43,112 nt of DNA, taken from assembly GCA_000992695.1 (NCBI GenBank), contig LBUS01000015.1, positions 1-43,112 of the forward strand. Direction: 5' to 3'. The notes under the pieces were generated by a model. The model did no database searches and was not told the origin of the DNA. It saw nothing but the letters and a program-made list of their open reading frames with translations. The position numbers and the translations under genes were made by a program. The stretch comes from Candidatus Peregrinibacteria bacterium GW2011_GWF2_38_29. GTDB taxonomy: Bacteria; Patescibacteriota; Gracilibacteria; UBA1369; UBA12463. This document shows, piece after piece, positions 1 through 43,112 of the stretch; within the stretch, counting starts at the first letter, position 1, and every line of letters starts with the position of its first letter.

Positions 1-26
1 ATATGTATTATAATGACCTTGAACAT
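1..26 (-). CDS. 5' end of an unidentified leftward gene (partial)
   Basis: A possible gene start on the minus strand that runs off the left edge. The first codons read M-F-K-V-I-I-I-H, a typical beginning for a Rossmann-like or glycosyltransferase-like fold. A purine-rich AAGGGAG lies a few bases upstream, one of the few convincing ribosome binding sites in the window. Only eight codons are visible, so no function can be given. Confidence 0.35.
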
Positions 27-56
27 TGCTCCCTTGACGGACTATCACCTAACCAA

Positions 57-82
57 GCCCTCAGCCTACAGAAAGTGCAAAA
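57..82 (-). repeat. Left copy of a two-part motif repeated inverted at the right end
   Basis: Read on the minus strand this contains TTTTGCACTTT, a 2-nt spacer and GTAGGCTGAGGGC. The same two blocks occur on the plus strand at 43034-43069 with a 12-nt spacer. Each copy lies upstream of a gene start leaving the window, so it may be a shared 5' leader or promoter-proximal element. Confidence 0.5.
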
Positions 83-85
83 TGT

Positions 86-108
86 CCGTACCTAAAACAG
101 CGGTACGG
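86..108. repeat. Inverted repeat between two leftward genes
   Basis: CCGTACC and GGTACGG form a 7-bp stem around a 9-nt loop. It lies just downstream of the carbonic-anhydrase-like gene and could be a processing or termination hairpin, but no clear U tract follows on the minus strand. Confidence 0.4.
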
Positions 109-147
109 CGCGTATAGAAATTAGCGCACTTAGTAATTAGATGTTTT

Positions 148-1275
148 TTATAGCTCCTCTTCCTTTTGCGCTGTCGCAACATAAGTTTCCAAATCAGTTT
201 CCGTCAAAACCACAAAAAGCTTGTTTTCTTTTATCATTCGGCCTAAAACCGGGTTTATTTTTACGGCGGAAAGAAGGTGCTTGCGAAGATCTGCGAGTTC
301 GCTGTTTCCCTTTGGAACGTCGAGGTGAAGAATTATTGGCTCGCCTGCGTTGTTTTTGAGGTAGTTTTTTTCAATAATTCCTTCGAGAGTTTGAAGCCAC
401 TGCGCCAAAAATGCGACATCGGGAATATAAGAAAGCCTTAGCGCTTGTTCGGCGCCCTCTTCACCTTCCGCAATTGCATGGAAAGCTTGATGATTCATGC
501 TAACACGAAGAATGCGCTCATTATGGTGCTCCATATCAATGTTGTGCGGATTGCCTTTATGCGTCCTGTAAACACCATGACCCGGTTCCTCCAAGTCTCC
601 AACCTGTAAATCGAATTCCGCTACCATTTTTCTTAATCCTTGCGGAATCCCCGTTTTTGTACCCTCTGCAGTTAATGCTGTTGAATCAGCCAATCGAGCA
701 GGAACAACAACGCCACTATCCGTATATTTCATTGTTCTTATAATTCGTATGCCCGGATAAACTTTTCTTAATAAATAAGCGTCTTTTGCTGTTTCAGTAA
801 GCGCGGCCGCGGCATTGCTTCCATGAGCACCGCAACCATGATGATGACTTTCTTTTTCAGCGGCATGAGCTTCAAGATCAATTGACGGCTGTGGATCTTT
901 TGACAATAAATCGTCGAAAAGCATGGTAAAAACAGCCTTAATCTTTGCTTCATTTGTTGAAAAATATGCATCCAATTTTTCAACCGTATCTGCGGCCAAA
1001 AATTCTGCATCCATAAACCATCTGTTGCCCGCCATTGGGCGCTGTTCTCTTCTGAAAGCCTCATCCGGATCTCTAAAATCCATCGTAGGATCAACGCGAC
1101 CATCGGAGCACATACATTTTATTAAAACGTCTTTCCCAAGATATCTTCCCTCGTCTTCTTTTGCTTTATATCCTGCAAAGCTTGCTGATGCTTTTTTGTT
1201 TGCAGCTAAAATAAGTTCTTGCGCTGAATCCGGTGATTCAAGTGGCATTCTTGCTGGTGTTGGATGTGCTTCCAT
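148..1275 (-). CDS. Divergent beta-carbonic-anhydrase-like protein
   Basis: This 375-aa protein carries the two zinc-site signatures of beta-class carbonic anhydrases. C-S-D-G-R at residues 56-60 fits the C-x-D-x-R motif (zinc Cys plus Asp/Arg dyad), and H-H-G-C-G-A at 145-150 fits H-x-x-C-G-A. If active it would interconvert CO2 and bicarbonate. The spacing between motifs (about 89 residues) exceeds that of typical beta-CAs, and the protein is much longer than the usual 200-220 aa. The C-terminal half (residues 190-375) resembles no family I recognise. It may belong to the divergent branch that includes the carboxysomal CsoSCA enzymes, although no carboxysome gene is nearby. There is no signal peptide. 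It is transcribed away from the ATP synthase operon. A zinc protein of this fold is well supported; the exact activity is less sure. Confidence 0.7.
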   Translation of the reverse strand: MEAHPTPARMPLESPDSAQELILAANKKASASFAGYKAKEDEGRYLGKDVLIKCMCSDGRVDPTMDFRDPDEAFRREQRPMAGNRWFMDAEFLAADTVEKLDAYFSTNEAKIKAVFTMLFDDLLSKDPQPSIDLEAHAAEKESHHHGCGAHGSNAAAALTETAKDAYLLRKVYPGIRIIRTMKYTDSGVVVPARLADSTALTAEGTKTGIPQGLRKMVAEFDLQVGDLEEPGHGVYRTHKGNPHNIDMEHHNERILRVSMNHQAFHAIAEGEEGAEQALRLSYIPDVAFLAQWLQTLEGIIEKNYLKNNAGEPIILHLDVPKGNSELADLRKHLLSAVKINPVLGRMIKENKLFVVLTETDLETYVATAQKEEEL

Positions 1276-1335
1276 ATTTAATTAAGGTTAAATTTTGTGA
1301 GTTTATGTTCGCAAAATATTTACAGCAAGTCAAGA

Positions 1336-1412
1336 GGGACGGAGGTTAAGGCGGAGTGAAAACGGGGACGGAGGTAGCGACATCATTTTAGGCCGGTTAT
1401 ACCTCCGTCCCC
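1336..1412. repeat. REP-like palindromic element
   Basis: GGGGACGGAGGTA (1364-1376) and its exact reverse complement (1400-1412) form a 13-bp perfect stem around a 23-nt loop. An extra direct copy of GGGACGGAGGT sits at 1336-1346. This GC-rich element stands out from its AT-rich surroundings and resembles REP sequences moved by RAYT/Y1 transposases. No transposase is in the window. Confidence 0.6.
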
Positions 1413-1464
1413 GAGTGATTTCCCAACAACTTTTGATTCTGTAAATATAGAACTTAGGCATTTT

Positions 1465-2956
<1,492 letters not shown>

Positions 2957-2975
2957 TTTATAATTTACAAACTAA

Positions 2976-3419
2976 ATGGCATTCAAGTTTCAAATAACAA
3001 CACCGGAAAAAATTGTGCACACGTCTATGGCGGATTCTGTTACCGTACCAACCGCTGATGGAGAAATAACAATTTTGAGCAATCATATGCCCTTAATTTC
3101 TGCTGTGAAAATTGGAGTTTTGCATGTTAAACACGGTAAGGAAGAAATTTATATGGCGGTTGATGGAGGAATTTTGAAAATGGATAAAGGTGGACTTATG
3201 ATTTTGGCGAATTCCGCAGAAAGAGCTGATGATCTTATTGAAGAACAAGTTCGAAAAGCTCAAGAAGATGCCAAAAAAGCCATGGAAGAAAAACGCACGG
3301 GCACAGTTGAATTTACACAAGCTTTTGCGGCACTTGAAAGAGAAACCATGAAGTTAAGAGCGATTAGAAGATCGAGATCAGCGAGAGGCGGGTCGATGAG
3401 TACAAACATTGGAGAATAA
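2976..3419 (+). CDS. atpC: F-type ATP synthase subunit epsilon
   Basis: Central-stalk epsilon subunit (147 aa). The N-terminal beta-sandwich is clear: an F-x-I-x-T-P-E start, then V-x-V-P-T-A-D-G-E-I-T-I-L-x-x-H-M-P-L, a strong family signature. The C-terminal helical hairpin (from about residue 85) is rich in E, K and A, as expected for the regulatory domain that inhibits ATP hydrolysis. The last 15 residues are Arg/Ser/Gly-rich and look like a non-conserved tail. It follows atpD directly and is separated from the small atpI/Z-like gene by a 76-nt A/C-rich spacer. Confidence 0.95.
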   Translation: MAFKFQITTPEKIVHTSMADSVTVPTADGEITILSNHMPLISAVKIGVLHVKHGKEEIYMAVDGGILKMDKGGLMILANSAERADDLIEEQVRKAQEDAKKAMEEKRTGTVEFTQAFAALERETMKLRAIRRSRSARGGSMSTNIGE

Positions 3420-3495
3420 CGATGTAAATATCAAGATCCAAATTGTTCCAAAGGACAAATGAATGACGAAATCCAAATAACTAAATGACAAATAA
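3420..3495 (+). repeat. A/C-rich low-complexity intergenic spacer
   Basis: Short, poorly structured spacer built from words such as CAAAT, CCAAA and AAATGAC, between atpC and the next gene. Similar tracts separate other co-directional genes at 5731-5806, 7319-7387, 23198-23290 and 40617-40688. Confidence 0.5.
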
Positions 3496-3735
3496 ATGCA
3501 GACAAAAGAAGCGAAAAATCAGGAGAAAAATAAAAGCAACGTATTTGCTTCACTGAGCCTTGCCTGGGAGCTTGGATACACAATCGCTTTGCCAATCGCA
3601 ATCCTTGGTTTTGGCGGAGCTTATGCGGATAAAAGGCTTGGGACTGTTCCACTTTTTATCCTAATCGGAATCGCACTCGCAATCATAATCAGTGGAATTG
3701 GAATATATAGAAAAGTAAAAAATATCGTTAACTAA
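3496..3735 (+). CDS. AtpI/AtpZ-like small membrane protein
   Basis: A 79-aa protein with two predicted membrane helices (about residues 22-45 and 50-72) joined by a short loop containing G-x-Y-A-D-K-R-L-G. This fits the small F0F1-ATPase accessory family (AtpZ/AtpI, putative Mg2+ or Ca2+ transporters and c-ring assembly factors) normally encoded just before atpB. The gene ends 3 nt before the atpB start, so the two are probably translationally coupled. The position supports the call as much as the sequence; AtpZ and AtpI cannot be separated by eye. Confidence 0.8.
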   Translation: MQTKEAKNQEKNKSNVFASLSLAWELGYTIALPIAILGFGGAYADKRLGTVPLFILIGIALAIIISGIGIYRKVKNIVN

Positions 3736-3738
3736 AAT

Positions 3739-4584
3739 ATGGCAACATTTGCGCCACCAACACTCGGCTCGGAAACAATTTTCCACATTGGAAGTTTCCA
3801 AATCAGAAACACGTTAATCACATCGTGGATTGTAATTGCGTTTATCGCGCTGGGTGCTTATTTATATTACAGAAAGTCAAAGAAACTCGTTCCAGCCGGA
3901 TGGCAAAATTTTGTTGAAATGCTTGTTGAAGGTATCTTGAATTTCTTTGAAACAATCACCGGAGATCGTGATTTGGCCAAAAAATTCATGCCAATTTGCG
4001 GAACAATATTCTTATATATATTTATCTCAAATTTATTCGGACTTTTCCCTGGATTTGGCACGATAGGAATCTATGAAATGCACAACGGACATGAAATTTT
4101 AGTACCATTTTTAAGATCTGTGAACGCTGATGTTAATATGACTGCCGGAATCGCTTTAATTTCGGTTGTAATGACGCAAGTTTATGGACTTACAACTTTA
4201 AAACTCGGCTATCTTAAGAAGTTTTTTGTGAATCCTTTTAAAGACCCTGTCGGAACATTTGTTGGAATCCTTGAACTTGTTTCCGAATTCGCAAAAATCG
4301 TTTCATTCACGTTTAGACTTTTTGGAAATATATTCGCAGGAGAAGTTTTGCTTGCAGTTATTGCCTTTCTCGTGCCGTTTATCGCACCTTTGCCATTCTA
4401 CGGACTTGAAATGTTTGTCGCATTTGTGCAGGCACTCGTGTTCTCACTTTTGACTCTTGTTTTCTTTACGATGGCGACGGTGAGCCATGAAGATCATGAG
4501 GCGCATCATGAAGGGCGCGAGGGGTCGGGACACACCTCTTCGAGGAATGTCCCTGTCGGTCAACAAATTAATCAAATAAGTTAA
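3739..4584 (+). CDS. atpB: F-type ATP synthase subunit a
   Basis: Membrane stator subunit that forms the proton half-channels against the c-ring (281 aa). The family signature S-F-T-F-R-L-F-G-N-I-F-A-G-E places the essential stator arginine at about residue 193. Five to six membrane helices are visible. After the last helix (about residue 250) comes a hydrophilic tail with many His and Glu. This tail contains a copy of the hairpin repeat found in the operon leader, so its last 20 or so residues may derive from insertion of that element. The gene follows the atpI/Z-like gene by 3 nt and precedes atpE by 19 nt. Confidence 0.96.
   Translation: MATFAPPTLGSETIFHIGSFQIRNTLITSWIVIAFIALGAYLYYRKSKKLVPAGWQNFVEMLVEGILNFFETITGDRDLAKKFMPICGTIFLYIFISNLFGLFPGFGTIGIYEMHNGHEILVPFLRSVNADVNMTAGIALISVVMTQVYGLTTLKLGYLKKFFVNPFKDPVGTFVGILELVSEFAKIVSFTFRLFGNIFAGEVLLAVIAFLVPFIAPLPFYGLEMFVAFVQALVFSLLTLVFFTMATVSHEDHEAHHEGREGSGHTSSRNVPVGQQINQIS
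4527..4553 (+). repeat. Hairpin repeat, copy 2, inside the 3' end of atpB
   Basis: GGGACA and TGTCCC flank the same CCTC-TTC-GAGG inner hairpin seen at 1531-1556. Two positions differ between copies and are not compensatory, leaving a 2x2 internal loop here. It encodes part of the poorly conserved AtpB tail. Confidence 0.65.
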
Positions 4585-4600
4585 TATTTAACCCATATAA

Positions 4601-4819
<219 letters not shown>

Positions 4820-4830
4820 ACCAAAAACTC

Positions 4831-5334
4831 ATGGAGTTAATCGAGAAACTTGGCATAGACTGGAAGCTTGTAATTGCGCAAATTATAAACTTTGGAATCG
4901 TTTTATTCCTTCTTTATAAATTCGCATTCAAGCCTGTGCTTTCCGCTTTGGACAAACGAAAAAACATGATCGAAAAAGGCGTAAACGACGCTAAAAAAAG
5001 CGAAGAATTGCTCGCCGAAATCGAAAACATGAAAGAGCGTGCTTTAAATTCCGTAAAAGAAAAAACCGCGGAAATGATGGCAGAAGCTGCAAAAGAAGCT
5101 TCAAGCATGAAACAAGAAATGCTTGCTGAAGCCCATAATGAAGCCAAAAAAGCCATCGATAAAGCAAAAACCGAAATGGAAGCACAAAAACAGTCAATGC
5201 TAAAAGAAGCAAAATCAGACATTGGACGAATGATTGTTGCCGCAACGACAAAAATTCTTGAAAGAGAATTCTCGGAAAGCGATCAAAAACGTTTAATGGA
5301 AGATGCTGCCAAAGAAATTGCTAATGTTATATAA
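4831..5334 (+). CDS. atpF: F-type ATP synthase subunit b
   Basis: Peripheral stalk subunit b (167 aa): one N-terminal membrane helix (about residues 13-32) followed by a long, highly charged Ala/Glu/Lys-rich helix that dimerises as a coiled coil and binds delta and F1. The segment F-K-P-V-L-S-A-L-D-K-R after the membrane helix is the usual family hallmark. It is followed by atpH after only 3 nt, which suggests coupled translation. Confidence 0.95.
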   Translation: MELIEKLGIDWKLVIAQIINFGIVLFLLYKFAFKPVLSALDKRKNMIEKGVNDAKKSEELLAEIENMKERALNSVKEKTAEMMAEAAKEASSMKQEMLAEAHNEAKKAIDKAKTEMEAQKQSMLKEAKSDIGRMIVAATTKILEREFSESDQKRLMEDAAKEIANVI

Positions 5335-5337
5335 ATA

Positions 5338-5730
5338 ATGAAAACAACGCCAAGAAATTACGCTAAAGCGCTTGCCGCTTTATTAAAAACTCAACCTGTT
5401 ACAGCAGAACTGGTGCAAAATTTTGTGAAAATTTTACGAAAAGCACATCAGGAAAAAATGCTAAATCGCATTGTAAATATTGCCGAACAAATTTTGATTG
5501 AAGAAAACAACGAAATTAAGGTTGATGTAATTTCCGCGTCCGAAATGACAGAAAAAAATATTGCCGACTTAGGCAAAATGATTGAAAGCGCCACAAATCT
5601 TAAGCCTCTTATTTCATACAAAGTGGATAAGGGGCTTAAAGGAGGCGTTAAACTGCGTGTTAAGGATTACATGATTGATGCGAGCGTTGCAGGAAAGATT
5701 GAAATGATGAAACGTGCCTTTACGGAATAA
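5338..5730 (+). CDS. atpH: F-type ATP synthase subunit delta (short form)
   Basis: Delta subunit, the link between the peripheral stalk and the top of F1. The N terminus (R-N-Y-A-K-A-L) and the C-terminal K-G-L-K-G-G-V-K-L-R-V-K-D-Y segment, equivalent to the G-G-x-x-x-x-x-G-D motif, are recognisable. At 130 aa it is about 45-50 residues shorter than the usual 175-180 aa; the N-terminal helical domain is the part that is reduced. Position between atpF and atpA confirms the assignment. Confidence 0.9.
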   Translation: MKTTPRNYAKALAALLKTQPVTAELVQNFVKILRKAHQEKMLNRIVNIAEQILIEENNEIKVDVISASEMTEKNIADLGKMIESATNLKPLISYKVDKGLKGGVKLRVKDYMIDASVAGKIEMMKRAFTE

Positions 5731-5806
5731 CAAAATCCAAAGGACAAATGATAAATTAAATTCGAAAATTACAAAATTAAAATAATAAAACTTAAAACTA
5801 TAAATT
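5731..5806 (+). repeat. A/C-rich low-complexity intergenic spacer
   Basis: A 76-nt T-poor, G-poor spacer of CAAAATC, ACAAA and AAAATTA words between atpH and atpA. It resembles the spacers at 3420-3495, 7319-7387 and 23198-23290. Confidence 0.5.
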
Positions 5807-7318
5807 ATGTCAGAATCATCATCAAACATCATTGGATTATTGAAAAAGCAGTTATTGGATTTCAAAACGCAAGCTTCCACAGAAGAAGTTGGAACGGTTA
5901 TTGAAGCCGGTGATGGCGTTGTCCGCGCAACGGGCTTAAGCAACGCAAAATCAGCCGAACTTCTTGAATTCCAAAATGGTACATTTGGATGGGCTTTAAA
6001 CCTTGAAGAAGACACTGTTGGTGCTGTTATTCTTGGAGAATCGGAAGGTATTAAAGAAGGCGACACTGTCAAATCCACAGGAAGAATTTTATCCGTACCG
6101 GTTGGAGAACACTTGATCGGACGCGTCGTAAACGCGCTTGGACAGCCTCTTGATGGAAAAGGCGTAATTCAAAGCGACAAATTTTATCCTGTTGAAAAAA
6201 TTGCTCCGGGCGTTATGTTTAGAAAATCCGTTGATCGCCCTGTTCAAACGGGACTACGCGCAATTGATGCCATGATTCCAATTGGAAGAGGCCAGCGTGA
6301 ACTTATTATCGGCGATAGACAAACCGGAAAAACAGCTATTGCGGTTGATGCAATTATCAATCAGAAAGGTGAAGATATGATTTGTATTTATGTCGCGATT
6401 GGTCAGAAAGAATCAAAGATTGCAAAGATCGTAACCGAACTCGAAAAACACGGCAGCATGGATTACACGATCATAGTTATGGCTGGAGCAAGCCATCCTG
6501 CGTCACTTCAATTTCTTGCGCCTTATTCCGGATGCGCTATGGCGGAATACTTTTTGGATAAAGGAAAAGACGTCTTGATTGTGTACGATGATCTTTCAAA
6601 ACACGCAAATGCATACAGACAAATTTCTTTGTTACTTAAGAGACCACCTGGACGCGAAGCTTTCCCCGGAGATATTTTCTACTTACATTCACGCTTACTT
6701 GAAAGAGCTTGCTGTATTGATAAACAATTTAGCGGCGGCTCAATCACGGCTCTTCCTGTTATCGAAACACAAGCCGGTGACCTTTCCGCTTATATTCCAA
6801 CGAACGTTATCTCGATTACAGACGGTCAAATATTCCTTGAATCAGACTTGTTCTACAAAGGTATTCGCCCTGCTATTAACGTTGGACTTTCAGTTTCACG
6901 CGTTGGATCTGCGGCTCAAATTAAAGCCATGAAAAAGATTGCAGGAAAGATGCGTCTTGAACTTGCACAATATCGTGAACTTGCCGTTTTTGCGCAATTT
7001 GGTAGCGATTTGGATGCAGGAACAAAAAAACAGCTTGATCGTGGTGCCAGACTCACGGAAATCTTGAAACAGGGTCAATATGTCACAACACCTGTTGAAA
7101 TGCAGGTAGCGATCATCTATGCGGTTACAACGGGTTTGACGGATGATGTGACAGTCGAAGAAATTCAAAAATTCATGGAAGATCTTTTCAAATACTTAAA
7201 AACTTCACATTCAAAAGTCATGACTGAAGTGAAAGAAAAGAAAGAATTGACTCCTGAAGTTGAAAGCGCACTCAAGCATGCCATTAACGACTTTAAGGTC
7301 GTTAATAAGAAATCATAA
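5807..7318 (+). CDS. atpA: F-type ATP synthase subunit alpha
   Basis: Non-catalytic nucleotide-binding alpha subunit (503 aa, normal length). The P-loop G-D-R-Q-T-G-K-T is at residues 169-176. The downstream [17 protein letters not shown] signature is the ATPase alpha/beta hallmark and carries the arginine finger region. The N-terminal start M-S-E-S-S-S-N-I-I has no clear Shine-Dalgarno. It alternates with beta in the F1 hexamer. Confidence 0.97.
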
Positions 7319-7387
7319 GTCAAAGCTCAAATCTCAAAACCACAACTCAAAGTTCAAAACTGAATAACTAACTAAAAAGTCAAAAAT
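7319..7387 (+). repeat. A/C-rich low-complexity intergenic spacer
   Basis: Made of short repeats such as CTCAAA, TCTCAAAA and AGTTCAAAA between atpA and atpG. It matches the style of 40617-40688, which has the same CTCAAATCTCAAAA phrase. Confidence 0.5.
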
Positions 7388-8311
7388 ATGGCGGGAACAA
7401 TAGAGATAAAACGAAAGATTAAATCGATTAAAAGCACAAAACAAATCACGCGTGCGATGGAACTTGTTTCGGCTTCGAAGATGAAAAAAGCGGTTGCAAA
7501 TGTCACTTCTATGAGGCCATATGCTGTAAATGCGCTTGTTGTTTTGACTCATTTGGCGGAAAAAAGCAGTGAAAATACATCTCATCCACTTTTTGAGAAA
7601 CGCCCGATGAAAAATTGCCTTATTGTTGTTATGGCTTCGGACGGAGGGCTTTGCGGAGGCTTTAATGCGACGATGTTTAAAAAAGTTATTTCATTTGAAA
7701 AAGAATTTAAAGCGCAAAATCCAAACTGCAATTTGATGTATATCGCGGTTGGAAAAAAAGCCGAGGATTTCCTTGCACGAAGCAAAAAGAATTTGATTGC
7801 GACTTATAATGGAATCACAAACAGTCCTCGCTTGAATGACATTTTAGCTTTAAATAAACTCATTTCCGATTATTATAAAAAAGGTGATGCGGATGCAGTT
7901 TATTTGGCTTATCAACACTTCTTTTCGCCAATTTTGCAAAAGCCAACAATGCATCAGCTCCTTCCATTTTCCAGAGAAAATATGATTGAAATGGGACGCG
8001 CATTGAACCTTTTCAAACATCTTGATATTGATCTTGAACAAGCCAAAGATACGGAATATAAACTCGAACCTTCACCAAGATTTATCCTTGATAATCTCCT
8101 TCCGGGACTTATTGAGCTTCAGATTTTTCATGCAGTTCTTGAATCAACAGCTTCCGAACATTCCGCTCGTATGGTGGCCATGAGAAATGCAACCGATAAT
8201 GCAAATGAAATCATTGATTCGCTGACGCTTATTTTCAACCAAAAACGCCAGGCAAATATCACAAGAGAGATTGCTGAGATTTCAGCGGGGAAAGTGGCAC
8301 TCGGATTATAG
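7388..8311 (+). CDS. atpG: F-type ATP synthase subunit gamma
   Basis: Rotor shaft subunit gamma (307 aa). The N terminus carries the invariant I-K-R-K-I-K-S-I-K-S-T-K-Q-I-T-R-A-M-E-L-V-S-A-S-K coiled-coil signature, and the C terminus has A-M-R-N-A-T-D-N-A-N-E-I-I followed by N-x-x-R-Q-A-x-I-T-R-E-I. The central part is slightly longer than usual. It ends the operon, 3 nt before a 20-bp perfect palindrome. Confidence 0.96.
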   Translation: MAGTIEIKRKIKSIKSTKQITRAMELVSASKMKKAVANVTSMRPYAVNALVVLTHLAEKSSENTSHPLFEKRPMKNCLIVVMASDGGLCGGFNATMFKKVISFEKEFKAQNPNCNLMYIAVGKKAEDFLARSKKNLIATYNGITNSPRLNDILALNKLISDYYKKGDADAVYLAYQHFFSPILQKPTMHQLLPFSRENMIEMGRALNLFKHLDIDLEQAKDTEYKLEPSPRFILDNLLPGLIELQIFHAVLESTASEHSARMVAMRNATDNANEIIDSLTLIFNQKRQANITREIAEISAGKVALGL

Positions 8312-8314
8312 CCT

Positions 8315-8334
8315 ATTCCGTCACGTGACGGAAT
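8315..8334. terminator. Perfect 20-bp palindrome after the ATP synthase operon
   Basis: ATTCCGTCAC followed directly by GTGACGGAAT, a gapless palindrome 3 nt after the atpG stop. It may end transcription between the convergent atp operon and the 1303-aa gene, although no strong U tract follows; a protein-binding site is the alternative. Confidence 0.5.
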
Positions 8335-8495
8335 TAAATAAAACATATTGCGTTTTTATGTTAAGTATTGTTAAAATTTGCAGAAGAAAGCCAAAAATGG
8401 TACCGACAAATTCCGTACCGGTCCGGAAAATGGACATTTTAAAAAACTGTTTTCTGAAATGGGCTACGCAGGCAATTTAATCAAACGGTCTATTT

Positions 8496-11400
8496 CTATC
8501 TCCAGTAGCAATTCTTTTTCAAGAATGCTTCATCGCGCCTATCGCCACCTTGACCAAGCATTTTATATCCGGAAACGACCTGAAGTAATTTTGCACCATT
8601 ATCTTTCGCGATAAGAGTTTCCAAATCTTCTTTAAAGTTTGCCAATGAAACTTCAACTTTTTCTTGCTCGGCTTTTACAACATCTGAAGCACCTTTTAAA
8701 GGAGGTAAATCCTTGAAAAGAATACTGAAGTCCTTTCCATAAGCCTTCCCAACGTCCATAATTATTCTTTGCAACTGCTCTCTGTGCGCCCTTGTGATGT
8801 TTAGATCAACAACCGGCGCAACATTAAATCTGACTTTATCGATCCTCATAAGCCCTGCCTGATCTTTTTTATATCTGTTATCCAAAATCGCATCATATCT
8901 TGTAAAGCCAACCAAGCCTTCAGTTATTTCCTGTACAGATTTATTTGGGTCTTCAAGGGTCAAAGCATTCATGAGGCGATGATTATAACCCGGGAATGCA
9001 TTCAAATAACCCGGAAGTGAGAAATGTTCTCTTGTTGTACCACCTGTGCCGCACAATCTTTCCACAACCGCTTCTGAACAGAATGGAACAATGAAGTGGA
9101 TATCATCGTGATCAAGTCTTTCAGATTGCTGAAGAGCCTTATCAATTCTGATTCTTGAATCATAATCTTGCAAAATGTGCTTCCAAAGAACCTCTTTTGT
9201 TCTTGGACCGTATTGGCAATCTTTCTTACCGGGATCGTTATCCAAATACTGAGCAAGGAATCTGATATCTTTCCATTTAAACGGTCTGCTTACGTCCGCT
9301 CTCTTGTCCGGAGGCGGATATGGAGGGCCATATTTTTCAACTCCATCCGGATATGTATGCGGTTTCCCGAATTTCCAGTCTTCTTTGCCTTGTGTGAAAT
9401 AATCAAGCCATGGCATGTGGTTAAGCAAATTTCCATCCGCAAAACCGATTCTATCCATTCCCATCAAGTTTGTTGCAACACCTTGCACCAAGAAATACAA
9501 TTTATCTTCTGCTGTAAGCTTTCCTTTCTCAATCGAGAATTGAAACAGTCCTTCATATTGCTGAGGATTAACCCATCCACCATTTTTAAAGTTTCTTAGC
9601 AATTTCTGCATTTCAGCGCGGAGACCACCAATACCTTTCGGATCGTTTTCAAGCAAGTCTCCTTTAACTTTATATGCATTACAACCATTTGTGTATGCAC
9701 TGTTGTTTTCATTAAACCATTTACCAAAAATACCTTCACCCCACATGGCATCAACCGCGCCTTCAATCAAGTCCTGACCTGTGCGTGGAGCGCCTGTTGT
9801 AGGATCGATTTTAACGATTGACTGTGGATCTCCGTCATCCGGAATTGGGATTCTTTTTTCAGGCTTTGTGAATCTGTTTATTGCCTTCCAAAGATCAATA
9901 TCGTCCCATCTTGCTTGACCTTTGCTAACCAAAATCAACATACAAGCTTTAAGCTGATCAACGTATGTTGCATGCCACATAATTTCTCTTATTTCATATA
10001 TACCAAGATGTTCAAGACCGGATTTGTATTTTTCAACTTCTTCGTGTTCCGCGTGTTCTCTCATACGAGCCATTTCAGCAGACACAAGCGGCAAACCTTC
10101 ACCAACCTTACCTGCGTCATACTCCATGTTTCTCTTCCATTTTCTTGTCCACCATTCATAAATGGATTTCACAAGATGGCCCGTATCTTCCAAACAAAGA
10201 AATGTTGTATTGTCCCAATATTTTTTTATTTTCGACATTGGTGGAAGCGTACAAGGGTCAGCTTTAAGCGTTTCCGGCTCTTTCTTTGCTTCTTCCGCCG
10301 CTTCCGCATGTTCGGGTTTTACCTCAAGAGCTTTTTTTGTTTGCTCTTCTTGCGCTCTTGCGATTTTTTCCATCTCAGCTTTAACTTCCGGATCATTCGG
10401 ATCAATTGATTTCATCGCTTCCTTTGCGAAAGTTTCCGGATCACCTTTCATTAAATTGCGCTTTTTTGCTGTTTCATAATATGCTGCCGGAGTAGTTGTA
10501 TATCTTGTGCCGTTATCATTAACAACGATCGTATTTTTTGCAGGATCTACGGACTCAACCTTAATAATATTTTTGCCTGTTGGATCACAGAAAATTGCGC
10601 CTTCAGTTATTGGTTGCGTTTGTGCATAGCCCGCTTGTTTCTGTACAGCTTCAATTGCCACGCTTGCTTCTGCGATTGTCATTTGTTTTCTTGCGTCTTT
10701 TTGAAGCATCCATTTTGCAAATTCACCATATGTGAATTCTTGCTGAACCATGTCTTTTTCCGGAACTTGCATGTCTTGTTTTTCAAGGTCAGCAATATGT
10801 CTTCCTTGCGCTTCTTCTTGATACAAAACCGTAACAGGTCTATCAAGAACGACTTTATCGTTTGAAACACTTTGAACCGTGACCTCTTCTGTATCAATTC
10901 GAAGCATGCCATCCGTGCGAATATCTTTATTTCGATCAAATTCAAGCTTTGTACCCGCTTCAAGTTTTCCACCAAATTCTTCAAATCCGATCGCTTTTTC
11001 AAGTTCAGGTTTAGTTTTTAAATCTTGCGATGCGCGCGTTGAGTCCATCCATTTTCTTAAAGTTGATTCCGTGAAAGTTCCGGCACCCGTAACGATAACG
11101 AGCATCATTCCTTCTTCAGGAAGTATTTTTAATGTTGCGGGATCAACTTCCTGATCCGGTTTTTCAAATCCAATACTTAAAATTTCAGATGAATCCCAAA
11201 AATATTCGTTTCCACCTTGTTCGTTTGGCCTAACGTTTAAATGTCTTAATTTCGTACCTTCTTTAAGTTGAATTCCAAGCGCTTTTCCGGCTTGTTCAAG
11301 CCTTTGCTCAATCATTATTCTTGCCTCAACTTCTTTATTAATAGGCAAAAGCAAAAAGCTAATTTTCTTTTCAACTTTTGCAACTTCAATGCGAGCGGAT

Positions 11401-12407
11401 TGATATAAGCTTACATTTGTATAAAAACGCATTCCATAAGGCTCAAGATTGACCTTAAATTTTGCACCGACTTTCTTTAAAGCATCTGCCAAAACATCTG
11501 CCGGAATTGAAGCTTCGTTATCACGCATTGGCTCCGGGAGTGCATATTCGCCAACATATTCTTGCTTGCGAATCATGCCCTTTAATTCCGTATAAATAGC
11601 AGGATGTCCACCTGACATCTCCTTATAAAGAGCGTCCATGCTGTCATATGCGGATGTGAGCTTTGTTGTTGTTTCTCCGAATTCTCCAACATAACCGCGG
11701 AGCGTTTCTTGATCTTTTGGAGTTCCAATTTTTGTGCTTAATCTTTGCGTGAGAGATTGATTAACGAGATGAAATTTTTCCTGAGCTCTCGCTACAGTTG
11801 CATCTGCGGAAAGTGGGCTTGCTTCATCGGCTTTGCCCATAATTTTCTTTTTTGATTTTTCGATTGCGTTGCTGAATGCTTGTCCGCTGATTTTGCCTTT
11901 TTCAAGCTGTGCAACAAGCTTCATAGCTTCTTCGTCTTTTTTATCAAGCCCGATTAAAGCAACTTCAAAAGCTGTTGAAGTAATATCTTTTGTAATATGT
12001 TTTTCCGCGAGAGTTTTGTGATTTTTATCTCCACTGATACATTTAATAAGCTTATTAAACATGTCGACAGATATATGCCCTTCCGTTAATTGAATGACGA
12101 GAGTTTTTTCCATCAATGTGCCGCTCTCGTATTTTGATTTTGCGGTTTCGCGAACAGAAGAAGGAAGCTCTTGTATTTTTGCACCCATGGAAGAATTCGT
12201 TTGCGCATCCAGCTCTCTTTGTCTCTTTTCAAGTTCTTGCGCAGGTGTGAGATTCTTTTCAACACCGTCCGTGTTTTGCGCACCGCCCGCACCCTTTGAA
12301 CTGTCGGCAAAATAAACCATGCGATTTTGCGCAAATGCGAACGCCTCATTAAGCGTTCCTGTGAGCGCCGTTCCCGTTAACAAATTGTGAGTGTTTCTTA
12401 ATTTCAT
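8496..12407 (-). CDS. Giant protein of unknown function (1303 aa), last gene of the VirB6-like operon
   Basis: I do not recognise a family. The first 30 residues (M-K-L-R-N-T-H-N-L-L) are only weakly signal-like. Residues 40-330 are charged and helical. The middle, about 330-560, alternates strands with short D/G/T turns and may hold several beta domains. Residues 640-760 are rich in E, K and A and probably form coiled coil. The C-terminal third is rich in Trp, Tyr and Gly and looks globular. It is the last and largest gene of a four-gene leftward operon with a VirB6/TrbL-like membrane protein 58 nt upstream. It may be a secreted substrate, a surface structure or a scaffold of that machine. 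A TTGACA box on the minus strand near 12458 lacks a well-spaced -10. It converges on atpG. Confidence 0.85.
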   Translation of the reverse strand: MKLRNTHNLLTGTALTGTLNEAFAFAQNRMVYFADSSKGAGGAQNTDGVEKNLTPAQELEKRQRELDAQTNSSMGAKIQELPSSVRETAKSKYESGTLMEKTLVIQLTEGHISVDMFNKLIKCISGDKNHKTLAEKHITKDITSTAFEVALIGLDKKDEEAMKLVAQLEKGKISGQAFSNAIEKSKKKIMGKADEASPLSADATVARAQEKFHLVNQSLTQRLSTKIGTPKDQETLRGYVGEFGETTTKLTSAYDSMDALYKEMSGGHPAIYTELKGMIRKQEYVGEYALPEPMRDNEASIPADVLADALKKVGAKFKVNLEPYGMRFYTNVSLYQSARIEVAKVEKKISFLLLPINKEVEARIMIEQRLEQAGKALGIQLKEGTKLRHLNVRPNEQGGNEYFWDSSEILSIGFEKPDQEVDPATLKILPEEGMMLVIVTGAGTFTESTLRKWMDSTRASQDLKTKPELEKAIGFEEFGGKLEAGTKLEFDRNKDIRTDGMLRIDTEEVTVQSVSNDKVVLDRPVTVLYQEEAQGRHIADLEKQDMQVPEKDMVQQEFTYGEFAKWMLQKDARKQMTIAEASVAIEAVQKQAGYAQTQPITEGAIFCDPTGKNIIKVESVDPAKNTIVVNDNGTRYTTTPAAYYETAKKRNLMKGDPETFAKEAMKSIDPNDPEVKAEMEKIARAQEEQTKKALEVKPEHAEAAEEAKKEPETLKADPCTLPPMSKIKKYWDNTTFLCLEDTGHLVKSIYEWWTRKWKRNMEYDAGKVGEGLPLVSAEMARMREHAEHEEVEKYKSGLEHLGIYEIREIMWHATYVDQLKACMLILVSKGQARWDDIDLWKAINRFTKPEKRIPIPDDGDPQSIVKIDPTTGAPRTGQDLIEGAVDAMWGEGIFGKWFNENNSAYTNGCNAYKVKGDLLENDPKGIGGLRAEMQKLLRNFKNGGWVNPQQYEGLFQFSIEKGKLTAEDKLYFLVQGVATNLMGMDRIGFADGNLLNHMPWLDYFTQGKEDWKFGKPHTYPDGVEKYGPPYPPPDKRADVSRPFKWKDIRFLAQYLDNDPGKKDCQYGPRTKEVLWKHILQDYDSRIRIDKALQQSERLDHDDIHFIVPFCSEAVVERLCGTGGTTREHFSLPGYLNAFPGYNHRLMNALTLEDPNKSVQEITEGLVGFTRYDAILDNRYKKDQAGLMRIDKVRFNVAPVVDLNITRAHREQLQRIIMDVGKAYGKDFSILFKDLPPLKGASDVVKAEQEKVEVSLANFKEDLETLIAKDNGAKLLQVVSGYKMLGQGGDRRDEAFLKKNCYWR

Positions 12408-12465
12408 GAGGGTTTTTATTGTTCTATAATGATTGTCTGCTAGTTTTTATAGTTTTGTCAAGTGA

Positions 12466-14853
12466 TTATGGTGTCGTGGTGCCTGTGGCCGGTGGAGTTG
12501 GCGGTGGCGTGCCTGCAGCTGGAGTAGGAGTTGGCGCTGGTGCCGGCGTTGGTGCTGGGGTTGTGCCTGCAGCTGGAGCTGCGGTTGTTCCGGCGGCTGG
12601 AGTATTAACGCTGTCAACGATTGCAATAACTCTAGTTCTCTTTGCTGCACCTAAATCTTTAACATTTTCTTCTATGTATTTCTTTTGGTCTTCTGCGCTG
12701 ACTTTCTTAGCCTTCATATCTTCAATGATTACCTTTAAATCTGTTTCAAATTTTGTGTCGTCTTTTTCACTACCAAGCTTACTTAAGTCTGTTTTCCATT
12801 TACCATTTGCGTCTAATGCTGCGGCTGCTGAAGGTGTTGCAGCTGGCTCTGCGCCTGTAGTTGCACCTGCTGCAGCAACCGGCTGATTTAAATTCTTAAA
12901 GGCCGCTTTACCTGGGGCGCTATCTTTAAATTCCTTAACCGCATTAAACATATCTTTTTGTAGTTCTTTTATACGAGTAGGGTCTTTTTCTTCTTTTAAT
13001 TGTGTTGATAGTCTTAACATTTTTTCATAAGCATCTTGCGCTTCTCTGTTGGTATGCCCTGTTCCATTTGCGCTTGTCTTTTTAATGCCACTCTCAATGC
13101 CTTTTGCAACCTCCGGTGTAATAGCTTCCGGATTTGACAATCTAACCACTAAATTATCCAGACCTGCGGTAGTATCTCCTTGCTTTATATTACTCAATTC
13201 GCTTACCATTGATGCTTGACTCATAGAACCTGACCCTCTTTCAAAACCCATGCGCTGTGCAAGATTTGACGCCTTTTCTTCAGATGCCAATTCTGGTGCT
13301 CTGACTGCTTTATCAAACGTCTTAAGCAATGTGCCCATAGATTCCTTGCCCTCGTGAGATCCACCCGGAACAGGGATGATGCTTGGGTACATGACTGCGG
13401 CTTTGCCGAGCCATGAACCGGCTGATGAAACACCTTTCATAATTGTATCTGTAGCGCCTTTTGCGACTGTTTTGTCGGTCGCGGCCTTAATGCCTGCCCA
13501 TATAAATCCAACCGTACCAATTGCGATCATAATTTCTTGGAAATTGGCAAGACCGGAAATATTTGTATTCCATGTAAGTGTATCTTGAAGCAAAGTTTGA
13601 AATTGAACTCCTTCTCCAACTTGGCCTGTCGCTCCCAAACTTGTCATCATAATATATCCAATTGAAAGCACAAATCCGATAACCATTGGCGCTGTTGTAA
13701 TCGAAATTGCTTTTGTGACAACTTCTTTCATGTTACCGCCCGCTTTTTCCGTGATTTCCGGCACAACATAAACAACGACCAATAAAGGAGAAAGCACGAT
13801 TGCAAGCCATACCGTTATAGCGCGCATTAAAAGTACTATAAATAAAATCACGAACGCCATTCCATATATAAAGAACATGACGATTGAGAACAGCATGTTT
13901 ATCGTAAGGCTTGAAAGCGTAAGATTAGAGCCCATAACTGCGTTTTGCAAATCCTGCATGTGCATAAATTCCACGGCCATAATAATTGTCGCGCTATGTG
14001 GCGCCCAATCACTTATAAACCCTTGAAGAGTCGGACTTGCGATGAGCTTATTTGGATCTTTTGGATCTTTAACACAGAATGCTTTTTGAGCTGATTTTGA
14101 TATTTCTTCTGCCGCTTTGTTGGCTTTACCGCTAAGTGTTTCACTCTCCATTTTCCCGGCTGAACTAATTGCGGTGCATAAAGAATTCTGCACATCATCT
14201 GAGATTTTTAAGACCCCTGTATCGTCCTGCATTGATATACCTATTGCCCTTGGCAAGCCAAACATTGCCGTTGTTCCAACTGAAATCGCATCAAGAGCAA
14301 CTGTTGAAATCATGTAAGAAAAATTCACCAAAATAAGTCCCATGATAATTTTTGGGAGCATTTGCTTTAATTGAAGTTTTTCCGAAGCAAAACCGGAAAT
14401 GTTATATATTGCCGTACCAACAAGCATCAAAACAAAGAGCAAGTTGGCAATATTTCTGATTTGAATCCACACCTCATGCAAACGTTCACCCATTGCGCCG
14501 CCAAAAATAATATCGTTTTCCATAAGCGCTCCGCATAAGAACAGGATCGGCCAAAGAAGTCTTGCAAGAAGTTGAAGGATGATTGAAAGAATCTTCATTA
14601 TATCCAGAAGGAGTTTTACAGTTTCATCGACTTCGACGATTTGTGGCATAGCGGGCTTTGGCGTTTCCGGCGGCGTTACAACTGGCGCTGCAACCGGATC
14701 CACCGCAATCAACCTCGAAACCTCGCTCTTCACTAAATTCGCAGAAGAATAAGCAAGAACATTCGCGGCTGTTGGGATAATAAAAACGCAGAACAAAAGT
14801 GACGCAATAATGAGTCCGATTTTGAGCCTGTTTTTATTAAAAAGTTTTAACAT
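12466..14853 (-). CDS. VirB6/TrbL-like polytopic membrane protein with Pro/Ala/Thr-rich tail
   Basis: A 795-aa protein. An N-terminal signal-like helix (residues 12-34) is followed by a short Pro-rich segment. Membrane helices follow near 83-110, 130-150, 160-185, 325-370 (two), 385-405 and 440-462, with a periplasmic insert at about 195-310 holding two or three cysteines. This layout resembles VirB6/TrbL channel proteins of type IV secretion systems, though no motif settles it. Residues 470-700 are hydrophilic and cytoplasmic-like. The last 50 residues are almost only P, A, T and G, encoded by a GC-rich repetitive stretch (12470-12610). It lies 15 nt downstream of the 505-aa gene in one operon. 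No VirB4, VirD4 or relaxase is in the window. Confidence 0.75.
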   Translation of the reverse strand: MLKLFNKNRLKIGLIIASLLFCVFIIPTAANVLAYSSANLVKSEVSRLIAVDPVAAPVVTPPETPKPAMPQIVEVDETVKLLLDIMKILSIILQLLARLLWPILFLCGALMENDIIFGGAMGERLHEVWIQIRNIANLLFVLMLVGTAIYNISGFASEKLQLKQMLPKIIMGLILVNFSYMISTVALDAISVGTTAMFGLPRAIGISMQDDTGVLKISDDVQNSLCTAISSAGKMESETLSGKANKAAEEISKSAQKAFCVKDPKDPNKLIASPTLQGFISDWAPHSATIIMAVEFMHMQDLQNAVMGSNLTLSSLTINMLFSIVMFFIYGMAFVILFIVLLMRAITVWLAIVLSPLLVVVYVVPEITEKAGGNMKEVVTKAISITTAPMVIGFVLSIGYIMMTSLGATGQVGEGVQFQTLLQDTLTWNTNISGLANFQEIMIAIGTVGFIWAGIKAATDKTVAKGATDTIMKGVSSAGSWLGKAAVMYPSIIPVPGGSHEGKESMGTLLKTFDKAVRAPELASEEKASNLAQRMGFERGSGSMSQASMVSELSNIKQGDTTAGLDNLVVRLSNPEAITPEVAKGIESGIKKTSANGTGHTNREAQDAYEKMLRLSTQLKEEKDPTRIKELQKDMFNAVKEFKDSAPGKAAFKNLNQPVAAAGATTGAEPAATPSAAAALDANGKWKTDLSKLGSEKDDTKFETDLKVIIEDMKAKKVSAEDQKKYIEENVKDLGAAKRTRVIAIVDSVNTPAAGTTAAPAAGTTPAPTPAPAPTPTPAAGTPPPTPPATGTTTP

Positions 14854-14868
14854 AATGCGCGCGTGGTG

Positions 14869-16386
14869 TTACGCTACCCCGTATTCTTTTGTATATTTTT
14901 CGTATAATTTGCTAAATCTTATTTGTGTTGACGCAGGCCTTCCCGCATCGTATTTCCATCCCATCAAACTTGCATATTTCACAACTTCATTTACTGCGTT
15001 CATTGATGCCGGATTATTTAAATTCGCGATATCTCTATTACGCTCGGCCGCTTCCGGACCTCGAACTTCACTGCTTGCTTGCAATAAATCCGCGTATTCG
15101 ATTTTCACTTCCGGCTGTGCCTTTTTTGCGCCTGCTGTAGACACGCCTTGCGCCTCTCTTGCCGCCAATTTTTCCCCTAAAGCTTTCATTGCAACGTGAA
15201 ATCCATTATTTTTTGCTAAAAATTTTGCGGCTTTATTATCCGAATTTAATGCCTCTTTCATTTTTCCTTCACCTTGCGCAAGCGCCGCATCTGTTTTTTC
15301 TTTTGCTGAAGGGTCTGTTAATGTTTCTTCAAGCGGAATCTTTCCTGTCATTTGATACCATCCTGCCCCGATTGCGCCTGTTGCAAGCGCTGTATATGGA
15401 TTAACCGCATCCGCATAATTCCCTTCTTTAAGTGTTACCGCGATGTTCAAAATCCATGTTAATGCTCCCCAAAGAACTCCTACCGCACCAAGTGCGTTCC
15501 CTGCTGTAAGCATCGTAAGCGCTGGATTTGTATCATCTCCGTTATTTTTTATGTGCTCTTGAATTTCTGCCATTTTTTTCTGAAATCTCGTAGCAACTTC
15601 TGCCATTTTTGACGTATTCAATCCGGTTGCAGCTGAAATGCCTTTTGCTATCGCATGTTTTTTTAATTCTTCGACTTGCGCAACTCCAAGTGCTCCGCTG
15701 TTTCCCATTGCAGTAAGCCACTGTACAACTTTTCCACTTTTGCCTGTGGATTTATCAATAAGAAGTTTTGCGGCTATCATTTTATTCGCAGGATTTAAAA
15801 CTCCAAAAAGCGCACCTATCGCCGTTTGTCTGAATTTTTCGTAATTGCTGAGCGATGTTGAGTCCTGATCAAGCATTCTTACCATCAAGTCGCTGACCTG
15901 CCTGATATCGCCATCTGATGCATTTTCATTCCTTGAAACTCTCAAAAATAATGCTTTTTCCGCAGGTGTTATTCCGCTATTGTTAAGCTTATCCATGCCG
16001 TCTAGCAATGCAAAAAAGTCCTGCCTTTCTTTGTCGTTCAAAACCCAGTCTCCTTTTTTCTCCTCATCCGTTGCTTGCTCTCTTTTCGCGGCTCTAACCA
16101 TAAGCGCCTCCATTGCATCAAGATATTCCTTGGCGTCTTTTTCCAAATCTTCTTTAAGGCTCGCCAAACTACTTCTTGTTACTCTTTCCGAGGATTTCTC
16201 CTTGAGCTTTTGAATTCTTTTTTCAAGACGGCTTTTTGCCTCGTCCTTGGCTTCTTTTCCCTTGCCAACATCCTTTTCACTCACGCGCAATTTGTCGATC
16301 CTTCCTCTTCCATCATCAAGAACTCTCTTTGCGTGTTCTTCAAAGTTTTGTTGTTCCGGTGATAATTCTAGTGCTCCTGCTGCCAT
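14869..16386 (-). CDS. Unknown 505-aa protein with a central membrane segment
   Basis: No recognised family. Residues 1-120 are very rich in K, E and R and predicted coiled coil. Residues 120-290 are helical and mixed. A hydrophobic stretch at about 295-325 (G-A-V-G-V-L-W-G-A-L-T-W-I-L-N) and a second weaker one near 335-355 could be membrane helices or a hairpin. The C-terminal 150 residues are soluble. It is the second gene of the leftward operon, 10 nt after the two-TM protein gene and 15 nt before the VirB6-like gene, so it is probably part of the same complex. Confidence 0.8.
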   Translation of the reverse strand: MAAGALELSPEQQNFEEHAKRVLDDGRGRIDKLRVSEKDVGKGKEAKDEAKSRLEKRIQKLKEKSSERVTRSSLASLKEDLEKDAKEYLDAMEALMVRAAKREQATDEEKKGDWVLNDKERQDFFALLDGMDKLNNSGITPAEKALFLRVSRNENASDGDIRQVSDLMVRMLDQDSTSLSNYEKFRQTAIGALFGVLNPANKMIAAKLLIDKSTGKSGKVVQWLTAMGNSGALGVAQVEELKKHAIAKGISAATGLNTSKMAEVATRFQKKMAEIQEHIKNNGDDTNPALTMLTAGNALGAVGVLWGALTWILNIAVTLKEGNYADAVNPYTALATGAIGAGWYQMTGKIPLEETLTDPSAKEKTDAALAQGEGKMKEALNSDNKAAKFLAKNNGFHVAMKALGEKLAAREAQGVSTAGAKKAQPEVKIEYADLLQASSEVRGPEAAERNRDIANLNNPASMNAVNEVVKYASLMGWKYDAGRPASTQIRFSKLYEKYTKEYGVA

Positions 16387-16396
16387 TTTTTAATAT

Positions 16397-16960
16397 TTAA
16401 ATTCTAAATATTTTCACGAGTGTGTCTGCAACGCCTTCATTTTTTTCTATTTCCTGAACTTTTTCTTTCAAATAATGTCTGATTGGTTCTGGATTTGAAT
16501 TGCCCAAAAAAAGCGTTACATCAGGCATAAAATGTCTTTTTAATCTTATATTTATTTTGTGATCATGCGGCCTGTTTATAATCCAAAAACATGAAATTTG
16601 ATTGTAGTTATATTCATGCGCGCCAATCTTTACGCCTGTTTTTGTGATTTTTACATTCAGCATTTTTGGCTTCTGTTTGAACAAAAACCAGTAATACATG
16701 GAAAATGAAACTGCGAGAGCAAGTCCAAAAGACCATGCTCGATCATAGATTGCGTATGTTATTAAAAGCGCGACCAGTAAGCCAATCGTGACATACCAGC
16801 CCGGGCCTTTTTCATATGTTTGATGTTCCGGCGATTCGAATGAAAATACCGGCGTTGCGCTGTGCGCCGTACTATGTTTTGAGCCATTCATCACGGAATC
16901 AGCCGTATGATCAGCCGCGCGATGAGCCCCATGTTCAACAGGAATTCTCTTGGTTTTCAT
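16397..16960 (-). CDS. Two-TM protein with a C-terminal PH-like domain, first gene of the operon
   Basis: A 187-aa protein. The N-terminal 50 residues are His-rich and polar. Two closely spaced membrane helices follow (about 55-75 and 77-93), then a cytoplasmic beta-rich domain of about 90 residues with I-T-K-T-G-V-K-I-G and a C-terminal amphipathic helix. This resembles small bacterial PH-like or PrgI-like membrane proteins found beside conjugation-type genes, but I see no diagnostic motif. It starts the leftward operon, with a promoter at 16985-17013. Confidence 0.75.
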   Translation of the reverse strand: MKTKRIPVEHGAHRAADHTADSVMNGSKHSTAHSATPVFSFESPEHQTYEKGPGWYVTIGLLVALLITYAIYDRAWSFGLALAVSFSMYYWFLFKQKPKMLNVKITKTGVKIGAHEYNYNQISCFWIINRPHDHKINIRLKRHFMPDVTLFLGNSNPEPIRHYLKEKVQEIEKNEGVADTLVKIFRI

Positions 16961-16984
16961 TTTTGTTTTTATATTTATCTAGAT

Positions 16985-17013
16985 ATTTTAGCACAAAATG
17001 CAAAAATTTGCAA
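16985..17013 (-). promoter_or_regulatory. Promoter of the VirB6-like operon
   Basis: On the minus strand: -35 TTGCAA (17008-17013), 17-nt spacer, -10 TAAAAT (16985-16990) inside TGCTAAAATATC. The leader to the start codon at 16960 is about 20 nt and A-rich with no Shine-Dalgarno. Confidence 0.6.
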
Positions 17014-17048
17014 ACCTAAATCTGTGCCGCGCCCAACCCTGACCGACT

Positions 17049-17981
17049 TCAACTCGACGGCTTTCTATACTCCGCCACCCACTTATCCACTTTTTGCCAT
17101 TTTTCAGTGGTTTTGTTGGCTTCAAGTTTTATTTTCCAGCTTTCAGGTGATTGATTTTCGTTTTCAATTAGGCCTGCGTGAGCGAGGCGTTCGTGCGCTT
17201 TGCAAAGCGGAATAAGTGAGTCCGGGTCATGTGTTTTCGTAAGTGCGAATCTCCATGTGTGATGCAAATATTTATATTCTTTAGTGCATCCCGGGAATGC
17301 GCATGTGTTGTTTGTTTTAACAAGAACGTAGTTCTTAATTTTTGCAGGTACATATCTTTTTGCATTTTCTTGAGGAATTGGTTTGTTTTCTTCAAGTTTT
17401 TGTTCATATAGATTTATGAATTTTTCCATGAGGTCATCCCAGCTACCTTGGCCTTTGAGTTTTTGAAGTTTTTCTGCAGTTTTTGGCTTAACTTGAATAT
17501 TTAAATCAGAGAATAAAATTTGATTTTGATAATAATTTTTTGCCCCGGGGCAAGATTTTTTAAATTCTTTAGCATAAGCTTCTAGCGTATGTTTGCTCAT
17601 TTCCCTGGCTTTTTCGGCCCAGAATTTGTCAGTTTCAGGAGTTGCAAGGTTTGCGATTGGACGAATGGCTCCTATTCCTTTTTCTTCAATAACCTTCTTT
17701 AATTCTGGCTTGTCTTCAACCTTTCTTCCAACCCAAAGAGCCGCATTTACTGCATTTGTGCTCATTCCGGCCAGAATTCGTGCGTATTCATAGATGCTTT
17801 TAAATCCCTTTTTCTCCCAAATCCGCAAACGATTTATTTCAGGCAGAAGGAGTGCGCATTTTCGAGTCCATTCTTTTGCATTTTTGCCATAAAAAGAGAA
17901 GCGCTCGTGGAGATTTTTTTCAAGAATTTGGTCGGGATTTTGAACTTGATTTTTCGTTGCGTTTTGCACTACATTTGTCAT
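17049..17981 (-). CDS. HNH-family endonuclease-like protein
   Basis: A 310-aa protein with a helical N-terminal half (residues 1-180) containing a conserved-looking Y-E-Y-A-R-I-L-A-G-M segment, and a C-terminal HNH module. The module has Cys pairs in N-T-C-A-F-P-G-C, then Y-L-H-H-T-W-R, then S-L-I-P-L-C-K-A-H-E-R-L-A-H, giving the paired-Cys zinc ribs plus His residues of a beta-beta-alpha-metal nuclease. It resembles stand-alone HNH proteins of mobile or defence context, and its N-terminal half could bind DNA. It is a monocistronic leftward gene, 89 nt from the divergent-looking start of the two-TM operon. It could be a homing or restriction-type nuclease; no methylase is nearby. Confidence 0.75.
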   Translation of the reverse strand: MTNVVQNATKNQVQNPDQILEKNLHERFSFYGKNAKEWTRKCALLLPEINRLRIWEKKGFKSIYEYARILAGMSTNAVNAALWVGRKVEDKPELKKVIEEKGIGAIRPIANLATPETDKFWAEKAREMSKHTLEAYAKEFKKSCPGAKNYYQNQILFSDLNIQVKPKTAEKLQKLKGQGSWDDLMEKFINLYEQKLEENKPIPQENAKRYVPAKIKNYVLVKTNNTCAFPGCTKEYKYLHHTWRFALTKTHDPDSLIPLCKAHERLAHAGLIENENQSPESWKIKLEANKTTEKWQKVDKWVAEYRKPSS

Positions 17982-18073
17982 ATTTTTTAGATTATGTTGT
18001 TACTGATATTTTAGCTCAAATAAGCCAAAAAATCCAGCCCTACCAAGAATTTTCTGTTGCGAAAAATAGAGGG

Positions 18074-18085
18074 GAGTATATACTC
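18074..18085. promoter_or_regulatory. 12-bp palindrome GAGTATATACTC
   Basis: Self-complementary dodecamer lying between the HNH gene and yidD, about 95 nt upstream of the HNH start codon. The palindrome can be extended with imperfect GG/CC flanks. It could be an operator. Confidence 0.35.
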
Positions 18086-18163
18086 ACCTTTTGCCGCTAA
18101 AAACGCAGCGAAAAAGTACTACAAAAAATGTCGCAAAAAATGCACCCGGAAATGCATGCAAAC

Positions 18164-18535
18164 CTACGGCTCATCCGCTCCTCCATGACTCCACGGATTG
18201 CACCTTAAAATGCGCCACGCACCCTTCAAAATCCCTCTCACGACCCCGTATTTCACAATTGCCCGATACGTATATTCCGAACATGTCGGCTCATATTTGC
18301 AAAACCCAAAATTCCGCAAAAACCCCTTAAAAACGCCATGATCCGGCGAAATCGTCTTCTGATAAACGCGTATTAAAAAAAGCGCCGTATATTTAAAAGG
18401 CGCAGAAACTAGCGTGGAAATCGAGCGGACAGGGGTAATCAGGAGCGCAAAAGCACGTTTAATAATACGCATAATAAAGCCCGATATTACACGCACCGCT
18501 CTACCAGAATAATGAAGGAAGTTTTTTAACACCAT
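18164..18535 (-). CDS. yidD: YidD membrane protein insertion efficiency factor
   Basis: The diagnostic YidD core is present: Y-Q-K-T-I-S-P-D, then C-K-Y-E-P-T-C-S-E-Y, and near the end L-R-C-N-P-W-S-H-G-G. YidD is a small amphipathic inner-membrane-associated protein that helps YidC insert membrane proteins. The protein is 123 aa, longer than the usual 70-85 aa, owing to an N-terminal extension. An internal Met (M-R-I-I-K, 18472) could be the true start. With the start given, the gene overlaps the 3' end of the M23 gene by 35 nt, and the two are probably co-transcribed. No rpmH, rnpA or yidC is nearby, unlike the classical arrangement. Confidence 0.88.
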   Translation of the reverse strand: MVLKNFLHYSGRAVRVISGFIMRIIKRAFALLITPVRSISTLVSAPFKYTALFLIRVYQKTISPDHGVFKGFLRNFGFCKYEPTCSEYTYRAIVKYGVVRGILKGAWRILRCNPWSHGGADEP

Positions 18536-19457
18536 TTTCTATGACTTCGAAGTGAAGATGAATTCCCGTGACTCCTCTTACGCGGCCGGTTCTACCCATT
18601 TTCCCAATAACCTGGCCTTGTTTGACGTGATCGCCGACATTAACGTCAAGATATTCCAAATGTCCATAAAGTGTTTTTACGCCATTCCCGTGATCAATTA
18701 TAACGTGATTTCCATAACCGCCCGCCCATGTGCCGGAAGAAGCCTTAATAACAGTACCGTCAGCCGCGGCCCAGATTGGAGGTTTGTTTGAGTTTGCGAT
18801 ATCAATTGCATGATGCGAACTCTTGTATCCCTGTGTTATCGAACCCATTGTAGGATAAATAAGAATCTTACCAACCGCAGGGCCTACATTATTATTTGCC
18901 AAAGGCGTACGAACACTCGTAGAACGACCTGCAATATTTCTTGGAGAAGCATTTACTATTGGCTTTGCGTTTGGAACATAGATCTTTTCGCCTATTTTAA
19001 TTGTCGTGACATTATTTTTGCTCAAAATGTCAGTAGCAGGAACTTTGTATGTTGTTGCGATTTTCGCTACTGTATCGCCTTTTTTGACCGTATATCCAAC
19101 GCCATCAAATGGAGGAATTAATAATTTTTCTCCACCTCTGATTCTTAAAGGATTGACATCATTTTCCCACAGAATTGTCTGGGATTTAAGGCCGTATAAA
19201 GCCGCTATTTCAGAAATTGTCTCGCCTGCACCAATTATGTGTATGATTTCTCCTTTTCTTGAAACTGAAGGAGCAATCGTCGAAGTCGTTTTTGTGAAAT
19301 ATCCATCTTGATCTGCAATAAATGTATCGCCATATTGGCTTGTGTCTGCGCTCATAGCCTCAATTCCGCTTGCTCCGGAAAAGCCTGTCATACACAAAAG
19401 CAAAGCGCCTATAATAAGAGTATTTCTGAACATCGCCTTCTTTGTGCCGATTGGCAT
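18501..19457 (-). CDS. LysM-M23 peptidoglycan endopeptidase
   Basis: A secreted or membrane-anchored cell-wall hydrolase (318 aa). A hydrophobic signal segment (about residues 10-30) is followed by two LysM peptidoglycan-binding modules (about 67-115 and 117-162; the second has Y-T-V-K-K-G-D-T-V) and a C-terminal M23 metalloprotease domain. Zinc ligands are His215 and Asp219 in H-H-A-I-D, and the H-x-H pair at 300-302 in H-L-H-F-E. M23 enzymes cut peptide cross-links. The frame stays open for about 70 codons upstream of the chosen ATG without an ATG, GTG or TTG I could find, so the N terminus is uncertain. It overlaps yidD. Confidence 0.88.
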   Translation of the reverse strand: MPIGTKKAMFRNTLIIGALLLCMTGFSGASGIEAMSADTSQYGDTFIADQDGYFTKTTSTIAPSVSRKGEIIHIIGAGETISEIAALYGLKSQTILWENDVNPLRIRGGEKLLIPPFDGVGYTVKKGDTVAKIATTYKVPATDILSKNNVTTIKIGEKIYVPNAKPIVNASPRNIAGRSTSVRTPLANNNVGPAVGKILIYPTMGSITQGYKSSHHAIDIANSNKPPIWAAADGTVIKASSGTWAGGYGNHVIIDHGNGVKTLYGHLEYLDVNVGDHVKQGQVIGKMGRTGRVRGVTGIHLHFEVIENGVKKLPSLFW

Positions 19458-19990
19458 GGAATCAACCGGGAAGCTATATTGGTTTAAAGGAAGGACGTCT
19501 GCTGCAAGGCGTTTTGACCTTAAAACAGAGGTAATTTCAGATATAAATAGCTTTGTGGAAGTTACTGCTTTTGATAAAAAATCTCGCTCTTCAAATATGC
19601 GTCTGTGTCGCGCAATTCGCGCTTTTTTATTTAGTAATGAATTGTAGGTTGCTGTCGTCGTATTGATATACTTTTGATTAGTTTATCTTCAACACTTCTA
19701 CTAGACTATCAAATTTTGGCTCCCTTGGCAAGAAAGAGCGAAAGATCATTAAGTGGTGGGGTAATAATAAGCAAGTGGATTTCGTTGACAGAAATATAAA
19801 ATTATGGTGCATGAATTTTTGAAGAAAAATGCGTTTTTTTGGCTTATTTGTGCGATTTTTTCTAAAGAGGCCTTCTCTTGGAAGCGGATGCGACATACAT
19901 GGCGTTTCAATTTGACATGTTTCCGGTGTTAGGTTCTTGCGTTTTACGTTTTTTTATGGTAAAATAGTTTAATATCAAAAATAAATACAA
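19458..19990. other. Intergenic region, 533 nt
   Basis: Between the divergent M23 gene and the SLT-SGNH gene. The left part (to about 19676) continues the M23 reading frame on the minus strand without a normal start codon. The right part holds the promoter at 19937-19965. I see no RNA gene; a 72-codon minus-strand frame at 19678-19896 does not look coding. Confidence 0.5.
19937..19965 (+). promoter_or_regulatory. Promoter of the SLT-SGNH gene
   Basis: -35 TTGCGT (19937-19942), 17-nt spacer, -10 TAAAAT (19960-19965). The predicted leader is about 20 nt, A-rich, with no Shine-Dalgarno. Confidence 0.6.
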
Positions 19991-22000
19991 ATGGCTACTC
20001 AGAAATCTGTGCCAAGTGCGCCTTCTGAAAATCCGGAACTTTCTGGCGATTTAAAGCTAGATCAAGCCAAAAAACCTAGTACGCCAGAAACCGAACGAGC
20101 TAAAATTGAAGCAAATAGCGGGGCCAGACTTGAAGCTTTAAGGCAAGCTGTTATGACTCCTGAAGATAAGAAAAAAATCTCAGAAGTTTTGTTGCCCGGT
20201 GGCGAAGAACTTGATGCTCAAAAAATTGCAACTCTATCAAGCCAAGAACTTATTTCCGGAGAAAGCAAATTAACCGGCACTTTAAATACACTTTTTGGCT
20301 CAAGAATAGCAAAATCTAAGGATGGAAAAGAAGAAGTAATAGCTCTTCATCTTGGCGAAGAATATAAAGTCGGCGATAAAGTCGGTGTTAATTTTAAAGG
20401 AAATGAAAGCGCATATTGGAATATTGGTGCCGGCGATATGATGTTGGAGAATGTTCGCACGGTTAGAATAACGGACGACAAAGGACAAGAACGCGTTAGT
20501 ACATTGCGCCAAGGTCTTAAAGGAGGCTTTTTTGACGCTAATGGTTATATTCCGGTTTTTGATAATTATACAATTGAAGTCTTGGAGGTCTGGGATAAAG
20601 ATAAAATGGCGGAATACAAGAAAGACCAAGCGAAACATAGAGAAGAGGAAACCGCTCAGCTTGGCGAAATCTATAAAAAAAATCCAGCCGCTTCAAGGGG
20701 TAAGGTAAAAAGCATTGAAAGTGTTCTTGAAAAACCCGGAATGGAAAATCTTGATAAATTGCTCGATGAAGCCCTTAATAAATTTGGTATGAGTAATGAA
20801 TATAAATCCGTTTTATACTCATTCATCCAATACGAATCCACATTTGATATGCATGCCGATGCAAGTAAAAATTGTCCTACAAGCAGCGCTTATGGCTTAT
20901 TCCAAATGCTGAGGAGCAACTGGGATTGGACTTATGCTGAACTAAAACAAGATCCTAAATTTTCAAATTACTCAATGGACGAATTTAGAAATTCACTTGA
21001 TAGTCAAGTTTATGCCGGAGTTTTATATTTTAAAAAGAAAGATGTACGACCGGTTGAAGGCGTTTTACATAGAAGCGTCGATCCTAACAATCAACACGAC
21101 ATTCTTCTTTTGTATGTCGCTCATCATGAAGGTGGCGGTCCGGGAGGACTCGGACATTACATTAAAACCGGTCAATTCAAATCCGGTCAAATCGGCGATG
21201 AATATGCGTGGAGAGTTGTAAACGGAGCAGAAGCATATAGACAACAAATTGCACGTAGAAATGGCATAGAGTTACCACAAACTGCAAAATCTGAGGGAGC
21301 TCGGGTTGCTGAGGGCCATGTTGCGGAAGTGCCAACGGAAGGAGCTAAAGAAAGCGCCGGTGAAATACCAATGAGTCAAACCGCATTTGTTGGCGATTCG
21401 ATCACTGAAGGCATGGAGCTTTCAGGAGCACTTGGTGCAGCTGGAAAGTTTGGAATCGGAGGTCAAAATACAGATCAAATGCTTAAAAGGTTTAAGGGAA
21501 ATGTTATCGGAAGCGATCCGGCAAACCCTAAATTCAAAAAAGTTGTATTTATGGGTGGCGTAAACGATACTTTCAACTTTAAAGAGCCCGACTATGTAAT
21601 CAGAAATATTCAAAAAATGCTTCAAATCGCAAAAGCATCCGGCGTCAAAGTTGATCTTTGTACGATTGCACCTTGGGGAAAGTTTATAGATAATTTCAAC
21701 TATTCCGGAAACGAATTTTATAGCGGACTAATAAATTCCGGAAAATATACGGAAAATCAAATAAAGGCTATTTTAAAAGCAAGAACCGTTGAATTGAATG
21801 GCAAAATACGTGCTCTTAGCGCAAATCCCGAATATGCTTCTTTCGTTAAAGTTGTTGATACAAATGCATCCATGGCCGATAAAGACAATCCGGATTATCT
21901 GCAAGCCAAATACGCTAAAGGAGGCGATGGGCTCCATCCAACTGGAAGCGGCCCAAGAGATATGGTAAGCGTTATCAGGCAAGAAGGCGGAATTGCTTGA
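19991..22000 (+). CDS. Lysozyme-like transglycosylase fused to an SGNH hydrolase
   Basis: A 669-aa two-enzyme fusion. Residues 1-230 are charged with a beta-rich part and match no family I know. Residues 260-420 are a lysozyme-like (SLT) domain: F-I-Q-Y-E-S-T-F with candidate catalytic Glu282, then S-A-Y-G-L-F-Q-M and a later L-Y-V-A-H-H-E-G-G motif. Residues 463-669 are an SGNH/GDSL hydrolase: Ser470 in G-D-S-I-T-E-G, the G-I-G-G block, Asn525 in G-G-V-N-D, and D646-G-L-H649. An esterase joined to a transglycosylase suggests removal of O-acetyl groups followed by cleavage of the glycan. The first 70 residues show no signal peptide, so export would need another route. Its stop codon overlaps the -35 of the rpsF promoter. 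Confidence 0.85.
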   Translation: MATQKSVPSAPSENPELSGDLKLDQAKKPSTPETERAKIEANSGARLEALRQAVMTPEDKKKISEVLLPGGEELDAQKIATLSSQELISGESKLTGTLNTLFGSRIAKSKDGKEEVIALHLGEEYKVGDKVGVNFKGNESAYWNIGAGDMMLENVRTVRITDDKGQERVSTLRQGLKGGFFDANGYIPVFDNYTIEVLEVWDKDKMAEYKKDQAKHREEETAQLGEIYKKNPAASRGKVKSIESVLEKPGMENLDKLLDEALNKFGMSNEYKSVLYSFIQYESTFDMHADASKNCPTSSAYGLFQMLRSNWDWTYAELKQDPKFSNYSMDEFRNSLDSQVYAGVLYFKKKDVRPVEGVLHRSVDPNNQHDILLLYVAHHEGGGPGGLGHYIKTGQFKSGQIGDEYAWRVVNGAEAYRQQIARRNGIELPQTAKSEGARVAEGHVAEVPTEGAKESAGEIPMSQTAFVGDSITEGMELSGALGAAGKFGIGGQNTDQMLKRFKGNVIGSDPANPKFKKVVFMGGVNDTFNFKEPDYVIRNIQKMLQIAKASGVKVDLCTIAPWGKFIDNFNYSGNEFYSGLINSGKYTENQIKAILKARTVELNGKIRALSANPEYASFVKVVDTNASMADKDNPDYLQAKYAKGGDGLHPTGSGPRDMVSVIRQEGGIA

Positions 22001-22026
22001 CATTCATTATGGATTTCTGATATTTT
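21997..22026 (+). promoter_or_regulatory. Promoter of the rpsF-ssb-rpsR operon
   Basis: Consensus -35 TTGACA (21997-22002), 18-nt spacer, -10 TATTTT (22021-22026). The -35 contains the TGA stop of the preceding gene. The leader of about 90 nt holds an AAAAGC/GCTTTT hairpin and a GC-rich stretch and could host ribosomal-protein feedback control. Confidence 0.65.
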
Positions 22027-22121
22027 GACTGCGCTTTAAAAGCCTTTCTGCTTTTTTTGGCAGGCGCGCGGCGCTTGCATATCAGGAAAAGCTTAAAGAT
22101 TTATTCTTTAAACCACAGAAA

Positions 22122-22756
22122 ATGGCACGATTACTTGACGATGTCCAAAATTACGAACTCATGTTCGTACTCTCTCCTGAGCTTGGAGAAGCCAGGCGAC
22201 CTTAAAAGCCGCCGGAAAGCTTACCAATGAAGACGTTTGGGGAATGCGTGACCTTGCTTATCGCATAAGAAAGCAAGATCGCGGATTTTACGTCGTACTT
22301 AATTTTTCCGCTGAAAACGGAAAAGGAATCACTGAATTGGACCGCACTTTAAGGCTTGATGCCGCGGTTCTCCGTCATATGATTCTTAAAACTCCGGTCG
22401 GATATGAATTAAAAACGCTTAAGGACTATGAAGCCGAAGCGAAAGAAGTTGAAAAACTCGAAGCAAAAGAGCTTGCCGAAAAAGAGCAAAAAGCGGAAGA
22501 AAGATTGCACCCTGCAAAAATTGTTAAAAAGGCAGTCGAAAAGGTTGAAAAAGTCGAAGAAGTCGAGGTTAAAAAACCTGTAAAGAAAGCGGAAAAAGTC
22601 GAAAAAGAAGAGGTTAAAGAAGTTGAAGCGGCGGAAACGGAGAAAGAAGAAAAACCTGTCAAAGCCCCTGCGAAAAAAGTCAAGGCCAAGGAAGAATTGA
22701 GCGATGTCGATGAAAAGCTCAAGAGAATTATGGACAACCCTGATTTAATAATTTAA
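22122..22756 (+). pseudogene. rpsF: Ribosomal protein S6, interrupted by a -1 frameshift
   Basis: The S6 N terminus reads from the ATG at 22122 (N-Y-E-L-M-F-V-L-S-P-E-L) but meets TAA at 22203-22205. The rest continues in another frame from about 22196 (A-T-L-K-A-A-G-K-L) and runs to 22756, with the S6 R-G-F-Y-V-V-L-N-F segment clear. Restoring one base near 22194 rejoins the halves. The sequence at the junction is not a slippery heptamer. S6 is normally needed for efficient 30S assembly, so a sequencing or assembly error is most likely. The C-terminal tail of about 110 residues is almost wholly K, E, A and V, unusually long for S6. It is the first gene of the classical rpsF-ssb-rpsR operon. 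Confidence 0.9.
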
Positions 22757-22762
22757 TTAATT

Positions 22763-23197
22763 ATGAGAAATATTAATAAAGTTTTTATTATCGGAAATCT
22801 AACTCGCGATCCTGAGCTTAAAACCACTCAAGGTGGCCAAGCTATCACATCTTTTGGAGTTGCGACAAATCGCGAATGGATGACGAAAGATGGCCAAAAA
22901 CACACTTCAACCGAATTTCATGAGGTTGTCGCGTGGGCGAAACTTGCTGAAATCTGCGTGCAGATCTTGAAAAAAGGCAAGCTTGTTTATATTGAAGGCT
23001 ATCTTAAAACTCGTGCGATTTTATTGCCTGATAATACAAAAAAATACCGCACGGAAGTCGTTATTCATGATGTCATCATTCTTGAAAAGCGCGAAAAAGA
23101 CGGCGAGGAACACAATGTTTTGATTCAAACGGAAGAAAGTTCTAATGAATCGGGATTGGATGAATTCCTTGAGGAAAGCTCGAAAGGTGAGCTTTAG
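22763..23197 (+). CDS. ssb: Single-stranded DNA-binding protein
   Basis: A 144-aa protein with the OB-fold of bacterial SSB: N-K-V-x-x-I-G-N-L-T-R-D-P-E-L at the start, then F-x-V-A-T-N-R-E-W, T-E-F-H-E-V-V-A-W and the G-K-L-V-Y-I-E-G-Y-L-K-T-R segment. It coats single-stranded DNA during replication and repair. The C-terminal tail is acidic but short and ends E-S-S-K-G-E-L, without the D-D-x-I-P-F tip that recruits partner proteins in most bacteria. It lies 6 nt after rpsF and before rpsR, the usual order. Confidence 0.95.
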   Translation: MRNINKVFIIGNLTRDPELKTTQGGQAITSFGVATNREWMTKDGQKHTSTEFHEVVAWAKLAEICVQILKKGKLVYIEGYLKTRAILLPDNTKKYRTEVVIHDVIILEKREKDGEEHNVLIQTEESSNESGLDEFLEESSKGEL

Positions 23198-23290
23198 CAA
23201 ATAACAAAATCCAAAGCTCAAAATCCAAAGCTCAAAATCCAAATGAATGTCAAAATTTAATTTAAAATTTAAAACTTAAAATTCAAACTC
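23198..23290 (+). repeat. A/C-rich repeat spacer between ssb and rpsR
   Basis: Contains three near-perfect tandem copies of AAAATCCAAAGCTC followed by AAAATTTAA-type words. It is the clearest of the A/C-rich intergenic tracts, 93 nt, and shows almost no G. Confidence 0.6.
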
Positions 23291-23503
23291 ATGCCTACAT
23301 ATCAAAATAGAAAATGCAAACTTTGCGCCAATCAAATCAAAGAAGTTGATTACAAAAACGTTGGTTTACTTCAAAAGTACATCACAAAGTACATGAAAAT
23401 TGTTCCAAGATACTATAGCGGAACATGCATCAAACATCAGAAAAGGCTTGCTACTGCGATAAAGAGAGCAAGAATTGTTGCGTTGATGCCGTTTGTTAGA
23501 TAA
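23291..23503 (+). CDS. rpsR: Ribosomal protein S18
   Basis: A 70-aa S18 of normal size. C-K-L-C near the N terminus, then V-D-Y-K-N-V-G-L-L-Q-K-Y-I, and the signature R-Y-Y-S-G-T-C-I-K-H-Q-K-R-L-A-T-A-I-K-R-A-R. S18 forms a heterodimer with S6 on the 30S platform. It closes the operon, and a hairpin terminator follows at 23555-23587. Confidence 0.96.
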   Translation: MPTYQNRKCKLCANQIKEVDYKNVGLLQKYITKYMKIVPRYYSGTCIKHQKRLATAIKRARIVALMPFVR

Positions 23504-23554
23504 ACGCGAAATTCGAAGCACAAAATCCAAAATAAATTTCAAATTTGAAATCAG

Positions 23555-23587
23555 AAAGCCGCTCAAGAAATTGAGTGGCTTTTATTT
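23555..23587 (+). terminator. Rho-independent terminator of the rpsR operon
   Basis: AAAGCCGCTC pairs with GAGTGGCTTT (10 bp with one G-U) around an 8-nt loop, followed by TTATTT. Confidence 0.8.
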
Positions 23588-23611
23588 AAATTACCTCTTT
23601 GTTTTTACCTA

Positions 23612-24114
23612 TTACTCTGTTCTTGAATCTACCTTCTCTAACAAGGCTAAAATCTTTTTGATTTCGTCATCAGCTCCATCCAATTCACGTAAAATATCGC
23701 GAATTTCACCTCTTCCTTCCGTGCTCGATCCTGGACTAGCTTCATTTACAGCCTCAATCCCATCTATTAAAGCTGTAAATTCTTCCACTCCAAGGACTCT
23801 CTCTTCTATAGACGATTTATCAGGTGCCGCTGTTGTTGCCCGCTCAAAACCCATTGCGCCCCTTACATCGTTTGAAACAGCATTAACTACCGTATGAGTT
23901 TCCATTTGCGCCGCGTATTCCGGATTCGGCGTTTCAACTTCGACAATGATATTAGGTGGCATACCAAGCCCCTTAAGCATCTGATGTCCACAATTAAAAT
24001 CCGTTACCGTAACGGTTTCCCCGTTAAATTATTCTTTACTTTAAATCCAACAAAATATTCCGGCAAAAATGGAATTTCAGTTCCTTCTGGTGGTCGAATT
24101 GGTCCTTTTGGCAT
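23612..24114 (-). pseudogene. Unknown small protein, apparently frameshifted
   Basis: The leftward gene starts at ATG 24114 (M-P-K-G-P-I-R-P-P-E-G) just after a consensus promoter, but this frame stops at 24004. A second frame continues without a break from the N-G-E-T-V-T-V-T-D-F-N-C-G-H-Q segment through the Met at 23980 to 23612. A single missing base in the TTTAACGGGG stretch near 24025 would join them into about 165 aa. The C-terminal half is acidic and helical with no family I know. Its leader is nearly identical to that of the gene starting at 25877. A shorter product from 23980 (122 aa) is possible. A sequencing error is as likely as a real mutation. Confidence 0.6.
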
Positions 24115-24146
24115 AATAATTTGATTTAAATTTTTAAAAGGCTTTT

Positions 24147-24175
24147 ATTATAAGTATTGTTTTTCGTTTTGTCAA
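24147..24175 (-). promoter_or_regulatory. Perfect consensus sigma70 promoter
   Basis: On the minus strand TTGACA (24170-24175), 17-nt spacer, TATAAT (24147-24152), matching the consensus at all 12 positions. The -35 overlaps the TGA stop of the upstream gene (24172-24174). Confidence 0.85.
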
Positions 24176-24960
24176 GTACTCCTTTTATCCACCTTTGCAT
24201 GCGCAAGCTTCATTTTTGCACACATATCAGTATAGCAACTATCAAGATTAGACATTATGTATGATTTTAGAGCCTTCCCCTTAAGGTTAAATTTCGACCT
24301 TGCGTTCTGCGCCAGTCCACGGCAACGAATAGCTGCCGATCTAACTATTTCAGTTGAATGTCTTTTGAAAATATCGGCTATAATACTTGCCTCACTATCA
24401 AGCGCGCTCAGCTGATCTCCTCTCTCTTTATATTGACCTTCAATCGCTTTAAGTCTTGCCAGCCTTTCCTCGTCAGGCAAACTTTCTTCCAAGCTTATTG
24501 ATTCTAAATTCGGTGGAATTGGAGGCCACTTTCTCTTTTCTGCACCTTCAAAAATAAATCCCTCCTTTACTTCAAGAATTCTAGCTATCTCTTTTATAGA
24601 TTCGTTTATTTTTTCACAAACTTTTTTTACGTACGCTTCGTGTCTCATATATGGCGCAGGCATTGCAAAAACCTCATCAATCAACGCTTTAAATATTTCA
24701 GATATTCTCCTGAGTTTTTGCTCTTCAAGCTCCGCAAGATCTCTATGACCCGCAACACCATTATTTTTACCTTCGAGACTAAGCATTCTCATATAAAAAA
24801 ACCAGACAGAATTGCGCATTTCATCTATTTCTCTGCGCAGATTTTTTGTGGCATCTGCGGCTTGAGCCGGACTGCCATAAACGTCATCACCTTCACGATC
24901 CCTGCGTTCTTCTTCATTCATAAACGTTTTATTAAATTCACCAACTTCCAGCTCTTGCAC
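24172..24960 (-). CDS. Unknown 262-aa helical protein
   Basis: No family recognised. The protein is strongly helical and charged, with long E/K/R/L-rich stretches at residues 40-110 and 150-215 that suggest coiled coil or a helical bundle. There is no signal peptide or membrane segment. Cys residues are scattered in the C-terminal 60 residues (R-C-R-G, S-C-Y-T-D-M-C). Its start overlaps the end of the 127-aa gene by 23 nt, so the two are probably translationally coupled in a three-gene operon starting at 25877. Confidence 0.75.
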   Translation of the reverse strand: MQELEVGEFNKTFMNEEERRDREGDDVYGSPAQAADATKNLRREIDEMRNSVWFFYMRMLSLEGKNNGVAGHRDLAELEEQKLRRISEIFKALIDEVFAMPAPYMRHEAYVKKVCEKINESIKEIARILEVKEGFIFEGAEKRKWPPIPPNLESISLEESLPDEERLARLKAIEGQYKERGDQLSALDSEASIIADIFKRHSTEIVRSAAIRCRGLAQNARSKFNLKGKALKSYIMSNLDSCYTDMCAKMKLAHAKVDKRST

Positions 24961-25321
24961 TCATTCTCTCAAAATCATCCGTATAAATATGCCTTAATAA
25001 CTTATAAAATCCTTGTTCTCCAAGATCCTTTTCTTCGATCGTTTTGCTCTTAATCCCAATTTCAACCGGATCCAAACCAAAGCCGATTCTTGCGCCTTTT
25101 ATGATTTTATCGACTAATCCTGGGCTTAATTCCAAACATTCTGTTTTAATTCTCACCTTAACTGATGAGCCCTGAAAATCAATTATTTGTATCGTTATGA
25201 TTTCGCCCGTGTTTGTATTGGTGCCATAAAAAATGTCACCCACAAAACATTTATCTAAAAATGGAACTTGGACTCTTTTTCCGGATAAGTCGTTTGTGAA
25301 TGGTTTAGGCTTTACTTCCAT
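24938..25321 (-). CDS. Unknown 127-aa beta-rich protein
   Basis: No family recognised. The pattern of short strands (V-Q-V-P-F-L, I-I-T-I-Q-I-I-D-F, V-K-V-R-I-K-T-E-C) suggests a small beta barrel or SH3-like fold, with a helical C terminus. It lies 7 nt after the 182-aa gene and overlaps the 262-aa gene by 23 nt. Confidence 0.7.
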   Translation of the reverse strand: MEVKPKPFTNDLSGKRVQVPFLDKCFVGDIFYGTNTNTGEIITIQIIDFQGSSVKVRIKTECLELSPGLVDKIIKGARIGFGLDPVEIGIKSKTIEEKDLGEQGFYKLLRHIYTDDFERMSARAGSW

Positions 25322-25328
25322 GTATAGT

Positions 25329-25877
25329 TTAAGCTAACTCTTCTTTCTTTCTAAATTTAAAGACTATTCTTCCATTAATTGCGATTTCAAAAGTTCCCAC
25401 ATCCAAAGCTATAAAAACCGGTAATCCGTGCTTCTTAAGCACATCCAGTCTATGACCTTTTGCATCATGAACCAATCGCGCGAATTCTCTATTTTCCATA
25501 ATATCAGCAGGCAAAGTATAATCTATGTTTTTTAATTCACGTCTAATAAAATCTTGCATAACGTCCAAAGCTAATCCAATATTCAGATCTTCAAGAGCTC
25601 TAAAAAAAGTCCCTGCGGCATCGGCGCGCATCAAAGGATCTATATCAACTTCCGCCTCGTGTAAATCCCTATTCGTTTCTTCAATCAAGGATCTAACCCT
25701 AAAATTATCAGTTTTTCTTGGTGTAAATTCAACGCCTGCCGTTTCCGTATCGTACCTGAATCTTTCCACTGCACCCGGTAAATCAACTCTTAAGCTTTTA
25801 CACACGCCTCCTTCATCATAATAGCGGCTGTCCGGATGATTTTCCGCACTTCTTGGTGAATTTGGATCGTAAGCCAT
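25329..25877 (-). CDS. Unknown 182-aa protein, first gene of a three-gene operon
   Basis: No family recognised. The N terminus is polar (M-A-Y-D-P-N-S-P-R-S). Residues 60-130 are helical, and the last 45 residues end in a strand-rich piece (F-I-A-L-D-V-G-T-F-E-I-A-I-N-G-R-I-V-F). It has a near-consensus promoter (25910-25938) and a leader nearly identical to that of the gene starting at 24114, which hints at shared regulation of this group. Confidence 0.72.
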   Translation of the reverse strand: MAYDPNSPRSAENHPDSRYYDEGGVCKSLRVDLPGAVERFRYDTETAGVEFTPRKTDNFRVRSLIEETNRDLHEAEVDIDPLMRADAAGTFFRALEDLNIGLALDVMQDFIRRELKNIDYTLPADIMENREFARLVHDAKGHRLDVLKKHGLPVFIALDVGTFEIAINGRIVFKFRKKEELA

Positions 25878-25909
25878 AATAATTTGGTTTAAATTTTTAA
25901 AAGGTTTTT

Positions 25910-25938
25910 ATTTTAAATGCTAATCTATATTTTGTCAA
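25910..25938 (-). promoter_or_regulatory. Promoter of the 25877 operon
   Basis: On the minus strand TTGACA (25933-25938), 17-nt spacer, TAAAAT (25910-25915). The leader at 25878-25909 matches that at 24115-24146 at nearly every position. Confidence 0.8.
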
Positions 25939-25983
25939 GGGCAAGTTGAGCTGATTTTGCCATATTCATATCTGCGTTTTTTC

Positions 25984-25992
25984 TGCTATACT
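25984..25992 (+). promoter_or_regulatory. Extended -10 promoter of purL
   Basis: TGC-TATACT, an extended -10 (TGn) with no good -35 at the normal distance. The leader to the ATG at 26026 is about 26 nt, without a Shine-Dalgarno. Confidence 0.5.
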
Positions 25993-26025
25993 GACTTTGC
26001 AAAAAATTAACCCTTTCAAATAAAA

Positions 26026-28407
26026 ATGGAACAACATTTGGAGTTTCAAAAGTCGACTGATAAGGAACTTAAAGAGATTATGAAGGAGCATAAGCTTGGC
26101 TTAAGCTTGGGAGAAGCAAGGCATGTGCCGGAATTACTCGGCAGAAATCCAACACTCACGGAAGCCACGATTTTCAGCATTCAGGGGTCGGAACATTGTT
26201 CGTATAAAAGTTCGAGAAGATATTTAAGTTTGTTTCCAACCGAGGCGCCAAATGTGATTCTTGGGCCGGGCGAAGACTCTGGCGTTGTTGCAATTCAAGA
26301 TGTCGGGCGCGATCGTTATGGTTTAATTATGGCTCATGAAAGCCACAATCATCCATCGCAAGTTGTGCCTTATGAAGGCGCGGCAACAGGTGTTGGTGGA
26401 ATTGTTCGCGATGTTCTTTGTATGGGCGGACGCGTAATTGGCACACTTGATCCTTTGCGTTTTGGTGAAATCACAGATCACACTTCAAGATGGGTCGCGA
26501 ATGGTGTTATTTCCGGAATTTCCGGTTATGGCAATCCGATTGGCGTTCCAAATCTTGGTGGAGATATAAATTTTCACAAATCATATAACGACAACTGCCT
26601 TGTAAACGTTGTTTCTGTTGGGCTTTTGCGTGAAAGTGAGCTTATTCATTCCATGGTTCCAAAAGATGCGGCTGAAAAAGGTTATGAATTTATTTTAGTT
26701 GGAAAAGCAACGGATAGAAGCGGAATGGGCGGCGCGGCATTTGCTTCGGCGAATCTTGATGAAGATCAAAAAGAATCAAAAAAATCTGCCGTTCAAGAGC
26801 CAAATCCGTTTTTGAAAAGGCATATTATGGCAAGCACATACGATTTATTTAAAATTATAAAAGAGCGCGGATGGTTGAATCGAGTCGCGTTTAAAGATTT
26901 TGGTGCGGGTGGTTTTGTTTGCTCATCCGTTGAAATGGTTTCACGCGTGAATTTGGGTGCGGAAATGAATCTGGAAGCCGTAAATACCGCATATAAAAAT
27001 ATGGAGCCTCATGTTATTGCGTGTGCGGAAACGCAAGAAAGAATGATGTGGTGCGTACATCCGGATTTTACTCAGCTCATTCTTGATCATTACAATAAAA
27101 AATGGAAGCTCGGAAGTGTGGCTGATAATGCCGGTGCTTTTAAAGTTGGAAAAGTTGTGAAAGGCGAAAAATACGTTTTGATGTATAAAGGCGAAGCGGT
27201 TGTGAATGCGAAAGCGTGCGATTTGACCGAGGGATTCAAATATAATCGTGCTCATACGCCTGAAAAAAAGAAGTTAAGCGAGCCAAAATATAAAGTTGCG
27301 AAAGATCTTGGCGCGGTATTGTTGCGGCTTCTTGATTCGGAAAATATCGCATCCCGCAGACCTGCATATGAAAAATATGACAAACAGGTTCAAGGATTTA
27401 CGCATATTGAGGCCGGCGAAGCGGATGCGAGCGTGATTTGTCCGCTGATTGATGAAAATATTCCTGAAGATAAAAAACTTGTTGGTGTGGCTTTAAAAAC
27501 AGATGGAAGTTCAAGATATGGTGAAATTTCGGCATACTGGCAAGGCTATAACGCGGTTATTGAATCAATGCGAAATGTGGCTGCGGTTGGCGCTTATCCA
27601 CAGGCTGTGACAGATTGTTTAAACTATGGAAATCCGGAACATAAAGAAAGTATGGACGAACTCGTTGAAGGAATCACAGGAATTTCCGATGCCTTAAAAT
27701 CAGTTAAATTAAAGGAATTTCCAAAGTGGAGCATACCTGTTATTTCCGGAAATGTGAGTTTGTATAATGAAAATCCAAAAGCAAAAATTGTGCCAAGCGC
27801 TGTTATTTGTTGTGTTGGAACAATGCCGGATTATCGCAAAGCAATTACCATGCAGCTTAAAAATCGCGGAAGCGTTTTATATTTGATTAATGCGAGAAAA
27901 GACGAACTTGGTGGAAGTGAATATTACAGATTGGGATGCGGGAATGAAGGCAAAAACTTTGTTGGAAAAAATGTTCCAAAGCCGGATGGAAAAGCAGTGA
28001 TGAGCGAAATGCTTGCGCTAACAGAGGCGATTCAAGCAGGACTTGTTTTGAGTGCGCATGATATTTCAGAAGGCGGAATTGCTGTTACCTTAGCCGAAAT
28101 GTGCTTTGGTGGACGCGCTGAAGGAAACACTGGAATCGAAGTAAATTTGAAAAACGTTCCGGACAAAAAACTTGCTGCAGATAAAAAATTATTCTCTCAA
28201 ACAGGCGGATTTGTAGTTGAAATTGATAAAAAATCTGTCGCAAAATTCTTGGCGATTTTCAAGAAAGCCTCTGTACCGGTTTATGAGATTGGCAAAACAA
28301 AAGCGGGAACATATACAATCCTCGACGGTCGCAAAAAACTTATTGATTTGCCTGTAAAAAAACTCGCAAAAACTTGGCAAGAAGGTTTGTGGAAGAAGTT
28401 GAAATAA
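26026..28407 (+). CDS. purL: Phosphoribosylformylglycinamidine synthase, large subunit (PurL, small form)
   Basis: Step 4 of purine synthesis: FGAR to FGAM with ATP and glutamine-derived ammonia. At 793 aa this is the small PurL that works with separate PurQ and PurS, neither of which is in the window. Signatures are F-S-I-Q-G-S-E-H-C-S-Y-K-S-S near the N terminus, G-P-G-E-D-S-G-V-V-A, the H-E-S-H-N-H-P-S active-site block with G-A-A-T-G-V-G-G-I-V-R-D, and the duplicated AIRS-like half with L-S-A-H-D-I-S-E-G-G. The gene is monocistronic with an extended -10 promoter and ends 5 nt before the convergent 168-aa gene. Confidence 0.96.
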   Translation: MEQHLEFQKSTDKELKEIMKEHKLGLSLGEARHVPELLGRNPTLTEATIFSIQGSEHCSYKSSRRYLSLFPTEAPNVILGPGEDSGVVAIQDVGRDRYGLIMAHESHNHPSQVVPYEGAATGVGGIVRDVLCMGGRVIGTLDPLRFGEITDHTSRWVANGVISGISGYGNPIGVPNLGGDINFHKSYNDNCLVNVVSVGLLRESELIHSMVPKDAAEKGYEFILVGKATDRSGMGGAAFASANLDEDQKESKKSAVQEPNPFLKRHIMASTYDLFKIIKERGWLNRVAFKDFGAGGFVCSSVEMVSRVNLGAEMNLEAVNTAYKNMEPHVIACAETQERMMWCVHPDFTQLILDHYNKKWKLGSVADNAGAFKVGKVVKGEKYVLMYKGEAVVNAKACDLTEGFKYNRAHTPEKKKLSEPKYKVAKDLGAVLLRLLDSENIASRRPAYEKYDKQVQGFTHIEAGEADASVICPLIDENIPEDKKLVGVALKTDGSSRYGEISAYWQGYNAVIESMRNVAAVGAYPQAVTDCLNYGNPEHKESMDELVEGITGISDALKSVKLKEFPKWSIPVISGNVSLYNENPKAKIVPSAVICCVGTMPDYRKAITMQLKNRGSVLYLINARKDELGGSEYYRLGCGNEGKNFVGKNVPKPDGKAVMSEMLALTEAIQAGLVLSAHDISEGGIAVTLAEMCFGGRAEGNTGIEVNLKNVPDKKLAADKKLFSQTGGFVVEIDKKSVAKFLAIFKKASVPVYEIGKTKAGTYTILDGRKKLIDLPVKKLAKTWQEGLWKKLK

Positions 28408-28412
28408 GACTT

Positions 28413-28919
28413 TTATTGCATTCTTTGATCTGCTCCACCCCAACGACTTAAATCTGTTTCGTCTCTTGGCACGCGCTCAGCTCCAAATTGAACGCTTAAC
28501 GCATTTTCGACGCTAGATCCGCTTCTTAATCCGACATCGGCCACTTTACCCAATACTTGTGATATCTGGAAACTGGTTAATCCTAATAATCCTAAAAGTT
28601 TCGCTACGGCTTCAGGGTCTTTTCTTTCTGACTCTCCAAGTTGCAACAACGACATATCTCCTGCAATATCAGGCATCTCTCTACATGTGATTAAAGTACC
28701 TGGATCTATACAAGCCTCAATCCCTGTCTCTATGCTTGTACGCAAAAGAATCTTCGATCCTTCCTTCCATACTCTAAACGTTGTTCCCGTCGTTAAATAC
28801 AGCGATTCATCGTATCTACCCATCAACAATACCCTCTTTGTTGCTTGTAGCAATATACCTGTTGGCAATTCCGAGGCAGGCGTTCTGTCGAATATTTGTA
28901 GACCAGTAATAGCTTCCAT
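28413..28919 (-). CDS. Unknown 168-aa protein
   Basis: No family recognised. The first 90 residues alternate strands and turns (G-I-L-L-Q-A-T-K-R-V-L-L-M-G, T-T-F-R-V-W-K-E-G-S-K-I-L-L-R), and residues 105-135 are helical (A-V-A-K-L-L-G-L-L-G-L-T). No signal peptide or membrane helix. It is a single leftward gene between purL and proB, with a strong promoter whose -35 overlaps that of proB. Confidence 0.72.
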   Translation of the reverse strand: MEAITGLQIFDRTPASELPTGILLQATKRVLLMGRYDESLYLTTGTTFRVWKEGSKILLRTSIETGIEACIDPGTLITCREMPDIAGDMSLLQLGESERKDPEAVAKLLGLLGLTSFQISQVLGKVADVGLRSGSSVENALSVQFGAERVPRDETDLSRWGGADQRMQ

Positions 28920-28946
28920 ATTTTTTAAAATAAATGATAGGTTGTA

Positions 28947-28975
28947 ATCTTAAGACCATATTACGATTTTGTCAA
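28947..28975 (-). promoter_or_regulatory. Promoter of the 168-aa gene, overlapping the proB promoter
   Basis: On the minus strand TTGACA (28970-28975), 17-nt spacer, TAAGAT (28947-28952). Its -35 shares bases with the plus-strand -35 of proB. Confidence 0.7.
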
Positions 28976-28997
28976 TAATTAATTTTGCATGTATAAT
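28969..28997 (+). promoter_or_regulatory. Promoter of proB, probably leaderless
   Basis: TTGTCA (28969-28974), 17-nt spacer, TATAAT (28992-28997). The ATG at 29004 is 6 nt after the -10, so transcription should start at or next to the start codon. Confidence 0.75.
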
Positions 28998-29003
28998 GAA
29001 GCC

Positions 29004-30104
29004 ATGTCACAAATCCTCGTCATCAAAGTCGGCTCGGCACTTGTTACAAAAGAAGATAATACGCTGAATACGGATTTTATCGGAAGTTTTGTTGAGCAGA
29101 TTGCGGCGCTTAAAAAAAGCGGGCATAAAATTGTTATCGTTACTTCGGGTGCAGTTGCGAGCGGCAGGAGTGAAATGAAGCTTGAGCATGAAGACAATAT
29201 TCCTTATAAACAAGCGCTTGCGGCGATTGGGCAAGGAGTTTTGATGAATACTTATCGTGATTTTTTTAAGAAACATGAAATTGTTACCGCACAGGTTTTG
29301 CTAACAAATCTTGACTTCAAAAATCGTGAATCTTTCATAACAACACGCAACACTCTTGAGCTTTTGACGCGATTTAATACGATTCCGATCATAAATGAAA
29401 ATGATGTTACGGCTTATGCGGAAATTAAATTTGGCGATAATGATAATTTGGCAAGCAAAGTCGCAGCCATGGTTGATGCTGATAAACTCATTATTTTAAC
29501 TTCGGTTAAAGGTTTTTACACAGATGATCCGACGAAAAATCCTTCTGCGGAATTAATACGCGAACTTTCAGTTATAGACGGAAGTGTTAAAAAACTTGCA
29601 AAAGGCGCCGGTTCAAAAAAGAGCTTGGGCGGAATGTCTGGAAAAATTAAAGCCGCGGAATTCGCTTCCAATAGCGGAATAACAACATACATTGCGAATG
29701 GAAATGATGAGAATATTATTTCGAATATTATTGGTGGAGTTGCGTGCGATTTTACAGTAATTCACCCGATGACGGAAAAACACACAAGCAAGCAAAACTG
29801 GTTCAAATCACAAGTGAAAGTCGGATGCGGAATTATTATTGATGATGGCGCGGTTAAGGCTTTGAAAGAGCGCGGAAAAAGCTTGCTTCCGGTTGGCGTA
29901 ATAGGCATAAAAGGTGAATTTGAACGCGGAGATTTTGTTGAAATTTGCGGACTGGATGAAAAAGCCATTGGCCTCGGCGAAACAAACTATTCTTCAATTG
30001 ATCTTGAGCGCTTTAAAGGCTGCAAAAATGGCGAAGCCTGTTATTTGGCCGGTGCGGTGTTGGATGAGGAAGTTATACACAGGAATAATATGGTGATTTT
30101 ATGA
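29004..30104 (+). CDS. proB: Glutamate 5-kinase
   Basis: First step of proline synthesis: ATP-dependent phosphorylation of glutamate. The amino-acid-kinase domain shows V-I-K-V-G-S-A-L-V, I-V-T-S-G-A-V-A-S-G, I-I-N-E-N-D-V-T, F-G-D-N-D-N-L-A-S and G-G-M-S-G-K-I-K-A-A. The C-terminal 90 residues are a PUA domain, as in the full-length enzyme. I choose the ATG at 29004 (366 aa) over the in-frame ATG at 28989, because the latter overlaps the -10 region. No proA or proC is adjacent, so glutamyl phosphate use cannot be traced here. The gene overlaps the 3' end of the convergent 118-aa gene by 6 nt. Confidence 0.95.
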   Translation: MSQILVIKVGSALVTKEDNTLNTDFIGSFVEQIAALKKSGHKIVIVTSGAVASGRSEMKLEHEDNIPYKQALAAIGQGVLMNTYRDFFKKHEIVTAQVLLTNLDFKNRESFITTRNTLELLTRFNTIPIINENDVTAYAEIKFGDNDNLASKVAAMVDADKLIILTSVKGFYTDDPTKNPSAELIRELSVIDGSVKKLAKGAGSKKSLGGMSGKIKAAEFASNSGITTYIANGNDENIISNIIGGVACDFTVIHPMTEKHTSKQNWFKSQVKVGCGIIIDDGAVKALKERGKSLLPVGVIGIKGEFERGDFVEICGLDEKAIGLGETNYSSIDLERFKGCKNGEACYLAGAVLDEEVIHRNNMVIL

Positions 30105-30455
30105 AGTGGCCTCAGCTACTTCCGCCGCAACGTCTTCTCTTCTTTGCTGTATAACTCTCTCTGCAAGAACTTCCCACGGCTGATATCCTTCTTCAGACTT
30201 GTACGCTTGGACTACTTCGCTTTCATCTACTGTTGATATTCTTCCTTGGCGCATAAGTTCCAAAGCATACTCCTGCCATTCAATAGCTCCAACAACCGGC
30301 ATATGTAAAAGTCCTCTCATAAATTCTATTTCATCCGCATACGTTTTTGGTGCTCGCAAAAGAAGCCCAAGAACTTTGTGAAATCTTTTTGTATCTACGG
30401 CTGTTCCACTTGTCATCATTTCCATATATTCTTGATATGGCCATCCGCGCTCCAT
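30099..30455 (-). CDS. Unknown 118-aa helical protein
   Basis: No family recognised. All-helical pattern rich in E, R, M and L (Y-Q-E-Y-M-E-M-M, F-H-K-V-L-G-L-L-L-R-A-P, Y-A-L-E-L-M-R-Q-G), without signal or membrane segments. Like neighbouring unknown genes it is a single leftward gene. Its promoter is not obvious; an AT-rich stretch with GATAATATAA lies about 35 nt upstream of the start. A purine-rich GGAGG complement near 30480 is too far from the ATG to be its ribosome binding site. Confidence 0.65.
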   Translation of the reverse strand: MERGWPYQEYMEMMTSGTAVDTKRFHKVLGLLLRAPKTYADEIEFMRGLLHMPVVGAIEWQEYALELMRQGRISTVDESEVVQAYKSEEGYQPWEVLAERVIQQRREDVAAEVAEATS

Positions 30456-30572
30456 AAATTTTATTTTTTAGTATTTAAGGAGGTTATATTATCACAAATC
30501 CATACAATATATTAATAATTATTTCACTTTGGAACAGCTTATCTTTTGCCTACCACTTTCTGTAATCACGTC

Positions 30573-30601
30573 AAGGGTAGGTACAAATTGTACCCACCCT
30601 T
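30573..30601. promoter_or_regulatory. Long inverted repeat upstream of the copper operon
   Basis: AAGGGTAGGTACAA and TTGTACCCACCCTT form a 14-bp dyad with one mismatch around a single central base. It shares GTACC/TAGGTA words with the operator at 30663-30685 and may be a second CsoR site or a hairpin. Confidence 0.5.
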
Positions 30602-30647
30602 TAGCTAGCGCTAAACAATTCTTAAATTTTTCGTAAACTTTTTCGCG

Positions 30648-30676
30648 TTGACAATAACTTCTCCTACCTGTACCCT
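30648..30676 (+). promoter_or_regulatory. Promoter of the copper operon
   Basis: TTGACA (30648-30653) with a poor -10 (TACCCT, 30671-30676) 17 nt downstream. The -10 lies inside the candidate operator, so bound repressor would block RNA polymerase. Confidence 0.5.
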
Positions 30677-30685
30677 AGGTGTAGG
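30663..30685. promoter_or_regulatory. Candidate CsoR operator
   Basis: An imperfect dyad, CCTAC ... GTAGG, centred on TACCCTAGGT, similar to the G/C-tract T-A-C-C-C-C-T-A-G-G-type sites of CsoR-family repressors. It overlaps the -10 of the csoR gene itself, consistent with autoregulation released by Cu(I). Confidence 0.6.
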
Positions 30686-30705
30686 TATTATTAAAACAAT
30701 AAAAA

Positions 30706-30978
30706 ATGAATCACTCCCATGAAAAAACGCTTATCAATCTAAAGAAAGCCAAAAGCCACATTGAAAAAATTATAGAAATGCTTGAAGAAGGCGCTTATTG
30801 CATAGATGTTATGCAACAAAATCTTGCCGTGATTGGACTTTTGAAATCAGCTCATCAAATGCTTATGGAAGGTCATTTGAATTCCTGTTTCAAGTCCGCA
30901 ATGTCTACAAATCAAGAGACTAGAAAGCAAAAAATGATTGATGAAATTCTCAAAGTTTCAAAACTTATGAATAAATAA
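30706..30978 (+). CDS. csoR: CsoR-family copper-sensing repressor
   Basis: A 90-aa all-helical protein of the CsoR/RcnR family. The Cu(I) ligand set Cys-x(n)-His-x3-Cys is present as Cys32 (Y-C-I-D-V), His57 and Cys61 (H-L-N-S-C). This W-X-Y-Z fingerprint separates Cu sensors from Ni or formaldehyde sensors. It should bind the dyad over its own promoter and release it on copper binding, derepressing the two downstream copper genes, which start 29 nt later. Function is strongly supported by both ligands and neighbours. Confidence 0.92.
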   Translation: MNHSHEKTLINLKKAKSHIEKIIEMLEEGAYCIDVMQQNLAVIGLLKSAHQMLMEGHLNSCFKSAMSTNQETRKQKMIDEILKVSKLMNK

Positions 30979-31007
30979 GACCGTATAAAAATAATTAAAT
31001 CAACGCT

Positions 31008-32354
31008 ATGGAAAAAATAAATGTACCAATAAAAGGCATGCATTGTCGCTCTTGCGAATTAATAATCGAGGAAGAGCTTCTCGGAATTCCCGGCATAACA
31101 AAAGCAAAAGTGAGCCATAAAATAAAATCCGCTGAAATATATTCGACTATGCCAATTTCGGAGTCAAAAATAGCTGATGCGATAAAAAGATCCGGCTATG
31201 AAATTGGCGTGGAAGAAGAAAACAAACCTTGGATAACCGCAGATCCTGACGTTTATAAAAATCTTACAATTTCCGCGTTAATTATTATCGTGCTTTATTT
31301 TATTTTAAAAAGTACGGGATTTTTCGATATCAGTTTTAACTCAAATTCATCTTCTCTCGGACTCGCTCTGCCTCTTGTAATGGGTTTAACCGCGGGTTTT
31401 TCCACATGCATGGCACTCATTGGAGGGCTTACGTTCGCGATATCTTCCAAATATTCGGATTTGCATCCGGATGCGACTTCAATGCAAAAATTTCGTCCAC
31501 ATTTATTCTTTAATCTTGGGCGCGTTATTTCATTTGCCATTCTTGGCGGCGCAATTGGGCTTCTTGGAAAAGTCTTTCAATTATCAGGTGCCACGATTGG
31601 TCTGCTCACAATTGCGGTCAGTATTTTAATGCTTATTATCGGCTTGCAACTTACTAAAATTTCTCCAAAAATTTCCGGATTTTCTCTTAGCCTTCCTTCC
31701 GGAATTGCTAAATTTTTCGGCTTAAATAAGCAAGAAAAAGAGTATAACCATAAAAATGCGATGCTTGTTGGAGCGCTCACTTTCTTTTTGCCGTGCGGCT
31801 TCACGCAAGCCATGCAGCTTTATGCAATAAGTAGTGGAAGCTTTGCTTATGGCGCAATGATCATGGGACTTTTTGCAATCGGAACAATGCCCGGACTGCT
31901 TGGAATCGGCGGATTAACCTCTTTTATTAAAGGAAAAATCGCAAAAAGCTTTTTCAAATTTGCGGGCGTGGTCGTTATCATTCTAGCTCTTTTCAACTTC
32001 TCAAACGGATGGAATTTAACAGGATGGACAATTGCTACCGGAAGCGCTAAAAATAATCAAATCGAATCAAACGTGCCTATTGAAAATGGCGTACAAATAG
32101 CAAAAATGACGCAATCAACTTTCGGATACGACCCTGATTATTTTGTTGTTAAAAAAGGAATTCCAGTTAAATGGATTATAAATTCGGAAAATATAAATAC
32201 ATGTGCAAGCAGTATATTTATGCCAAAAATGAATATAAGAAAGTATTTGGAAGAAGGTGAAAATATTATCGAATTCACGCCGACCGAAGAAGGAACAATA
32301 AAGTTTTCGTGCAGTATGGGGATGTATACCGGGAAATTTTCAATAATCAATTGA
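31008..32354 (+). CDS. HMA - SafE/DsbD-like membrane - cupredoxin fusion protein
   Basis: A 448-aa three-part protein. Residues 1-70 are a heavy-metal-associated domain with Cys13-x-x-Cys16 (G-M-H-C-R-S-C). Residues 85-325 hold seven or so membrane helices of the sulfite-exporter/DsbD-like type ([23 protein letters not shown]), with one Cys in each of two pseudo-repeats. Residues 350-448 are a cupredoxin-like domain with C-A-S-S and F-S-C-S-M-G-M-Y, possible Cu ligands. It would take Cu(I) on one face and pass it through the membrane to an outer-face cupredoxin. It lies between csoR and copA, only 11 nt before copA. Confidence 0.85.
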
Positions 32355-32365
32355 CCAATTTACAT

Positions 32366-34699
32366 ATGAAGAAGGAAATCATCATAACAGGCATGCACTG
32401 CGCTTCATGCGCAAATATAATAAATAGATCAATAAAAAAACTTGATGGCGTTTCGGACGTTAATGTCAGCTATGGAGCGGAAAAAGCTTCTGTTGTTTTT
32501 GACGAAAATAAACTGGAGCAAAACTTAATTATAAAAGCCATTGAAAACGCCGGATATAAGGCTGAATTTGCGGAATTGGATACATCTGCGAAAAAATCCG
32601 AGAGACAACATGAACAAATTTCCATTTACAGAAAAAAATTTCTTACAGGCTTGATTTTGAGCTTACCTATGCTTTATTTTATGCTTTTGGATTTCTTTAA
32701 AGTTTTGCCCGGAGCGGAAATTTTGATGCCATATATGGGAATAATTTCGCTTATACTTGCGACACCCGTGCAATTTATTATTGGATATTCTTTTTATAAA
32801 GGCATGGCTTCGAGCCTGCGAATGAAAACTTTTAACATGGACAGCTTGATTGCTATTGGCACGTCGGTTGCATATTTTTATAGTCTTTTTAATTACACTT
32901 ATTTTGCAATTATAAATAAAAGTTTGATTGGACTTAATGGAGAAAAAATTCCCGAACTTTATTTTGAAACCGCGGCGTTTTTAATCACTTTCGTCATCCT
33001 TGGAAAATGGCTTGAAATGAAGGCGAAAGGCAAGACCTCAGATGCCGTCAAAAAACTTGTTGGACTGCAAGCAAAAACCGCACGAATTATAGAAAATGGC
33101 GTCACGAAAGATGTTCCGATTGAAGATGTAAAAATCGGCGATACTATCCTTGTTCGTCCCGGAGAAAAAATTCCCGTTGATGGAAAAATCACAAAAGGCT
33201 CATCTGCGATTGATGAATCAATGATAACCGGCGAAAGCATTCCGGTTGAAAAAACAATTGGTGAAAATGTGATTGGCGCGACAATAAATAAAACCGGAAG
33301 CTTTGAATTTAAAGCCGTAAAAATCGGCTCAGACACAATGCTTTCCAGAATTATAAAAATGGTTGAAGATGCACAAGGTTCACGCGCACCAATTCAAGCT
33401 TTTGCAGATAAAGTTTCCGCGTGGTTTGTTCCTGCTGTTATTCTTGTCGCAATTGTTACTTTCTTGGTTTGGTTTTTTGCACTTGGTGCAACTTTGTCTT
33501 TTTCATTAATGGCTTTTACTGCAGTAATAGTTATCGCTTGTCCATGCGCTCTTGGGCTTGCGACACCAACTGCAATCATGGTTGGAACTGGAAAAGGCGC
33601 GCAATATGGAATTTTAATTAAAGGTGGCGAACCGCTTGAATTAACGCAAAAAATCACAACAATTATTTTTGATAAAACCGGAACTCTCACAAAGGGAAAA
33701 CCTGAAGTTACGGATGTTTTGAGCTTTTCCGATACTACTGAAAAAGAAATTTTGTCACTTTCCGCAAGCCTTGAGCGTTCATCCGAACATCCATTGGCTG
33801 AGGCGATTTATTCACATGCGAATGCGCAGTCTGTTCGAATGTATGAAATAAAGGATTTTAAAGCTATTCCAGGTCATGGAATATCCGGAAAAATAGGAGA
33901 TAAAACTTATTTTTTTGGAAATAAAAAACTCATTACATCGCATGTAAAATTGAATATTAAAAATATTGAGAAACTGTTAACCGACAAAGAGTCCGAAGGA
34001 AAAACCGTCATGATTTTATCAAATGAAAAAGAAATTTTGGGTGCTGTTGCTGTCGCCGATACGATTAAAAAGACTTCCAGGGAAGCGATATTTTCGCTTA
34101 AACAAATGGGCTATGAACTTTATATGATTACGGGAGATAATCATGCAACTGCAAAAGCGATTGCAAGTCAGCTCGGAATCGAGAACGTTCTTTCTGAAGT
34201 TTTGCCACAAGATAAAGCCGGCGAAGTTAAGAAACTGCAAAATGCCGGCAAATTCGTCGCAATGGTTGGAGATGGAATAAATGACGCACCCGCACTTGCG
34301 CAAGCTGATTTAGGCATTGTTATGGGCTCAGGAACAGATGTTGCAATTGAAACCGGAGGAATCGTAATTGTGAAAAACGATCTTCGCGATTTGGTTACGA
34401 TGATTCAGCTTTCAAAATCCACAATGAATAAAATCAAGCAAAATATGTTTTTTGCGCTTTTCTATAACGTTATCGGCATACCGATTGCGGCAAGAATATT
34501 TATTGGATTTGGCATGGTTTTAAAGCCTGAGCTTGCGGGCCTTGCAATGGCATTCAGCTCAATTTCTGTAGTTACAAATTCTCTGCTCTTAAATAACTTT
34601 AAGCCAAATAAAACAAATTATATTTCTTTGACTGCACCGATTATTATGGTTGTTTTGTTCGCCCTACTTTTTGTAGAATTTTCACGGCTGGGGGAGTGA
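32366..34699 (+). CDS. copA: Cu(I)-translocating P1B-type ATPase
   Basis: Copper-exporting ATPase (777 aa from the chosen start). N-terminal HMA domain with Cys12-x-x-Cys15, then the P-type core: T-G-E-S at 288-291 (actuator), transmembrane metal site C-P-C at 392-394, phosphorylated Asp436 in D-K-T-G-T-L-T, and G-D-G-I-N-D-A-P around Asp636. The C-P-C motif with downstream Asn, Tyr and Met-Ser residues places it in the Cu(I) subgroup. The open frame continues 19 codons upstream over the end of the previous gene, but the HMA domain starts at the ATG at 32366, as expected. It is the third gene of the csoR operon. Confidence 0.96.
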
Positions 34700-34749
34700 A
34701 AAACTATTTTAAACGCCAAAATAAGCTCAAAATGATGCTCTTTATGTGT

Positions 34750-34778
34750 TTGACATATTTAATAAAATAATGTATAAT
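34750..34778 (+). promoter_or_regulatory. Perfect consensus promoter of the surface-protein gene
   Basis: TTGACA (34750-34755), 17-nt spacer, TATAAT (34773-34778), a full match. The leader to 34814 is about 30 nt. Confidence 0.85.
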
Positions 34779-34813
34779 ATAGACAGTAAAATAAAAATCT
34801 AACAAAAACAAAC

Positions 34814-36346
34814 ATGAACAAAAAAATCGTAATCGGTATCGTCGCCGCACTCTTGATCGGAGTCGGTGTATTTTTATTTACCTCAAGCGGAGGTGGATTA
34901 TTTAAGGGATCAGCTATAGGACTTGCTGATTGCCCAAAAAATGTAAAACTTTTACAGGTCTTGGTACAAGCTAAAAATAAAGTTAATTCAAAAATTGGAT
35001 ACGATAATATGAAAAAAGCCGGCTGTGTAATAGACGAGGCAACGGAAAGAGCATATCAATCTTTGTTGAATCCAACTAAAACAACGACTACGGCAGCTGT
35101 TCCTTCAATCACTTGCACTGATGAAAGCAAGAAATTCGAAAAAATACAATCTGCATTTAATGCTTCAATGGACTACCCAACAGCTAAAGCGTTTTTGAGT
35201 GATTATGAAAATTTGATGACGGCTGAAGCTGTCAATATTAATAAATGTGGTGATCCGAGAAACAGTTCTAATAATGCCCTTAGGGATTCTATCAATACTC
35301 AATATAAAACAATGCAGAATCGAATTACCAATGCTGATAAATTGTCCATCGTTGCAAAAAAAGGCATTTCCACTCCACTTTGGGATAAAATACATTCAGG
35401 CAATTCTTATGAAAAAGTTGAATTGGGCAAATTCGTCTTTGATGCGTCTGGATCTCCTTCTCAATTCGTTAAACTGGAAAACGTTACTATAAAAGACACT
35501 CTTTCCGATGGCGCCAAAGCTTCTGACATTAAAAATTTTGAGATTACACTGATCAACACTAACGGTCAATACAATGGTAGTTATCAACCTAAGATCACTA
35601 ATGGTCTAACTACTCCATCTGTCATCGCTGGACGCACCTATCCTACGATTCTTACTCTGAAAGGAGACATTGATCAAAGCGCAGAGGGAGGAACTCATAC
35701 TTTCTCTTTGGATAAATCTCCCATTAAAGTCAAAGGCATTACCTACGAGGCTGGAACTGGAGGCACAACGATTGAAAAACTTTCACTTGTTAATGTAAGC
35801 CCATTCGATAACGCAACTTTTTCTAAACAAATTCTTCCTAAACCAAATTTAACTGTCGCGAGTGGCGATGCAACAACTTCTAAAAACGTAGACCCTACAA
35901 AGTCATATCACTTTGAATTGGCTAAATTTAAATTTTCTACGGATTCGACTACGCCAATTTATTTATTACCAACAAAGCTTAATGATTTGACTGCGGATGG
36001 CGCTAAATTTTCAGATCTATACAATGCATCGTGTAGCTATTGTGATTCGCTATTTCTTGTAAACGTCTCTACTGGCAAACAGGTTGGTGTAGTTAGAAGC
36101 ACCGGAGATATTCAGGGTATCGGCACTGCTCCTTCACAATGGTTACAGGCTATTACGTCTGACAAACCACTTGTTCTTTCTTTATTGGAAAATGGTAGCA
36201 TAAAAAATAAGTCAGTTGGTTCTCATACATTTTCTATAGGTGATGCAACTGTTTATGATAATCCTGTTGGAAGTGGACCAGGCATGAAGGTAAAATTATC
36301 TTCGACTGGTTATACAGTCAACGTTGTAACTCCTACAACTCCATAA
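34814..36346 (+). CDS. Membrane-anchored surface protein with duplicated domain
   Basis: A 510-aa protein with an N-terminal signal anchor (residues 4-24, V-I-G-I-V-A-A-L-L-I-G-V-G-V-F-L-F). Residues 35-180 are helical with four Cys. Two similar beta-rich domains follow: about 200-320 and about 370-505. Both share the pattern E-L-(G/A)-K-F-x-F ... D-G-A-K-x-S-D followed by G-x-H-T-F-S close to the end of each. The protein is rich in T, S and N and lacks catalytic motifs, which fits an exported structural or adhesive protein. A perfect consensus promoter implies high expression. It has its own terminator. The repeats are my reading and not an alignment. Confidence 0.75.
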   Translation: MNKKIVIGIVAALLIGVGVFLFTSSGGGLFKGSAIGLADCPKNVKLLQVLVQAKNKVNSKIGYDNMKKAGCVIDEATERAYQSLLNPTKTTTTAAVPSITCTDESKKFEKIQSAFNASMDYPTAKAFLSDYENLMTAEAVNINKCGDPRNSSNNALRDSINTQYKTMQNRITNADKLSIVAKKGISTPLWDKIHSGNSYEKVELGKFVFDASGSPSQFVKLENVTIKDTLSDGAKASDIKNFEITLINTNGQYNGSYQPKITNGLTTPSVIAGRTYPTILTLKGDIDQSAEGGTHTFSLDKSPIKVKGITYEAGTGGTTIEKLSLVNVSPFDNATFSKQILPKPNLTVASGDATTSKNVDPTKSYHFELAKFKFSTDSTTPIYLLPTKLNDLTADGAKFSDLYNASCSYCDSLFLVNVSTGKQVGVVRSTGDIQGIGTAPSQWLQAITSDKPLVLSLLENGSIKNKSVGSHTFSIGDATVYDNPVGSGPGMKVKLSSTGYTVNVVTPTTP

Positions 36347-36364
36347 GTTTTAAACAATTAACTT

Positions 36365-36395
36365 AAAGCCCCGCCTTAAAAACGGGGCTTTTTTA
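36365..36395 (+). terminator. Rho-independent terminator
   Basis: AAAGCCCCG and CGGGGCTTT form a 9-bp stem with a 9-nt loop, followed by a T run. It ends the surface-protein transcript. Confidence 0.9.
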
Positions 36396-36424
36396 TATTT
36401 GATTTTAGGCGCAATTTTCACCTC

Positions 36425-36453
36425 TTGATTTGGCAATTTAAACCCGCTATACT
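36425..36453 (+). promoter_or_regulatory. Promoter of purH, probably leaderless
   Basis: TTGATT (36425-36430), 17-nt spacer, TATACT (36448-36453). The ATG at 36463 is 9 nt after the -10, leaving at most two or three leader bases. Confidence 0.65.
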
Positions 36454-36462
36454 TTTCCCGCT

Positions 36463-38052
36463 ATGAACCCAAAGAAGTACGCTTTAATCAGCGTTTACGA
36501 CAAAACAGGAGTAGCGGAACTGGCCAAAGCGCTAGTAAAAGCCGGATATGAAATCCTTTCAACCGGAGGTACAAGCAAATACCTAAAAGATAGCGGCATT
36601 GCCGTAATCGACATTTCGGAATATACGGGGTTTCCCGAGGTTATGGATGGTCGTGTGAAAACCTTGAATCCAAAAATTTATAGTGGAATTTTGGCTGTGC
36701 GTGATGATAAAAAGCACATGGAAGAGTTAGATGAGCGCGGACTCGGCTTGATTGATTATGTTATTTGCAATCTTTATCCGTTTGAAGAAACGCTTGAAAA
36801 AGACGGCGTCACCGAGGATGAATTAATTGAAAAAATTGATATTGGAGGCGTGACTTTGATCCGTGCAAGTGCGAAAAATTATAAATTCGTTACGATCATC
36901 ACTTATCCGGAAGATTATAAAACCGTAACGGAAGAACTTGAAAAATCCGGAGAAACAAGCCTTGAAACGCGAAAAAGATTGGCGAAAAAAGCATTCAATC
37001 GCACTTATCAATATGATGAAAAAATTGCGCATTGGTTTCGCGAAACTTTGGGCGAACCTGAGCTTATGGATCTGCATTACGAAAAAGTCGCATCACTTCG
37101 ATATGGCGAAAATCCTCATCAGAAAGCCGCATTTTTCAGAAATCCTTTGAATAATGATTCGAACGTAACGAACGCAAAAGTGATTCAAGGAAAGCAAATG
37201 TCTTTTAACAATTATGTTGATGCGGATTCCGCACTTGAACTTGTTAAAGAATTTGAAAGGCCAACGACTGCGATAATTAAACATAATAATCCTTGCGGAG
37301 TCGCGAGTGCCGATACGATTTTTGAAGCTTTTGATTTTGCATTTAACGTTGATCCGTTGTCCGCTTTTGGCGGCGTAATCGCATTAAATCGAAATTGCAC
37401 AAAAGAAATCGCGCAGTATATTGCAGATAAAAAAATATTTCTTGAAATCATAATTTGTCCAAAATTTGAAAAAGACGCACTCGAAATACTAAGCAAAAAA
37501 CCAAATGTAAGGCTTCTTGAAACCGGTCCGTTAAAATTAGATTTGCTCAGACGCGACATAAAAAAAGTTGCCGGAGGCGTTTTGATTCAAACAAAAGACA
37601 CATATCAATTAAGTGAAAAAGATTTGAAAACCGTGACGAAATCCGCGCCTACACAAGAGCAAATTCGCGCTATGATCTTCGCTACAAAAGTTGTAAAACA
37701 TGTTGTTTCAAACGCTGTTGTTTTTGCAAAATGCGTGCCAAGCAATTCAGAATCTGGTGATGTTGTTGAAATGACGACAAGCATTGGAAGCGGTCAAATG
37801 TCACGTGTTGATTCGGTTGTTATTGCCGCACACAAAGCCAAAAACAGACATGATGAAAATTTCATAAAAGGATCCGTGATGTCATCCGACGCATTTTTTC
37901 CATTTCCGGATGCGGCTATTGAATCCATAAAAGCCGGCGCAGTCGCTTTAATCCAACCGGGCGGAAGCATCAAAGATGAAGAAGTTATTAAAGCGGTTGA
38001 TGAAATGAATGTGCCAATGGTTTTTACGGGGAAAAGGTTTTTTAGGCATTAA
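36463..38052 (+). CDS. purH: Bifunctional AICAR transformylase / IMP cyclohydrolase
   Basis: The last two steps of IMP synthesis (529 aa). The N-terminal MGS-like IMP cyclohydrolase domain shows A-L-I-S-V-Y-D-K-T-G, L-S-T-G-G-T-S-K-Y-L and D-G-R-V-K-T-L-(N/H)-P-K-I. The C-terminal AICAR transformylase domain has the catalytic K273-H274 in I-K-H-N-N-P-C-G, then D-P-L-S-A-F-G-G-V-I-A-L-N and the terminal F-T-G-(K/M)-R-F-F-R-H. Both active sites look intact. It uses 10-formyl-tetrahydrofolate, whereas the PurP homologues further right would use formate and ATP for the same formyl transfer, so this step may have two enzyme types. It is followed directly by a hairpin. Confidence 0.97.
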   Translation: MNPKKYALISVYDKTGVAELAKALVKAGYEILSTGGTSKYLKDSGIAVIDISEYTGFPEVMDGRVKTLNPKIYSGILAVRDDKKHMEELDERGLGLIDYVICNLYPFEETLEKDGVTEDELIEKIDIGGVTLIRASAKNYKFVTIITYPEDYKTVTEELEKSGETSLETRKRLAKKAFNRTYQYDEKIAHWFRETLGEPELMDLHYEKVASLRYGENPHQKAAFFRNPLNNDSNVTNAKVIQGKQMSFNNYVDADSALELVKEFERPTTAIIKHNNPCGVASADTIFEAFDFAFNVDPLSAFGGVIALNRNCTKEIAQYIADKKIFLEIIICPKFEKDALEILSKKPNVRLLETGPLKLDLLRRDIKKVAGGVLIQTKDTYQLSEKDLKTVTKSAPTQEQIRAMIFATKVVKHVVSNAVVFAKCVPSNSESGDVVEMTTSIGSGQMSRVDSVVIAAHKAKNRHDENFIKGSVMSSDAFFPFPDAAIESIKAGAVALIQPGGSIKDEEVIKAVDEMNVPMVFTGKRFFRH

Positions 38053-38083
38053 AAAATCCCCACCAAGACTGATGAGGATTTTT
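38052..38083 (+). terminator. Rho-independent terminator of purH
   Basis: AAAAATCC and GGATTTTT pair (8 bp) around CCACCAAGACTGATGA and sit right after the purH stop codon. Confidence 0.75.
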
Positions 38084-38084
38084 C

Positions 38085-38112
38085 GGTACGACTTACCTAG
38101 GGACCTGACATT
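38085..38112 (+). repeat. Partial copy of the tRNA-like element
   Basis: GGTACGACTTAC then CTAGGGAC-C-TGACATT, closely matching 38232-38262 of the tRNA-like element over its D arm and the first half of its anticodon-like arm. It has no acceptor stem or T arm. It also contains GGACCTG (38101-38107), which could pair with the acceptor 3' strand at 38287-38293. Confidence 0.55.
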
Positions 38113-38210
38113 GTTCTAATTATAACATCTTTTTTAGCATATTTAAAGTCGTTTATATATTTTTAATAATTATTTTATAGGGAGTTCATATCCTTATGAT
38201 TAAATACGTC

Positions 38211-38222
38211 CATGCCGGCATG
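38211..38222. repeat. 12-bp palindrome CATGCCGGCATG
   Basis: Self-complementary stretch immediately before the tRNA-like element; it could be a processing signal, a hairpin or a binding site. Confidence 0.4.
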
Positions 38223-38225
38223 AAT

Positions 38226-38297
38226 GGGCCTGGTAATGGCTTACATCTAGGGACTTGACATTCCTGGATGCGGGTTCGATTCCCGTCGGGTCCACCA
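38226..38297 (+). tRNA. Unusual tRNA-like element with encoded CCA and G3-U70 pair
   Basis: A 72-nt cloverleaf: acceptor GGGCCTG (38226-38232) with CGGGTCC (38287-38293), discriminator A and CCA (38295-38297). A short D-like arm has GTAA/TTAC with TGGC loop. A 7-bp arm CTAGGGA/TTCCTGG has loop CTTGACA (38254-38260), and a standard T arm GCGGG/CCCGT has TTCGATT loop. G3-U70 with A73 is the alanine identity signal shared by tRNA-Ala and tmRNA. The formal anticodon would be UGA, but there is no long variable arm as serine tRNAs need, base 37 would be C, and U8 and a normal D loop are missing. It may be a tmRNA-like domain without the message part, a degenerate tRNA, or a tRNA-like small RNA. Sequence features TGGCTT near the 5' side resemble tmRNA 5' ends. 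Confidence 0.55.
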
Positions 38298-38314
38298 AGT
38301 GCCGGCTTCAAAAT

Positions 38315-38533
38315 TCACTTCTTCTTCTGAAAAAACCCGATATAAACAATCTCCAAAATTCCAACCGTGTTTAAAAGTAGAATTACGATAAACCACGGCA
38401 TTTGATTGTTTCTACCGGCTTTCCAAAGCGCGATTCCTTTCCAAATAAAGCTCCAGACCAAAAGCAGAATCAATAATTTGCCCTTTACCGGATCTGCCAA
38501 AATAGCCTGAATTTGTTGAATTGATTCATTCAT
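38315..38533 (-). CDS. Small two-TM membrane protein (DUF5652-like)
   Basis: A 72-aa protein with two membrane helices (about residues 18-38 and 46-66) separated by a short polar loop (R-N-N-Q-M-P-W). The pattern W-S-F-I-W-K-G-x-A-L-W-x-A, then P-W-F-I-V-I-L-L-L-N-T-V-G-I-L-E-I-V-Y, is typical of a small membrane protein family (DUF5652) common in Patescibacteria and some archaea. Function unknown. Confidence 0.8.
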   Translation of the reverse strand: MNESIQQIQAILADPVKGKLLILLLVWSFIWKGIALWKAGRNNQMPWFIVILLLNTVGILEIVYIGFFQKKK

Positions 38534-38578
38534 ATAAATTTGGTTATAGAGTGCTTATATTATAGCACTATTCTATGC

Positions 38579-39166
38579 TTATTCACCCCACCTCTCTTCA
38601 AGCATTTTTGCAATCTGATCCATTTCTCGCATCAAATCTTCTTTTGCGCCCGGGCCCATGTCATCATTTTTAACCTGATCTGCAATTTCATATGCCTGTA
38701 AATATAATTCCGCGGCTTCTTTGCGACTATGCGCTATAGTAGCTTTTCTCGCTAAAGCTCTTGTGCGGGTGCAATCAATTCTTCTTTTTATGCTTGGATT
38801 ACCTTTTAATGATTCTATCTCTCCCCATAAAGCCTCAGCCTCTTCTAAAGTTTTGAGCGATCTTTCAAATCGAGTCTCGTTTAATTCGCCCAGCGCCTTA
38901 TACAACAATTCTTCTAATTTTCCCTCAAGACTTTCGACGACCTCCTCTTCCGCTTCTGAACCACCTGAGCCTTCTTCGGGTCGCGCACAGCCTTGCAAAC
39001 CTATTCCCGTTATAAATCCGGCTAAAGCTAATAATGCCCCACCTTTCAGTAATAGTCTTGTTCTTTGGTCGACGTCTTCCTTTACTCTTTCAGGATGAAA
39101 AATATGATCGTACATATCTCTAAGCGTTGAATCTGCGCCTTCTTCGCCTTGCGGTATTGTATTCAT
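38579..39166 (-). CDS. Putative lipoprotein or membrane-anchored helical protein
   Basis: A 195-aa protein. A polar cytoplasmic N terminus of about 40 residues (with a Y-D-H-I-F-H-P-E-R motif) is followed by a membrane segment (L-L-L-K-G-G-A-L-L-A-L-A-G-F) that ends in L-Q-G-C-A-R. The Cys could be a lipobox, but the long N-terminal extension is atypical, so a single-span anchor is equally likely. The rest is acidic linker, then a helical TPR-like bundle (L-E-E-A-E-A-L, A-A-E-L-Y-L-Q-A-Y-E-I-A). The domain would lie outside the cytoplasm. Single gene; its promoter is not obvious. Confidence 0.7.
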   Translation of the reverse strand: MNTIPQGEEGADSTLRDMYDHIFHPERVKEDVDQRTRLLLKGGALLALAGFITGIGLQGCARPEEGSGGSEAEEEVVESLEGKLEELLYKALGELNETRFERSLKTLEEAEALWGEIESLKGNPSIKRRIDCTRTRALARKATIAHSRKEAAELYLQAYEIADQVKNDDMGPGAKEDLMREMDQIAKMLEERWGE

Positions 39167-39213
39167 AATAATTTAATTTTAGATATATATACTCCTTGCC
39201 TCGTATTTCGTGG

Positions 39214-39465
39214 CTATCTTTCGTTCCATCCTTTAACGCCATTATATGAGCATATTCCTTGCTCCCCATTTTCCGCTGTCGCATCTTCATATCTTAAACA
39301 TTTTCTTGCACTTTCTCCACCTTCTCTAATTAATTCTCCTAAATATACGCATAAAACTTTATTACACATACCATCATTTCCATCTGTAACTTGAAGTATA
39401 GCGTCTCTTCCTTCTGGTAAGCGAGGACATTTAAAGGGAAATGTATCTCTCACTGAGTTTGACAT
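39214..39465 (-). CDS. Small Cys-containing unknown protein
   Basis: An 83-aa protein if started at 39465 (M-S-N-S-V). An in-frame ATG 30 nt upstream falls inside the -10 box, so I reject it. Five Cys are spread along the chain (F-K-C-P-R, G-M-C-N-K-V-L-C, R-K-C-L-R, G-I-C-S-Y), which may bind metal or form disulfides. No family recognised. Confidence 0.55.
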   Translation of the reverse strand: MSNSVRDTFPFKCPRLPEGRDAILQVTDGNDGMCNKVLCVYLGELIREGGESARKCLRYEDATAENGEQGICSYNGVKGWNER

Positions 39466-39493
39466 ATTATTATTTTTAAACAAATAGGACATC

Positions 39494-39523
39494 ATTATAC
39501 ATCCTATGATTTCATTTTGTCAA
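39494..39523 (-). promoter_or_regulatory. Promoter of the small Cys-containing gene
   Basis: On the minus strand TTGACA (39518-39523), 18-nt spacer, TATAAT (39494-39499). Part of the TTGACAAAA-type promoter group. Confidence 0.75.
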
Positions 39524-39560
39524 TTATCATTGGTAAAAACCCTTATGTTAAAATTTCCTC

Positions 39561-39590
39561 TGGACAAGTCGTGTGTTTTTAGGTTAGAAT
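39561..39590 (+). promoter_or_regulatory. Promoter of the first purP-like gene, probably leaderless
   Basis: TGGACA (39561-39566), 18-nt spacer, TAGAAT (39585-39590). The ATG at 39600 is 9 nt after the -10. Confidence 0.55.
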
Positions 39591-39599
39591 AGATAAAAT

Positions 39600-40616
39600 A
39601 TGACGAAGAAAACTTCTTACAAAATAGCGACACTTGGAAGCCATACGGCGCTTCAGATCCTCAAAGGAGCGCATGATGAAGGCTTTAAAACCATATGCAT
39701 TTGCAGAAAAGATAATGCGGATTTTTATAAAAGTTATAAATTTGTTGATGAAATTATTTTGGTTGATAATTGGACTTCTTTTTTCAAAATTGAAGATCGC
39801 CTGATTAAAGAAAACGCGATTTTGATCCCACATGGGTCTTTCGTCAGCTACATCAAGCCTGAAAATGTTGAGAAGATTAAAGTTATGCATTATGGCACAA
39901 AAGGAATTCTTGAATGGGAGTCAGATCGAAGAAAAGAACGAAAATGGCTTCAAATGGCCAAAATCAATACACCAAAAATTTATGAAAAACCTGAAGATAT
40001 TGACCGTCCGGTGATTGTGAAATTTCATGGCGCACTTGGTGGAAAGGGCTATTTCATCGCAAACAATCCAAAAGAATTTCATGAACGCATAAAAGAATAT
40101 CCGAACGAAAAAGATTATGCGCTTCAAGAATATGTCGTTGGAGTTCCGCTTTATATTCATTATTTTCATTCGAGCTTGACCGGCGAACTTGAGATTATGA
40201 GCTTTGATAAGCGATATGAATCAAACGCCGATTCGATTGGAAGAATCGCGGCGAAAGATCAATTGGATGTGAAAATCCGCACAAGCTACACAATAACCGG
40301 AAATATGCCGCTTGTTGTTCGCGAATCTTTGCTTCCGGAAATGTATGAAATGGGAAAACGCGTTGTTGAAGCATCAAAAAAATTGGTTGGAAAAGGGCTT
40401 TTTGGCCCATTCTGTCTGGAAACAATCGTTGATCCGGATTTGAAATTTTATGTATTTGAAATAAGCGCAAGAATTGTCGCCGGAACAAATCCATATATCA
40501 ATGGTTCGCCTTATACATGGCTTAAATATGACGTTCCAATGAGCACGGGAAGAAGGATTGCACTTGAAATAAAACGAGCGATAAAGGCTGGAAAGCTTGA
40601 GAAGATACTTGGATAA
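39600..40616 (+). CDS. purP: PurP-like FAICAR synthetase (ATP-grasp), first copy
   Basis: A 338-aa ATP-grasp enzyme similar to archaeal PurP, which makes FAICAR from AICAR, formate and ATP. The family pattern is visible: an N-terminal I-A-T-L-G-S-H-T-A-L-Q-I-L-K-G-A, I-P-H-G-S-F-V-S-Y, the ATP-binding R-P-V-I-V-K-F-H-G-A-L-G-G-K-G-Y-F, a central S-x-L-T-G-E-L-E-I-M-S-F-D-x-R-Y-E-S-N, and the C-terminal G-P-F-C-L-E-T-I-V. The near-final F-E-I-S-A-R-I-V-A-G-T-N is a strong mark. Folate-free formylation would bypass the PurH transformylase. The second, diverged copy follows after an HD hydrolase gene. Confidence 0.88.
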   Translation: MTKKTSYKIATLGSHTALQILKGAHDEGFKTICICRKDNADFYKSYKFVDEIILVDNWTSFFKIEDRLIKENAILIPHGSFVSYIKPENVEKIKVMHYGTKGILEWESDRRKERKWLQMAKINTPKIYEKPEDIDRPVIVKFHGALGGKGYFIANNPKEFHERIKEYPNEKDYALQEYVVGVPLYIHYFHSSLTGELEIMSFDKRYESNADSIGRIAAKDQLDVKIRTSYTITGNMPLVVRESLLPEMYEMGKRVVEASKKLVGKGLFGPFCLETIVDPDLKFYVFEISARIVAGTNPYINGSPYTWLKYDVPMSTGRRIALEIKRAIKAGKLEKILG

Positions 40617-40688
40617 GGCAAAACTCAAATCTCAAAAGTCAAAGCCACAGCTCAAAAGTTAAAACTAAATTTTATAATTCAAAATAAA
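40617..40688 (+). repeat. A/C-rich low-complexity intergenic spacer
   Basis: Short CAAAA, CTCAAA and AAAGTC words between the purP-like gene and the HD gene, similar to the tract at 7319-7387, with which it shares CTCAAATCTCAAAA. Confidence 0.5.
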
Positions 40689-41252
40689 ATGACAAAAGAA
40701 GAAGCGCTAAACCTCCTTAAACAACACATCCATCAAGAATATAATTTGTGGCATTCGATTGAGAGCGGCGCGATTTTGAAAGCACTTGCAAAACACCTTG
40801 GAGAAAACGAAGAACTTTGGGAATGCACAGGACTTTTGCATGATTTGGATTGGGAAGAAGTGCAAGATAATACAGATATGCATGCGAAAAAAACGTGTGA
40901 AATTTTGAAAGCCGCCGGATATGATAATCCGGAGATGCTTCATGCAATCATGGCTCATTGCGAAGACGTTACCGGGATTGATGTAAAACGAGAGAGCAAG
41001 CTTGATTTCGCGCTTGCCGCAGGCGAAAGTGTGACAGGATTAATTTTTGCATACGTACTTATGAGGCCTGATAAAAAAATCGCTGAAGTTGAACCAAAAT
41101 CCATAAATAAAAAATTTAAAGATTCGTCTTTTGCGGCTAAGGTTAATCGCCAATTCATCGCTGATATTGAAAAAATCGGGATTGAAAAAAATCTGTTTTT
41201 CCAAATTTCTCTTGATGCGCTAAAAGAAATTGCAAACGAAATTAACATGTAA
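40689..41252 (+). CDS. HD-domain phosphohydrolase
   Basis: A 187-aa HD-superfamily protein. Metal ligands are suggested by L-W-H-S near residue 20, the HD pair in L-L-H-D-L-D-W-E, and the later H-A-x-x-A-H-C-E. HD proteins of this size are often nucleotide phosphohydrolases or RNA-processing metal enzymes. It lies between two PurP-like genes in the same direction, so a role on a purine nucleotide or a metabolite of the pathway is plausible. The next gene starts 12 nt later. No N-terminal signal. Confidence 0.82.
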   Translation: MTKEEALNLLKQHIHQEYNLWHSIESGAILKALAKHLGENEELWECTGLLHDLDWEEVQDNTDMHAKKTCEILKAAGYDNPEMLHAIMAHCEDVTGIDVKRESKLDFALAAGESVTGLIFAYVLMRPDKKIAEVEPKSINKKFKDSSFAAKVNRQFIADIEKIGIEKNLFFQISLDALKEIANEINM

Positions 41253-41264
41253 TATCCTTTGGCT

Positions 41265-42461
41265 ATGATTACACAAAAAAATATCGAAGAAGTTCTCAAA
41301 AAATATGATCCAAAAAACATTCATATTGGCGTGCTTGGCGGACATAGCGCGCTGGACGTTTGTACGGGCGTGAAAAAATATGGCTTTAAAACCGTTGCCG
41401 TATGCCAAAAAGGACGAAGCGAGACTTATTCAAAATATTATAAAACGCGCGAAAGAGACGGCAAAACTATTGGCTGTGTTGATGAAATAATTGAAGTCGA
41501 TAAGTTTAAAGATATTGTGAAGCCCGAAGTCCAAGAAAAACTCCGTGCGCTCAACACAATCTTCATTCACAATAGATATTTTTGGGTTTATTGCGATTTT
41601 AATGAGATTGAAAATGACTTTCTTGTGCCGATTTACGGCAGTCGCGGACTTGTTAAGCTTGAAGAAAGGCATATGCCAAAAAATCAGTATTATCTTCTTG
41701 AAAAAGCCGGAATCAGAACTCCAAAAAATATCAGAAAATCGCAGAGCGGATATGATGAAAATAAAATGCGTGAAGTTTTGGATGAGCATTTTGTGAAAGA
41801 TGGTGGCGGACCTTTGATTGTGAAAGTGAATGAGGCGATTCGCGGATATGAAAGAGCTTTTTTCGTGATCGCAAAGACCGAGGATTATTTCAAAATAAGC
41901 GAAAGAATGGTGAGCGCAGGTCAGATTACAAAGCAAGATTTGGACAATTCCGTGATTGAAGAATTTATAATCGGTGCGCAAGTAAATATGAATTTCTTTT
42001 ATTCTCCGATCACAGGCGAACTTGAATTAATGGGAACTGATACTCGCAGGCAAACAAATCTTGATGGATTTTTAAGGCTCGATACAAACACTCAAAAAGA
42101 GCTTTTGGATGCGCATTACAGGCCTTCGATGATTGAAACAGGACACATTTCCTGCACTGTTAAAGAATCGCTTGTTGAAAAAATCTTTGATATGGGAGAA
42201 AAATTTGTCGCGACAATGAAAAAAGAAGTTGATCCGGGAATCATCGGACCGTTTGCTTTACAAGGGGCTGTCGCAACGCGCGCAGGCAAAGAAGAAATTG
42301 TGATTTTTGACGTCAGCATGAGAATTCCGGGCAGTCCTGGCACAAAATATACGCCTTATTCGGGCTATTTATACGGCGAAAGCATGAGCTATGGGGAAAG
42401 GATTGGAATGGAAATTGAGAATGCTTTAAAAATCGGAAAATTGGGAGAGATTGTGACTTGA
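41265..42461 (+). CDS. PurP-like FAICAR synthetase (ATP-grasp), second copy
   Basis: A second PurP-family protein, 398 aa from the ATG at 41265 (a TTG two codons upstream is an alternative). It shares I-G-V-L-G-G-H-S-A-L-D-V, P-L-I-V-K-V-N-E-A-I-R-G-Y-E-R-A-F-F, S-P-I-T-G-E-L-E-L-M-G-T-D-T-R-R, I-I-G-P-F-A-L-Q and F-D-V-S-M-R-I-P-G-S-P-G with copy 1, but is about 60 residues longer and clearly diverged (the glycine-rich loop G-A-L-G-G-K-G of copy 1 is E-A-I-R-G-Y here). Archaea often carry two PurP types, of which one may lack known activity. It may act on a different substrate or form a complex with copy 1. Confidence 0.82.
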   Translation: MITQKNIEEVLKKYDPKNIHIGVLGGHSALDVCTGVKKYGFKTVAVCQKGRSETYSKYYKTRERDGKTIGCVDEIIEVDKFKDIVKPEVQEKLRALNTIFIHNRYFWVYCDFNEIENDFLVPIYGSRGLVKLEERHMPKNQYYLLEKAGIRTPKNIRKSQSGYDENKMREVLDEHFVKDGGGPLIVKVNEAIRGYERAFFVIAKTEDYFKISERMVSAGQITKQDLDNSVIEEFIIGAQVNMNFFYSPITGELELMGTDTRRQTNLDGFLRLDTNTQKELLDAHYRPSMIETGHISCTVKESLVEKIFDMGEKFVATMKKEVDPGIIGPFALQGAVATRAGKEEIVIFDVSMRIPGSPGTKYTPYSGYLYGESMSYGERIGMEIENALKIGKLGEIVT

Positions 42462-42472
42462 AGCTGAAAAAC

Positions 42473-42943
42473 TTACTCCTGTTGCGAAGGACGCAAAGCT
42501 TCGGTCAATCTGGTCGCGAGCTTAGCTCGATCTGCTGTTTTTTCAATTACAGCATGAAGCCTAACGGCTAAATCGGGATCTATTTCATCCGGTGTTCCGG
42601 TGTGAGCAATTGTTCTTATTCCGGCTTCTATTGCGTGCCTCATCACTTCATGTCCCATTGCCGGAACAGGCATACGCAGATCCGATATTACGACATCGAC
42701 TCCTCCGGTCATCATAAGCTGCTTTGCCGCTGAAGGAGTGTCCACAAAAAGAGTTTCATGTCCTCTTTGCCTTAGAGCTCTCATCAAAAAAAATACATCA
42801 TCCCTAACGTCGTCCGCAACTAAGACTTTTAGCCTCCCGTGTGGTTCAAAAGTAATTACTCCGCCTGGCGTATGTAATTCGATCGACGGATGTGGCGTTG
42901 CCTTATCGTTGGCTCCGCTGAGCCCTGTTTCATGTACTTTCAT
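42473..42943 (-). CDS. Single-domain response regulator (receiver)
   Basis: A 156-aa receiver (CheY-like) protein with a 38-residue N-terminal extension. The phosphorylation pocket is intact: Asp44/Asp45 in V-L-V-A-D-D, phospho-acceptor Asp88 in V-I-S-D-L-R-M-P, Thr115 in A-H-T-G and Lys135 in I-E-K-T, where K-P is usual. No output domain and no kinase gene nearby. It would signal through a partner protein. It converges on the second purP-like gene. A promoter lies at 42981-43008. Confidence 0.85.
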   Translation of the reverse strand: MKVHETGLSGANDKATPHPSIELHTPGGVITFEPHGRLKVLVADDVRDDVFFLMRALRQRGHETLFVDTPSAAKQLMMTGGVDVVISDLRMPVPAMGHEVMRHAIEAGIRTIAHTGTPDEIDPDLAVRLHAVIEKTADRAKLATRLTEALRPSQQE

Positions 42944-42980
42944 CTTCTAATTTGACAGTTATTAATAATCAAGTGCAATC

Positions 42981-43008
42981 ATTATACTTACTTTTTTCTT
43001 ATTGTCAA
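42981..43008 (-). promoter_or_regulatory. Promoter of the response regulator gene
   Basis: On the minus strand TTGACA (43003-43008), 16-nt spacer, TATAAT (42981-42986). Confidence 0.75.
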
Positions 43009-43033
43009 GTGTCTGTGGTAATGTGCACACACC

Positions 43034-43069
43034 TTTTGCACTTTTTAGGGAGAGAAGTAGGCTGAGGGC
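43034..43069 (+). repeat. Right copy of the two-part motif repeated from 57-82
   Basis: TTTTGCACTTT, a 12-nt spacer and GTAGGCTGAGGGC, the inverted counterpart of the left-edge motif; the last base touches the ATG at 43070. Confidence 0.5.
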
Positions 43070-43112
43070 ATGTCAAAAACAATGCCAAATACACCACAAG
43101 AAGAAAAATACA
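43070..43112 (+). CDS. 5' end of an unidentified rightward gene (partial)
   Basis: An ATG directly after the repeated motif opens a frame that stays open to the right edge (M-S-K-T-M-P-N-T-P-Q-E-E-K-Y). The leader contains GAGGG close to the ATG, a possible ribosome binding site. Too short to identify. Confidence 0.4.
   Translation, partial: MSKTMPNTPQEEKY

Follow-up and report, generated by a model that had tools for sequence, protein, structure and literature searches.

A multicopy family of tRNA-like RNAs with alanine identity and putative antisense partners in Candidatus Peregrinibacteria

Introduction

AlaRS reads the G3:U70 pair and not the anticodon. Alanine identity is found in tRNA-Ala, where G3:U70 and A73 accompany the T arm and CCA, and also in the tRNA-like domain of tmRNA (RF00023, SsrA), together with a reduced D arm, a T arm and CCA. 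Other small tRNA-like RNAs with a short D arm are mascRNA and MEN beta RNA (RF01684), animal nuclear RNAs that are cut from long transcripts. Among loci controlled by antisense RNA, hok/Sok and bsrG/SR4 (type I) and SdsR/RyeA (type VIII) have a private antisense RNA with its own promoter, a U-turn target loop and multiple paralogous loci, and U-turns of the form 5'-YUNR speed sense/antisense pairing in hok/Sok and others (PMC6562991). An RNA toxin aimed at tRNA supply is the idea behind CreTA (PMC8501985), where the small RNA CreT, which contains a minute ORF, sequesters rare tRNAs, and CreA acts as a crRNA-like guide.

Here we describe a tRNA-like element (TLE) and its putative antisense partner in a stretch of 43,112 nucleotides (contig LBUS01000015.1 of Candidatus Peregrinibacteria bacterium GW2011_GWF2_38_29), which as a whole is called the window below. 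The TLE shares the above features with tmRNA but lacks pseudoknots, a tag and an mRNA-like domain; where tmRNA has P2 it has a hairpin with a loop, and there is a putative antisense partner. It differs from tRNA-Ala by a D arm of 3-4 bp, the absence of the position-8 linker, a 9-bp anticodon-like arm, a position 37 that is mostly a pyrimidine and a U-turn loop complementary to a dedicated RNA. TLEs are stand-alone bacterial genes, and their likeness to mascRNA is one of shape only. Unlike in the type I and type VIII loci, the target is a tRNA mimic with no encoded peptide, and the complementarity of the two genes, which do not overlap, is kept by selection. Neither CreT nor CreA, in contrast, is a tRNA mimic with antisense pairing.

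Results

Anatomy of the tRNA-like element

An initial annotation of the window had proposed a tRNA-like RNA at 38226-38297 on the plus strand with a canonical acceptor stem, T arm and encoded CCA. Re-reading of the sequence bore this out, as it did the reduced D arm (4 bp with a TGGC loop) and the missing base 8, i.e. the absence of the position-8 linker. The anticodon arm, which had been described as a 7-bp stem, had to be corrected to 9 bp (ATCTAGGGA/TTCCTGGAT; 10 bp when C-G is counted) with a 7-nt loop. The parts of the element are:

38214..38220, plus strand: outer helix P0, 5' strand GCCGGCA, enclosing the TLE
38226..38297, plus strand: TLE, 72 nt
38226-38232/38287-38293, plus strand: acceptor stem GGGCCTG/CGGGTCC with G3:U70, 7 bp
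38233-38244, plus strand: D arm GTAA-TGGC-TTAC, 4 bp
38245-38269, plus strand: anticodon-like hairpin, 9 bp, loop CUUGACA (7 nt; DNA CTTGACA)
38270-38286, plus strand: T arm GCGGG-TTCGATT-CCCGT
38294, plus strand: A73
38295-38297, plus strand: encoded CCA
38300..38306, plus strand: outer helix P0, 3' strand TGCCGGC, enclosing the TLE

None of 200 shuffles folded as well as the TLE with its outer helix (z -3.7). Together with the multicopy covarying family described below, this places the element far beyond chance.

The TLE among known RNAs

ARAGORN reported no tRNA or tmRNA gene in the window and an Rfam search of the TLE returned no family at its gathering score, in line with the view that this is not a standard tRNA. 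The best same-clan Rfam model was tmRNA (RF00023), which scored 32.3 bits across the ends (cut-off 47) in an alignment with about 300 model positions deleted and 19 nt where the model has about 320. The other of the two best sub-threshold matches was RF01684 (mascRNA / MEN beta RNA; 33.3 bits, cut-off 42.5), and RF00005 (tRNA) gave 24.6 bits, below 29. The TLE has alanine-type tRNA-like ends, as in tmRNA. It lacks a full cloverleaf with a normal D arm, an alanine anticodon NGC (the formal anticodon is UGA, as annotated) and an mRNA-like domain with tag ORF and pseudoknots. A genuine one-piece tmRNA is encoded elsewhere in the genome (C6:35380-35787, 150.4 bits); with this full tmRNA present and a permuted model scoring 12.1 bits (E 4), a split or permuted tmRNA was rejected.

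Two tRNA-Ala-like genes, L232 and L249, have canonical D arms, the loops AUUGUCA and GUAGUCA, respectively, and C at position 37. RNA segments complementary to the loop are found near both (partner p 0.015 for L249 and 0.085 for L232). Because these genes carry a full tRNA-Ala body and the same loop type, they bridge tRNA-Ala and the TLE and point to tRNA-Ala as its ancestor; they look like possible intermediates. The special kinship with tmRNA that had been suggested was not supported, and the TLE is best read as a descendant of tRNA-Ala that has become a compact tRNA mimic.

A multicopy, covarying family

Searches of the genome with tmRNA and tRNA models returned the tmRNA, about 44 normal tRNAs and several odd elements of 66-72 nt; normal tRNA-Ala genes for UGC, CGC and GGC are all present. 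The odd elements have in common the acceptor logic, a mini D arm, a long hairpin and a conserved upstream block, and they are enclosed by outer helix P0 (for example GACCGGCA...TGCCGGTC). Seeds were padded with N for alignment, because MAFFT alone misaligned the acceptor and the D arm. A covariance model built from four copies recovered the held-out fifth, and the refined model detected at least six TLEs in the genome, on contigs C15 (the window), C7, C1 (twice), C12 and C14. A seventh TLE-like copy on C3 (L045:1001-1114; G000:C3:9138-9251, minus strand; 37.6 bits) has an insertion of about 45 nt in the hairpin arm and is possibly interrupted or decayed. Another odd tRNA-like match (L046:1001-1103; G000:C7:52613-52715) lies directly after tRNA-Asn, scores 23.6 bits to RF00005 and was missed by ARAGORN.

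Loss of stem covariation in relatives, which had been named as the mark of a decayed tRNA, did not occur. Across 17 curated members 93% of cells pair and 27 of the 31 pairs changed on both sides, with a covariation score of 0.862 against 0.245 for shuffled sequences and at most 0.19 with the pairing slid. Every stem is supported by covariation, including P0, in which 7/7 pairs changed on both sides; the only invariant pairs among the 17 are G1-C72, G2-C71, G3:U70 (17/17) and one T-stem pair. A decayed tRNA was rejected on the grounds of stem covariation and multicopy conservation.

The alanine identity claimed for the window element extends to the family. A73 is present in 69/69 collected TLEs, and so is G3:U70, over 36 different position 4-7 acceptor strands and with models whose G3:U70-containing seeds could favour this pair. 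Since tRNA-Glu, -Lys and -Ile without G3:U70 scored 40-47 bits with the TLE models, a TLE without the pair would have been detected. The D arm has 3-4 bp, with GG in the D region of all 69 members. The hairpin loop fits the U-turn-type pattern N-Y-Y-R-N-B-A in 68/69 TLEs compared with 20% of shuffled hairpins, with U33 in 57/68 and R35 in 68/68 loops. At position 37, 68/68 loops have C, G or U and never A, which the motif itself excludes there, and the triplet at the anticodon place, formally UGA in the window element, is not conserved. With normal tRNA-Ala genes in the genome, these features make the non-decoding role raised by the annotation likely.

Encoded CCA is absent from a few TLEs (L136, L151). 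In these two (L136:1501-1589 and L151:1501-1592) there is hardly a gap between the acceptor stem and the outer helix stacked on it, and their maturation would need RNase Z and CCA addition.

The first model matched 59/59 relatives searched, canonical tRNAs being among the matches, and there are several TLEs per relative genome. With the refined model at E <= 1e-12, 29/380 genomes of the phylum and 36/241 of the class pass, some of these passes being canonical tRNAs, which reach about 47-54 bits when their flanks pair by chance. Confirmed TLEs with partners come from the organism's order, from a further family of its class (L199, L256, L261, L262, L265, L269 and L270; apart from L199, each has the smallest p that the test can give) and from other phylum classes (L191, L193, L197 and L209). 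The 22 genomes searched outside Peregrinibacteria gave two weak matches only (40-45 bits).

At the loci examined, the protein genes adjoining TLEs differ from locus to locus and are unrelated housekeeping or unknown genes. PurH of the window shares 97% identity with its counterpart in Candidatus Peregrinibacteria GW2011_GWC2_39_14. The TLE on the purH side differs between the window genome and this relative (L214), and a near-identical flank is found elsewhere (L128, G001); TLE modules may be exchanged or moved between loci.

A putative antisense partner

The hairpin region of the TLE recurs about 150 nt upstream in the window (38085-38112), and a similar part-copy is found at nearly every TLE. 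Read on the opposite strand, the part-copy consists of a -10 box, about 6 nt, 20-30 nt of complement to the TLE loop, hairpin 5' strand and D arm, and then an intrinsic terminator, giving a predicted RNA of about 60 nt. In the window we assigned:

38051..38112, minus strand: candidate antisense small RNA, about 62 nt, complementary to TLE nt about 5-36
38053..38084, minus strand: its intrinsic terminator (hairpin plus U run), deduced from the fold and not listed by the consensus scan
38085..38112, minus strand: segment pairing with the TLE D arm, hairpin 5' strand and loop (plus strand GGTACGACTTACCTAGGGACCTGACATT)
38119..38147, minus strand: its putative promoter, TTTAAA - 17 nt - TATAAT with extended -10 TG

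The duplex of the 38085-38112 segment with the window TLE was calculated at -41.6 kcal/mol. A partner segment within about 200 nt was found at p <= 0.02 for 54/69 TLEs and for 2/51 canonical tRNAs. The other 15 TLEs have no significant partner within 280 nt; some of their partners are probably weak or further off. A -10 with at least 5/6 matches to TATAAT precedes 46 of the 54 partners (about 14% of random places) and 49 have a terminator (11% in the comparison). The layout varies: the partner lies upstream on the opposite strand in the window's own genome, and convergent pairs with a shared terminator or tandem downstream partners also occur.

Pairing is specific, cognate duplexes having a mean of -37.3 kcal/mol against -17.9 for non-cognate ones and the cognate ranking first in 26/28 cases. 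Related modules retain it through double compensatory changes across both genes: these affect 6/29 pairs between the window module and L214, and 4/22 pairs between L042 and L215, with zero single changes in the latter comparison. Because the two genes do not overlap, this complementarity must be kept by selection. The TLE has next to it a predicted antisense RNA with specific pairing, as an RNA-RNA toxin-antitoxin locus (type VIII or type I-like) would. An attachment-site duplicate was rejected because the part-copy systematically lacks the D-stem 3' strand, lies on varying sides and strands and comes with promoter and terminator signals. A guide RNA or T-box was also rejected, as the partner contains little besides complement and terminator.

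The TLE promoter and its probable regulator

Two elements lie between the antisense promoter and the TLE:

38151..38194, plus strand: four 11-bp direct repeats GTTTATATATT TTTAATAATTA TTTTATAGGGA GTTCATATCCT upstream of the TLE, a putative PhoB/OmpR-type activator box
38195..38200, plus strand: likely -10 of the TLE promoter, TATGAT, abutting the repeats

Direct repeats of 11 bp before a -10 are the arrangement of a PhoB/OmpR-type promoter, and PhoB binds two such repeats (PMC2648988). Self-identity in the 75 nt upstream of TLEs (31 regions) gave z = 10.4 at lag 11 and z = 6.2 at lag 22, values that are somewhat inflated because 5/31 regions are close paralogues; no lag-11 or lag-22 signal was seen upstream of canonical tRNAs. 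The genome encodes one Trans_reg_C protein, and the TLE promoter is probably bound by this single OmpR-type regulator. PhoU was not found in the genome, and for the PhoB-like box we therefore claim only "OmpR-type" and no phosphate regulon.

The regulator gene (L211:1486-2214; G000:C4, minus strand) encodes the sole OmpR/PhoB-type DNA-binding protein of the genome. It is an orphan with no obvious phospho-acceptor aspartate motif, and its neighbours are a gene with a sigma-region-like N-terminus and glycyl-tRNA synthetase (GlyRS).

Discussion

The first interpretation of the locus stands as to a non-standard, non-decayed RNA with alanine identity that is likely non-decoding, and finds no support as to tmRNA kinship. 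What it lacked were the other copies of the element, the helix around it, its promoter with 11-bp repeats and, on the minus strand at 38051-38112, the putative antisense RNA. On balance we favour, with some reserve, an alanine-chargeable and probably non-decoding tRNA mimic that an OmpR-type regulator would induce and an antisense RNA of its own would silence, possibly in a toxin-antitoxin-like manner with RNA as the only component.

The sequence itself shows the anatomy of both RNAs, their covariation, their private complementarity and the promoter and terminator signals; expression, charging, silencing and toxicity are proposed as follows. The TLE keeps what AlaRS and tRNA maturation use (G3:U70, A73, the 12-bp acceptor/T-arm stack and TTCGATT), plus CCA or a CCA-addition site and the GG of the D-loop for the elbow, with the anticodon arm turned into a 9-bp hairpin with a U-turn loop. 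AlaRS ignores the anticodon, and the anticodon arm of a tRNA-Ala would therefore be free to become an antisense target. The TLE would be transcribed from the 11-bp-repeat promoter, probably under the single OmpR-type regulator, and the antisense RNA of about 60 nt from a promoter of its own that looks constitutive. The single-stranded 5' end of this RNA is complementary to the TLE loop, and its remainder to the hairpin 5' strand and D arm, so that kissing at the U-turn loop could extend to a duplex of 25-30 bp that opens D arm and hairpin and destroys the tRNA fold, leaving the TLE uncharged or degraded. When the regulator outruns the antisense RNA, free TLE would be alanylated and affect translation, for instance by engaging AlaRS/EF-Tu or filling the A site. 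The module resembles either a switch or a toxin-antitoxin pair made of RNA, with translation as the process acted on, and our leading guess is the latter, in which the free charged TLE would interfere with translation. It counts against this reading that toxin-antitoxin loci do not usually comprise several private pairs answering to one regulator.

The main rival to the toxin-antitoxin-like reading is a sponge, in which the small RNA would pair with mRNAs through its 5' seed and the stable, tRNA-shaped TLE would titrate it upon OmpR-type activation, alanine identity then serving stability or processing. A free 5' seed followed by a terminator is indeed a common trans-acting design, the TLE is the regulated partner by virtue of its 11-bp repeats, and tRNA-derived sponges exist. 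Yet for a sponge there would be no need to keep G3:U70, A73, the GG of the D-loop and the T loop invariant, and each small RNA, having its own sequence, would need its own targets; we hold this account to be unlikely, while giving it more weight than any other alternative. In another reading the TLE is a mistranslating tRNA that, on entering the ribosome, would put alanine at variable codons, the antisense RNA being there to guard against this. In its favour, the anticodon is ignored by AlaRS, the 9 bp roughly replace the stacked D and anticodon stems, and U33 is present in 57/68 and R35 in 68/68 loops. However, a position 37 without A in 68/68 loops and an unconserved triplet argue against decoding and make this quite improbable.

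Invariant alanine identity, a non-decoding loop and normal tRNA-Ala genes in the genome would also fit an alanyl donor for a non-ribosomal reaction (cell-wall bridge, lipid or peptide aminoacylation) whose supply is tuned by the antisense RNA. No transferase adjoins the loci examined, where the neighbours are unrelated housekeeping or unknown genes, and such a donor would not need six privately controlled copies, so that we give it very little weight. That the copies have no function at all, as decayed tRNA genes, attachment-site remnants or a repeat element, might be thought from their dispersal at unrelated loci and from the nearby part-duplicates, which resemble att or duplication scars; the strong covariation inside the TLE and between the two genes, and the promoter and terminator signals, leave this barely credible.

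A literature search for tRNA-like RNAs in Peregrinibacteria or Patescibacteria, or for tRNA-like RNA combined with antisense and toxin-antitoxin, found no description; as most subscription journals lay outside the search, this is not proof of novelty, and the TLE/antisense two-RNA module of Patescibacteria seems undescribed. We tentatively put forward, as a proposal somewhat less likely than not, a new RNA-only module of Patescibacteria: alanine-charged tRNA mimics acting on translation, each with its own antisense silencer and released through one OmpR-type regulator, as a multicopy toxin-antitoxin or dormancy system in ultrasmall bacteria. Patescibacteria are among the largest and least understood groups of bacteria, and such a module would give them a new class of functional RNA. 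It would be an example of a tRNA body that evolved to be controlled by antisense RNA, and would explain why the anticodon arm of the TLE, unread by AlaRS, could change freely. It also gives a concrete, testable handle on the regulation of translation in Patescibacteria.
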